Positions 1 through 64,000 of a stretch of DNA of 64,000 nucleotides are shown one piece after another. Position numbers and translations under genes: made by a program. The first letter of the stretch is position 1; every line of letters starts with the position of its first letter. Below the pieces are notes generated by a model. The model was not told the origin of the DNA, made no database searches, and worked only from the letters and a program-made list of their open reading frames with translations. The stretch is from Isoetes taiwanensis (taxonomy: Eukaryota; Streptophyta; Lycopodiopsida; Isoetales; Isoetaceae), in NCBI GenBank assembly GCA_021234155.1, contig JAJEKV010000020.1:18467018-18531017 (forward strand), given 5' to 3'.

Positions 1-142
1 ACTTGAAGAATGAACATCCTTTGACCTCCACATCAATGTTGAATACCAAGAATCTTCCAAACTTTAACCTAGTCTTTTAAGATAAATTGACCTAGTTTGA
101 ATGCATAGACCACAATTAGCATGTTGCCCTTTGGGGACAACA
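1..142 (-). repeat. 3' LTR of the Tat-like element (partial)
   Basis: This is the first 142 bases (element sense) of the 3' LTR. It matches 8200-8341 with only a few substitutions, for example 'gcatg' for 'gcacg' and 'ggggaca' for 'gggggca'. The LTR terminus CA is at 141-142 on the plus strand. The rest of this LTR is outside the window. Confidence 0.9.
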
Positions 143-1233
143 TCTCGCCAAAACAAGAAAAAGGCTGGTCCCCTCAGCCATGTGATGTCAAAAAAATGAA
201 TAACTAGAGGGGTCTTCAACTTTGTGCCAAGGTGCCCAAGTGGAAATATGATAGAGTGAGAGTGTGGGTGCAAGTGTTGATGAAATGAGTGTGAATGTGG
301 TGGTGGAATAATGTGAATGGGGTATGGTAAGTGAGAAAAGGCAGAAGTGAATGTGAAAATGACAAGATGGTGATGGAATGATGGTGAATGGAATATAGTG
401 AGTGAGAAGAGGTAAAAAAGAGTGTGAATATGACAAGGTGATGATGAAATGGAGATGAAGTGAGTATGCAAGTGTTTGAAACTTCGCCAAAACAAGAAAA
501 TGTATGTTTTCTTCTTGGTCTTCAACAAGTGCAACTCTGCTGTGATGGTAAAGATGAATTGCAGAGTGCTTTTCTTCTTTAAGGAATGAGAACAAGAATA
601 AGGAGTTCAAATGGAAGGTAGGGCTACTTATGACAGATGAAAAATATGGAGGAAGAGTGCACCTGTCATGGAAACACATAAACCAATTAGTCTCAAATCC
701 TTGCAACTCTGCTATGATGGTGAAGGTGATTTTGCAGAGTGCTGTTAAGGTATGGAAAAACAAGAATAGAAGGCTGGATGGATGGTAGGAATACTTAAAG
801 ACAGGTGAATAAAAATGGAAGAAGAATGCTCCTGCATATGACACTTGGTAATCATTAGTATCAACCCTGTTCTTGAGATCATTTGTACTGTTATTTGGTC
901 AAATCAAACTATAAACACGAAACCAATTCTATCAGAGTAATGTGCTCAAAGTCAAACTGTTCTATCTACTGAAATAGTGTGCTTAAAAATCAAACTGATT
1001 TAACTACTTTAAACCTACCATAAATCTCTAAACTTTTTAATGAAAGAAGAGGGACAAGCAAGCATCTTTGGTTCCAATACTTTTTCAGTGCAAGATATTG
1101 ATTGGATTTGGCAGTGGCATTCACGAAGCAACCTCTTGTAACCAATAAGAGTTAGCACCGCGGGTTCCAAGATTACAAAGGGTCCTTCCCAAATATTGTC
1201 AAATTTGCCAGCTGAGTCTTCCTTTGACTTGTT
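143..1233 (-). repeat. 3' spacer of the Tat-like element, with tandem repeats
   Basis: This is non-coding sequence between integrase and the 3' LTR. About 220-480 is a degenerate array rich in 'gtgaatg/gagtgtgaa' units of roughly 70 bp. 531-702 and 703-about 875 form a diverged tandem pair of about 172 bp, both starting 'gcaactctgct' and carrying 'ttgcagagtgct'. The segment 'cgccaaaacaagaaaa' occurs at 147 and again at 485. Long open frames here on the minus strand are low-complexity and do not resemble known proteins. Hypervariable tandem repeats in this position are described for Tat/Ogre elements. Confidence 0.7.
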
Positions 1234-2029
1234 CTATTTGAGAACAAGCTCTCCTTTCTTAAAGGTGCCTTGTATTTTGTGTGCAGCCTTGAATGCAGCC
1301 AGATCTTTGGCCTTCTTCAGCAAGTTAGTGTTCCCAGCTTCCATTATGTACTCATCTAAGTGTAACAGGGCGTCCAATCTTTCCTGTAAGGCATGTTCAA
1401 AAGGTAAGCATAATTTATGAGCTAATCTCAAGGAAGGTAACTCAAGTTCTACTGGTAGAACTGCTTCTATGCCATATACCAAATTGAAAGGTGTATGATT
1501 TGTAGCTGTTTTGATAGTGACTCTATAAGCCCAAAGTGCATCCACTACTTTGATATGCCAATCCTTTTTGTTAATCTCAACTGTTTTCTGCAAGATATTT
1601 TTCAACACTTTGTTAGTAGCTTCAGCTTGTCCATTACCCTGAGGATAATATGAAGAACTTTTGGTGTGCTTGACCTTCAAAATGCTCAACAAATTAGCAA
1701 TGACTTCATTAACAAAGGGGTACCTCTATCGAGAATGTATCCGGAAAGGAATACCAAACTGGAGCAAACAAATTCATGTAAAAACCTTGCGGTTGTGAGG
1801 GCATTAGCTTGCCTCAAAGGTATAGCCCTCGCCCACTTAGTAAAATAATCAGTAGCCACAATAATATGCTGATGTTGACCTGTAGAAGAAGGATTAATGG
1901 GACCAATATAATCTAGCCCCTGATTTGAAAGGGTCCCGGAGATATGATAGGATTCAAGGCGGTGGCAATAAAATTCTTTTACTAAAAATTTGACATTGAT
2001 GGCAAGTTTTTATAACCTCATAGCAATCT
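1234..2029 (-). pseudogene. Integrase core and C-terminus of the Tat-like element, frameshifted
   Basis: Translated on the minus strand, about 1870-1700 gives the integrase core with an ATDYFTKW-type first Asp and a DRGTPF second Asp. 1692-1234 (152 aa) continues with YYPQGNGQAEATNKVL, which holds the catalytic Glu, and then the conserved DALWAYR and TPFNLVYG blocks of gypsy integrases. The zinc-binding part is at the 3' end of the preceding frame (ending at 2030). At least one frameshift and stop separate these pieces, so no intact integrase can be made. The family inserts element DNA into chromosomes; the gene order RT before integrase places this in Ty3/gypsy. Confidence 0.85.
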
Positions 2030-4057
2030 CTAAAAACAAGAGGGCCAATAATATCCGGACACGAGAATCTTTTTTGCAAAGTGGTATCCCCAAGCAAAAT
2101 GTCCTCCACAGATACCTTTATGCATCTCCCTAATAATCAAGGTGATTCTTCTTGATTTACACACCTCAAAGAAGATTCCATCCCTGTTAACTTTGCACAA
2201 GACATTGTCTATCAACTTGAATTGTCTGCACTTGTCCTTAAGTCTTCTTCTCTGACTTGGAGTGAGGTTTGGAGAGATGATCCCATGTTGTAAAAAATCT
2301 CTAATAGGTTGCTGCCATCCTCCTTTGGCTTGATTTCCCTGAGTTACTTCTAAGTGTGCTACTGCAAGTGAAGTGTCAGTAGTATTCAATTCATCTTCAT
2401 GATCAAAAAATATATAAGGCGAGTAGAGGCTAGGATTTCGTGTCAAGTGCAACTCTTTTACAGAAATATCATAACTTTGCAACTTACAAGCCCATCTCTG
2501 GATTTTTGGTTTATTAGTTGCCTTACCAAATAGCAAGCCCATTGGATTTTGCTTCATATGAACTTGAACTTGGCTCTTCAGAAGCAAATGTCCTTGCCTA
2601 TTGATAAGAAACATGAGAGCAGCAGCACTTTTTTCTATTCTGGTGTATCTTTCTTCAAGAGCAGACCATTGTTTGCTTGCAAAGACTATAGTATGCTTGT
2701 CCTGCAAAATGGCTAAACCTATGGCCTTTTTGGTAACAGTCATATAAACTTCAAATGGCATGCTCAGATCTGGTTTTTTCAAAAGAGTAGCTTCACATAT
2801 AGATGAAATAAGAAAGTCAAAAGCCTCTTGGCATTCTGAAGTCCATGAAATAGGTATGTGCTTGCTTTCAGATTTAGAAAATTTACCTACCCTGGTCAAC
2901 TTAGAGATGGGACTTAAAATATGAGCAAAATTTGGGATATACATTCTAAGAAAACTTGTCATACCAATAAAACTCTTAACCTGCTTCAGATTCTTGGGAG
3001 GTGCTAGCTTTTTGAGAGCTTCAATCTTATCCTGAGCAACTTGAATGACCTGGCTGGATACTTCATGTCCTAGGAGCTGCCCTTTAGATGCAAAAAAGAT
3101 ACATTTTTTTGGATTTAGATTAACTCCTGAAGTCCTGCATAAAGAGCAAATTTTTGCAAGTAATTCCACATGGTTAGAAGAATGAGAGCCCAAGCAAAGA
3201 TCATCTAAGTAGACCCTAAACTCTTCAGCAGACATGGTTTTAAAAATAACATCCATTGCTCTTTGAAAAGTGGCTGGGGCATTCATTAGGCCAAATGGCA
3301 TTCTCTTCATAGCATATGTGCCCCAAGGAGTGATAAATGAAGTCTTTGGCTGATCCTCCTCTTTGATGCTGATCTGATTAAACCCTGAAAAACCATCCAA
3401 AAATGAGTACATGTCTTTCCCTGCAACAGCATATAGAATTTCCTCTAAAAAAGGTAAAGGGTAACAATCTTTTATGGTGGCTTTATTCAAGTCTCGATAA
3501 TCTATACAAATTCTCAAAGCACCATTCTTTTTCTCCACTGGAACAATGCATGACACCCATTCAGGATTAATAATTTCCACAATAACACCTGCATCCAACA
3601 TTTTATGCAACTCTTCTTTGATTAAATCTAAAAGTGGAGCATTGATCCTCCTTAACTTCTGGAAAACAGGTTTACACCCTTCTTTAATTTTAATTTCAAA
3701 TTGACATACCTCTTCCTTGATACCAATGAGCTCAGAATAATCCCAAGCAAACACATCATCTCTTTCTTCAAAGAATTTGGTAATTTCTTCCTTGTTTTGT
3801 GTGTCAAAGAGATCTCCCACAAACATAGTTCTTTGCTGGCCATTTTTATTAATTATAACCTCATGGGTTGCTTCTTCTTGTGATGCATTTATAACTAATA
3901 TAGGACAGAATTCCTTGGCCTCGTCCTCATCAAGATCTTCCTCTGGGATAGCTCCTTCAGATAAATAAGTCATTAAAGTGTTCTCTGCACAAAGCATCAG
4001 CTTCCCAATTCTGCTCCCTTGGAATATGAGTAATTTCCCAAGAAGTGAAGTAAGCAA
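2030..4057 (-). pseudogene. Reverse transcriptase, degenerate RNase H and integrase zinc-binding region (Ty3/gypsy)
   Basis: This is a 675-aa open frame. Residues from about 150 show gypsy RT motifs: CIDYRDLNKATIKDCYPLP, the FLDGFSGFNQI block, MPFGLMNAPATFQRAMD and the catalytic FRVYLDDLCLGS (YLDD intact). Next comes the gypsy RNase H region, where the usual T-D-A-S motif is replaced by YMTVTKKAIG, so the first catalytic Asp is missing. The end carries the integrase zinc-binding (HHCC-like) region with MHKGICGGHF. The frame is only part of a polyprotein: protease lies upstream in another frame and the integrase core downstream. The first Met is probably not a true start. RNase H loss alongside a second RNase H upstream is noted in the findings. 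Confidence 0.88.
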
Positions 4058-4335
4058 GCATTCCCATTACCTGAATTCTCAAGGATTCCATGTCAGTAAC
4101 CTGTCTGCAAACTAACTGAGAATCTCCATAGATGTGTATAATTGAAATATCCATAGCCTTAGCTTCTTGAAGACCTGCAATCAGAGCCTTGTACTCTGCT
4201 ACATTAGAAGTTATTTGGGGAAAAATCCTTCCTACCTTAGCCAAGAGTTTATTGGAGGTATCCTTCAGTATAGCTGAGATGAAGCTACATTTAGTTTCTT
4301 TGAAATCCCTCCATCAAACCATAAACATCCTTCTT
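3975..4335 (-). pseudogene. Second (archaeal-type-like) RNase H domain between protease and RT
   Basis: Two minus-strand frames together show all four RNase H acidic residues. CLWFDGG (Asp at about 4313-4315) is in the frame 4645-4265. NVAEYKALIAGLQEAK (Glu), IHIYGDSQLVCRQV (Asp) and HIPREQNWEADAL (Asp) are in the frame 4244-3957. A frameshift around 4250 separates the first motif from the rest. The spacing and motif style (D, EY-AL-GL, YGDS-LV, N--AD) resemble the extra aRNH domain reported for Tat elements. Here it lies upstream of RT. The domain would degrade RNA in RNA/DNA hybrids during reverse transcription. Confidence 0.78.
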
Positions 4336-5771
4336 TCCCATTTTCAGAAGGTAGTGCACACTCTCTAATCAAAGGAATCAGATCTGTTTTCTTTGTGCTA
4401 GAGGTTGCTAAACTATAAGATCCTAGGGGCTCTTCTATAAGCATTTCTTTAACAAAGTGTACCTCTTCCCTAAAGCCATAAGAACCATCCTGATTGTAAA
4501 TTGTAGCTACTTGAGTGCCATTTGAAATGGTGCATCTCCCTTCAGACCAGATTGGCCTAGCATCAACTGTAGCCATCCACCTTCTCCCTAGCAAGAGATC
4601 ATATATATCTGCATCTTCTCCTAAACCTTCAAAAGCCAACAACAAAATTGGCAGCTACAACAATGCCTTTAGTATTAACAGGAACTTTGGTCACAATTCC
4701 AACTGGTGCTATTTTAGCATTAGAAAAGGATTTTAACAAAACAGATGACCTTTTATCTATCTCGAACCCACATTTTTTCATAACATGATAAGGCATGATA
4801 TTTAGAGGTGAACCTCCATCAAGCAACACATTGGAAAAAGAATAACCTCTTAAAGTAGCTGAACACATAAATGCACCTGGGTCTTCTTCATTTTGAGCCA
4901 AAATAAGATTAGTGGCATTTGCAACACCTACACAAGCCAATGCCTCACTGAAAGTAGTTTGTTGTAATAACTTTTTCCTATAACCAGGTGCAATCTTTAA
5001 CAAGGTAAATAAATCCACACTTACTTTAGAATTTTTCAATAAAATATCCAACTCATCAAGATCTTGATCTTTCTTACCATACTTTTGTTGAGGAGGTGGG
5101 GCTATTTCTTGAGGAGAAATAGGGGGTAATGGTAATGTTGACTTTCTGGATTGCTCTGGAACAAACTTATTATGCTCAGCAGGTCTATGGATCTCGTCCA
5201 TGCTTCTGGTTTGTACCACCATTACTTCCTCAGTCTTTGGCATCTCTGTAGCCTGCACAAATCTTATAGAACTAGTAGGTTCAGCAAACCTCACATGGGA
5301 AGTTACCTCAGATTTCTTTTCTCTCTCCTGCTTGGCAAAATATTCTTTGACAGTGCATCTAAGATCAGTATGGCCAATTTCTTTGCAAAAAGCACAGACT
5401 GGGCATTCCCTACCAAAATGACCTTTCTTTTTACATTTAGGACATATTTGCCAATAACAAATATCAGCTGGATGTGAAGTCCTATTGCAATGAATGCATT
5501 CAGGGTAAGTTCTACCTGCCCTGCTTGCTTTGAGTTCCACAAGTTGCTTGGTCACTTCTGCTAAGGCTTCAGTTACCTTTGTCAAATCTGCTTTAACCTC
5601 TGAAATTTGAGAGTCAGCCTCTTCATCTTTGGTATTTTTCTTTTCTTTATGCACAGCATAGATAGGAACAGAGTGGTGAGGTTCATAAGGGCCATCAGTG
5701 GCATCAGGGTAAAAGGGGTCATGCTGAAAGTTATGATGTTTTTCTGGTAGGATAGAGAGCATTTTGGTCAA
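4265..5771 (-). pseudogene. Gag C-terminus with three zinc knuckles, and aspartic protease
   Basis: The 380-aa frame 5771-4629 has three CX2CX4HX4C knuckles at about residues 92-105, 110-123 and 126-139 (CIHC.., CPKC.., CAFC..), which bind element RNA. The protease follows, with core NVLLDGGSPLNIMP, where the usual DSG/DTG is DGG as in Tat elements. The next frame (4645-4265) carries a second protease-like block ADIYDLLLGRRWM. Just upstream of the knuckles, KVTEALAEVTKQLVEL is a short helical stretch. The junction to the N-terminal gag frame at 5814 and to the RNase H frame are both frameshifted. Confidence 0.83.
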
Positions 5772-5813
5772 TTCAGTGGTCTTGGCAAAAACTTTGTAGA
5801 TGGAATCAAAACC

Positions 5814-6398
5814 TTATGCAGCTTGTATCTTAATAAGCTTTCTATGAATTTCTGGTCTAGAAGATAGGCCTTTGATAAAAGAGGACACCAGAAAGAGCGT
5901 GGGGACAGTAACTTGGCATTTCTGACATCTACATGAAGGTGCTGAATCTTTCCTTATACTGACTAACACTTTCACCTGCATAAATAGAGAAATTTTGCAA
6001 TTCATTAACAAGGTCCTTAGGAGCAGCATTCCAAACCTGTCTAAAAACTTGGTAACAAGATCATCCCAATAAGTGGTTCCCATGAGCTTCTCATAAGTCA
6101 GCCAAGCACCAGCTTCACTCTCCTCTTTAAAACACTTTTCAAATTGTGAGAACTTGCATCCTTTCTTAAAGCCATAATCCCTGTAGTAATCTTCAAAAAT
6201 TCTTAGAAAAGTATTAGCACTCATACTGGAATCAAAAGTAGGCAATGGAGTGGGCACATTCAATTCAAGCTGGTAAGGTAAACCTTGAAGTAATCCAGTT
6301 GAAAAACTTGGGGGAAGAGATCTATCTCTGCAGGGTTCTGAAGGGTCATGTTCTTCCATTGGTTCTTGCTCTGCTGGAAATTTCTGCTTTGGAGCCAT
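5814..6398 (-). pseudogene. Gag N-terminal region of the Tat-like element
   Basis: This 194-aa frame starts ATG at 6398, 22 nt downstream of the primer site, so this is a credible gag start. It contains the retrotransposon gag block ANTFLRIFEDYYRDYGFKKG and ESEAGAWLTYEKLMGTTYWDDL typical of gypsy capsid. The final residues are out of frame after about residue 130, and the frame then breaks before the zinc-knuckle part at 5771. Confidence 0.78.
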
Positions 6399-6419
6399 GA
6401 GTTCTCAAAATCCAGGTAG

Positions 6420-6438
6420 AATCTCGGTAGAACCTCCA
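6420..6438 (-). promoter_or_regulatory. Primer binding site, tRNA-Gln type
   Basis: On the minus strand the 19 bases starting TGGAGGTTCTACCGAG complement a tRNA 3' end ...TCGGTAGAACCTCCA. This matches plant tRNA-Gln (acceptor GGTTCTA) rather than initiator Met. The site begins three bases inside the inner LTR edge at 6442. Confidence 0.8.
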
Positions 6439-6441
6439 AAA

Positions 6442-8341
6442 TGTTGACCCTAAACCTGGCTTAAAGGTTAACCACAAGGAACCAATTCGAGTTTTCACTC
6501 AAATTGGGGTTAGAACCTCCAGATCACTTAAGGTGATCAGTCTATACAAGATAATTCCAAAGACAAGTTCAAAAAGTTTGAGTTCTATACCTTTCCCATT
6601 TCCAAAAAATGGCACCTTTGCCAAAACAGTTGTGGTGTTGAGATGCAGATCGATTTTTTAAGTCAGGCACTGTAGACTCGGTCAAAAAAGTTGTAGGTAA
6701 CCAACAGTAAAGCCTCTGACCAAGTCAGAAACTTAATTTGTGAGTTATTCGAGCTCAAAGTGTGGTCAAAATTTGGTCAATAGAGGTCAAATGTGGAAAA
6801 CAGTGATCAGAAATTGAGATTTGGAGTTGCCAATCATCTTTTTGAGAATTTCCAAAGCAAATGGGTTGCAATGGTGCTAAGGAAGAGAGGCAAGTAGTCA
6901 AATCGTCATTTGGATGTGTAAAGGTATTTTTTGTGAATAGATTTGGCAAAATACAGTGAAAACTGTTCAAACCCGAGAGCAATTTTTTTGAATTTGAGCT
7001 ATACGTGGTATTTTTGGATGATTTCAACTCCCTTGGCTTGCACAAGCCCTAAGAATAGCTGGCAAGTGGGCCAAAAGAATTGGAAGACACACGAAAATTT
7101 TCTGTAGGATATTTTGTGGCAAGAATTGTAGAAGAAAATATCAGAAATGGATTTGACAACTTGGCAATCAATTTAAATTGATATCATGATAACAGAATAT
7201 AAGGATGCTTCATAGCTTTAATCACAGGAAAATAATCATCTCAAGTCAATAAATAATTTTTGAAAGTAATGTCAACTAGATCTTGTAAATCCAGTTGAGG
7301 AGAGCTCAGGAACTTCAAGGATCGTTCAGATCTTGCTCAGCAATGATCAATGTAGGATCTAAGTACTTCTGGGCCTTCGAAAAACTTTTGTTGTTGATCC
7401 CCTGGTATATAAGTTTGAATTTAATGATTCCGGCATCTTAGGGCTTAGATTTAGGCTTAACATGATGCTTAAGAGCAAGAATCCAGGTTTAGGTAGGTCT
7501 TATGGTTTAAAAACTCGGTTCCGGCGTGATTCGAGCTCGTTTCTAGTTTTAGGTTTGCAACAGCTGTATTTTCTGAAGATCTGCGCGATACGGTCACCGT
7601 ATTTCTCGAAGTATAAACTAGGAATATTCCGTATTTTGTGTTTTTTGAAGAGTTTAGGCCATGGTTTAGGGGGTCACCCATAAAAAAACATTAAAGGAGT
7701 GACATTTGAGCAAAGGCAACCCTAATATTTGGGGGAATATACCAGATTTTGGGCATTATGAACGGGAATATTCCACATAACATGGCTTTTTTATGGCACA
7801 ATGGTGAATAGGTATGGGGGAATTTGCAAGAACATGGCATAGAAAGTAAAAGGGCAAAAGCTATGGAGGCAATGGTGGGAATAAATTATGGGGAAATAAG
7901 GATGTATTGGGAAAGGAAAATTAGGCAAGACATGATAGGGTATGCAAGGGTGAACAAAAGAGGATATAAGTATAGGGAAAGATGGCTAGGAAATTTCAAG
8001 GGGTAAGAATAGAAATGGATAAGAATGGCTTAGGAAATGGAATCAAGTACCATGGGGTCTTCCAATCTTTTAACTTCCAATCTTCAAAAAATGCCTTCCA
8101 AACTTTTTAACCCAGAATCTTCTAGAGCATATTCTTGACTAAGCATTTTGACCTTGAATAAAGTACCTCATGTGAGTTTTGAACCTTGAGCACTTGTTGA
8201 CTTGAAGAATGAACATCCTTTGACCTCCACATCAATGTTGAATACCAAGAATCTTCCAAACTTTAACCTAGTCTTTTAAGATAAATTGACCTAGTTTGAA
8301 TGCATAGACCACAATTAGCACGTTGCCCTTTGGGGGCAACA
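6442..8341 (-). repeat. 5' LTR of the Tat-like element (1900 bp)
   Basis: On the plus strand this starts TGTTGACCC at 6442 and ends GGGGCAACA at 8341, giving TGTTG/CAACA inverted ends. The right end is identical in layout to 1-142. The left edge is fixed by the adjacent primer site. Short open frames inside (for example 7462-7683) look spurious. Confidence 0.85.
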
Positions 8342-9760
8342 AGTCTTATCCCATGACATGAAATGAATTGAAAAGTTCAAAAATTTTTCTTAGCATATTT
8401 TGCTTGAGCTTCATTTAATTCCATCGAGGTTGCGTCTTCTACAGGATAGTCTGCCTATAGTATAAGGATTTCTTTAATTGTTCTACTATATAGCTTTTGT
8501 TCTAATATTTGAGATGACATTGCTTCAAATGTATTGTTTTCTTAGATTAATCGAATTTAAGAAGCAATTGATCTCTGTCATGTAAAGAGGGCTTCAATAA
8601 ACTAGTGGAAGACATCATGAATCTTTACATGTAGTGGCAACTCTAATTGATGTGCTAGATTCCCCATCTTTTTAATGATTCGGAAAGGACCAACATATCT
8701 TGGAGCAAGTTTACCACAATTTCCCTTTGTAAGTTGACTTTTCTTTGGCTTCACATGGAAATATACAAAAGTCTCCAATCTTGAACTCTCAATGTATTAT
8801 GTGCTTATCTGCAAATTGCTTCTGTCTACATTGCGCCTCTGCTATCCTACTTCTTATAAACTGCACCCTATCTGCATATTCTTCCAATATCTGCCTAGAA
8901 ATTTTAGATTTAACCATAGGATCATACCAATTTATTGAAGCATCACAATCCTGCCCATAAAATGCTTCAAATGGTGTCATGCCTATAGATTCATGTTTAG
9001 AATTATTGTAAGCAAACTATGCTAAAGGTAATTAACCTTCCCATTTGTTTGGGTTATCTTGACAATTCATACGCAAAATGTCCTCAAGGACCCTATTTAC
9101 TCTTTCTATTTGCCCATCAGTTCTAGATGATAGCCTATGCTCATTTGCAATTGAGTTCCAACTTCCTTGAAAAATGAAATCCAAAAGTTGCTAGTAAATC
9201 TTGGATCCCTATCAAAAACAGTTTTCTTAGGAATGCCATGTAAACAAAAGATGTCATGAATAAAGATATTAGCAGTTACCTTCGTTGTTGTTGTTTTCGT
9301 AACTGAAAGAAATGAGCATGTTTGGTTAACCTGTCACCATTTTCTTTCTGGAATAGGTAATGATTGCAAAAGGCCAGATGTCCTAATCTGTTCTTCCTTA
9401 ACACGAGAACACATCCCAGAACTTTGGATGTTCTTGCGAACATAATCTTTTAGTCCTGACCAATGGTATACCTTGTGGAATCCTGGATGACTTGCTATTA
9501 CTGCATCATGACATTCATTTAAGATCCTCTTTTTAATGTGATCAATTGCAGGAATACAAACTCTTGACTTGTATCTCTCAGTATTCTAAATTCAAAATTA
9601 TATCCATATCTCCAAATTCTCCCTTCGTACTTTCAATTTTGATCCAAAATAGTTGTTTGTAGCAATACTATCTTTTAATTCATCCAGCCAATCTGTTGTA
9701 ATCATAGTTACTGCATCCTCAACAACACTCGTACTGCCCATTTGCTCTGATACCAATTTT
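8342..9760 (-). pseudogene. Decayed Ty3/gypsy pol remnant (integrase to C-terminus) and gag start
   Basis: Minus-strand translation gives integrase pieces in several frames. About 9560-9340 has the zinc region with HDAVIASHPGFHKVY. About 9260-9130 has GIPKKTVFDRDPRFTSNFW. About 9120-9060 has RTDGQIERVNRVLEDILRM. 8980-8789 has MTPFEAFYGQDCDASINWYD and AQCRQKQFADKH. About 8740-8600 has RYVGPFRIIKKMGNLAHQLELP, and a chromodomain-like PVEDATSMELNEAQAKYAK lies near 8430. At 9740-9600 a short gag-like start follows a tRNA-Met-type primer site, so RT is deleted. Many stops and frameshifts mark an old copy. The Tat-like element's right end abuts it at 8341. Confidence 0.78.
9744..9755 (-). promoter_or_regulatory. 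Primer binding site, initiator tRNA-Met type
   Basis: The minus strand reads TGGTATCAGAGC, the standard plant iMet primer site, directly followed by a gag-like reading frame on the minus strand. Its LTR should lie to the right. Confidence 0.65.
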
Positions 9761-9765
9761 CTGAC

Positions 9766-10229
9766 TGTCCTTTGCCCGATACCAATTAATACTAAAATAC
9801 CTTACACAAACACCTCAAGTTCCACGGGTGCAGAACCTATGTATCGTCCCAAAATCCAAAATAGTATGCTGCGGCATCTCTAAACTACTGGTCTCTAGCC
9901 AAAGAGACAACCTTCAACTAGATGCAACTTGACATGAACGCCGTCAAGTCCTTATTAGCGAACTTCATCAGTGCCTACTCTCCAGTGTCAAGTGATACCC
10001 TCGTGGCCTTGGTTTCTGCTTAGTCTCTCCAGAGAGCTGTGGGCAGACCAAGGTGCAGCTAGACTAGCAACATGATGGAAGTTCAATTCCATTTAATTGT
10101 CAAGCTTGATCGTTGTATATATTCTATATGTTATCGTACTTCAAATAATCTAACCTTCTTGCAAAGTGACTCTAATAGGCAATTCAAAGGTCATTATAAA
10201 TCATAAGGATTATAATCCATATCCAAAAG
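9766..10229. other. Probable decayed LTR and flank; no gene seen
   Basis: This lies where the 5' LTR of the degraded gypsy element should be, but no second LTR copy is in view to define it. 10178-10229 is the left copy of a host tandem pair of about 58 bp ('aaggattataatccatatcc') whose right copy is at 16066-16125 beyond the L1. No coding signal was seen. Confidence 0.4.
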
Positions 10230-10453
10230 CGATAACTCAATTGAGGGTAAAGAATCCAATGGAGGCGCAGCCCTAAGCGCCATGTAGAGATGGCGCTTTG
10301 CATTTTCGATTGTATCTGGAGCATCCGGTGTCAGAATCAGGCGATTCTTGGTGCGTTGGAAAGCTGATTCAGAGAGCTTTCCAAGGTGTATAGCGTGTTA
10401 GGTTTCCAGGTCTGTAGCTAAGCCGGATTTTCACCGGGAAAGTTTCGGCCAGC

Positions 10454-12436
10454 ATGGCTCCTGCCAGACAAATTTCTCAGACTAAGGCTCTTGGGTCTGC
10501 TGAGATTCCCGGTTTGGGGTTGAAACCGCGTGAGATGGCGAGAAGGAAGAGTCCTAAGAAAAAGGGATTGGCTACGGTTGAGCTGGAGACAGATGTACAG
10601 TCTCCTTCCAGATCACAGGAGGCAGTCATGTCAGAATCACTTGAGGATTTACCAACTGCAAATCTTGGTTCACAAGGAGAGGCATTCGATTTAATAGGAG
10701 GTGAGAAAGAAGCAATTAATGCTATGGATATTGAACCCCAAAGGCAATTGTTGAGGGATATGCAGGCTCTTTTAGAGTCACCCTCAGCAGATAGGTATGT
10801 CAATTGCTCTTCCTTTCAATTCTGTTCAGAGAATTCAGAAAATTGTGTGCCGGTAACCAACCCATATTCCTTCAAGCATGTCGCCACTTGAAACAGGATC
10901 TGTAAACCCCTCTTCACCCGCGCTAGAGAGGAGGTTGTCAAGGAAGGTGATGTAGGTGTAGCGACTTAGAGGGAGGCAAATCCTTTATGCGCACCTTCAG
11001 ACTCACCTGGAGTGAGGTTAGACACCTCTCAGGCTGCTAAAACTGCCAACACTGCACGTCCAGCTTGGAGGACAAATGACACAGTAGCCCGTCTCACTCG
11101 TCCAGGCTTTTCAGACTGGATTAAGCGTAAGGTGCCTGACCATAGGAGTGCTCGGGTGGAAGAGGCTATGAAGTTTGTGGATGATCATTATTCAGTTGAC
11201 TTACGAGCAGTGCTTCCAGCAGATCCTTGGATAGATATAGACCATGCTCGGCATGTTCAGACTATAGAGAATTTGGTCTCCTTTGCAGTACTAGGGTACT
11301 TCACTGGGATAGTTTTGGACACGCGAAGGTTTAGCTCATGGCTCTCTGGACATTTGAGGCGGATTGGTTTGCCCAGGTACCAGTCTTTGAAATTCTTGCC
11401 TAATAATTTTTTCCTCATTATGTTCGAGGATGAGTCCTCGGTGCGACAGTTGGTTAGTCGAGGGGTTGATGCGTTAGGTGAGGCATATGTTCTGTATCAG
11501 TTCTATACTCCAGCTATGTCCACGAGCTCTTTGACAGCTGTAAAAATCCCATGTTGGTTTCTGGTTCCCGAGTTCTTGGTTTCTATGGCGAATGGTCTTG
11601 GGGTTCACTTAGCTCATTCCATTGTTCAGGCACCTAGGATATGTGTTGCCTTGTCTGCTCTGTAGCCCCTGCCCACTTCTATACCTGTCCGTAGTGGTTC
11701 TTGGCATTTTCATTTCTGACTGCAGCTTCTGAATGGTCCTGAGATTCATCGCATGTTCCCTTCCATCGTTCTTCCTAGTAGGGTTGATAGGGGTGGTAGT
11801 GCTCGAGCCCCAGCTAGAGGTATTCTTGCGAGTGGTCATGGGGGTGGTAGTGATCGAACCCCAGCTAGAGGTGTTCATGCGAGTGGTCATGGGGGTGGTA
11901 GTGATCGAGCCCCGGTTGGAGGCCGAATCCCAGATGGTCTTGTTGTTGGAGGAGGCACTTGTGACGAAGGCCCAGGTGCTGGAGATGTTAGCATTCCAGA
12001 TATCACAGGTGGAGTTCCATATGGTAGAGTCGGGGATGATATTGTCCGAACCCCAGGCGGAGGTAACTGTGATCGTCCCACTAATGGCAATGCTAGGGGT
12101 GGTAGACCTCTTGAGGGTACTAGCACTGATGTCCGAGCCCCGGATAGTGATGATGCTGGTAGTCTTGGAGGTGTTGGTTCTGAGAGTGGCAGGGATGGTT
12201 GTAGTGTTGGGGATGGTAGTGTTCGAGCCCCGACTGGAGGGCCAGTCTCAACTGAAGGGGGGCCTCTGTCCGACTTTGAGCATATGCAAGAAGCCAGGCA
12301 AGTTGTTAACCAGATCTCTCAGCTGGAGAGTTGGGCTGATGAGATGGACCGCATCTCGGAGGTCAATCCATTGGCTCTAGAAGGCCCGCAGGTTTCGCCA
12401 CCTCGCGAGAGGAGGAACAAGACTGTTGTGGGATGA
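10454..12436 (+). pseudogene. L1 ORF1 (RNA-binding protein), broken
   Basis: The start ATG at 10454 opens a 145-aa basic frame (REMARRKSPKKKG). After a break, 11012-11665 encodes a DUF4283-like region (SWLSGHLRRIGLPRYQSLK, LPNNFFLIMFEDESSVRQL, PCWFLVPEF) typical of plant L1 ORF1. 11753-12436 encodes a Gly/Arg/Asp-rich C-terminus that begins with 17-residue repeats (GGSDRTPARGVHASGHG type). The usual CCHC knuckle was not seen; the GG/R-rich repeat may take its place. ORF1 ends at TGA 12434-12436, overlapping the ORF2 ATG. At least two frameshifts separate the parts. Confidence 0.75.
11793..11945 (+). repeat. 51-bp tandem repeat within L1 ORF1
   Basis: Units begin 'gtggtagtg' at 11793, 11844 and 11895, an exact 51-bp (17-codon) period, so the reading frame is kept. 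A further diverged unit with 'gtagtgttcgagccccgactggagg' lies near 12215-12240. The coded repeat is rich in Gly, Arg, Ala and Pro. Confidence 0.85.
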
Positions 12437-15400
12437 ATAGGACAATTCTCAGTTGGAATGTGAGGGGGGTGCGGTCCTCTAGTAGTAAGAGGGCTAGAGT
12501 TTCTTTGGCGCTTCGTCAGCTTCATCCTGATATTGTTTGTATTCAGGAGCATAAGTGCCACAGGGGAGATATGACACAATTGATGGATATGGTTTGAAGA
12601 CATTTTGCATCCATTGCCTCTTCCTCGGGGCGGTCTAGTGGGGATACTCTTATTGCTTGGAAAATGAATGTTAATGTTACGTACTCCGCAGCAGATAAGT
12701 ATGGTCGTTGGGCAATTATTAAGTGGCTTGAGGGAGGACAGGAATGGGGGATTGTGAATGTCTATGCCTCAAACCAGCCATCTCAGAGAGGTGCTTTGTG
12801 GGCCACAATAAGAAACAAGATAAGGAATCTTGGTGGTTTGCAAGTAGCCTGGTTGCTACTAGGAGACTTTAATATGGTAGAGCAGGCAGCGGAGGTGCAC
12901 AGATTGTGCAAGGTTTTGAGAGGGATGGTCTAGATTGTTGCAGGATTTGGCTATGGTAGAGGTGGAAGGAGATTTGTCTTTCACATGGTGCAATAGGCAG
13001 ATCGGGGCGGGGCAAACCTATGCCAGGCATGATAGATGTTATGCCTCCCCTCGCGCATTGGATGAAGTACCTTCTCTGCATAGGAGCAACATTCTTTCCA
13101 CCTCCATTTCAGACCATTATCCTCAGTTGTTGTGTAGCCAGAATACTTCTACCCCCAAACCCTCTAGAACAGTGTTTCGTCTGAACACCCGCTTCTTGAC
13201 AGATGAAGTCTTCTCGTCTCATTGTCGGGACTTGTGGCTCAATACCTTCTCCTCTCTGAGTGGAATGGTAGGCATCGTGGCAACATTGGCTAGGGTTAAA
13301 CGTTTTACTAAGGCTTTTGGTAGGCAGCGAGTTCAGCAGGAGCGACAGCTATAGAGAGTTGGAGCAAATTCGGGCACAACCTTCTGATGGCATCTGGGAG
13401 AATCCATATCTCTAGAGCAGGTCAAAGTTCAGGAAGCTCGGGTGAAGTCTGGACTTATTTGGTTGAAACAAGGAGACACGAGCTCTTCGGTTTTCTTTAG
13501 GGCAGCAAGGCAGCGTCAGTATGCAGCGTCAATGGCATCCCTTACTTTGTCAGATGGTCGTAAATTGGAGGATCCTGCTGATCTCCAGAGGTATGTGCAT
13601 GGCCATTTTTCAATGTTCTTTGCTAAGCAGTCGTTTCCATACGAGCAAGAAATGCAGGATCTGGTTTTGGCTGCTGTTAAGCCATCTATCTTGCACCATC
13701 AGCGTGATAGTTTAGAACAGGAACTCTCCAAGGAAGATTTAGAGGGTGCATGTATGTGCATGGCTAAGGATAAGTGTCCTGGGCTGGATGGTGTGCCTGT
13801 GGAATTCTTTCAGACTTATTGGGAATGGGCTGGAGAGTCAGTGTATCAGATCTATCTTGACTTGTTGCGCTCTCATGAAATGGATAAAATTCTTAACACC
13901 GCCTGCATTTCCCTGATCCCTAAAGTAAAACAGCCATCCACGATCAATGATTGGAGGCCTATTTCTTTGCTCTCCTCTGTGTATAAGATTATTGCAAAAG
14001 CTTTGGCAGAAAAGCTTAAACTGGTTCTAGCATCCTCTATTAACAAGGTTCAGTCCGGGTTCATCCCAGGAAGAAACATCTTAACTAATGTTGCTGCAGC
14101 TTATAAGGGCTTGTATTGGGCTAGGAAAACAGGTCAGAGAGTTGTTTATCTTAAGCTCGATTTTGCGAAGGCATATGACAGTGTGCGCTGGGAGTTTTTG
14201 TCTATTGTGCTTTCGGCTTTGGGTTGTAGTCCACGTTTTACAGAAACAGTTATGAAGCTTCACACGTCAGCACGAGCTACAGTTGTGTGCCAGGGGGAGC
14301 CCTCCCCATTCTTTTCGATGGGAAGAGGAGTCCGTCAGGGCTGCCCTCTGGCCCCATTTTTGTTTACCATGGTGGCGGAGGCATTATCACAATTGATCTT
14401 GACTACAATAGATGAGAGAGTGGTAGAGGGTCTTCGGATGCAGAATGGCAGTCAGCAGATTTGTAATCAGTTTGCATATGACACTTTCCTCTTTGTGGCA
14501 GCAGAAGAAAGCAATTTGCGTAATGTTAAGGGTTTGTTGGATACATTTTCCTTGGCTTCTGGTTGTCTTCTTAACTGGGGAAAGTGTTCGACTCTGTGGG
14601 CTTTGGAGACGCCGCCTCCACCTTGTTTGTTTCTCTTCCCTTGGAAGGTACTCCCAGTGAATGCATGTACCAGACTTCTGGGCATTCCTTTTGGGGTGAT
14701 ATCTCTATGGGCGGTGTATGGGATGAGATTTTGCAGGGACTACAGAGGCACCTGAATTGGTGGAAGGGTAGTAAGTTGTCGATGGCAGGCAGGATTACTG
14801 TAGCTAAGTCAGTGCTTTGTAGCACCCACGTATACACAACGTCTGTTATGTTAGCTCCATAATGCAAGGTTAAGGAATTGGATAGAATTGTCCGAAACTT
14901 TGTTTGGGGAGGGATTGCAGAAGGAGCAGTGGTGAAAGTAGCCTGGTGGAAGCGCCTCCGCCCTCGAGAGGATGGGGGTTTGGCAATCCTAGATTTGGCT
15001 TTGCATTCTAAGGTGTTAGTCTCCAAGTTTGTCTGGAGTATTCTCCATGAAGAGGTGTTCTCTCCAAGTGCAGCATTGCTTTTACAGTCCCTCGAGAATT
15101 GTGTGGCTTTTCACAAGCCATCTGTCCCTGTGAAGTTGCCTTGGGCCTTGCTTTACGGTCTGAAGCCGTTCCCACACGCGTCACCTTTTCTCAAGGGTGT
15201 ACTGCGGGCCTGGGAGCATGTGCGAGTGCTTTTCCAGGTAGACTATGCATCATTATTTCATCACACTTCTCCTTTTCTGTGGGTTCCTCTGCCTCCGACA
15301 TACTTGCCTTTGGCCGCCAGCTTGCACGCTCGGACGCAGGCCCATTGGACTCGGGCTGCATTCTCCACCTTAGAGGATTGGTATTGGCATGGCCAACTGG

Positions 15401-15939
15401 CTCCTTGGGAGTTTTTTCAGGCCCGCTTTCGGCTTAAGAGCAGTGATCGAGCTATCTGGCAGCAAGTGGCCTCCTGTATTCCACTGCATATTCCTGTTCT
15501 CCTCCAGGGAGGGGTGGTCTTTCAGATTTGGAAGGTTCATTCAGGGATCGATGAGTCATGTTTTGTTCGTTCTTGTTACCGGACATTGGTTATTCATGAT
15601 ACTTTACCTCCTTCTGACAAGTGGGCACTGAAGCTTCAGGGTTCCTGTTGGCGCTCCGTCTGGACATGGACTTGGAACTCTCTCCCCCCACCAAAGGTTA
15701 GGGTTCTCTTGTGGCAAGTGGTGCACCGCTGCATTAGGGTAAATGTTCTTGTGCATAGATTTAAGCCAGCTGTGAGTTTTCTTTGCCCCTGCTGTGGCTC
15801 TCATCGAGAGTCCATTGAACATTGTCTAGTCTTGTGCCCACATTTGCAAGCTGCATGGGATTGGGTCAGAGCATTGTTCCGGATCAGGATGTGTAGCCAG
15901 AAGATACTCCGAAATTTACGCTCTAGTTTTTTAGTATAG
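12433..15939 (+). pseudogene. L1 ORF2 (endonuclease, reverse transcriptase, zf-RVT), inactivated
   Basis: ORF2 starts ATG 12433 (MNRTILSWNVRGVRS), an APE-type endonuclease with DIVCIQEHK and LLLGDFNMV. In-frame stops occur at about 12595 and 12931. The endonuclease end (SFTWCNRQ, SDHYP) continues in another frame at 12935-13354. RT lies at 13442-14755 with NDWRPISLLSSVYKIIAKAL, KLDFAKAYDSVRWEFL and GRGVRQGCPLAPFLF. The catalytic motif reads FAYDT instead of FADDT, so an essential Asp is lost. After a shift, 14584-15939 carries the C-terminus and zf-RVT region (CPCCGSHRESIEHCLVLCP). It is clearly a dead copy. Confidence 0.9.
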
Positions 15940-16200
15940 AGTGCTGAGGTGTCTTTGTCCCTTCGGGGCATTCTTTTTCCTCACTACTCGTCTTGTATCA
16001 TTGCCATTCTTTTAATATAAGTGTCTCAGTTCTTCAAAAAAAAAAAAAAAAACGATAACTCAATTCAAATGTCACTATAACTCATAAGGATTATAGTCCA
16101 TATCCAAAAGTGATAACTAAATATCTAAAAACTTTGGAAAATGTAAGATATCACGAACCATAGTCACTCGTACATAAAATGATAGAACAATATTAAATTC

Positions 16201-16270
16201 TTGGTTCAAATTGGATTTGAACCCTCAATCTCAAATCAAAAGACAAGCCCCTTAACCACTAGACTACAAC
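16201..16270 (-). repeat. tRNA-derived SINE head or tRNA pseudogene
   Basis: The minus strand from 16270 reads GTTGTAGTCTAGTGGTTAAG (A-box-like) and later GGTTCAAATCC (a perfect B-box core). The 5' part resembles plant tRNA-Glu. The acceptor 3' strand does not pair, so this is not a working tRNA; a SINE head is more likely. The SINE 3' end was not found. Confidence 0.55.
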
Positions 16271-16719
16271 TTCTTTTATTTTTAGTTTAAACAAAACACA
16301 AGGACACAAATTTTATCACATCAAAATTGTAATATCCATATAAGCTATAGTATTTGGTTGGGTTTGTTAGTTCTAAACATTCTTTTTATAACTTTGCATA
16401 TGTTTTTCATTGATATAAGGGTCAAGAAATCACAATGCTACTGCTTGAGGCTATTCAGTGCCCTGAATATAAGGTATCATGTAAATCAGGCAATGGAATG
16501 CACAAGACTTCGTGAGTACTTTAGGGCATGCTCAACATCAATATAAGAGTCCGTTAGTGTGTCTGGGCCTTGAAAACTTCTTTGTAAACCGTCCCATGGT
16601 ACATAGTTTCAAAAATGGGTAGTTGTGGGAGGTTTAGCATAAATTTAACATCTTATTGTTCCTTAAGGGCCGAATCCAAGAACAAATAGGTAACAGAGTT
16701 AATAGCACGCGGGATGGCA
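16271..16719. other. Intergenic, no gene seen
   Basis: AT-rich sequence between the SINE-like head and the LTR-like remnant. Only short spurious open frames are present. Confidence 0.4.
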
Positions 16720-17580
16720 TGATTCAAACCAGTTTCCTAATTCTAGGGTTTGTGGCAGAAATTTTGCAATACGATGCCATATATTTTTTCGCATATAAAC
16801 CCTGTATTTCGACGTTTTTATGGTATCTTGGCTTCAATCATGATTTAAATACTCCAAAGCCAAGAATTTGTAGGCATTAAAAATTCTAAGGTCCCTTGGC
16901 CATGGTGAAGTAGGTTTGGCACAAAAAACTTGGACCTTGAAAATGTGTGGATGTCTTTGAACCCTTATATACAAGATCTCAAATCAATAGTAAGAACATG
17001 CTTGAATTATAGATAGCAAGATGTAGGCAAAGGATGTGGGATTATTTTCAAGGCAAGGTAAAAATAATGGTAGGAGAGTGGACGCAAAAGACAATAGCAT
17101 GACAAGGTAATAAAATACAAGGTAAAAATGGAAATATGGACTCTTGATAAAAATTGAAAGCACTGAGTATGAAAATGGGCAACACGGATGTTTAGACCAA
17201 TAGGACAAGGGTATAAGATTTCAAGACAAGAGATATAAGGTAAAAGGTGTTAGAAATGTTGAAAATGAGTGGCTCAAAGGAAGTATGGAAAAATAGAAAA
17301 ATGGCCTAGGCAAAAATCTCCCAAGAATGGACATATGACAAAATAGGCCTAATGGGGAAAAAATCAAGTGGATGTGTGGGAATGAGAAAAATGGCTAGGA
17401 ATTTGAAATAGAATACCATTGGGTCTTCCAAACTTCAATGTGTTGACTTCCATTCTTCAACACCCAAAGTCTTGTAGAACAATGCTTTGACAAATGATAC
17501 CTTTTGTCAAGTTTGACTTGGAGTGCATTGTGTTGACTTTGAAAAAAATTGGAAAGTTTGACTTGGAGCCGGTGTGTTAA
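16720..17580 (-). repeat. Probable diverged Tat-type LTR remnant
   Basis: Several blocks occur in the same order as in the LTR at 6442-8341. 'ttctaggg/ttctagtttt..gtttg', then 'cgcatataaac/cgaagtataaac', then 'gccatggt', then 'atggctaggaa.tt' and '(g)aatc/aataccat.gggtcttccaa' match at 16740-17430 against 7540-8070. Identity is low and no LTR ends were found. The remnant stops about 200 bp before the host gene's ATG. Confidence 0.45.
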
Positions 17581-17783
17581 AAAAAAGAGAGAAAAGGGGT
17601 TTAAAAAAACCAACAGGATAACGGAGATGGAGTGAATGCCTATGAAGGAACCATCGTTAGATTCTCAAGGTTTTGTTTCGTTCTGGCTTTACCAAACACA
17701 GCAAGTTTGCGATCTGTTTGCTTCATCATCTCTATGCAGAAGTTCGAAAAGGCCAAGCAGAGGATGGTTTCTGGGCAGCAGAA

Positions 17784-17850
17784 ATGGCTAAGCATTTTTT
17801 TGTCAGCGGTATTGCTGTGGCGGTGGCAACGGGCACCACCCATCCCTTAG
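17784..17850 (+). CDS. Carrier exon 1
   Basis: Codes [22 protein letters not shown] and the first base of the signature Asp, which is split across the intron. The donor is TTAG/GTAAAT. It forms helix 1 of the first carrier repeat. Confidence 0.85.
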
Positions 17851-20800
17851 GTAAATTTCTCAGGGTAACGGTCTGCATGTACGGCTCTATCACCCATAAT
17901 TGGACTCGTCTTTGATGAAAGAACATTGGGTATCTATGTCATGGTTTCATTTACTACGAATTTACACTTTCGATGGTTGCCGTTTGATTGAGAAAATATT
18001 TTGGCCATTCAGATGTTGTGAAGGTGAGGCTGCAAATAGATAATGTTGGCATTAAAACAACGCCATCTAGCCTGGTATGCCTTTGTGTAATTCTCACTAG
18101 ATTGTAAGCCTACTCTAGACTTCTAATGTACTCTTATTCCAGGAAATTTTTAGAAAGTAGGGGATTATTAAATTAGTAGGATTGAGCATAATTTATGCGT
18201 ACATAGAACAAGCTAGTGACAATTTGCTACATGTCCTTCAGACGCTTGAATTTGTCTTGCAAGAGGCTTTGTAAACCAAGTTATTTGCAAGCTATTTAGC
18301 AGTAAGACAATACTGAGATAAATACCTAGGACAGCTTTTCCCTTTCAAGACAAACCTGTGTATCCAACTGCTTCATGTCAACAAAGTGTTTGTCTACAAG
18401 AGGCATCACCAAACCATTGGGCGACCATCAGTTCAGTCACATGAAACAACTTCTTCACGTGCTGCCTCATGATCATCCTCAGGGGGGATAATATTCCTCA
18501 GGACTATTAGAATCTATTTTCAATGTTTGTTTTTAGCCATGCTAGTCATCAGGGGGGATATTAGCATATTACCTTTTCCATGTCATACTCTCTAGATGAC
18601 TAGACATGCCATATGTTGCTGACATGGCTCTACTATAAAGCCATAGTCATGCCTTTCTAGATTCATTCAGTTCTTTCACTAGTCTAGCTACTTCGTGTAT
18701 CTCATTTGCCTTCTTGCATAATCACTCCACATCTTCAATGCTTAGTTGGCAGGCAGGTAAGGGCGAAGTGTTCCTCAGCTCCATCATGTCTAGAGCACAC
18801 AGCATACATTATATCCCCCGTCCAAGCTCAATCTCCAACTGGTGAGAAGACTCGCTAAATCGTCCCATTCATGAGAAGCTTATATTATTTGGGAGATTTA
18901 TCTATCTAGATAACCGGATCCATCAGATGATACAAAAGTTTTCTTTGTAAATTCTCCCTTGAGGAGGTGTTCTCTTGATCAGTTTAGAGAGGAGAAATAT
19001 TTCAATTCTTTCTAATTAAGGCCATTCAGCAGCCCACGAATCAACTCTTCAAATTTGCAATCTAATAAGAAGCTGCAGGTTTCACCATCATGTCAAATAG
19101 CAGGACGTTTTCATGAGCATTTCAAAAGTGCATTTGTTAGCATTGTTTCTCTAATTGGGAAGAGAGGCATATGCTTTAACAACCCTAGCATGGGCAGGAA
19201 TTTTCAATTTAAAGAGAGGACATGAAAGCTCCAACTGCCAAGTGTATATGTTATCAGAGACAATCTCCAAGAGTTACTGGTGTTATCTTTCATTCCCTTC
19301 CAGAGAGCCCCCTGGATTAACTTGTAAAAGATTGCCAAAATCGCAGGAAATTCTGGCTAACAAAATGCTTAAGGTCTTGCTATAGCATGCTAAATTTGAG
19401 CATGACATATTAATAAAATGAGTACATAGAACAAGATAGTGGGCCCTTAGGTTTTGCTTAATTGAGTTACTGTAAAATGAGAACAGCGTGACCTTTGTAG
19501 TATGTCATGTATGATGATGTGGCATCTTCTTTGCTACTTATGTTGCATATTTTTAGAATGACTATAGATCAACCACAGCTGACCATGCATATTTTACTGT
19601 GAGAAATTTAATTAAAGAAACATTCGTCTTTTCAAGCTATGTCTCAACACAGTAACCATATCATGAGTGTAATATGTGCATTTTTCTTTTCTAGTTTTGC
19701 AGGCTGAACTATTTTTCTTGTTGTGCAGATGAAGAAATTCTTATCCATGATTAATCATGAAGGAGTTTATTCATTGTATAAAGGGTTGCATCCTTCCTTG
19801 ATGAGATCGCTTACTTATGGTGGTTTCAGACTTGGTTTGTATGAACCAAGTAGACAATCCCTTCAGTGGACGTTTTGTTCTTCTGGTCTGCTTACCAACA
19901 TTGCTGCGGGAATGATTGCTGGCTCCATAGCTACTGCAGTCACCAATCCTCTGGATATATTAAAGGTAATGGTTCTTGGCCTCATTGTTGCAAGCAAATC
20001 AGGGCTTTATTTTCTGGTTATTTTACATACCCAAAATAGAAGTGTCAAAGTAGACATTAGAAAACACCAATATGTTTGAGGTACTTCTGTTCTCCAATTG
20101 GACTAAAAGCATATGCAATAGCTGGTATATTGTGTAGATTTCTTCCATGGGTCTGAGGCGTGCTTTACCTATTTAACTTGTTTTCCATTGTTCACTGCTT
20201 GTACTTGTTGATGCTTGCGAAGGAAAATATCTGGCATGAATGCAGCTTGCTTTATACCATGCTAAAAGACTAGAACATCAAGTTCATTAAAGTATTCTAT
20301 TGGGCTATGGGAGAGGTCAGAAACACATTTTATTATTGTATTTACAGTGATGACTAGACACCCTCATTGTATTTACAGTGGCCTGCCCAAAATCAGGCCA
20401 ATATAGTAGCAGGTAGCAGCAGCCAATCAGAGATCTGGCCATATTAGTTATGGAAGTTTGCGCATGCTATCCCAGCAAGAAAATGTGCATGGTTTACCTC
20501 AAATACATGATGACAAACAGGTATGTGAGCTTGTGTCCTAGGAAAACAGCATAGGGCTCCGTTTTCTCAAGAATCTGAATTTAGAGCACAAAAACCATTG
20601 GAATTAGTGCATGCTGATCTTTGCGCCTTTATGCCAACAAAATTTATTGGTGGGTCCTTATATTTCTTCTTGTTAGTGGACGATTACTCAAGAAGAATGT
20701 GGGTTTATTTTCTGAAAACAAAATCAGAAGCTTTTTATCATTTCAAAGTCTTCAAGGAAGAAATGGAATCTGAAACAAGGCAGAAATTACTTACGTTAAG

Positions 20801-23800
20801 GACTGATAATGGAGGAGAATTTTTGTCCACAAAGTTTGAACAATTTTGTGAAGACAATGGGATCAAATGTGAAGACAATGTCTCATTTAGTATGCTTTTA
20901 AAGGTCTGCCTCGTGAGTATCAAAGTGTCTCTGCTTATTACAGGCTCCAAGATAAGATCACTATCTCTTTCAATCAACTTCAGCTCAAACTTGTAGATGC
21001 TGAACAAGGTCATAAAAGATATGATCAAATGGAAGCTAGTTTCTATTCTAGAACTAGGCTTTCTTCACCTCCTGTTACTCCTTTAGTTGTTGCATCTGAA
21101 TCTACTTCTTCTTCCCCTTCCCATGAGTCTGTTGAGGAAGCTAAATCAGGCTCCAAATCTGGATCTAAGCAACCCTTCACTTGCTTTTACTGTGGTAAAT
21201 AGGGTCAAATAGGGTCATGTTAAGCGTGATTGCAGGAAGCTTCTAAAAGATATGGCCGAATTTCTAAAACACAAGGAGGCCAAACCAAAAGCTGCAGATT
21301 CAACTATTTCGAATGCTCATGTTTCCCATGTTGATTTGGAGGAGGTAGAATTACAGTTCCTCAATGTCGCTGCAGAGAATCTACAGCCACATACTTGGCT
21401 TGTGGCTTCCGGGGCCACCAAGCATTTGGCAGGCCAATCGAATGATTTCCAGACTCTTCATTCGTATGACAAAACAATGGTAAAAATGGCCGATGGAAAT
21501 ATTGCTAAATCTACTGCTACAAAAGGTGATGTATCTATTCCTACCAAACACTGTCTTTCTCTCAAAATTAAAAATTAAAGACGTCATTCTAGTGCCTGGA
21601 TTACTTGTGAACTTACTTAGTGTAAGTGAGTTTGATCGAAAGATGGGATATTCAGTGCCATTCTCGGATGGGTATGTTCACATTCTTCATAAAAATCCTT
21701 TGAATTTTGTTGATCTTCAACTTTTGGGCCCTATAGCCAATGGTCATTTAAATGAGGAAGGCTTGTATATTTTGGATTCTACTTCACAACAAAAAGGAGT
21801 ATCATGTGAATCATCACTTGCTGTTGCTGCTATTCCGTGAACAGAGGAATCATTATGGCATGCAAGATTCGAACATATTCATCTTCCAGATCTAGCCCTA
21901 GTTTCAGCCTCAAAATTGAATATGGTTCAAGGCATGCCTACGCTTACTACACTCACTACACTTATTACTGCTGTTTCTTTAGGTATAGCTTCCCACCCCA
22001 CAAGCCTAAGCCTGGGAGCCTAACCATCTTCCATGTCTAGACATAGGTCACCCCTCCCACGTACAATGACTTAGGGCATGTTTTCGACACATCAACTATC
22101 CGTCGATTTTCAAGCTACACCCGCTGGCAGGTGCCCAACGGGGCTTTGCCCTACTACTACCAAGGACTTGAAATGTGCTGCGTTCGAAAGCAAGTACAAG
22201 CATCTTATCCATCACAAGCTGAGTTTCGAGCCCAACAACCGTTGGAACTGCTGCATACAGACATATATCATCTTCCACTCGAATCACTGGCTGGTAAAGA
22301 TATTTCCTTGTCATAGTGGATGATTTTAGTAGATATACATGGGTTTTTCCAATCAAATTCAAGTCTCAAGCTCTTGCTATCTTCAAAACCTTTAGTCTGC
22401 AAATTGAAAATGAATTATCTACTACTATTAAGGCTGGAGTAGCAGATTGAAAGAATGGAACCCTTATGAATTTGGCTCGCAGCATGCTCAAGTTACCTCC
22501 AGAACTTTGGGCTGAGGCAGGTCTAACTGCGGCTTATTTATGTAACAGGGCTCCCACCCATCAACTTTAAGACACCTTTTGAGGCTCTGTATGGAACGAA
22601 GCCAGATGTGTCTAATCTAAGGTTTTTTGGCTGCCTAGGATTTGCTAGTGTTCTTCGTGAATTACTGCAAAAATAGGGCAAGTTAGCTAACAGGGCCATA
22701 AAAGTGATTTTTAATGGATATCCAAGCAACATGAAAGGATGGTGATGCTTTGACCCTATTACCAAGCGTGTGTTTGCCTCTAGAAGCATGCACTTTCTTG
22801 AGGATGTAGTCTACTCTAAGGAGTTTTATCATCTTAACAACACTGATTATGCCAAAGTCATCATCAACACTTTTGATATTAACCATGACACTCAAGCCAG
22901 CCAACCTGCAGGGTCTTCTCATATGGTTCATAATGGTGGCATTTCATCTACTTCTGTTGTATCTTCCATTGCCCTTCACATGCTGCTGCTACTCCTAGTG
23001 TTGCAAGTTCTTCCAGTACTCAGTACTCCTGATATTCCAACTGTTGTTGCAGCAAATAGAGCAGATGGTGCAGATGGTTATGCATACTATGAACCCCTTG
23101 AATATCACGAGCCCATTGCAGATGAAGATGGTGAAGGGTATGAGTCTGATTCACATTCATTTGAGCTGTCCATTCCTGAACCGCAGCAGGAGGCAATAGT
23201 TCTCGATCTTCCCTTGCTTAGAAGGTCTGCGAGAATTGCCGAGTTACAGCCTATTGACTACTTAGAAGATGGCTCTTCTAAATGCTCTTATGACCAAGGT
23301 CTTATCAGCTGAAGTTGCTCCTGTTAATCATGTTCAGAGCAATGAAAGAACCACACTGGGTTGCAGCAATGGAAGACGAATTATCCATGTTACATAACCA
23401 AGGTACATGGGAACTGGTTCCTAAACCAATAGGGAAAAATATAATTGGAGCTAAATTGGTGTTCAAAACAAAGTACTATGCTGATGGTACCCTTTCTAAG
23501 CACATAGCAAGGCTGGTTGCAAAAGGGTTCAGTAAAAAAGAAGGGTTTGATTATCATGATGTGTTTGCTCCAGTTGTCAAGTTAACACATTTAAAGCAAT
23601 GATAGCGTTGGCAGCGCAAAAAGGCTGGCCTCTCTATCAAATGGATTTCAAATCCGCCTTTTCGAATGGAGATCTAGAAGAGGAACTTTACATGTTTCAA
23701 CCACCAGGCTTTAAAGATAAAAAGCATCCAACTTATGTGTGCAAATTGAAAAAGAGCCTGTATGGCCTCAGACAAGCTCCCGCTGCTGGAATCAGAAAAT

Positions 23801-26800
23801 CAATGCATTTCTTCTGCGTCTTGGTTACCAGAGATCTAGAGCAAACCCGAGCCTTTATGTCATGTCCACTGATTCTCAAGTTAGTGTGCTCCTTCTCTAT
23901 GTTGATGACACGATTATGACAGGGGATGCGGATTCTATTATTTCTCATACTAAGAAAGCACTTACAGAAAACTTTGAGGTAACAGATTTGGGCCTAATGC
24001 ATTATTGTTTGGGAATGGAAATTTGGCAAGGTGCTCAAAGCATTCATCTCACTCAGCAGAAGTACACCATTGAACTTCTTGAGAAGTTTCATATGGCAGA
24101 TTGCAAAGCATCATCCACTCCGTTTGAGGTAGGTTGCACTCGAACTCTAGACTCCATCCATCCGGATGTTGATGCGACTGTTTACAGACAGCTAATTGGG
24201 GCTTTACTTTATCTTACCAAAACTAGGCCAGATTTGGTATATGCTGTTGCAGTCCGTACTAGGTTTATGCATCATCCTAAAGTGCCGCATTGGAAAGCAG
24301 CTAAACGAGTTCTCCATTACCTAAAAGGTACTCAAAATGAAGGAGTCCTATATACCAAAGTTGATCATCATGCTCGTATGTTTTCTCAGATTCCGATATG
24401 GCATCTACAGATCTTGAGAAAAGAAAATGCATTACTGGATTCATTTCCTTTCTTGGAGGCAATCCTATTAGTTGGGGATCTAAAAAACGAAAGACAAACA
24501 ACATCAGTACTACTGAGGCTGAACTCAAGGCCTTGGTTACAACAGTACAAGAGATACGCTGGTTGGTTCACTTATATGAAGATTTGGGCTGTCCACTCAA
24601 ACCTGCAACCATGTACTATGATAACAGTGGAGCCATTGCCCACGCCAAAGACTACAAGATGCATCTGCTTATCAAGCATATGGATATCAAACTGTGGTTT
24701 GTCAAAGAGCAGCTCCAAAATGGATATCTCTCAGAAGATCAAATTGCAGATATTTTCACAAAGCCATTAGAAAAAGCCAAGTTTGAAGCTTTCAGGTTTG
24801 CTCTTGGCATGAGGAAAGAGGAGTCTGGAATATCACATTAAGGGAGAGTGTTAGAATAGTATAATGTGATATATATTGGACATGTTAAGTCATTGTAACT
24901 TAACGTTGTAACTTAATGTTGTACCCCGTGGGACATTTTATATTAGCCCATGGGCCCCTTATCTTTTTTCCTATTTTCCACTCAACATGAGGACGTGGCA
25001 CATATATATGTACCATCTCATGAGTTAGTGCAATACACAAGTTTCTTGCTTCTCTTTTGTTACTTGGTGCGTAGTGTTTTGCTGTTCAGATCATCTTCTC
25101 CACTCAATACTATTATGTCTGCAGCATACTAGTTGGTCTTGTAAACTTTTAGTGTTAAAGGCTGGACAAATTTTTAGCCTAAAGGGATGGACTTGATTAT
25201 TTCTGATTGTGGACTCAATCAGGGTTGCAATCATGGACTTGGTTGTGTTAAATTTGCTATATAATTTCTTGATGGAGGACGATCAATCCTGGAAAGGGGA
25301 GGAATTAATATGGTGGTGCTTGAGGGAGTGGCTATAGCGAGCAAGAAAAAGAGAAAGAAGGTTAATGTGTCTAATCCAAATCATCAGATGAGATATTTAA
25401 GCCAAAATTTAGATTATTAATAGATAATTAAGACCTTTAGAAAAAGGTGCTTTAAAAATATACAAAGCCTTTTACACTCGAAATATATAGGGCTGAACTA
25501 TGGGTCATCAAATAGGATGGGCGGACATCTTGAGCGAGGACCATCTTGGCGACTGCGACCAGACTTCGACTCCTAGGCCATAAAGTGGACTGCTACAGCA
25601 ACTTTGGGACCAACTCCCACAACCGCAACAACGTCAGTCTGCAGCTAACATCAGTCTGCAGCTAACATCGCAATCAGGGGAGATATTGGCGGACTCATAT
25701 CTAGATCTGGAAACTTATTTACGACTGACGAATTCAATGCAAATGAGCTCCAGCAATTGACCTGCTCCAGCAATTATTCATTCTCTCTTATTCTTAGCCA
25801 TGATGAATTTCTAATTTTTTCTGTGAATTCCCAATTGCCCGGTCTCAACCAATCCTTAAGCCTAGCCTATCTCTTGAATTTGTGCTTGTGCTATAGAGGT
25901 TCTGTAGTAGCTAAATTGGATGTTTCCTTAAACATGGCATTCTCTCAAGATTCAGTCTTTCTTGGAGATTCTCTTGCTCAAGATAGCCCGGTTGGGTGGT
26001 GAGCCTTGCCCTTTAAGGGGTGGATTTAAGTTTATTTGTCTCATTTTCCGACTTTGGTATTGCAGAATCACTCTGGAGATTATAGGTTCGTATCATTCTC
26101 AGGCCAGATAGAAGTGAAGCTTTGAGAAAGAAAGAAAGAAAGATTATATTAACGTCTACGAGAGACCGCTTGGGTCTATGAGACCAAATGTACATCACTC
26201 ATGTCCAGCTAGGGGCGCATTTTGCAGCCACCTAGAGATATTGCATAAAAAAGGAAAAAGAAAACTAAAACAATGAGATTAAGAAACTTTTGTCGTCTTG
26301 GCCACGGGCTCAAAGTATAAAGTAATGCCAGACTTGTTTTCTCTTTTGAAGGATTGCTTATGTTTATCCTTTACCGTCCGCTTTCTTCTTCTCGACACTT
26401 TCATGGTTACTCCTTTTGAGATTGGATGAGATGGTCCGGGAAGAGAACCTGCCTTCCGTTTATTATCATTATCACCTCCAATGAGAAAGAAAGTGATCAG
26501 TCTTTGCGTAGGATCGTTTTCATGTCCCGCTCTTCCCCCAGCTTGCTCCTTTAATAGATTTCTTCTATGCACAGTCATTTGGTGAAGAAAAAGAGCTATA
26601 CATTTCTGATCCTCATAGGCGATCAGTTTGGAGAGGGAGGTAGGTTCCCGAAATAGGCAATGGAATCTGCCCCGTATTTCATAATAGACTGGACATGTGA
26701 AGATGAAATGTTCCTCCGACTCAATTACATTCAAGTGACATAGTCTGCAGATTCTTTTCGAGCGCTCCACCTTCGGTCTACTAGCACGACCAGCTTCGAC

Positions 26801-29800
26801 CTCGAGCTGATGAGATGAGACCCTGAGCTGACCGATAGCATGTCTCACCTTATGTGCGAGGTGAATATTCAAATATCCTGGTCGCTCGATGAAACCATCT
26901 TCATTGATCTCAAGGAAGTGATCTTTGTAAAATTGCATCTTGGTAGGAAGATCACTTGGGGTTAACCATGTCCTTGATATGTATAAAATTTCCAGATCAT
27001 GCCGTATGAGCTGGTTCTTATCTTTTTCAAGTCTCTTTTTTGCTCCCGGTTTTACCGCCGTATTAGCTGCAGCTACATTATGTTGAAAGGGGGGCAGGTT
27101 TCCCAAGCCAAATCCTAAAGAAGCAGCCCATTGCGATGCTTTTGCGTACCAACATTCCTGCACTCCCTTTTCAGCCAGATCTTTGGAGCTCTTGAGAGCA
27201 ATCCATGGAAGCCTGCATTGGCCTTGCTGCGAGGACCCGAGTTGGTGCACTTTATGCAAGAAGGAGACTAACTGGAATGCTGAGAGATCAATTCCCTTAC
27301 TAATTAGGACAATTGGAGCTGATTAGGGCAATTGGAGCTTGTTTTTCTGCAAGAAGGGATGGCCTGTAGTTGGTATTCTTTTCAGCTGTATGCTAATTTG
27401 TAAATGCTCAAGGGCCCTATCCACAATCAGCAAGTTCATATGTTATCAAACATTTGGACCTCATACGTTTAGATATTTTCCATTCCATAGATCAAGGTAT
27501 TTCTCATATTTTCTCATGCATCAGCAGGTTTTTGTGGATTTATTTTTGAAACAAATCAAGAGTTTGTGGATATGGTTAAAATGGAATTCCAGACTAGGAC
27601 CTTAGGTTATAATGGCTGGGAGTAAATTGCAAATACGACTTGTTTCTTGATGTATATCAGTAATTGAGATTCTCGAATTTGCTGATTGAGTCAGGTTACT
27701 CCCTCCGATGCCTTCTAATGCAGAGATAAGTTGTCAATTGTTGGTTTTTGAGAATTGCAATCCAAAGTGAGGCAAATTTAAAGTGTGTAGCTTACACGTG
27801 ACATATGACCTTAAGTGGATAAAAGCTATCTGATGTGCTTCAAGGGTTGGGCCAGACCTGGAAAAGATATAGTTGGTGCTAAGTGGGTCCTTAAGAATGG
27901 CTCTTTAAATACAAGGTGTAATTCACATGATTAGTCTACAAATACGGGGCTGCTTAGTGCAGAAAATTTCATAACAGGAGGGATATCTGCTACACGCCTA
28001 CTGATCTTAGAGAAAAGGAAATGCATCACAGGATGGAGGCAATCCTATAAGCTGGAGTTATAAAAAGAAGACTAATATTATTAGTACTACTGAGCCTGAA
28101 CTAAAAGATTTGGTTACAACAGTCCAATAAATGAGATGGTTAGTACACTTATTTGAAGACTTGGGCTTTCTGACCAAGCCCGCAGCCATTTAGTGTGATA
28201 ATGCAAAAGATCGCCCATGCAAAAGATCCCAAAATGCATTTGCTTATTAAACACATGCAACATTGCAATATAGGGAAAGGCTATTTCGGTTATTTTTAGC
28301 ATATGATGCTTGTTTGAAAGGGTTTCAGTTTTGTAGAACTCTTACTGGTCTAGATGGCACATTCCTGACAGGAAAATAGCAAGGCATCCTGTTATCTGCT
28401 ATTGCCATTGATGTCACAGGAAAGTTATTTCCTTTTGAGTGTGCGATGTTGAAATTGAAGGCAATTGGGTCTGGTTCATGCAGAGTTTAATGAATACAAG
28501 AATTGTCTGTAGAGATGACTTGACTTTTATTTCTGACGAACAGAAGGGATTATTGGAAGCGGTTTCACTAGTCTATCCTGGTAAGCAACGTGCCTTTTGT
28601 ATGAGGCATTTGGTGATAGCCTGAAGAAAAAAATGTAACAATTCGGAGCTTGTTATGATATTTTTGTAAGGCAGCTTATGCAGTTACAGATGCTGAGTAT
28701 GGCAAATGCAATTGCTCTCATGCTGTATCTGCAATATTTCAGGAAGCTATGCCCGCAAGATTATGCGCATGAATGCTTTTCATTGACTTGCTATTGGAAC
28801 ACTTATACAAGAAACATTTGTCCTGTTGTTGAAGGGAATGATGGCTCTTTTGGACAACAGATTTGCTTCCACCAGAAGTCATCGATGACCTGAAAAGAAT
28901 GGAGGATGTTCTGAAGACGTGTGGAAATTCAGCAAAAAAATGGCATAATAGCCGAACATGTAGACCCACCTCATGACTTCGTCCAATGCTTACACAGTTG
29001 TAATCTCATCTTTGTTTGAATTGAATCCAGTAGTTTTTCAATTGTCTTCTTTGTTGCATATTGTGGTATTGTGGGAAATGAAAAACATTGCATCCATCTT
29101 CCAATGGCTTTTTGATAATTTTCAAAATACGGATAGGTTTTTTGGAATTTTTTCAAAACATTAATGGTATCTTGGTAAACATGTCCAATATTTCCAAGAT
29201 ATCAAATCTTAGGCTATTACAGGTAATACCTCTCCACACTTGGTGTCATGGATCAATGCCTAACTTATACCTAGATGAGATGATGCCACCTGCTGAGTGC
29301 TGACACATTATCGTTGTTGATGTGTCCTATGTTATAAACTCCTAATCATCAGTGGGATTTTCCATCTCTGATTTCATCTTCCACCCTAATTTTTTTTTAT
29401 CTCTGATTAATCTAAATTCTGCAATTGCAATATCTTACTATGATTATTGTTTAAAGATCTATTGATTGGGCAAGGTATCTTTATGCTGCCTGTTTTAAAG
29501 GGATGCCATTAATGCCGCCGCTGCCATCTGAACCATTGTCTTTTTCTGGCTCTGTGTGATGGACCTCATTTCCACCATAAACCTTTAGTTTTTTTGAAAA
29601 AGAAGCTCACAACATGTAGAGGGTAAGGATGGCACTTAATAGTGAGCATGCTTGCTTTTTGCACAAGGTGTATTGAAAGCAATCTTATGCTGGTAGAATA
29701 TTGCGCACCTGTGATAACCAGAAAATGCATTGCAACGAGTCCAGTGATTCTTTGCTGAAGGTGTTAAATTTGGTCATAGCTGTTTCCAAACCCAAAATCA

Positions 29801-32800
29801 CATCCTGTTAGATTTTTCATGCATCAAGGTTTTGCATCATAAAACCATAATATGCTTTCTTTTTAACTTTTATGTTCACTGTTGCTATTATGCCATAACC
29901 TCAAGTGATGAATGCAGGTGCGTCGCCAGGCCAGTACTGAGCAGGTTTGCAGAGGTCTCAGGCATGATGTAAGGACTATTATTGCTCAGGAAGGAGTTGG
30001 AGGACTCTGGAAAGGGGCAGGGGCTTCCATGGCTAGAGCATCAACATTGACAGCTTCACAATTCATAGCATATGAAGATTCTAAAAAGGTTATCTCACAT
30101 TATTGATTTTATAAAGCTTTTATTGTCCATCACAATGGTTATCTACAGTATAGTTGATATAGAAGTGAAGGATGTATGAGTAAGAGAAGGGGAAACTGGG
30201 ACGAACTGTTTCATGGATAAATGGGAATAGTACAGATATTATATATATTTAATATATATGCACATGGTGCCAGTTATACAAATGTTCATGTCCACATATG
30301 TCCACGTATGGACATGTCACATATGTAGGTTCTTCACTATTCAGCCCGACTTTCTTCTGATTTCGTGTCAGGTCTATGGATCTGGGCGTTTTTTGGAGGT
30401 TTTTTCTTTTGCTCTTGATAAAAATCTGCCTGGTATTTGCCAGTGAATTTTTGCTTTATTCCTTCTCATATCTCTTTTCTAATGTTCATGATCTCCTTAA
30501 TGATCTAAACACATTATCTGCAGTTCTAACCTGGAATCCACAGCACTATCATTTCTTAAAGCCACAGTTTGTGATGTTCGAAAGGGATTTAAGATATATT
30601 CAAACATTGAAGCAGGCCTTGGACGTTGTGAAGCCAAAAAGGGGCTGGATATATGCTATCTCTTCAGAGAAAAATGGATACTCTTAAACTAAAGGACTGT
30701 TCCAATATGAGAAAGTATCTTGATAAATTTAAAGTACTTAGAGAGAAATTTCAGGGGCTGGTGGCACTATGGATGATCCCTTTCTAATTCTTCATCCTCT
30801 AAGAGGCCTCTCTCTAGTATGACTTCATTGTCAATCATATGAAATCAAGAAAACAATTGAGATCTCTTTTAACCAACTCCAAGTGCAACTTATGGAAGCA
30901 AATCAAAGATTCCAAAGCGTGATTACATTGACGGAGCTAATTTTTCAGAAGTGTAGTCCACTACCACAAGATAAGTTCAGCAAGCTTCTTCAGATTCCTC
31001 TACTTCTCTCTATGATGCTTATATCTGTTTTCATTGTGGCAAGAAAGGACATTTTAGAAAGAACTGCCGAAGGCTCCAAAGAGATATTGAACCAAGAAAC
31101 AAGTAGCTCAAGTTTCATCTGCTCCATTATCTCAATCTCCGTTACCATCCTCATCAACCTAGGATCTTAATCAAGATCTTGCAGCTATTGTTTTTTCTCT
31201 GTCAGTTGGTCTGCATGGTTACATGACTCGGAGGCAACCAAACATTTCTCCAGCAAGGAAGAGTTGTGTAGCCACCTCAAACCACATTCATCCACTATAG
31301 TTCGAATCCTTGATGGTAATCTTGCCAAATCCAAAGGTTTTCCTTTTGAAAATGATGAGCATATTACACTAAAAGTAAAGATGTTATTCTTGTACCTGGC
31401 CTGCTAGTCAACTTACTCAGTTTGATAGAAAAGTGGGCTACCTCAGCTTGCACACGTGTATCACTTTAGTGATGGCGTCACTCTGCTGGGGTAGCATTGT
31501 GGATGACATGGCGTATTTATATAAGCGATACGCTTTAGTCATTCTAGAGTTAGTAGTTAGTTTTTTCTTACGCTTTCCTAGATTCCTCATGCGCCTACTA
31601 GCCTGTTCAGGCATTTTGTATATCTTCCGTTAGTCCATATATGATCCGAAATGACTTCAGTCTCCAGCTGAGAAACCGGTTTCTCGAAGATTGCAAGAAT
31701 TTTTCCTGCAGCAAAAGCTATAAAAAAAACATGGTCTCATAAATAATGTTCTCTAGATCTAGCTGGCTTATAAAAAATTTCTTATCTGAAAGCTGCCATT
31801 ATGTCTATGTCACGCATGTCCACTCTCTTAAGTTTTCACTTATTATTCAGCAATACAGAAACGAGACTACCTAGACAAAATTTTTTGCTATATGTAACTC
31901 TGAGATGACCATAAGAATATTGAAAATTTAGTTTTGCTGCTTTCATGCAAGCCATTCGTCTTCCACCAACGCATCCATGAGAGTGACTTTCAGTTATTGT
32001 CCATTTTTAAGGGCCATTGAATTTGAGTAATTTCAGATATTGTGGGCGATTGAGCACTTAGGCAATATTTTTGTCTCTTCCCAGATTGTTCCTTGCTTAT
32101 TAACAGAAAATCAGAATTCCACAATAAGTTTCTGAAGATGTGGAGTGAATATGCAAGAAGGCAAATGAGATACATGAAGTAGCTAGGCTAGTGAGTGAAC
32201 TGAATGAAACTAGAAAGGCATGACTATGGCTTTATAGTAGAGCCATGTCAGCAGCATATGGCATGTCTAGTCATCTAGAGAGTATGTCATGGAAAGTATA
32301 ATGTGCTAACATCCCCCCCTATGACTAGCATGGCTCAAAACAAGAGCCAAATCTAGGAGTTTAATAAAAATCACTCACAAGGGGGGGATTTCTGAAGACT
32401 GTAGATCCCGATCAATTCTTCCTTTTCTGCAAGAATCAAGAATGCTCCATTCGGTTCTACTCTCTGCTCCAAATTTTTCCATCCTAGCAGTAGTATTACA
32501 ACAAATCCTCCTAGATCTGCCTTCAATCAGGCTAATATTCCAAATACATGCTAAACAGCCTTAGCCTGAGGAACCAGCTCGTGATCTTATAGATCCACCT
32601 CTTTGTTCTCAAGATTTAATTCTATTCTGCAAAGATTGTACAAGATCCATAGAATCTCCCTTGAATCTGACCATAAACCATCAAGAATACTTGAAACCCG
32701 GCCAAGATCTTTCCTACTTCTCCAAGTTTCGCAAAGATTTTGCAAGAAACCAAGCCTTAATGCTCAAATCCAACATGGATCTAAGCTTTTTACCTGCTTC

Positions 32801-35800
32801 TTCACAAATCTTGATGATCTGTAAACAGATCCTAGCAATGCATCAAGAATCAATAATGCAATGCTGTGAAACCATCCATCTCTCTGGAACCGTAGCTCTG
32901 ATGGCATGTTAAAGTGAAAGATCGATGAGAGATGCAAAGAGAAAGAGGAATTGGACGAAGTGGTTCAATTGATAAATGATATGCTACAGCATAAATAGGA
33001 ACTGACGTGTACATGTATTTGTACATGTATATATGTATATGTATACACATAGAGATTTCATACTAACAATCATACAAGGAAGCAAAGGAAGCAGCTGTTA
33101 AGAAATCAGCTTAACAGCCTAAAGTTAAAGTTAAGAGTATGTAAGGATGTGAGTGACTTCATTGCAAAGATCACAAAAAATGCTGCACAATTGGCTTCTA
33201 TTGGAGTTGAAGTTGAAAAGGACGAGCTCCTAAATGCCATATATCAAGGAGCACCTGAATATGAGCACTTCCTTGATGCTTTTCAAGCATGGGAGAATGA
33301 GCCTAGCTTCGAAGAGCTTGCAACAGCCCTACAACAGAAAGTTTTGAGATCACAAATCTTGGAAAACAGAGCAAGTTAACGGAGCAAGTTAATTTCGGCC
33401 AATCAAGGAGAAATTTCAGCCAATCAAGAAGTAGGGGGATTAGGGGTCGAGTAAATTGGAGAAATTTCCAACACCAAGACACCGGTACTGCCAAAACTGA
33501 TTCTCAATCTCATCAGTCTCAACGAGAACCTCAACGAGGAAGAGGCCATGAAAGAGGGCGTACGAATAGAGGGAGAGGCAAACGATGGAGTTCATACTCC
33601 AACAAAAATATCAAATGCTATTGTTGTGATGAAGTTGGCCATGTGGTGAATGATTGCCCTCTAAAGAACAGTATATTGAAGATGAAACTTAAAAAGAAGT
33701 CGCATTACCTTGAAGAAGGGATGCCGTCAAGCTCAAAGGAGCAAACCTCTACAGCTGCACAAGATTTTGCAATGTTCGTAGATGAAGTCGATCATGTAAG
33801 ATACAAGTCTAATAGGTGTGTTGCTTGTTTGGATAGTGGCTGCTCAACTCATGTAACAGGTGATGAATCTCTTTTCTCAAAATTCACAAAGTATGATGGA
33901 GATAAAATCCTTTTAGAAGATGATTCCTCACTGGCGATAGAAGGGAATGGAAATGTAAGAGTGAAGGGAGAAGGAGACGCTATTGTGACATTTCAAAATG
34001 TCAAGCTTGTACCGGATTTAAAGAGAAATCTGCTCTCTGTTGCTTGCATTACTCGTAAGGGTTTCAAAGTTTTTTTTTTATGAAGATGAAGCAATAATTT
34101 TTCAGCCAAGTGAAGAATTCATGAAGATGATAAGAAATATGAAGGTGATTGCTCGTGCAAGAAGAGAAGGCAATTTATATAAAATGGAGATTGTCCCTGT
34201 CCAAAATCAGGCCAATATAGTAGCAGGTAGCAGCAGCCAATCAGAGATTTGGCATAAAAGGTATGGCCATATCAGTTATGGAAGTTTGCGTACGCTCTTC
34301 CAGCAAGGAAACGTGCATGGTCTACCTCAAATTCATGATGATAAGCAGGTTTGTGAGCCCTGTGTTCTTGGAAAACAGCATAGGGCTCCGTTTCCTCAAG
34401 AATCTGAATTTAGAGCACAAAAACCATTGAAATTAGTGCATGCTGATCTTTGCGGCCTTATGCCAACAAAATCCATTGGTGGGTCCTTATATTTCTTCTT
34501 GTTAGTGGATGATTACTGAAGAAGAATGTGGGTTTATTTTCTGAAAACAAAATCAGAAGCTTTATATCATTTCAAAGTCTTCAAGGAAGAAGTGGAATCT
34601 GAAACAGGGCAGAAAATACTCACCTTAAGGACTGATCATAATGGAGGAGAATTTTTGTCCACAAAGTTTTAAAACAATTTTGTGAAGACAATGGGATCAA
34701 AAGACAATTGACAACGCCTCGCTCTCCACAACAAAACGGAGTAGTAGAAAGGCGCAATAGGACAATTTGTGAAATGGCAAATTGGCTAATGGCTCAATGG
34801 AAGATGCCACATCGTTTTTGGGCTGAAGCAGTACTCACTGCAGTGTATTTGCTGAATAGAGCAGGGACGAGAGTTTTAGATGGAAAGACTCCACATGAGG
34901 TTTATTACAAAAGAGAGCCAGGTGTGAATCATTTGCGTGTATTTGGATCTAAAGCTTATGCGCATGTTTTTAAGGAGGATGGCAGGAAGAAATTTGATGA
35001 CAAGGCAAGAGTTTGTACAATGCTTGGCTATAGTTTGAGGGCTAAGGCTTACGGATTATGGGATCCTGCTAAGCAGAAAATAATTGTCTCGCGTGACGTC
35101 GCGTGACGTGACGTCACGTGACGTTTGATGAGAACACTGCAGGTCCAATATCAGTCACTAGTCACTGATCATGATCAGCAAGAGCAAGAGGAGGAAATAT
35201 TTGAATTTCCACTTAAATGGCGGCAAGATGAAGCATCAGATCAAAACAGGCCTATTACACCCCAATGTCAACCAAGAGTTTGGCCCGAGAAAGTGCTTAT
35301 CTATGAAAGAAGAGGTGGTAAGGAAGCAGCAAAAGAAGATTTTGTTGAAAAACCAACAGCAAAGTCTGATACAACTCAGCTGAACGTAAGATCAGCCCCT
35401 ACTACTCATCTGGCACCTTGGGCACAAAGGCCATTTACAAGAAGTCAAGGCAGTATTGAGTCCGGAACAAGTGCAGCAGCTTATCTATGCAATTTTTGCC
35501 AATATTTATGAACCCATTTCATTTGAAGATGCTAGACATTCTAAGGAATGGAAGGATGCAATGGATGAGGAGTATAAATCCATACTAGTCAACAATACAT
35601 GGGAATTGGTGCCAAGACCAAAGGATAGAAATGTCATTGGATGTAAATGGGTCTATAAGCTAAAGTATAATGCAGATGGGACTGTTCAAAGGCACAAAAC
35701 CAGCCTGGTGGCAAAAGGTTTTGCTCAAAGTGGAGGGGAAGATTACTTTGACACCTATGCTCCGGTTGCCAAAATGGAAGCAGTGAGGTTAGCCATATCA

Positions 35801-38800
35801 CTTGCAGCTCAATTTGGATGGAAGTTGTATCAACTTGATGTGAAAAGCGCTTTCTTGAACGGAGAGCTCAAGGAGTTGGTCTATTTGGAGCAACCACTTG
35901 GATACAAGCATGGATACAAGCACGAAGGTAACGATTTTGTTTGCAAACTGAACAAAGCATTATATGGGCTAAAACAGTCATCTCGGGCTTGGTATTCCAA
36001 ACTTGATAGCTACTTATTGAGCAAAAATTTTGTAAGGAGCAGTGCAGATTCTAGTCTCTATATTAAGCATGATGGTGATGACATTACTTTGATCGTAGTA
36101 TGTAGTATATGTAGATGATCTCATTGTCACGGGCAGTTCCCTCAAGTTGATTCAACATGAGATAAAACAGTTTGGAGAGTTCTTTGACATGACAACTCTT
36201 GGAGAGTTACACTACTTCTTGGGCATTGAAGTGCAGAAGGCTGCCGATGGAATCTTTATCTGTCAGAAGAAGTATGCAGCAGATTTACTAAGGAAGACCA
36301 GACCTGATATATCATTTGCTGTAGGAGTATTGAGTAGATTTTTGGCTAATCCTACTCAAACACATTGGATTGCTGCTAAGAGAGTGCTAAGATACATCAA
36401 AGGAACACATGATTTTGGTATTTTGTATGAATCAAATAGTCAGCTTGATGTAGTTGGATACAGACTCTAGACTCTGGACTCTGATATGGCTACACGAGAA
36501 GATCCACAAGTGGTTATGCATTCTCAATTGGAAATGGTGTTGTAACGTGGAAAAGTAAGAGACAAAACACGGTTGCAATTAGCACTGCTGAAGCAGAATA
36601 TAAAGGTTGTAGCATTGCAGCATGTGAATCTGTTTGGATTCAAAAATTCATGGAAGAAATTGGGATCAATGACAGCAGACCCACTTGCATTTTCACTGAT
36701 AACATGAGCAGATAACATGAGCAGCATACGCATTGCAAACAATCCTGTTTTTCATGGCAGAACTAAGCACATTGAGACTACCTACCATTTTTTACGAGAA
36801 AAGGTTGAGAATGGAGAAATTGATATCCAATACTGTTGAGAAATGAGCCTTCTATGATTGGGTGGACAGGCTGGGGATCAAACCCAGGACCTCTTGCTTG
36901 TAAGCCAAGTACTCTACCACTGAGCTACCGGCCCTTTGATGGGCTTTCGGCACTCTTCCAGTGGGTCATTCTTCAATTCTTCATGTGTGCCCATTATACA
37001 TGCTCCAGCATTCCAACATTCCCCTTTAATGGGCACACCAATCCATTCCAGCCTTCACCACAATCCACATGCTCCCCTCCTCGTGCAACTCCACCACTGC
37101 GGGAGTTGGGCTTTCCACTGGCCAAGCTTTGCTCCCCTCCTCGGGCAACTCCACCACTACGGGAGTTGGGCTTTCCACTGGCCAAGCTTTGCTCATTCTC
37201 ACCCCTACACATTGGGGACTATCCCGGTGCAGTCAAGCACCTTCTACTTGGGACCATGGCTCTGATACCATGTTGAGAAATGAGCCTTCTATGATTGGGT
37301 CGAACCCAGGACCTCTTGCTTGCAAGCCAAGTACTCTACCACTGAGCTACCGGCCCTTTGATGGGCACTCTTCCACTGGGTCATTCTTCATGTGTGCCCA
37401 TTACACATGCTCTAGCATTCCAACAAATACTACAGGTCAGAAGATCAAATTGTAGATATTTTCACAAAGCCATTAGGAAAAGCCAAGTTTGAGGCTTTCA
37501 GGTTCGTTCTTGGCGTGAGGAAAGAGGAGTCTGGAATATCACATTAAGGGGGAGTGTTAGAATAGTATAATGTGATATATATTGGACATGTTAAGTCATT
37601 GTAACTTAACGTTGTAACTTAAGTTGTACCCCATGGGACATTTTATATTAGCCCATCGGTCCCCTCATTCTTTATCTTTTTCCCGATTTGCCACCCAACA
37701 TGAGGACGTGGCACATATATATGTACATGTCATAAGTTAGTGTAATACACAAGTTTCTTGCTCCTTTGTTACTTGGTGCGTCTCCTCCTCCCTCCATACT
37801 GTTCTGTTGTTCAGATCATCTTCTCCACTCAACAAAAGCTAAAGTATTCATAGGAGGTGAAGAAATTCTAGTTTTAGAATAGAAAGTAATAGTAACTTTG
37901 TCCTGCAGCTTGTAATAGTCAATGATAGATTGGTGAAGAAATTCTAGTTTTAGAATAGAAAGTAATAGTAACTTTGTCCTGCAGCTTGTAATAGTCAATG
38001 ATAGATTGATATTCACGGGGTAACCGATATTTGACATATTTCCACCTGTTGCAAAATATTGCTCCCTCAATCCTTTGAATTGTTGCATATAATCTCTCAT
38101 GTTAGTGCAATCTGTCAACCTTAAGTTGTCCATCTTACTTTGAATATTAAGCTATACCAGCGCTACCACACCGGATCCCATCAGAACTCCGAAGTTAGGC
38201 GCGCTTGGGTCGGAATAGTACTGGGATGGGTGACCTTTCGGGAAGTCCCGGTGCTGCACCCAACCACCACCTTTACCAATGAGCCAACTTCTTTCTTCTT
38301 TTTTTGGTATCAGAGCCAAGTTTCGATCTTGGGACCTGTGTGTTATGGGCCCACCACGCTTCCGCTGCGCCACTCTGATCACAACCGGCTCTGATACCAT
38401 GAAGGCAAATGAGATACACGAAGTAGCTAGGCTAGTGAGTGAACTGAATGAAACTATAAAGGCATGACTATGGCTTTATAGTCGAGCCATGTCAGCAACA
38501 CATGGCATGTCTAATCATCTAGAGAGTATGTCATGGAAAGTATAATGTGCTAAGAGTGTCCTTGCAAAATATAATCAAATAATTACAGAAAGTCCGAATT
38601 TACTTTGGTACTTTTTCTTGCAAACGTCAGGCAATAATGCGGTGGTTGGATGTGGGCGATGGTTTTTTTGTGCATCTCAGGTATGTGAAATTTTTTCATT
38701 GGTTAAAGCTAAACAAAGTAAGTGTTCTTGTCCTGCCTTTTATCGTGCTTGGAATGAATAATGAAAAAGATTCTAGCACATGTTCTACCAAGGAGATGCG

Positions 38801-41800
38801 CCCAAATTGCAGCTAAGCAACCTACTTTTAATGCAACATGTGACTGAAGGAATGAACAGAAGGAAACTGTTCTTTAGAAAAACCAAGAGAGGAACACACA
38901 AACCCTACTTTTTGCACTGCCAATCTGATATGCAGGTTGGCTTTATGGTAATACCATTATGTACAAGGTGACTCTACTATTATGTACCATTATGACTCTC
39001 CATTATGTACTATTATGACATGCCTCTACTAAAATGACACTTGTCTCTACCAATCATATGCGTCATCTATTCAAACATTCCTCCTGAACAAATGACTAGG
39101 ACAAAGTAGAATAATGATTGATGAGGAAGAAAACTGAACTTTCATTGACCATAATCATTCTCTCTCTGCAGCCGATGCTTTACCAGCTTTACCAACGCCG
39201 GCTTCTTCTTTAACCTTAGGATTCTTCATTCTAGAGCCTAGTCGCGTGCAACTCTAACAATGAGCCATATGGGCCCTCCCTTTTACTTCCAAGTTAAGAT
39301 TACAATACATTTGTAAAAGGCTTAACAATCTTGCTTGTAATAGTCCTTCATGTTGGACACACAAAAATGTTCAAATGTCACAAAGCAATATACTATCATT
39401 AATGATGTTAAGCAACGTGAAAGCACAACGGAAGACGCTAGCACAGAGGGCGAGATACACAAACTGAAGTAAACTTGTATTGATCAAACAGCTACTGATA
39501 CATGGGTTGTAACGTCTCTCTAACAAATTAACAAACTCTTTTGGACTTAATGACTATACTTGTAGTACATGCATGGTGACACTTGTCACTCATTTAACTT
39601 CCTAGCTAACCATTAACGCTCTAGTTTACTAACTCCAACACTCCCCTTTAAACTAAAGTGCGAATCAGCTTATCCTTTTCATGACACTTGTCTCCCCTTT
39701 AAGCTAATTCCTATTGGCTTTTAGTACATGTATTCCGCAGCATCTTCGTCATCTCCTATAGACAAGTTGGAAATAAGAACAGTATCTGTGTCTGCATCTG
39801 CTACAACAAAGTGGGATTGAGCAGTCCCCCTTTCTTTCTTGTCATCAGATTTCCATTCATCAGATCTATCATCTTGGCCATATCTTGTCTTTCTTTTGTC
39901 ACAATCTCTAGCAATGTGCCCAAACTGATGACAAAAATAAGACTCAACCCCTACTGCCTCTTTCCTTAAAACTTGTAACCTTGTTAACTCTGCTCACAAA
40001 GGCTGAGTTGAGAACGGATAATGATGGCGAATACATGTCTCAAGAGTTGGAAGCTTATGTGGACAACAAAGATATAAAAAGGGAGTTGATTGTACCTTAC
40101 GCTCATGCTCAAAACGGTGTGGCAGAGTGTAAAAATCGAACCATCATGGATTTTGCAAGAAGTATGTTAAAGCATAAAGGCTTACCACCAGAATTTTGGG
40201 TTCAAGCAGTATTAACAAGTATTAACAGCAACCTATGTTTCTAATAGGGCTCCCACTAAGGCTTTGAATCTGAAAACGCCCTATGAAGCTTTGTATGGAA
40301 TCAAGCCTATACATCTTCAGAAACAGGTGGAAGTTATTCCTTTTACAGATTTATCGTTGGGGGACTCTTGTGATCAAAGCCAACACTCTTTAACTCCTAT
40401 ATCTGCACAAAATCTTCGACCTCGAAGGTCAGTCGTACTTGCTGCTTTACCTCAGTTGCTCTTATGATCACAGTTCTGAAAGAGACTGAACCCACTACAT
40501 ATACCCAAGCAGCAAAGCATTCACATTGGTTGACAACCATGCAAGAGGAATTGTCTATGCTTGCCAAGCAAGGGACTTGGGAACTTGTACCTAAACCAGC
40601 GAATAAAAACATTATTGGAGCCAAATGGATTTTTAGAACTAAGTGTTAAGAATCGGATAAAGGCAGCAAGAATCAAGCAAGAATCAACGAAAGAGAGCAA
40701 TAGAGCAAGCAAGAAAGAACGGCTAACTTCACATTATGAATGTAGAGTACATGTACTTATAGAACAAAGCTGATTCTAACGTCTCTATTCTAACTAACTA
40801 TGCCACGTCACTGATCCTTGATGTGGCTCAAATATGGCTTACATGCATGTATCTTAACACTAAGTACCATTCTGATGGATCTTTGTAAGCATAAAACCAG
40901 GCTGGTTGCCAAAGGATACACTCAGCAAGAAGGATTCGATTTTCATGAGGTATTTGCCCCTGTAGTGAGATTGGATACGCTGCGAGCTGTCATTGCCTTG
41001 GCAGCCCATAAACATTGGTCTTTGCATCAATTAGACTTCAAGTCGGCTTTTCTCAATGGCGATCTTGAAGAGGAATTATCCACCAGGTTTTCGTGATAAA
41101 AAATATGCTGATTATGTATGTAGACTCAAGAAGAGTCTCTATGGTTTGAGACAAGCACCACGATGTTGGCACCAGAAAATTAATGCTTTCCGTCTTGAAA
41201 TGGGATATCATAGATCAAGAGTAGATCCAAACCCATATTTCAAAACAGAGAATGGTATGATTTCCGTCCTGCTTTTGTATGTGGATGATACTATTGTGAC
41301 TGGCGATGCTATTCAGCTTATTCAGCAAACAAAGGATTGGCTTATGCATAACTTTGAGCTTACAGATCTAGATCTGGGGCTTATGCATTTTTGTTTTAAC
41401 TTTGAGCTTACAGATTTGGGGCTTATGCATTATTGTTTGGGGATTGAAGTTTGACAAACCGCAGCTGGTATCCATCTTACACAACAGAAGTACATTTCAG
41501 AGTTACTAGCACAGTTTTATATGACAGACTGTACACCTGCATTAACGCCATGTGAACCGGGCCAAAACTCACACTTGAAGCTGCGCAGGAAGATACAGAT
41601 GCCACTTTGTATCGACAGTTAGTGGGGTCATTATTATATCTCACTCATACTCGGCCAGACATAGTATATGCATTAGGAGTTTTATCACGATTCATGCATA
41701 ATCCAAAGAAGCCACACTGGGTTGCTGCTAAAAGAGTCTTGCATTATCTTCAGGGTACAAAAGCATAAGGGATTTTCTATGAACGAGTCATTAATCCAAA

Positions 41801-44732
41801 GCTTCATTTGTTTTCTGACTCAGATATGGCATCTACAGATATCACATCCAGGAAAAGTCTTACAGGGTATGTTTCTTTTTATGGAGGTAATCCTATTACT
41901 TGGAAAAGCCAGAAACAAGAGTCTACAAGTTTAAGTACAACCAAGGCAGAGCTTAAAGCACTTGTTTCTCCAGTTCAGGAGTTGATGTGGATTGTCCATG
42001 TGTATGAAGATCTAGGAGTGTTAACAAAGCCTGCACTTATATTTTGTGGTAACAGTGGCGCAGTGTTACATGTCAAGGATTATCAATGGTGCTTACAGAT
42101 TAAACACCTTGACATTAGACTATGTTTTAGAAGGGAACAAATTGATAATGGTATGCTTACCTTATCCTATTGTTCTACCTCAGATCAAGCAGCGTATGGC
42201 TTCACTAAACAACTTGCTGGTCGCCAGTTTACTCATATGAAGCAGATTCTGCATATTATTCCTGCTATTGTGACTTAAGGGGAATAATGTGTTGTGGTGT
42301 CTGATATTGCTCCTTGAGCTCAGGAGGATAGTTCCTTTTCATCTGCCAGCTCAGCTGTTTCTGTTGTTTTTGTTTTTCCTCTACAGACCTGCTAGTCATC
42401 AGGGGGGATGTTGGAATATGGAATATTCCACTCATGTGCATGCGCATGCATACTATGATACTCACATGCACGTGCATGCATGCACACTTTGATGACTAGA
42501 TAGGCTGACATCACATTGTTGCTGACCTGGATATATAACAGAGTCACGCACCACCTTAGACATACTTTTTAAGCAGTTCACTCTAGAGCTGGAAAGGCTG
42601 GCGCTTACTTTGTACACTTTGCTTTCTATCTTCATATAAAGACTACTGGAGCTCTTCACACATAAGGTTCACAACGTAGTTAGTCTGTTTTACTAGGGCT
42701 AGTGGTTTCTCTTAGGTGCTACTCTTGTATCTTTCTTCCACCATGAAGACATTAAAATGTTTAGAATATCTTTCAGATCGAAATGATCTTTCTATTAGAT
42801 TCTGCCGCACGAAGTAAATTAATCTTTAAGCGAGGAGTAAGTACAATATCCTTGACTAGTTGAAACTGTCCCTTGACCATGTAAGTTGAAATCTATGCTC
42901 CTATGTTGAAACTGACACGTGCTGCTATCACCCATCCTTACAATACTGCGACGATCTGATCTCAGGTAAGTTTGTTCTAAATTGGAATACTCTTATAATG
43001 TATGCAAATCCACGTTTAGTTTTGACCATAGATTTCATTACCTCTAAATAAAGGTAACCCCTCAGTAAGCACATAACTGTTAGCAAGACACATGTCACGT
43101 GTCACCTTTCATAGATGACTAGGCATGCCACCTAGGTGTTGCTGACATGGCTCTCCTATAAAGCCATAGTCACGCTTCATTGTTTTTCATTCAGAGTTCA
43201 CTCACTAGACTAGCTAGATCGTCTATCTCATTCTATCCTTGCAGACTCTTCATCCTATTCATATTCAGTCATATCTTCAATAACCTATAAAAGAGGTGCA
43301 ATTACTGTTAATCTCATGAGATATAAGCTTTAGTCTTTTATGTGTCATGTCAAGGACTATGCTCGACACTTTTTTTTAGAATTGATGAACTCAGAGAAGA
43401 TATCAGCACAAGAAGCTTGGGTCTATATTTTGCATTTTGTATATTTTGCTTGGGTTCACATCAGCACAAGAACGAGTTTCCTTTGTCTGACATTACTCCT
43501 TGGGCTGCTTTGCAGCGCAAGCATGATTGCCGGCATATTTGGAACAGCAACTACAGCACCATTTGACATGTTAAAGACAAGATTGATGATGCAGATGCAA
43601 ACTTCTCATATCTCTAACTACAAGAGTCTATTTGATTGTGCCTATAAGGTTTTTTCCGCCATAACCATATCAAGTTTATACTAGACTTTGTAGCTATGTG
43701 ATTTTTTAGAGTTCATGCATGGTGATTATTACTAATTGTCCTCTTTTCTAATCCAGATTTGGACTTTGGAAGGTGTCAGGGGATTCTACAAAGGGTAATG
43801 TTGCCAGTTTTGAATTTGAAAGATATTTGCTTCAATTTACTTCTAGCAACTTATTTCAATACCTTAGTGAAAACCACAATGTAAATTAGCAATGTCACAC
43901 ACTAAACAAATAATGAACTTCGAAACTCAATAAAACGAATTCATATTCATATTCATATAGCACAACTTCGGCTGCAGATTCCGATCACTCTATTACTATT
44001 TACAGTATGAATTTCTCCTTAAATATGTGCTGGGATCACCGCAAATCTTACCCATCCGTAGCTCTGGTCGGTTGCTAGATCACAGCAACTGTCTCCACCT
44101 GGCCGGACTTAGCTAGGGTATAGGTTATATCCATATGAACCATTGTAACTTCGATATTTACAAATATTCAATGAATAACAATGGTCGGCACTTCAATGAT
44201 TTGCAACTTCAATGGTTTTCAACTCTATTATCTCAACAGAATTGCAACGTATCTTGCATTACAGTTGTTTGGACAATGCAACTTTAACACATAATATCAC
44301 TAGTGCTGCATCTCTTGCATTACAGTTGTTTGGACAATGCAACTTTAACACATAATATCACTAGTGCTGCATTATTTGTTCGAGGTCAAACATAACTAAC
44401 ACCCTGCAATGTGCAAAGTTTAATAACACGTATCCTTTGCAGACTTACAAGAGCATCCCCGACACCTTGTTCAATTCTTTAGTCTTGATAGTCTAGTTTT
44501 TATACCCCAGCCCACAAAATACATAATTTAAGGTTTAGAAATGCTTTGAACAATGGAAGAAACATATCGTCTTTTTAAATACTGCAGGTTCATTTTTCTA
44601 CTCCATTTAATTTCTATTCTTTGTTTACTTCTTAGATGGTCGGCCATCTACATGCGACTGGGACCACAAACTGCAATAACTTTCGTAGTTTATGAGAAAA
44701 TGCGAGAATTCTTAGGCTTGTCTGCATTATAA
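17784..44732 (+). CDS. Mitochondrial substrate carrier (SLC25 family, DIC/UCP-like), 8 exons
   Basis: The exons are 17784-17850, 18013-18074, 19729-19965, 29918-30088, 38631-38680, 43516-43648, 43757-43794 and 44636-44732 (TAA at 44730-44732). All introns are GT...AG and all phases fit, giving 855 nt and 284 residues, the normal length for a carrier. The three repeat signatures are complete: [22 protein letters not shown] and [13 protein letters not shown]. Linker blocks ([53 protein letters not shown]) are also present. The family exchanges small metabolites across the inner mitochondrial membrane through six helices. The closest remembered relatives are plant ucpB/dicarboxylate-type carriers; the substrate cannot be told. 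ATG 17784 has G at -3 and +4. An in-frame Met at 17673 would add 37 residues unlike carriers. Confidence 0.9.
18013..18074 (+). CDS. Carrier exon 2
   Basis: The acceptor is ...ttcAG/AT. It completes the Asp and codes [20 protein letters not shown]. The donor CCTG/GTATGC leaves phase 0. Confidence 0.85.
18240..18739 (+). mobile_element. Copia 3' fragment plus 3' LTR, in intron 2
   Basis: 18340-18500 preserves the C-terminus of a copia RNase H region in broken frames ([24 protein letters not shown]). A polypurine tract 'aggggggat' precedes an LTR at about 18552-18739 that starts TATTAGCATATTACC and ends ACATCTTCA. The LTR matches, in inverse orientation, those at 32132-32311 and 38400-38553. 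The element's 5' part is missing. Confidence 0.7.
18740..19728. other. Rest of intron 2; no feature recognised
   Basis: Mostly unique-looking sequence. The stretch 18740-19030 may still be retroelement-derived, but no coding motif was found. Confidence 0.4.
19729..19965 (+). CDS. Carrier exon 3
   Basis: 79 codons in phase 0, from [20 protein letters not shown] to [10 protein letters not shown]. The acceptor is ttgtgcAG/ATG and the donor is TTAAAG/GTAATG. It covers the end of repeat 1 and the first helix and signature of repeat 2. Confidence 0.9.
19966..20390. other. Start of intron 3; nothing recognised
   Basis: No gene or clear repeat was seen, except a short direct repeat 'attgtatttacagtg' near 20336 and 20368 just before the copia block. 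Confidence 0.4.
20881..22540 (+). pseudogene. Copia gag, protease and integrase, degenerate
   Basis: Gag is read in frames around 20884-21250 ([29 protein letters not shown]). The knuckle starts CFYCGK and is broken by a stop and a short repeat near 21195-21215. 21252-21578 carries the protease motif [14 protein letters not shown], in which the catalytic Asp of [10 protein letters not shown] is Ala. Integrase is at 21600-22540. About 225 bp of foreign sequence interrupts it at about 21940-22165. A deletion near 22435 removes the stretch with the second catalytic residue (RTDNGGE in the sister copy). Confidence 0.78.
21940..22165. repeat. Unidentified insert in the copia integrase
   Basis: Comparison with 61120-61170 shows that coding similarity stops after GMPTL and resumes at KDLKCAA. 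The intervening bases have no copia similarity and contain 'ggtgcccaacggggctttgccc'. 'ctactac/ttactac' stands at both edges and might be a target duplication. It could be a small non-autonomous transposon. Confidence 0.5.
22541..24841 (+). pseudogene. Copia integrase C-terminus, RT and RNase H, degenerate
   Basis: Integrase C-terminal pieces and an acidic linker lie at 22770-23312. RT starts at 23315 with [20 protein letters not shown] and [13 protein letters not shown] motifs, continues at 23599 ([20 protein letters not shown]), and has an intact [13 protein letters not shown] at about 23895. RNase H follows with [22 protein letters not shown] and YYDNSGAIA, ending [13 protein letters not shown]...GISH at 24841. 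At least four frame changes separate these parts. Confidence 0.85.
24849..25109 (+). repeat. 3' LTR of the mosaic copia element
   Basis: It starts TGTTAGAATAGTATAATGTG directly after the purine tract 'aagggagag' and ends CACTCAATA. It closely matches 37555-37834, including 'gaggacgtggcacatatatatgta'. Confidence 0.85.
25110..26125. other. Intron 3 sequence, no gene seen
   Basis: Contains an exact 17-bp tandem pair, 'cagtctgcagctaacat', near 25633-25666. No coding motif was found. Confidence 0.4.
26126..27300 (-). mobile_element. 5'-truncated LINE (non-L1 type), in intron 3
   Basis: A 326-aa minus-strand frame (27259-26279) has [14 protein letters not shown], then [31 protein letters not shown]. 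This is the Cys/His C-terminal motif of LINE ORF2 proteins. The element ends in a (TTTC)n-type tail, visible as 'gaaagaaagaaagaaag' at about 26124-26141 on the plus strand. RT is missing. The clade was not determined; a microsatellite tail instead of poly(A) suggests an RTE/CR1-like group. Confidence 0.7.
26279..27259 (-). pseudogene. LINE ORF2 C-terminal fragment (326 aa, open)
   Basis: The frame is uninterrupted over 981 bp. The N-terminal part ([35 protein letters not shown]) and the central CX2C...HX4C block are followed by a very basic tail ([20 protein letters not shown]). It is a 5'-truncated copy, since no RT precedes it. The long open frame suggests a fairly recent insertion. Confidence 0.65.
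27301..27839. other. Intron 3 sequence, nothing recognised
   Basis: No coding or repeat signal could be supported. Confidence 0.4.
27840..28275 (+). pseudogene. Internally deleted copia RT/RNase H remnant
   Basis: Pieces [12 protein letters not shown] (RT start), [44 protein letters not shown] and [13 protein letters not shown] (RNase H) occur in order with frame changes. They match the mosaic copia at 23430-24680 with the RT core deleted. Confidence 0.72.
28290..28960 (+). pseudogene. MULE (Mutator-like) transposase remnant
   Basis: Frames contain [72 protein letters not shown] and [13 protein letters not shown]. These are the order and wording of the MULE transposase domain; LDGTFL and FISDEQKG hold the first two acidic catalytic residues. 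Multiple stops and shifts are present. No terminal inverted repeats were found. Confidence 0.75.
28961..29917. other. End of intron 3, nothing recognised
   Basis: No gene seen. The last 40 bases ('ttgctattatgccataac...aatgcag') form a normal acceptor for exon 4. Confidence 0.45.
29918..30088 (+). CDS. Carrier exon 4
   Basis: 57 codons in phase 0, from [18 protein letters not shown] to [10 protein letters not shown]. The donor is AAAAAG/GTTATC. It covers the end of repeat 2, including the conserved [17 protein letters not shown] linker. Confidence 0.9.
30089..30589. other. Start of intron 4; possible decayed LTR
   Basis: 30150-30330 ('gtatgagtaagagaagggg...gataaatgggaatag') loosely resembles the LTR at 32907-33068. 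The evidence is too weak to define ends. Confidence 0.3.
30590..31440 (+). pseudogene. Copia gag and protease fragment, degenerate
   Basis: Broken frames give ITF/LFNQLQ-like [10 protein letters not shown] (30880), a zinc knuckle [20 protein letters not shown] (31025-31085), and protease-like sequence ([27 protein letters not shown]) ending in [14 protein letters not shown] near 31420. It is the same lineage as the element at 60130-61000, and stops in the protease/integrase junction. Confidence 0.7.
31441..32131. other. Intron 4 sequence, possible LTR-derived
   Basis: 31470-31640 has a TATA-like 'gtatttatataagcg' in a context like copia LTR promoters, but no second copy or ends are visible. 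Confidence 0.3.
32132..32311 (-). repeat. Copia LTR (minus), preceded by polypurine tract
   Basis: It runs TGAAGATGTGG...GTGCTAACA on the plus strand. On the minus strand the LTR starts TGTTAGCACATTATAC, directly after a run of seven G (complement at 32312-32320). The same family is seen at 18552-18739 and 38400-38553. Confidence 0.8.
32312..32894 (-). other. Leader or internal remnant of a minus-strand LTR element
   Basis: Lies between a polypurine tract (left) and a primer site (right) on the minus strand, but the flanking LTRs belong to different families. No coding motif was found. Confidence 0.4.
32895..33068 (-). repeat. Copia-type LTR with adjacent iMet-like primer site
   Basis: The LTR at 32907-33068 runs TGTTAAAGTG...TACTAACA. 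On its inner side 32895-32906 reads GCTCTGATGGCA, the complement of a variant iMet primer site (TGCCATCAGAGC instead of TGGTATCAGAGC). This makes it a minus-strand 5' LTR. Confidence 0.65.
33149..35106 (+). pseudogene. Copia gag, protease and integrase
   Basis: 33149-33379 codes a gag (UBN2-like) segment, [19 protein letters not shown]. The zinc knuckle [14 protein letters not shown] lies near 33610. 33643-34083 has the protease core [17 protein letters not shown] with the catalytic DSG intact. Integrase follows: [14 protein letters not shown] with CEPCVLGKQ, then [18 protein letters not shown] stop at about 34517 (VDDY*) and shifts near 34630-34670 break it. 34708-35106 has [20 protein letters not shown] with the catalytic Glu. 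Confidence 0.83.
35456..36833 (+). pseudogene. Copia RT and RNase H
   Basis: 35456-36118 codes [48 protein letters not shown] and [13 protein letters not shown]. The YVDD box is read in another frame after a small duplication ('gtagtatgtagtatatgtagatga') near 36100. From 36147 the frame continues ([13 protein letters not shown]), with a deletion between AADLLRK and [10 protein letters not shown]. RNase H (36480-36833) is in shifted frames and stops at the TRIM. The sequence resumes at 37426 with [13 protein letters not shown] and ends GISH at about 37547. Confidence 0.82.
36834..37018 (-). repeat. TRIM 3' LTR (185 bp)
   Basis: The longer of the two LTRs. It contains the full cloverleaf-capable tRNA-like sequence at 36864-36934. 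Confidence 0.9.
36864..36934 (-). tRNA. tRNA-like sequence inside the TRIM LTR (anticodon TAC)
   Basis: On the minus strand a cloverleaf can be drawn. Acceptor GGGCCGG pairs with CCTGTCC (6 of 7 including one G-T). The D arm is GCTC-AGTGGTA-GAGT, the anticodon loop is CTTACAA (TAC, Val) with 4 of 5 stem pairs, and the T arm CTGGG-TTTGATC-CCCAG is perfect. A-box and B-box cores are present. It is probably a captured tRNA gene rather than a host tRNA; activity is unknown. Confidence 0.7.
37071..37190 (-). repeat. 60-bp tandem duplication inside the TRIM
   Basis: Two near-identical units begin 'gctcccctcctcg' at 37071 and 37131 with only a few differences (gtgc/gggc, ctgc/ctac). Confidence 0.92.
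37258..37270 (-). promoter_or_regulatory. TRIM primer binding site, iMet type
   Basis: The minus strand reads TGGTATCAGAGCC, with no gap to the LTR starting at 37271. Confidence 0.9.
37271..37425 (-). repeat. TRIM 5' LTR (155 bp)
   Basis: Same ends as the left LTR. Two small deletions shorten it, one removing the acceptor 3' strand of the tRNA-like sequence. Its anticodon loop reads CTTGCAA (TGC, Ala) and its B-box is GGTTCGACCC. Confidence 0.9.
37555..37834 (+). repeat. 3' LTR of the intron-4 copia element
   Basis: It starts TGTTAGAATAG right after 'taagggggag' and ends CTCCACTCAACA (280 bp). It is the sister of 24849-25109. Confidence 0.88.
37836..38135 (-). pseudogene. Copia gag fragment with a 76-bp duplication
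   Basis: The minus strand starts [19 protein letters not shown], which matches the middle of gag at 54536 (MNNLRLENCANMRDYLQQL). The following [10 protein letters not shown] block is repeated because 37856-37931 is duplicated at 37932-38007. The N-terminal third of gag is absent. Confidence 0.75.
38150..38261 (+). rRNA. 5S rRNA-like segment, Cassandra-type LTR part
   Basis: It matches plant 5S rRNA from about nt 7 to the end: 'ataccagc', 'accggatcccatcagaactcc', 'gcttggg', 'ggatgggtgacct' and 'gggaagtcc'. Its internal promoter boxes are nearly intact. An iMet primer site follows 43 bases downstream, as in Cassandra TRIM LTRs. It has several substitutions and lacks the 5' end, so it is not a normal 5S gene. 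The LTR start was not found. Confidence 0.8.
38305..38379 (-). tRNA. Full initiator tRNA-Met copy with encoded CCA (retro-derived)
   Basis: The minus strand reads a 75-base plant tRNA-iMet, starting ATCAGAGTGGCGCAGC and ending GGCTCTGATACCA, with anticodon CAT. Only about three bases differ from the canonical plant sequence as I remember it, and two of those are a compensating T-stem pair. Plant tRNA genes do not encode CCA, so its presence points to a reverse-transcribed primer. On the plus strand it sits exactly where the primer site of the 5S-bearing LTR would be. Confidence 0.85.
38387..38553 (-). repeat. iMet primer site and LTR facing the tRNA copy
   Basis: 38387-38399 is the minus-strand site TGGTATCAGAGCC. 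It touches an LTR at 38400-38553 that matches 32132-32311 except for a deletion of about 24 bp near its start and loss of the last bases (CA). Seven bases (CACAACC) separate the primer site from the tRNA copy. Confidence 0.8.
38631..38680 (+). CDS. Carrier exon 5 (50-nt microexon)
   Basis: The acceptor is caaacgtcAG/GCA and the donor is CTCAG/GTATGT. It codes [16 protein letters not shown] plus two bases of Ser, and so supplies the residues expected between SKK (exon 4) and ASMIAG (exon 6), with the exact phase required. It is only 77 bp from the LTR at 38400-38553. Confidence 0.85.
38681..39405. other. Start of intron 5, no gene seen
   Basis: Contains short repeats of 'tattatgtac/attatga' near 38955-39030. 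No coding motif was found. Confidence 0.4.
39406..39960 (-). mobile_element. Internally deleted copia remnant (gag knuckle and LTR)
   Basis: The LTR is 39406-39640 (TGTTAAGCAACG...ACTCCAACA on the plus strand). The adjacent minus-strand purine tract TTTAAAGGGGAG makes it a 3' LTR. 39730-39960 on the minus strand codes a gag knuckle region ([16 protein letters not shown]). RT and integrase are deleted. The plus-strand copia begins right after, at about 40003. Confidence 0.7.
40003..42278 (+). pseudogene. Copia integrase part, RT and RNase H
   Basis: Integrase pieces are [17 protein letters not shown] and [17 protein letters not shown], with Asp and Glu present. RT is [20 protein letters not shown], then after the solo [53 protein letters not shown] and [13 protein letters not shown] (intact YVDD). 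RNase H is at 41808-42278 with [20 protein letters not shown] and FCGNSGA, the latter in place of FCDN, so another Asp is lost. Several frameshifts and stops are present. Confidence 0.85.
40644..40859. repeat. Solo LTR inserted in copia RT
   Basis: 216 bp with perfect TGTTAAG...CTTAACA ends and a 5-bp duplication CTAAG at 40639-40643 and 40860-40864. The interrupted RT reads FRTK on the left and YHSDG on the right. Confidence 0.92.
42409..42658 (+). repeat. Copia 3' LTR (250 bp)
   Basis: It follows the tract 'aggggggа'-type purine run at 42401-42408 and runs TGTTGGAATATGGAATATTCC...GAGCTCTTCA. It is the sister of 53608-53847. It contains CACGTG and a 25-bp pyrimidine-purine alternating tract. 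Confidence 0.88.
42659..43077. other. Intron 5 sequence, nothing recognised
   Basis: No gene seen. A donor-like 'ctcaggtaag' near 42962 is not needed by the gene model. Confidence 0.4.
43078..43279 (+). repeat. Solo LTR of the copia family seen at 32132-32311
   Basis: 202 bp, TGTTAGCAAGAC...CATATCTTCA, with the duplication ATAAC at 43073-43077 and 43280-43284. It contains 'gctgacatggctctcctataaagccatagtca', shared with the other family LTRs. Confidence 0.88.
43516..43648 (+). CDS. Carrier exon 6
   Basis: The acceptor gctttgcAG/C completes the split Ser. 44 codons follow, [20 protein letters not shown] to SLFDCAYK, holding the third signature. The donor is TATAAG/GTTTTT. Confidence 0.87.
43757..43794 (+). 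CDS. Carrier exon 7
   Basis: 38 nt coding [12 protein letters not shown] plus two bases of Gly. The acceptor is aatccAG/ATT and the donor is AAAGG/GTAATG. Intron 6 before it is only 108 bp. Confidence 0.87.
43795..44635. other. Intron 7 with a 61-bp tandem duplication
   Basis: 'cttgcattacagttgtttgg...' starts at about 44253 and again at about 44314, with units almost identical. No other feature was seen in this 841-bp intron. Confidence 0.7.
44636..44732 (+). CDS. Carrier exon 8 (last)
   Basis: The acceptor is acttcttAG/A. It codes [20 protein letters not shown] and the conserved end [11 protein letters not shown], then TAA. This is the sixth helix and C-terminus. Confidence 0.9.
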
Positions 44733-45705
44733 TATTTACATCTATTTCACGTTAACAAGTGGAACAATTGAAGTACTTTCGTGAAGAAAATAATTCTTAT
44801 TGTAGCGCTGCAACAGTGTCTATGGGCACAAGCATGTGTATAATGCATACACGTGTGGCACATGGGAGTGTGTTCACTCGGTTTGCCATGCTTACACGGT
44901 TGTGGTATGCTGTTCACATATTTTTTGAAGGTATTTTCTCAACAATTTGCCATGCTTACACGGTTGTGGTATGCTGTTCACATATTTTTTGAAGGTATTT
45001 TCTCAACAATTTTTTTATGCACTAGTTCTTAGGTTTCATGCTTCCTTTCAAGACCAATGATAATTATAACTTCATTTGGTATGTGGATGCATCTTCGTCG
45101 TTCCATAGCTATAAGATTGTATTTGTAGGTATGTTTTTTGGTGTTTGCATGGATGGGTCGTAGCAAGTTAGGATGCAACATTAGAACGCATTCTTCTTTA
45201 GAAAATGTATATCATCCAAAAGCAGATGCTCTCTTGTTAGATATGATTCCCTTAAAAGTAAATACACTAGTCTAACTTAATGAACAATTTAAACCCTATT
45301 GAAAGTCGAACCACAATAGATTGAACAATCATTGAATTGTAATAGGAAATAAAAGTGAGTATTTCGAGCCAATTGTTTGGACAATGACTATTTCAAAGCA
45401 ACTATTTGGATCTTCAAACAGACTCTTATAATCTCAGCTGCAATTAGATAGCTTTGGATACACATTCAATTGAAAGCCCATGCCTCTGTATCAATCGAGA
45501 GTCATTGATCTTTGTCTATTTTATACACTTCTGAGATGTCTTGCTTTTGAAATGGTCACGAATCGTTACTTGATCTTAGCATTCCATTCCATGCTCTCAC
45601 AACTTCTTAGAGCGCCATCTGTGCATGACTTGACGTCCTTAATTACTGGGCTCTCAATAGTCATCGTCTACTTATTTTTTCTTGGTTGTCTAATATCATC
45701 ATTAC
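44733..45705. other. Downstream region: 3' UTR and intergenic
   Basis: The 3' UTR of the carrier should start here; no sure poly(A) signal was chosen. A 64-bp direct repeat ('tttgccatgcttacacggttg') occupies 44882-44945 and 44946-45009. The rest shows no gene. Confidence 0.5.
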
Positions 45706-47555
45706 TTGGTTGGTCTCTTGAAAACCTTTCAGGGCAAGGGTTTTTTATTCCTCGTAGTAATGATTCTGGCTATGGGGATGAATAATCAAGCATCTGCTTC
45801 TGTGCTAGTCAATGGGCAGCCTACAGGAATTTTTGATCTTAGGAAGGGTATCAGGCAAGGTTGCCCATTGGCACCGTACCTATTTTTTGTTATGGCGAAT
45901 TTACTAACTAGAATGGTTCAGCTGAAGATGCTAGATGGGAACTTGGAAGGGCTGGCCTTCCCTGAAGGCACAGAGAAGCTGACAATCATGCAGTATGTTG
46001 ACGATACCTTTATGTTCCTCAGGTATGACGATAATAGTTTTCAGTCATTTCGTCATATCCTGCTCTCTTTTGAGGTCATTTCAGGAATGTTCATAAATGT
46101 TCAGTCCTCTGGCCATTGGATACGGATATTGATCCGAGAGCCAGAGGGTTGGGGTTTCCTGTGGTGGCAAATGGAGAGTCAGTTAAGCTCCTCGGACTCC
46201 CCCTTGTTCTTTCTGATAGTATGAAGGGCTTATGGGCCCCTATCTTGGACAAGCTCAGGAAAAAGCTGGGAATGTGGTCTTCCAAGACCTTGGCTACATC
46301 TGGGAGAGTTACAGTAGCCAATGCGGTTCTAGCTGCCTCGCATATCTACTATTCATCTGTCCTGGTGGCCCAAAAAGGTATATATAACCAAATGCAAGTT
46401 ATAATCCGGAAATTCATTTGGGGGGGTATGGCCAAGGTGGCTTGGTCCGAGCTATGTCGAGACAAGAAGGATGGAGGCTTGGGTTGCAAAGATCCCTTTG
46501 TACAAGCTCAGGCTCTGGCAGCTAAATTTGTCTGAAGAGCTCTTCAGAATGAGTCATCTCCGGCCCTGAGGTTCGTGTCCTACTGGCTGAAGCAAGGTAA
46601 GCTACTAGGCAAGCCCTCTCTCCCTAGGGATGAGCTTGGAGCCTTGTACTATAGCTTTAAGCTGGCTCCTGGGACATCTCCTGTCATGAGAAGGATTCTG
46701 CAAGCATGGATGGAAGTGCAGCATGCTTTTACCCCTATGATCCCTCCAAGGGAAGCAAGAGGGTTAAGTATCTTTTGGAACACGAACATTTGGGATAGAG
46801 ATGGACTCCCCTTAGCTCTCTCTCATCCTCATATCTTCATTAAATGGAAGAGATTAGGAATCACACAGTTGCAACACTTATGGGAGAATGGCAGGTGGAT
46901 TAGTTGGACCAAGTTCAAGAATAGAGTCCACTCGACTGGGGAAGGGGACAAGGCAGTTCTTAGAGAGATCCTCTTGAGAGTCGGGAATGTGTCGGGGGGT
47001 CATTGGACCTTAAGAAAATTGGCTACTTGATGGACAAGTGATCTATAATGTGGCTAGGATCTATCGATCTCTTTGTAAGGATACCAAGGAGAGATAAGGC
47101 TTAGTTTGGGTCATGTGATGACAAAAGAAATCCTAGCTAACTCTTGGAAATCTATCTGTTCTAAGAAGATTCAGTTCTTTAGATGGCTAGCCCTGCAGGG
47201 TGGGCTGAGTACAAATGAGAACCTCTATATTAGACATATGACTGGTGATGATAAATGCCCACTTGGATGTCAGGTGCGGGAGTCGGTTGGATACCTTTTC
47301 TTCTGTCCATCGATTGCAGAGTTCTGGCATTGGGTAAGCCCCATTATTGGTATATTTATGCATCAACTAATATGGCCTGATTTGGTAATAGCATTGGATA
47401 GAAACTGCATAGAAGCCTCGCTACTTAACATTGCACTCTGGGTGATCTGGAAGCACCGCTGTGATATAGCTATTGGGGGGTCAGCGATCTGCATAACAAG
47501 ACTGAAAAACTATTTCAATCTGGAAGTTGCATTGATGGCTCTGTCACATCATTGA
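45706..47555 (+). pseudogene. L1 ORF2 C-terminal half
   Basis: Frames 45706-46224, 46116-46535, 46575-47030 and 47106-47555. The catalytic YVDD-type box is present (QYVDDTFMF). A TGA replaces a likely Trp codon after AAKFV at 46533. The zinc region has CPLGCQVRESVGYLFFCPSI. Confidence 0.83.
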
Positions 47556-47928
47556 CAGAAAGGTGTAAGATATAACCGAGAGCTAGACAGACTAGGGACA
47601 CTGGAAGGGTTCTATTCCTTCTTTAGATGTCATTGGCTCAACAGAAATACTATGGATGCAACTGATGCCAATAATGTGGTGGCAAGTGTCTTAGCTATAC
47701 TGAGCTAAGTGTTGTGGGGTTCCAGATGTGGAAAAGGAGTGAAGTCACTCTGTAGTACCTACTATATGGTGAAGACTGGTGATCTCCCTTATAGTACCCA
47801 CATGGTGGGGAAGAAGAGGTGATATTACCTTGAGTACACAATATCTGGCTATACTCTTTCTTCCCTTATATGGGGATATGATGTACTTTATCTTATATAC
47901 ACTCTTACCCTCAAAAAAAAAAAAAAAA
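45706..47928 (+). mobile_element. 5'-truncated L1 LINE
   Basis: It starts within RT (MILAMGMNNQASASVLVNG, RKGIRQGCPLAPYLFF, QYVDDTFMFL) and proceeds through the C-terminus (VKLLGLPLVLSDSMKGLWAP, KFIWGGMAKVAWSELCRDKK) to a zf-RVT region at 47106-47555 (WKSICSKKIQFFRWLALQ). Poly(A) is at 47913-47928. There is one frameshift near 46110 and several stops. It differs from the 10243-16052 L1. No target duplication was identified. Confidence 0.85.
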
Positions 47929-48396
47929 TTAAATCTAAGCTGTTAAGGGATATGCATAAATGAGCATTGCAACCCTTTTGTGTTCCATGCACGAATGCTT
48001 GGATATTTTGAAAATTAAATTGATGCATCTATACAATGGTCATCGTGCTTATTGTGTGAAATCATTACGACCTCTACACAAGGACGATACTTTTGCATGT
48101 CAAACCACTGTTTAAAGCTTGCATCTCAGGTTATAGAAAAACGAGCACAAAAAAAAAATAGAAAATTTTTAGAATAAAGGAAGAAGTTTATTGCATGGAG
48201 GCAACACACAATCCATGATTTGAAAATGTAAAAAAAGTTCATTTAATAGGCATCACTAGATTATGTACTTAAATACATAACACCACCTTTTTTAGAATAT
48301 ACTTCTATATTATGCTCTACATATAGGGTGGCCATGCCATGAGACGAATATTGGCTTCATAAGCAACTACTTGAAGGTAATGGATAATTATTTATA
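47929..48396. other. Intergenic, no gene seen
   Basis: AT-rich, with no coding motif. Confidence 0.4.
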
Positions 48397-48619
48397 TAGA
48401 ATAGAATAGAATATACATTATTGTCCCTTGTGCCCTGAGGCCTCTGGACTTATGTAGCATGGGCGCGCTCCCTAATGGGTGCTACTAGCACATCATGCTG
48501 GTTTATTGTAGCCTTTTCTGAAGGCTTTCTTTTTTCTATTAATACCGGCATCCCGCTTTGAATCGGCATCATGGCCGTGCAATGATGCATCGTTATCAAG
48601 CTGAGCATTTCTTGGGCAG

Positions 48620-49545
48620 CTATGATTCGCCTCTCGGGCGTCTCATATCACAAGCCCTTTTTCTTTGTGTACTTCCCGGTGTCTGGTCGTCATCTCCCGT
48701 ATTGCGTCTGCCAAATCTCTCATTGTTTCTGTCCTTAGCATCATGGCGTGTACGGTCTGGCCCCATCTTATGTTTCTGTATTTGTTTCTGATGTCTCCAT
48801 ATATTGGGCACTCATTGAGCATGTGGTTCTCATCCTCCACTTCCCCACTGTCACAAATTCTGCATATCCGGTCGTCTTTCTCTACTCTCCTCCAACTGTC
48901 CTTTTCAATTCTTAGATCATGGCTCCCCATCCTAAATCTCGCTAGGATATCTCTCCTTGTCTTCCCTAGTAGATTATCTCGGTACATCTGTTGTCCTATC
49001 TGTTGTTCTGGATTGAAGACTGTCATAAGCCAAAGTGTCTTGGGTCCTGTGTGTTTTTGCAGCCATGCTCGCGTCTATCTGCCCAATCCTCATTCCATCT
49101 ACCTTCGTTTACCAGGTCGCTCAGGTTCATCCCCATTTCTCTGGTCCATACTGCCACGTCCTTAAACCATACGTTGCTCTCGATGATGTGTGATTTTGCT
49201 GATTCGCTGATTGCAATACTCGATAATTTATTTGGTTTCCCACCTGCATTGTTTCTTATGAGATATCTGATAGTCTTCTACCATGCCCTCACCTCCATTG
49301 GTTTCTGCCCTGTCTCGTATACTATGGCTGTTAGTGGTGTATTTGTTCTCAGCTTAAATTCCTGTTTATGCCACTGTCTGAGGATCCCTTCCTATTTTTC
49401 CCATTTCTTGTCTGTTAACCCTGGTCCCCAAGCTTCAGCCCCATATAGCTGCGTCGTCACGACCACTGCACTAAACAGGTAGCATTTGATCTCCCAGTCT
49501 ATTATTCTGCTTTTATTACAGAAATTTTTCATATTAACACCAGAG
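48620..49545 (-). pseudogene. LINE ORF2 C-terminal part
   Basis: Broken frames give SRIIDWEIKCYLFSAVVVTT, QLYGAEAWGPGL, IRYLIRNNAGGKPNKL and IIESNVWFKDVAVWTREMG. The frame 49026-48643 follows with ARFRMGSHDLRIEKDSWRRV and RICRICDSGEVEDENHMLNE. This is the thumb-like region plus the C-terminal Cys/His motif. Confidence 0.75.
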
Positions 49546-52144
49546 TTGTTACTGGAACTATCCTGGGTTCATCCACCATAATTGGTCCAGCATATCCTCT
49601 GCCACTTAAACCCAGATATCCAACAAAAGAAATTTCCATTTCATAAGATACTACCACTTTTGGAATCTTCACTTGATTCTTTATGGCTACGGAGAATTTC
49701 AGGACCAATGGATTTAGTGATATGTTGTGATGATTGCCCAAACCTTATAGAATTCAGCAGTTTTTACGCCAGGCCAGAACTGCATTTTCTAAACTTTCTA
49801 GCATAAAGGGGTCCAAACATTTCTGAAATTGAAAGTAATTGATGTTTTATTATAAAACATGTTGATTTGCATGTTTTCATGTGTCGCTGCTATTAGATGA
49901 CATTATATGAAGTCGTCAAACCATATTTAGCTCAAAAAAGCTGTTTGAGGTTGTGAATTGTTTCTTCTTTACTATAACAAGTTTTGACGTAAGACTTGTG
50001 GCCATAAGTTGTTAACTCTAAGAGCTATAATCCAATAATTTTTTGAAGTCTCCATAAGTCGTGTTGATCTCAATTTTCATGAAAGAAAATTCGACACAGA
50101 ATCCAGGACAAAAATAGAACCAAAATGGTGTAACTAAACTCATATATAAGCTTTCTAAGGGCAATAAATGATGCATTCCATATATTCCACTTATATCTAT
50201 ATAATAAAGAAGTTTATCAACTTAAATATGGTGAATAACTATGTATTCTTATTTAGAAGTGGTTGTGAGTACACAAAATTGGAGCTTAGTTAAGGTAATA
50301 GTATAAAAAATTCATCTTTTATGATAGGCAATATTTTTTTTTATGAATGTGACCCTTGCTTGGCAACATAGACATGAATTTCATGTTAAAAGTAACACAT
50401 TATGTAGAAGATTTGATTTAAAATAGAAATGGACCATTTCTATTTTGTACTTAGGCTTGCCATATTTTAAAGCAAGATAACATTCTTTTTCAACTCATGA
50501 TTGACAAAACATGTGATAGAAGTACAAAAATATAGTTTGTATCATCTTAGTGCAAAACATACGATGAGATCTTCTTATTTTTTACTATCATAAACTTGGA
50601 ACAAGTGTTTGCTACTTAGGAGTTCCTATTTTAGGTATAATAATAGTAACTTTAGCTTGTCTTTTATGATAGACTATAATTTTTATGGACTTAAGCTTCA
50701 TTGGCAACATAGATTTCCAATTTGATGTTAAAAATAACATACTACTATATGTAAGACATGAATATAAATAGGCATGGACCATTATGGTCCACAATTAGAT
50801 GAATTTGGGTATAGAAGTAAATCTCTTTAAGTATCATTACCAATTCTATTTATTGTTCATTTGTCACTTATAATACAATGATATGGTGATTTTCTACATT
50901 CTCTAACATAATTTTTGGAAGAATGAGTGGAGATTCATATAGGTTCAATTTGCTTGTGCTTCAACATTACCATTAAATAAGGCAATTCTAGCAACCAACT
51001 AATTTTTTCAAATAGAATACTATATATGGAATCTATATATTCTTAAGGTGAGTTTAAAACCAATTAAGATGATGATGTTCTGGCTTTTTGAATGATCTTA
51101 AGCCATGTGGACCAACAATAGAAAACAGACGTAGCAGTCTAACTTTATTTTTCATAGTCATAGCTTTTTATATTTGTTCTTCATTCTTTTGTATTACTTC
51201 CACAACTTGAGAAGTTTGAAAATACAAGTTTTGAGTTCACCATTCAATGCATAGGTTTATGAAATTTATGGAACGAGTAATCTAACAGATAACTTGGAAT
51301 GGACACTAGAAAGTTTACTCTAAACCTCAAGATAATGAGCATTGATTATTTTTAATGAATGGAGTGGTTGACGATTAAGATGATGGAGTTCTTAATTTTA
51401 AAAAGAAGGTGGACCAGTAATGGTCCCAGGAAAACAAACCTTTCTTGATTTCTTGTGAATAAATGTTGTGCTTTTTTGACGTGTTTGTTTTTAGAGTGAT
51501 TCCATATTATGGTAACCTTTCAGAATATGATTTTTTGGAGGATGAATTTGAATCATTTTACTCTTATATAGACATAAGTTATCAGTCACTTGTAAATGAA
51601 AAAATAAAAGAAAATCAAAACTTCATCATTAAGGCTAATGGACATTTTTTTTAGATAAAGCAAGTTGTCTACCACTTGTATTCAAAATTTTAGGTTAAAA
51701 TTTATTTCCTTACAAAAGTTAGAGATTTGCTTTGGGAACAGCTTTCTGGAAACCAGTATTGGTTCACAGAAGACAGACAACAGTTTTGACCCTGTCATAT
51801 TCAAACAACCCTATTTCCCTTCTGAGATCTCGGATTGAGATGCAGTTTTTTGTGTTTTACTCTCTAACTCGTGAAAAAAAATACAAAAATAATGAAAAAA
51901 ATCATAAAAATCTTTTTGCTGAGACAGTTTTACTTTATCTAAACATAAAGCAAAACGGACTTGACCCCCTTGTGTTTACCTAAGTGTAACTCTCATAAAT
52001 GGGGACCAATAGATTTTTACGTATTTTTCCCATGCAATATGACTGCTATATATTAACATATAAGAAGGGTTTGACTGATTATTGAACCTTTGATTTTATA
52101 TGAATTTTAAAGCAAACAGTGCAAATGCACCTTTTCTGGTACAT
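49546..52144. mobile_element. Unidentified 2.6-kb AT-rich insertion in the LINE
   Basis: The LINE reading stops at TLES near 52145 and resumes at GVNMKNFCNKSRIIDW near 49545, so the intervening DNA is foreign. 49741-49529 on the minus strand is open, with KVVVSYEMEISFVGYLGLSG and GPIMVDEPRIVP. I do not recognise it; it might be a captured gene piece. The rest (49800-52140) is AT-rich without clear genes. Ends and target duplication are uncertain. Confidence 0.5.
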
Positions 52145-52665
52145 CATGTGACGACTCTAGTGTTAAAGTAACTCCCAATGGCTGATTGGAATCTCGTATC
52201 TGCCCCTTTAGCCCATTTCCCTGTGCCGTGTGTGTCATACCCCAAATACCTGTACTCTGTTGATTCTTCTAGTTCTGCTCCCAAGTACCTGAACGGCCTG
52301 TGTCTGTTCCTGTTACCGAAGATGACTATTTGGTCTTTGCAAGGTTTACTGTTAACCCTGTCCTTTCGCAAAAGATCTCTAGTAGCTTCAGTAACCTATG
52401 CATTCCCTTGTTTTTTGTGGCCATCATGCCCAGGTCATCAGCATATAACATGATGGGCACCTTGGTTTCCCCTAGTGTAGGAGCGTCCATGTCCCCTTGT
52501 TGTTCTGCTATGAATTCTTGTAATGCATCTATGTATATGCCGAACAATGTTGGGGATAATGGGCATCCCTGCTTGACTCCCGTGTCGCAGTTTATTGCCT
52601 TTCCCTCCTCTATAAGCACCTTCTATAAGCTATACCGACATCGAATGTCAGATCCAAACCTATAG
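52145..52665 (-). pseudogene. LINE reverse transcriptase fragment
   Basis: It codes VLIEEGKAINCDTGVKQGCP, FGIYIDALQEF and the catalytic PIMLYADDLGMMA, then GLTVNLAKTK, FRYLGAELEESTEYRYLGY and FQSAIGSYFN. Frames 52619-52326 and 52371-52144 overlap, so one frameshift is present. RT 5' of the QGCP motif is missing (truncation). Confidence 0.82.
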
Positions 52666-53342
52666 AATAAAAATAGGCAAATCAGATAGAGTTGTGCATA
52701 TTTAAAAAAAAAACAAATTAACTTATAATAATAACAAAGAGTGCGTTAGCTTTATTTGCTAATATTGTCACACGCAAACAACATGCATAGGTGTATGGAA
52801 AGAAGAAACTTAGGAAAATAAACCATATGCACGACAATTACAAAAATAAAAATTATAGAGCGAGCATATTTACAAGCTCCGATTGTAAGCCCCATCATGT
52901 ACCATATATTACAATATAGTACTTGGGTCGCCAATTTTGGCTATGTGTTAATAAGGCTTTGCCACTGGCACGCGAATCCATTGTAGAATGGTAGTTGAGT
53001 CTACTATTCTGCATCTCCGATTTTCAGCCTGTGACGAATACTCTATTTCTTTTCCATAGCCATATCAGTACCTATTTCTGCTACCAATACTGTGTTTCTC
53101 CTAACAAATATTGTATACCCATTGATGTTGAATCCAAATCCAATGTGTGTGTCGGGCAGATCTTAAGTTCGATGCTCTTTCTCTGCAGTCATTACCACTT
53201 ACGTAGGGAAGGACAATAAAGGGAAGGAAAGAAGGATAATCCAGCCATAGCTTGAAATCTGGCGACCCAAGTTCCACCAAATTTCAAAATATTAAATGTC
53301 TGTGCAAGAATCCCTGCGAAAACATTCCTGCAAACATAAGCA
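52666..53342. other. Intergenic, no gene seen
   Basis: No coding motif or repeat could be supported. Confidence 0.4.
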
Positions 53343-53607
53343 AAGTTCCAAAAACTTGTTGTTTTTAGACTGAGGTGCTTGCCCATGAGCATCTGGAACA
53401 TTTTAGAGTTTCCAAAAACCTGCTATTTTTAGACTGAGGTTCTTACCCATGAGCATTTAGAACATTCTAGAACATTCTATTTTGAGTGTTTGCAAAGTTC
53501 CACAGAACTTGCTATTTTTAGACTGAGGTGCTTGTCCATGACCATCTGGAACATTCGAGAACATTCTATTTTGAGTGTTTGAAAAGTTCCACAAAATATT
53601 GTATTTT
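53343..53607. repeat. Tandem repeat with heat-shock-element arrays
   Basis: Units start 'aaagttccaaaaacttg' at 53343, about 53409, 53494 and 53584 (the last cut by the LTR at 53608). Each has 'tttttagactgaggt.cttg'. Two units contain perfect four-part nGAAnnTTC arrays at 53460-53477 and 53549-53566. Confidence 0.8.
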
Positions 53608-53847
53608 TGTTGGAATATTCCACTCATGCGCACGCATGCATACTATGATACTCACATGCACGTGCATGCATGCACACTTTGATGACTAGACAGGCTGACA
53701 TCACCTTGTTGCTGACCTGGACATATAACAGAGTCACGCACCACCTTAGTCTAGTTTTGTGTGAGTTCACTCAGGAGCCGGAAAGGCTGGCGCTTACTTT
53801 GTGCACTTTGCTTTCTATCTTCATATAAAGATTACTGGAGTTCTTCA
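53608..53847 (+). repeat. 5' LTR of the outer copia
   Basis: 240 bp, TGTTGGAATATTCCACTC...GGAGTTCTTCA. It contains the G-box CACGTG at 53659-53664 and a TATA-like 'catataac'. Confidence 0.92.
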
Positions 53848-53860
53848 TGGTATCAGAGCC
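53848..53860 (+). promoter_or_regulatory. Primer binding site, iMet type
   Basis: TGGTATCAGAGCC follows the LTR with no gap. Confidence 0.92.
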
Positions 53861-54163
53861 TTGATATAAGAGGAAAGTGAGTGTTCGGGAGTTTTGTGAT
53901 AGCTCTCAAAGGATTGAGAATTTTAAGCCTAGACTTTACTGGCTGAATCGGACTTGAGATGGCTTGTCTTTAAGCCGAGTTTCTTTCGGATCAGAGGAAT
54001 TCTTTATCAGTTCTTGCAATTCGTAGCCGGTTCTTGCAGTCTGAATCGGTTGTCATCAGATTTTCGAAATTTTGTCGTTTCTTTCCTTATTTTCTTCGTA
54101 TCTTTTCTAGGTGGGCCGGTTTTAACATAAAGATAGTCCAGGACTTCAAATTTCGTTTTAATC

Positions 54164-54648
54164 TTGTCATTCTGTACATCTACAGCAAGATTCATTGTAT
54201 TTGAAATATTGATTCTCACGGCATCCAGTGGTGATCCGTGGAAGTATTTCACCCATCCTGTTTTAGACATTGACAACTGGTATACTTGGAGAGATGCTTT
54301 TGAAACTAATCTCAATCTTAGAGATCTTGGAGATGTTTTTCTTGCAGACTGGAATCCTCTTACTGCAGAGGATAACAAGAAAGATTTTCTGGCACTTAAT
54401 CATCTCAAGACTTGTATTTCAACTGATTTTCAAAGGGATATCAGAACTTTCAAGACTTTCACTAAAGCATTTGGTTTCTTGCAAGAAGCTTGTATTCATG
54501 AGGGGGTGGGGCAGCAAATTGCTATTCAAGGACAAATGAATAATCTCAGACTTGAGAATTGTGCTAATATGAGAGATTATCTTCAACAACTCAAAATCTT
54601 GAAGGAAAAACATTCTGGAGCTGGAGGTACACTAGATGATGTTGCTTT
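54164..54648 (+). pseudogene. Outer copia gag, N-terminal part
   Basis: 180-aa frame with WKYFTHPVLDIDNWYTWRDA, LALNHLKTCIS, FGFLQEACIHEG and MNNLRLENCANMRDYLQQL, a copia gag (UBN2-type). It is interrupted by the nested LTR at 54649, so the last residues of this frame belong to the nested element. The start codon is uncertain; 54164 is simply the first Met in frame. Confidence 0.8.
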
Positions 54649-55260
54649 TGTTGAAGCCTGGAGTCATTGCATAATTATTGCTTTCATGAAACTACTTAAT
54701 CTCTGATGGTAAAGCAGGTTGCAGAATGATCTGTAAGTTTGGCTAAGGTTTTCTTAACCCTAATGGCCTAAGTTCTTATTTTGAGTTTGCAAAATAAAAG
54801 TTAATGGTTGAAACCATTGAATCAATGGTCAATGAGTCAAAGGGCTCGTTTGTGAATTTGGGCTTGTGGGATAATGCAACTGACGAAAAACTCTGAACGG
54901 TGAAGCCTATCCTATCCGGAAATTTAGCCTGGTCGGTCGATTACTGAATATATAATGCTGGCTAATCAAAAGCTCTACACACAGAGAACAAGACGGAATC
55001 GTTCATACACGATTTGGCCTACTGTGGTGATCGCAATTATTGTGGGAAGATCGGGTTTATTTCTCTGCAGTAAGTTGTAGTGAATGACTTCGAATAATAT
55101 ACTCTGTGGTATTATTATTTGCACCATTGGTTGTTTAAGCTAAAGAGTTTATGCCCCTACAATTTTTGATGGCTTGCCAAGTTGTGTTGCAAAGTTGTCT
55201 TAACAATTTGAAAGAAGATTGATTCCACTCTTTTGTATTAACAAGTGCTTGAATTTCACA
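54649..55260 (+). repeat. 5' LTR of the nested copia
   Basis: Begins TGTTGAAGCCTGGAGTC and ends GAATTTCACA. Confidence 0.92.
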
Positions 55261-55262
55261 TC

Positions 55263-55279
55263 TGGTATCAGAGCACAGG
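55263..55279 (+). promoter_or_regulatory. Primer binding site, iMet type
   Basis: TGGTATCAGAGCACAGG starts two bases after the LTR. The first 12 bases match the iMet site, and gag ATG follows at 55287/55296. Confidence 0.85.
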
Positions 55280-55286
55280 TGGTTGA

Positions 55287-56990
55287 TTGCAGAAAATGTC
55301 AAGTCGATTTGGTGCTGGCCTTTTGGCCACTGTTGAAGTTTATAAAGGGGGACCTGGCTTCCAGATTTGGAAGGATGCTGTAAAGCATGTATTAGAGGTT
55401 GAAGACTTATGGGATCTTGTTGATCCTACTGCTGTTGTCACTGATGCAGGTGTTGCCAGCCCTGCTGCAAGCACAAGTGCTACTGTTGCTGCAAAGGGAC
55501 AAGAAGGAGAGGGAGATGCTAGTAGTGCTGGAGATGTCACTTCTGCTGAGAGCAGTGGAGCAAAGGCTCATTCCAGCTTGGCAAAAATTAAAGAGGCTCA
55601 AGGGATCATTGCTTGTAAGGTTAGTCCTACAATTAGGCTAAAGTTAAGAAATAAGAGCCCTAGGAAAATGTGGATGTTTATGCTCAAGCATTATGAAGAA
55701 AAGACTTCTTTCCAAATAGATTTGTTGGATAAAGAATTAAGGAACCTTAAGCTGCATGAAGAGGATGATGTATCAGACTTTTTTAATAAGTTTGATAACA
55801 TAATAGCTGACCTAGGAGGAGCTAGAGTAGAACTATCAGAAAGGTACCAGGTTTTAGCTATTGCAAGAGCAGTTATGGACAATGAACAATTGGGATTGTT
55901 CATTAGAAATGTTGCCAAAAATAGGGATGAGGCTGAAGCTATCATTAGGACTGAGATTGAACAAAAAAGGGTAACTAAAGGTGTTGAAGAAGAAACTGAA
56001 ATTTTATATGCTGGTAGTAAAAGACAAGACAAACTCACTTGTTATTACTGTCATGAATCTGGTCACATCAAAAGCAATTGTCCAAAGCTTAAGAAAAATG
56101 AGTTCTTTTGCTATACTTGTGGTGGTCAAGGGCATCTGGCTGCTAAGTGTCCCACTCCTAAGGAGTTTGGAAGAGGAAGGGGCACCTCTAATAGGGGAAG
56201 AAATGCAGCAAGAGGTCGAGGAGGAGGAAGGAGGTCTGCAGGGGCATTTATAACACAAGAGCATGGACAAGGATCAAAAACTATAGATGAAGATGAGGTA
56301 AATTTGTTAAATTCAGTTCTTGAGGATAAATCAAATACTAACAAATTATCTCATGCTCTTGTAGTTGATAGTGGAGCTGAAAGATCAGTAGTCCACTCTG
56401 CTGAGATGCTTAAAAAACTAGAACAAGGAGAAGCCAGAAATGTTCAAGTAGGAAATGGAGCCTTGCAAAGGATTGAAGGAAAAGGATTGTTGCAGTTATG
56501 GGATATGCAAGGAAATTTAGTGGATATTAAAAATGTTTTGTGTGTGCCTGGAATTATCAAGAACTTGATTTCTGTTAGCCAGTTGGTTGATTTGTATTTG
56601 ATGATACTGGATGTAATATTTGGTTGAATAATGAAATTAAGTTTCATGCCAAACGTGTGGGTAGACTCTTTCAATTAGAACATGAAAGTGATTGCAAAAT
56701 ATTGATGCTTTCAGATTTTGAATTATGGCATAATCGGTTAGCTCACACACACTCAAATAATCTGAAATTGTTGGCAAAGAAAGGCTTTCTTAAATATGAA
56801 AGTGGAGAGAAGGGACATATTTGTAAAGGATGCATGTTGGGCAAACTACATAGATTACCTTTTCATAAATCAAACAAGAAAACTAGGGAGGTTCTTGAGC
56901 GTTCACACTGATCTGTGTGGACCATTAAATATCAGAGGCAGAACTAACAAAAGGTATTTCATCACATTTATTGATAATCGATTATACTAG
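55287..56990 (+). pseudogene. Nested copia gag, protease and integrase start
   Basis: The 446-aa frame 55287-56627 begins with copia gag (FQIWKDAVKHVLEVEDLWDL). It has two zinc knuckles at residues 252-265 (CYYCHESGHIKSNC) and 275-288 (CYTCGGQGHLAAKC), then an RG-rich stretch (about 295-320) and protease LVVDSGAERSVVHS with intact DSG. After a shift near 56590, 56624-56911 carries the integrase zinc region (LWHNRLAHTHSNNL, CKGCMLGKLH). A further shift at about 56890 moves to HTDLCGPLN. Confidence 0.88.
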
Positions 56991-59532
56991 GAAATGTAAA
57001 TGTTATCTGCTTCACAACAAATCACAAGCATTGGTAGCCTTCAAACAATATGTAGCAGAATGTGAAAGGCAAACAGGGAAGAAATTAAAATGCATAAGGT
57101 CAGATAGAGGAGGAGAATATCTTTCAGCCAAATTTAAAAGCTTTTGTGTTGCTAATGGCATTAGAAGGCAGCTAACCTGTAGATATAGTCCTCAACAGAA
57201 TAGAATGGCAGAAAGAAGAAACAGAACCTTGATGAATGCAGTTAGATCAATGATTAAGAATAGTGGATTAACCAATTATTTGTGGAAAGAAGCCTTGCTA
57301 ACTGCTAACACCATACAAAACAAACTTCCCTCCTCAAGCTTGCAAGGAAATATTCCTGATCTAATGTGGTATGGAGAAAGTTTAGAAATCAATTATGAAA
57401 AGTTTAAAATTTATGGATGCTTGGCATATGTGCACAAACCAGATGAGCTAAGGAAAAAACTTGATGATAAGGCTGAAATTGGCTTCTTAGTAGGCTATGA
57501 CAGTCATTCTAAAGGTTACAGGATTTTTACTCCAGAAAATAAAAATATTATTATTAGCAGGGATGTGATATTTTGTGAAGATGTACTTTACAACCAAAGG
57601 CATCAAATTACAAAAGATGTTACTGTTAACAAGCCTTTAGAGATAACAGCAGACCAGCTTGATGATGGAGAGGAGGAGGAGAACAATAGAGAAAGTAAAA
57701 TAGTTGAAGATGTGTCCCAAGCTCATAGGACTGAAAATGAACCTGTGGAGCATGAAATTGCTGAAGATAATAAAATACCAGAGAAAAAGATAAGGAAAAG
57801 GAGGACTGAAGCACAAAGACTTTTGGATGAGATCCAATTTGATCAAGAAGCTTATGGGAGAACTGAATTAGGTGGAAGTAAAAGGCTAGAGCAGGTGCAA
57901 GAAACTGATGAAATTGAACAAATTATGGCTATATTAGAAGATGGTGAAATACCTAGAACAGTCGAGCAGGCCTTGGAAAGTGTAAATGCACAAGAGTAGA
58001 AAAATGCTATGAATGATGAGCTGAATTCCTTTCTAGACACTCACACTTATGATATTGTTAAACAACCTGTTGGTCAGAATGTAATTGGTAGTAAATGGAT
58101 TTTTAAAATTAAGACAAATACAGATGGGTCAAAGAAGTATAAGGCTCGGCTGGTTGCACAAGGATTTACTCAAAAACAGGGCCAAGACTATGATGAAACT
58201 TATTCTCCAATAGTTAAACTTACAAGCATAAGAGTGCTTTTAAGTTTGGCAAATGCTCTAGATTGTGAAATACATCATATGGATGTCAAGACTGCCTTTT
58301 TGAATGCTATGCTAGAAGAAGATATATTCATGAAACAGGCACCTGGGTTTGAACAAGGGGAAAACTTGGTATGGAAATTAAACAGGGCAGTATATGGACT
58401 GAAACAAGCTCCAAGGGAATGGTATCTTTGTATGGATACGTTTCTTAGGGAGCAGGGATTTGAAAAGCTACAAAATGATGGCAATCTATACAGATACAGA
58501 ATAGAGAATGAATCCTGCATTATAGCCTTGTATGTAGATGATTGCATCATGATGGCAAACTCCATAAAAATTCTAAATGCTTGCAAGGACATTCTGAAAC
58601 ACAGGTTTAAAATGACAGATTTAGGTCTTTTACAAAAATTTCTGGGTATTGAAGTTGTGAGAGACAGAAAAAATAAGATACTCAAGTTGAAACAAAAGGG
58701 TCACATAGAGAACATGTTAAAGAAATTTAATATGGAGGATGCTAGTACTGTCAAAACTCCAATGGTGCCAGGCCATAGTCTGACTGATAATATTGAAGCA
58801 GATGCAGCAGAGCTTAAGTACATGGAACAGCTACCATACCGTGCTTTAATAGGTTGTCTTCTGTACTTAAGCAACAATACCAGGCCTGACATATGTTATG
58901 CAGTCAATATTCTTAGCAGAAGATGTAGTAGTCCCTGCAAAATACATTGGCTGGCAGCAAAAAGGGTTTTGAAATACTTGAAAGGAACACAAGATTTTGG
59001 CATAACCTTTGATAATGATGACCTACAGATGCATGCTTATTCAGATGCTGACTGGGCAGGGGATCAAACAGGAAGGAAGTCTACCACAGGTTATGTAATT
59101 TATCTTGCAGGTGGTGCCATCACTTGGAGAACCAAAAAACAGTCAGCAATTGCATTATCTTCAGCTGAGGCAGAGTATGCTGCCTCATGTCTACTATCTA
59201 GGGAAATAATCTGGCTCAGGAGATTGCTGGAGGAGCTAAATGTTAAACAGGTTGGAGCCACTGTCATTTTCTCAGATAGCCAAAGCTGTATAGCAATTGT
59301 TAAGAATCCTGTTGAACATGAAAGAACAAAACATATAGAGTTGAGCATGCACTATAGAGATCAAGCTGCCAGAGAAAACATTCAAATGAAGTATGTTGGT
59401 ACTGAAAATCAAATTGCAGATATTTTCACCAAAGCTCTTGCTGAGAGCAAATTCACAAAGTTTCAAAAAAGTTTGAAGGTGCATTATTTATGCAATGAAG
59501 GAGGAGCGTTGAAGCCTGGAGTCATTGCATAA
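56971..59532 (+). pseudogene. Nested copia integrase, RT and RNase H (one in-frame TAG)
   Basis: The integrase core is at 56971-57999: CIRSDRGGEYLSAKF (Asp) and YSPQQNRMAERRNRT (Glu), with the usual GM.E replaced by RMAE. TAG at 57997-57999 interrupts the frame, and translation would continue in the same frame at 58009. RT has LDTHTYDIV, WIFKIKTNTDGSKKYKARLV, MDVKTAFLNAMLEEDIFM, AVYGLKQAPREWY and ALYVDDCIMMAN (YVDD intact). RNase H has HAYSDADWAGD, ALSSAEAEYAA and FSDSQSCIA with all acidic residues, ending IADIFTKALAESKF. The stretch 58009-59532 is 507 aa, fully open. Confidence 0.92.
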
Positions 59533-60119
59533 TTATTGCTTTCATGAAACTACTTAATCTCTGATGGTAAAGCAGGTTGCAGAATGATCTGTAAGTTTGG
59601 CTAAGGTTTTCTTAACCTTAATGGCCTAAGTTCTTATTTTGAGTTTGCAAAATAAAAGTTAATGGTTGAAACCATTGAATCGATGGTCAATGAGTCAAAG
59701 GGCTCGTTTGTGAATTTGGGCTTGTGGGATAATGCAACTGACGAAAAACTCTGAACGGTGAAGCCTATCTTATCCGGAAATTTAGCCTGGTCGGTCGATT
59801 ACTGAATATATAATGCTGGCTAATCAAAAGCTCTACACACAGAGAACAAGAAGGAATCGTTCATACACGATTTGGCCTATTGTGGTGATCGCAATTATTG
59901 TGGGAAGATCGGGTTTATTTCTCTGCAGTAAGTTTTTAGTGAATGACTTCGAATAATATACTCTGTGGTATTATTATTTGCACCATTGGTTGTTTAAGCT
60001 AAAGAGTTTATGCCCCTACAATTTTTGATGGCTTGCCAAGTTGTGTTGCAAAGTTGTCTTAACAATTTGAAAGAAGATTGATTCCACTCTTTTGTATTAA
60101 CAAGTGCTTGAATTTCACA
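59507..60119 (+). repeat. 3' LTR of the nested copia
   Basis: Begins CGTTGAAGCC, where the 5' copy has TG, and ends TTTCACA. It also encodes the last eight codons of pol, so coding and LTR overlap. Confidence 0.92.
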
Positions 60120-60124
60120 GCTTT

Positions 60125-62360
60125 GATTATGTATGCACTTAATGGTTTGACCAGGGATTACCAAGTTTTGGTTAACCATTTTAAACTCAAGGCTCAGATT
60201 AAGATCTCCTTTAATCAGTTGCAGCAGAAACTCTTGGCTGCAGAAATAGATAACACTAGACTTCAGCAGCATGAGGCAGCACACTATTCAAAGGTCAAAA
60301 CTTCTGATCCTCCTACTGAATCTTCCAAATCTAATGTTTCTACCAGTACTCCATCAAAAACTCCTTTTGCTTGTTGGTATTGCAATAAGAAAGGCCATTT
60401 GAAGAAAGATTGTCGCAAACTCAAATCGGACTTGGCTCAGTACATAAAAGAGCAAGAGGCTAAAAATAATCCTAAATCTAAGGAGGATGTACCAGAGGTG
60501 TCTCAACTACAAACTAGTGCTCAGGTCTCTCAGGCCTCTATTGAAGAATTGGAAACCCATTTCTTAAATGTTGCTGCTACTCATTCACAGAAAGACTCTG
60601 ATCAGTGGCTTATTGATTCAGGAGCAACAAAACATTTGGCAGGTCAGTCCACTGTCTTTAAGAATCTAAAATCTCATGATTCAACTGTTGTTAGAATGGC
60701 AGATGGGAATCTTGCCAAATCCAAAGGAAAGGGTGTTGTTCAGTTTCAGACAGATTATTGCACAACTTTCAGAATTGAGGACATCATTTTGGTTCCTGAT
60801 CTGCTAGTAAACCTTCTTAGTGTCAGTGAGTTTGACAAGAAGCTGGGATTTTCAGTTCTTTTTACAGGTGGATTTGTCCATATCATGCAAAAGAATCCTT
60901 TGCATTTTATCGATCTTCAACAGTTGGGGCCAGTCGCTCAAGGGCATCTCAATGATGAAGGCTTGTATATCCTTGATGGAAAACCTTTGTCAACTTCTGT
61001 TTTGCCTCAGGAATCATCACTTGTAGCAGCTGTTTCTAAAACTCAGGAACATCTTTGGCATGAAAGGTATGGTCACATCAGTCTGCCTTCTTTAGTCATT
61101 GCTTCTCAGCTCAAAATGGTGCACGGGTTGCCTTCATTTCAAGTTAAAAACCTTCTTTGTCATGCCTGCAGACTTGGCAAGCAAGTCCAAGCTCCTTTTC
61201 CTACAAAAGCAGAATTCAGAGCCCAAAAACCTCTTGAACTAATTCATTCAGATATTTGTCATCTGCCTATTGCATCATTTGGTGGTAACAGGTATTTCAT
61301 TGTCCTAGTTGATGATTTCAGCCGATTTGCTTGGGTTTATCCTATCAAACTTAAGTCTCAAGCTTTATCTATCTTCAAAACTTTCAGTCAGTTGGTAGAA
61401 AATGAATTTTCAACAACCATCAAGGCATTGAGAACGGATAATGGAGGCGAATACATGTCTCAAGAGTTTGAAGCTTATGTGGACATCAAAGGTATAAAAA
61501 GGGAGTTAATTGTACCTTACGCTCATGCTCAAAACGGGGTGGCAGAGCGTAAAAATCGAACCATCATGGATTTAGCAAGAAGTATGTTAAAGCATAAAGG
61601 CTTACCACCAGAATTTTGGGCTGAAGCAGTATTAACAGCAACCTATGTTTCTAATCGGGCTCCCACTAAGGCTCTAAATCTGAAAACGCCCTATGAAGCA
61701 TTGCATGGAATCAAACCCGATGTTTCTAATTTACGCGTGTTTGGATGCCTTGGCTATGCATCTATTCCTCGAGAAGTACTTCAAAAGAATGGCAAATTAT
61801 CTGATCGATCCACTAAAATAATTTTTATTGGATATCCAACTCACATGAAGGGATGGCGCTGTTATGACCCTGTTACAAAAACAGTTTTTGTATCTAGAAG
61901 CATACAATTTGTGGAAGACGCGGTGTACTCCATGGAATTTCATCGGCTGCCACTACCAAACTATGATACCCAGATCAGAAATTTGTTTCAAATTGGTACA
62001 TCTTCTCTATCACTTAGTTCTGATTCTATTTCTCATGTACCTCCGCCTGTACCTGCTTTGCCTGTCAACGAATCCTCAAGTCTTCAAACTAATTCTAGTT
62101 CTAGTTCTCAACCTGTTCCATCTGCTTGTCCTTCTCCATCTGCTTGTTCTTCTCCTATGCGGTCCTCTTCCTTAGTTGATTCAGCAAGCCCTTATCATCC
62201 TTTTCGTCCACTCGATCTATTAGAACCAGTCAAATCTCGCTCATTATCCCCTTTACCTATACATCTTCAGAAACAGGTGGAAGACCTTCCTTTTACAGAT
62301 TTATCATTGGGAGACTCTTGTGATCAAAGCCAACACTCTTTAACTTCTATATCTGCATAA
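60125..62360 (+). pseudogene. Outer copia gag end, protease and integrase
   Basis: It resumes gag after the nested insert with MYALNGLTRDYQVLVNHFKL and SFNQLQQKLLAAE. The knuckle CWYCNKKGHLKKDC is at about 60372-60413. The protease is [14 protein letters not shown] (intact). Integrase has [47 protein letters not shown] and NGVAERKNRTIMDLARSMLK, so the DDE residues are present, then the Ser-rich linker. TAA at 62358-62360 replaces CAA of the sister at 40408. The open frame is about 745 codons. Confidence 0.92.
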
Positions 62361-63999
62361 AATCCTCCACCTCGAAGGTCAGCCAGACTTGTTGCTTTAC
62401 CATCCGTTGATTACTGTAATGCTGCTCTTATGGTTACAGTTCTGAAAGAGATTGAACCCACTACATATACTCAAGCAGCAAAGCATTCACATTGGTTGAC
62501 AGCCATGCAAGAGGAATTGTCTATGCTTGCCAAGCAAGGGACTTAGGAACTTGTACCTAAACCAGCGAATAAAAACATTATTGGAGCCAAATGGATTTTT
62601 AGAACTAAGTATCATTTTGATGGATCTTTGTCCAAGCATAAAGCCAGGCTGGTTGCCAAAGGATACACTCAGCAAGAAGGATTCGATTTTCATGAGGTAT
62701 TTGCCCCTGTAGTTAGATTGGATACGCTGCGAGCTGTCATTGCCTTGGCCGCCCATAAACATTGGCCTTTGCATCAATTAGACTTCAAGTCGGCTTTTCT
62801 CAATGGTGATCTTGAAGAGGAATTATATATGCAACAGCCGCCAGGTTTTCGTGATAAAAAATATCATGATTATGTATGTAGACTTAAGAAGAGTTTCTAT
62901 GGTTTGAGACAAGCACCACGATGTTGGCACCAGAAAATTTATGCTTTTCTTCTTGAAATGGGATATCAGAGATCAAGAGCAGATCCAAACCTATATTTCA
63001 AAACAGAGAATAGTATGATTTCTGTCCTACTGTTGTATGTGGATGATACTATTGTGACTGGCGATGCCATTCAGCTTATTCAGCAAACAAAGGATTGGCT
63101 TAAGCATAACTTCGAGCTTACAGATCTGGGGCTTATGCATTATTGTTTGGGGATTGAAGTGTGGCAAACCGCAGATGGTATACATCTTACTCAACAGAAG
63201 TACATTTCAGAGTTACTAGCACAGTTTTATATGACAGACTGTACACCTGCATTAACGCCATGTGAATCAGGCCAAAAGCTCACACTTGAAGTCGCCGACA
63301 GAAGATCTGAGATGCTACTTTGTATCGGCGGTTAGTGGGGTCATTATTATATCTCACTCATACTTCGGCCGGACATAGTCTATGCAAGTAGGAGTTTTAT
63401 CACGATTCATGCATAATCCAAAGAAGCCACACCGGGTTGTTGCTAAAAGAGTCTTGCATTATCTTTCGTGGTACAAAAACGTAAGGGATTTTCTATGAAC
63501 GAAGTCAACGATCCAAAGCTCCATTTGTTTTTCGATTCAGATATGGCATCTGAGATATTACATCCGGGAAAAGTCTTATTGGGGTATGTTTCTTTTTATG
63601 GAGGTAATCCTATTACTGGAAAAGTCGAAACAAGATCTACAAGTTTAAGTACAACCGAGGCAGAGCTTAAAGCACTTGTTTCTCTGATTCAGGAGTTGAT
63701 GTGGATTGTCCATGCATGCGAAGATCTTGGAGTGTTAACAAAGCCCGCACTTCTATTTTGTGATAACAAAGGGCGCAAATATTACATGTCAAGGATTATC
63801 AATGGCGTTTACAGATTAAACATCTTGACATTAAACTATGTTTTATAAGGGAACAAATTGATAATGGTATGCTTACATTATCCTACTTGTTCTACCTCGG
63901 ATCAAGCGCCGGATGGCTTCACTAAACAACTTGTCGGTCGTCGGTTTACTCATATGAAGCGGACGCATATTATTCCTCAAGCTCGCGGTGACTGAAGGG
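62361..63999 (+). pseudogene. Outer copia RT and RNase H
   Basis: Same frame as the preceding part. TAG at 62544-62546 replaces a Trp codon (TGG in the sister, 40575 region). 62628-63335 is open with [57 protein letters not shown] and [13 protein letters not shown] (intact). After about 63290 several small indels appear. RNase H (63468-63848) has [27 protein letters not shown] and LFCDNKG, then GFTKQL near 63920. The end and LTR are beyond the window. Confidence 0.88.
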
Positions 64000-64000
64000 G

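What the first reader, a model, noticed from the sequence alone, without database searches (positions are those of the whole stretch)
38150..38553. Complete tRNA-iMet with CCA joined to a 5S-bearing LTR end, facing a second primer site and LTR
Seen: a 5S-like LTR segment, then the full 75-base complement of initiator tRNA-Met including CCA, 7 bases, then primer site and LTR of another family in opposite orientation. Known: plus-strand strong-stop synthesis normally copies only the first 12-18 nt of the primer tRNA and stops at a modified base; plant tRNA genes lack CCA. Inference: reverse transcriptase read through the whole primer tRNA, and this intermediate was joined head to head with a second strong-stop product and integrated or repaired into the intron.
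Basis: partly seen in the sequence, partly recalled or inferred. Interest (0 to 1): 0.88.

Follow-up and report, generated by a model that had tools for sequence, protein, structure and literature searches.

The report
Primer tRNA copied into quillwort retrotransposons
A plant retrotransposon copy carries a full DNA copy of the finished initiator tRNA that normally only primes its copying, and the same genome holds about twenty other insertions where the copying enzyme ran on into that tRNA, so a step usually studied in test tubes can be read from a genome.

Summary
The tRNA observation is real. Window 38305-38379 is the complement of mature initiator tRNA-Met: 71 of 72 positions match the commonest host gene, and CCA is present although 47 of 47 other distinct gene copies read lack it. 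The setting was misread. The "5S-bearing LTR" is not an LTR: it is host-type 5S sequence (96% to host 5S arrays) joined to the head of a dispersed tRNA-like repeat. Both lie inside one Ty1/copia-type element in reverse orientation, in place of about 609 bp around its gag start.

CCA plus 25 nt of tRNA complement, past A58, occurs exactly 23 times in this genome (control 0). All 22 others were read: 20 follow an ...ACAGT end, the tRNA stretch ends at 28-66 nt, and several run into another LTR, direct or inverted. In both composites whose two outer ends I could identify, a 5-bp duplication flanks the unit; for others the ends or duplications were not found. Primer-tRNA read-through is thus recurrent and can be integrated. 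How the window locus itself formed is less certain.

The parts
37836..38153 (-). gag-region segment of the copia-type element (same family and orientation as the LTR at 38400-38553); contains a 76-bp tandem duplication at 37856-38008
   Evidence: matches L009 969-1306 and others; L018 111 of 112 over 38042-38153
38154..38270 (+). 5S rRNA sequence lacking about 9 nt at its 5' end, with part of the 3' trailer
38268..38304 (-). head of the dispersed tRNA-like repeat T (A box TTGGCTCATTGG), up to about 38297, then G and A6 next to the tRNA CCA (read on the minus strand); 3-nt overlap with the 5S part
38305..38379 (-). complete mature initiator tRNA-Met with CCA (75 nt)
38380..38386 (-). 7 nt of the element's own sequence following its primer site (GGTTGTG)
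38387..38399 (-). primer binding site TGGTATCAGAGCC for initiator tRNA-Met
38400..38553 (-). LTR of the copia-type element; lacks the first TG and 23 nt near its 3' end

Best explanation
The insert is a by-product of reverse transcription in which the enzyme used the primer tRNA itself as a template, from its CCA end to its 5' end, and switched templates at RNA ends; it is the most extreme of a recurrent class of primer-tRNA read-through products in this genome. For this locus polarity gives the most economical order. On the strand that carries the copied tRNA (window plus strand) the 5S is in sense, while the T head, the tRNA and the primer site with LTR are all antisense copies. So a 5S precursor RNA would have served as an accidental primer on a T transcript; the enzyme ran towards that transcript's 5' end, jumped to the 3' CCA of a mature initiator tRNA, copied all of it including A58, and jumped to element sequence 7 nt beyond the primer site. 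The 5S end was joined to gag separately. Shown: the parts, their order and polarity, both mature tRNA ends, recurrence of long CCA-bearing primer-tRNA copies next to LTR-like ends, and 5-bp duplications around two such composites. Inferred: that the window locus arose during reverse transcription rather than later repair, the 5S-primer step, and the order of jumps.
For: CCA absent from 47 of 47 other gene copies read and present here; 71 of 72 identity to the host gene; tRNA joined 7 nt from the element's own primer site for that tRNA; polarity of the pieces; 22 further CCA-bearing long complements, 20 after ...ACAGT, about 19 distinct events; normal copies of the small element have only 12 nt of tRNA match after the LTR, seen within L113 and L115; 5-bp duplications GATAA (L112) and GATGT (L116) around composites. 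A review states that unmodified primer tRNA lets plus-strand synthesis run to the tRNA 5' end and that loss of the m1A58 enzyme extends synthesis past A58 in cells (PMC13191261, passages).
Against: At the window locus the tRNA is not attached to an LTR U5 end, unlike at 20 of 22 other places; none of those reaches the tRNA 5' end (28-66 nt). The 5S primer step has no precedent among the loci read. Left end of the element copy is lost, so no target duplication can be tested here. No duplication was found for the composites L103 and L097 in the stretch read, nor for L113 and L115, whose left ends were not located. The LTR keeps its U3, so a 5' genomic RNA that starts in R cannot be the only template.
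Confidence: 0.55

Rival explanations
1. Repair of a double-strand break inside an already integrated element: about 609 bp around the gag start were lost and the gap was filled with a patchwork of templated pieces (5S, T repeat) plus a captured cDNA of mature tRNA.
For: 5S and T are multicopy, so DNA-templated filler could supply both in any orientation; joins show 0-3 nt overlaps (read); templated filler at plant breaks is known (recalled).
Against: A DNA template does not give the CCA, so a tRNA cDNA is still needed; the tRNA lies only 7 nt from the primer site, a coincidence under repair; cDNA primed directly from the two broken ends would give the opposite polarity for the pieces next to each end.
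Confidence: 0.27
2. One reading: plus-strand strong-stop DNA of a 5S-bearing (Cassandra-like) LTR read through the whole tRNA and was joined head to head with a strong-stop product of another family.
For: Head-to-head or head-to-tail joins of LTR-tRNA products do exist in this genome (L116, L103, L097/L101, L108).
Against: No 5S copy read is followed by a primer site (0 of 64 places); the spacer is a repeat head unrelated to LTR ends; gag of the same element lies beyond the 5S.
Confidence: 0.06
3. A host tRNA gene or a tRNA-derived SINE sits here and CCA arose by chance.
For: ARAGORN calls an intact tRNA.
Against: Neither the 5' nor the 3' flank of the gene arrays is present; 45 of 47 genes are followed by GTT and 2 by TTT, 47 of 47 preceded by AAG; position 39 breaks a conserved anticodon-stem pair (recalled numbering); no other hit spans tRNA plus CCA in the 40 scored candidates.
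Confidence: 0.03
4. Assembly error joined unrelated repeats.
For: The assembly that it matches in size used nanopore reads and optical maps (PMC8566536, passages); no raw reads could be checked.
Against: The locus lies inside a 21.4 Mb contig; joins fall at biological ends (mature tRNA termini), and composites of the related class recur with distinct endpoints.
Confidence: 0.04

Closest known systems
Plus-strand strong-stop synthesis and read-through of primer tRNA in retroviruses (HIV-1; PMC13191261, passages)
   Same: The primer tRNA is copied past A58; with unmodified tRNA, synthesis is described as running to the tRNA 5' end.
   Different: There it is a biochemical product said not to serve as an active template; here copies are found fixed in a genome, two of them in composites with target duplications.
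TRIM elements
   Same: Elements that carry most of the recurrent class here: short LTR (158 bp), GT spacer, Met primer site, purine tract.
   Different: Composites have tRNA-derived sequence after the primer site and lack or share the internal region.
Cassandra (PMC7215508, PMC10853983, passages)
   Same: 5S sequence near an initiator-Met primer site.
   Different: Here 5S is not in an LTR and is not followed by a primer site as part of an LTR.
Helenus and Ajax, TRIMs with tRNA- or 5S-derived LTR parts (PMC10886601; abstract, first of six parts, passages)
   Same: Small-RNA sequence combined with LTR elements; a Helenus-like element lies 0.9 kb away in the window.
   Different: In Helenus the tRNA-like part is inside the LTR as a promoter and lacks the mature CCA end; here a mature tRNA copy lies next to the primer site.
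LINE-mediated chimeric retrogenes with small RNAs (PMC13174262, search listing only)
   Same: Reverse transcriptase switching between small RNAs.
   Different: No target-primed layout, and the polarity of the end pieces does not fit it.
MIR1511 (Rfam RF03728)
   Same: A hairpin that pairs a primer-site sequence with the tRNA 3' end (fold -42.6 kcal/mol, z -4.1).
   Different: 20.9 bits against a cut-off of 100; no expression data.

Membership tests
Cassandra TRIM | 5S sequence inside an LTR followed by the Met primer site | tested here: not met
   0 of 64 5S places (50 distinct contexts) in fetched loci has a primer site within 250 nt; at the locus the TGG after the 5S belongs to a whole tRNA copy. 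The genome was not searched exhaustively with a Cassandra pattern.
Ty1/copia-type LTR retrotransposon (the host element) | LTRs, Met primer site, gag zinc knuckle, pre-integrase and integrase domains | tested here: met
   Full-length copies with two LTRs; zf-CCHC, gag_pre-integrs, rve and Pol_BBD in 2 of 5 pieces of copy L009 scanned, none in the other 3. The window copy itself is truncated; reverse transcriptase position was not examined.
Integrated primer-tRNA read-through product | LTR end followed by primer-tRNA complement beyond the primer site, with CCA | tested here: inconclusive
   Met at 20 of 22 other places, taking ...ACAGT as LTR end; the similarity to a defined LTR was shown for 9 of 20 regions. 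At the window locus the CCA side is joined to a repeat head, so strict membership fails there although the copied tRNA is complete.
Integrated primer-tRNA read-through product | Target site duplication around the composite | tested here: inconclusive
   Present in L112 and L116; not found in the stretches read for L103, L097, L092, L101, L105, L113, L115, where an outer end was usually not located; not testable at the window locus.
tRNA gene | Flanks of host genes and no encoded CCA | tested here: not met
SINE or dispersed tRNA-5S composite | Many copies with the same joins | tested here: inconclusive
   No other hit spans the joins (40 scored candidates each); a direct pattern search for the 5S-T join did not complete.
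MIR1511 | Rfam score at or above the gathering cut-off (100 bits) | tested here: not met
   20.9 bits

The most novel reading that the evidence does not exclude
In this plant the reverse transcriptases of several LTR families regularly copy their primer tRNA past A58, end mainly in the anticodon and D loops (at modified bases, or at the ends of 3' tRNA halves used as primers), and integrate the failed products as LTR-tRNA-LTR composites. When such a tRNA copy lands near an inverted primer site, as in this window, it makes a ready hairpin whose arm matches primer sites: a possible birth route for primer-site-targeting microRNAs of the miR1511/miR845 type.
Probability: 0.3. Interest if true: 0.85.

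Novelty: new variant of a known kind. Interest (0 to 1): 0.7.

Why it matters
The stop at modified A58 of the primer tRNA is thought to secure the second strand transfer. Genomic insertions that passed it are a natural record of where synthesis ends inside the tRNA and what the enzyme does next. They make it testable whether hypomodified tRNAs or tRNA halves prime plant retrotransposons, and how composite two-family elements arise.

Tried and rejected
A poly-A tail on the tRNA (A6 after CCA) was considered as a mark of tRNA surveillance, but the A run may belong to the T repeat, so it is not used. A mosaic of two element lineages (LTR nearest L002-L004 and L009, gag nearest L018) was looked at and is not decisive. 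My note listed L100 and L111 among loci that run into an inverted LTR; one search shows that they run into a direct one.

Not done: a search for other 5S-T joins, a search for T variants with the same A run, an exhaustive Cassandra search, flanks of the places with 1-2 mismatches (nine such places; one of them, TAGTATC..., fell inside L103), empty-site or sister-species comparison.

Unanswered because the machine was busy: the genome search; the same requests were repeated. Scripts only waited.

Literature: 10 of 10 searches. None of the listings showed integrated full-length primer-tRNA copies in LTR elements; most subscription papers are outside the library, so this is weak evidence of absence.

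Full report
What is there. The window is plus-strand sequence of contig C1019 in a 1,658,258,908-base assembly of 1110 contigs. The published Isoetes taiwanensis assembly is 1658.30 Mb, in 204 scaffolds plus 909 contigs (PMC8566536, passages), so the host is very probably that quillwort; this is inference from size. At 38305-38379 the minus strand holds an intact initiator tRNA-Met ending in CCA. Host initiator genes lie in arrays on C971, C534 and C1021. Of 48 distinct copies in the loci fetched, one is the window locus; the other 47 are followed by GTT (45) or TTT (2), never CCA, and all 47 are preceded by AAG. The locus differs from the commonest gene only at position 39, and it has T opposite A58 (read from the sequence, standard numbering recalled). 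Both mature ends are exact; the final A of CCA and one or two bases at the 5' join could be shared with the neighbours.

The neighbours. The LTR at 38400-38553 (reverse) belongs to a family whose full copies, about 5 kb in several cases and about 1 kb in two, read LTR - TGGTATCAGAGCC - GGTTGTG or GGTCGTG - AGAAGAAAATGAG, with small variations. Of five coding pieces scanned from copy L009, one has a zinc knuckle and one has gag_pre-integrase, integrase and Pol_BBD domains; three gave nothing. The locus keeps the primer site and 7 nt, then has the tRNA. Left of the insert, 37836-38153 is gag-region sequence of the same family in the same orientation. Against L009 the locus lacks bases 360-968, 609 bp (counted on the sequences printed). 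The LTR lacks its first TG and 23 nt near its end.

The insert, on the element's sense strand, is: tRNA with CCA; A6-G; head of a tRNA-like repeat T; antisense 5S; gag. The T 22-mer has 448 genome hits at up to 3 mismatches against 6 for the reversed control; 15 copies were read and most show A-box and B-box-like motifs (motif consensus recalled). The 5S part is 96% to host 5S arrays and includes part of their 3' trailer. None of 64 5S places in L018-L046 (50 distinct contexts) is followed within 250 nt by a primer site; one locus, L034, has a primer-site-like string elsewhere. None of 15 T copies carries 5S or a primer site within its 801 bp.

Recurrence. The pattern CCA plus 25 nt of tRNA complement has 112 genome matches at up to 3 mismatches and no control match; 23 are exact, and the gene-array copies listed have 3 mismatches because they read AAC in place of TGG (the list stops at 100 places). 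I read the flanks of all 22 other exact matches (20 regions, two places in L118). In 20 of 22 the tRNA stretch directly follows ...ACAGT; the exceptions are L093 and L099, which look like one duplicated event. L097 and L101 share left flank and join, and the two places in L118 form a tandem duplication, which leaves about 19 distinct events. Exact runs are 28-66 nt; none reaches 75. Upstream similarity to one defined 158-bp LTR was found in 9 of 20 regions, five loci share a longer repeat of about 0.5-1 kb ending in the same way, and the rest are called LTR-like from their ends only. After the tRNA stretch the sequence runs into a direct copy of the 158-bp LTR (L098, L100, L111, and L102 after a short stretch), an inverted one (L096, L103), or the inverted end of another LTR-like repeat (L097/L101, L108); the others are not identified.

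Endpoints. With duplicated events counted once and three endpoints set by hand allowing 1-2 mismatches (L092, L100, L107), they fall at 28, 36, 37, 38, 38, 39, 42, 42, 43, 50, 55, 56, 57, 57, 57, 58, 59, 61 and 66. 16 of 19 lie in the best pair of windows (8 and 7 nt wide), reached by 2 of 5000 uniform random sets scanned in the same way. These windows correspond to the anticodon and D loops (recalled numbering). Chance matches can lengthen a run. The pattern itself requires passage of A58, so nothing can be said about how often synthesis stops there.

Integration. L112 reads GATAA - LTR (158 bp) - GT - 61 nt of tRNA complement - second LTR from base 11 - GATAA. L116 reads GATGT - an LTR part folded back on itself - GT - 38 nt of tRNA complement - an inverted small element - GATGT; there the tRNA stretch follows the inverted U3 end, which resembles the U5 end. 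These are the two composites whose outer ends were both identified. L113 and L115 join a long LTR-like repeat plus tRNA stretch to a complete small element; their left ends were not located and the right-hand 5-mer was not found before a TG upstream. For L103 and L097 the left-flank 5-mer was not found again at an LTR end in the stretch read, and for L092, L101 and L105 not in the short stretch held. These neither support nor exclude integration as a unit. The exact join GTYACAGTTGGTATCAGAGC occurs 957 times; 18 of the 22 places have it, about 2%, but copies are not independent.

Mechanism. A single synthesis run explains the polarity at the window locus if 5S precursor RNA was the primer and T RNA, mature tRNA and element RNA were successive templates; the 5S-gag join, which shows no overlap, would be separate. 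Break repair with a captured tRNA cDNA is the main rival. I hold the wider claim, that primer-tRNA read-through recurs in this genome and can be integrated, at about 0.85; the route at this locus is much less sure (0.55).

A by-product. The primer site and the tRNA 3' end form a hairpin (-42.6 kcal/mol, z -4.1, 0 of 200 shuffles as good) that Rfam weakly likens to MIR1511 (20.9 bits, cut-off 100). fve-miR1511 targets the Met primer site, and miR845 and miR1511 are said to be evolutionarily linked to initiator tRNA (PMC9780303 and PMC8215267, passages). This suggests, without showing it, how such hairpins could arise.

Noticed in passing
36834-37425: A Helenus-like TRIM (minus strand): LTRs with a tRNA-Val-like sequence, Met primer site next to the LTR, purine tract AAAGGGGAA, and the 5-bp repeat AATAC on both sides (read). 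The 2024 description names Selaginella as the only plant with a characterised Helenus (PMC10886601).
   Followed up: partly
38300-38405, minus strand: Strong hairpin from primer site plus tRNA 3' end, weakly MIR1511-like.
   Followed up: partly
L032, L033, L034, L039, L045, L046: Dispersed single 5S copies; several end in GTTAAAAT-like tails followed by short tandem repeats (TTC, TTCC, TATTC, TATC), which suggests a 5S-headed SINE.
   Followed up: no
G000 contigs C971, C534, C1021: Initiator tRNA-Met genes in large tandem arrays, with neighbours often about 660 bp apart.
   Followed up: no
G000:C963:7346941, C1039:6390552, C1047:9773633: Three CCA-bearing complements with paired changes (CAGG...CCTGG) that fit a second initiator tRNA variant.
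   Followed up: no
L103 with L119 (C1031): A concatemer-like arrangement: LTR, tRNA stretch, inverted LTR, purine tract, tRNA stretch again, inverted element.
   Followed up: partly
L118 (C1099:3767000-3768500): Two head-to-tail copies, 442 bp apart and 99.6% identical, of an LTR-like end plus 59 nt of tRNA complement.
   Followed up: no
37856-38008: Exact 76-bp tandem duplication within the gag-region segment.
   Followed up: no
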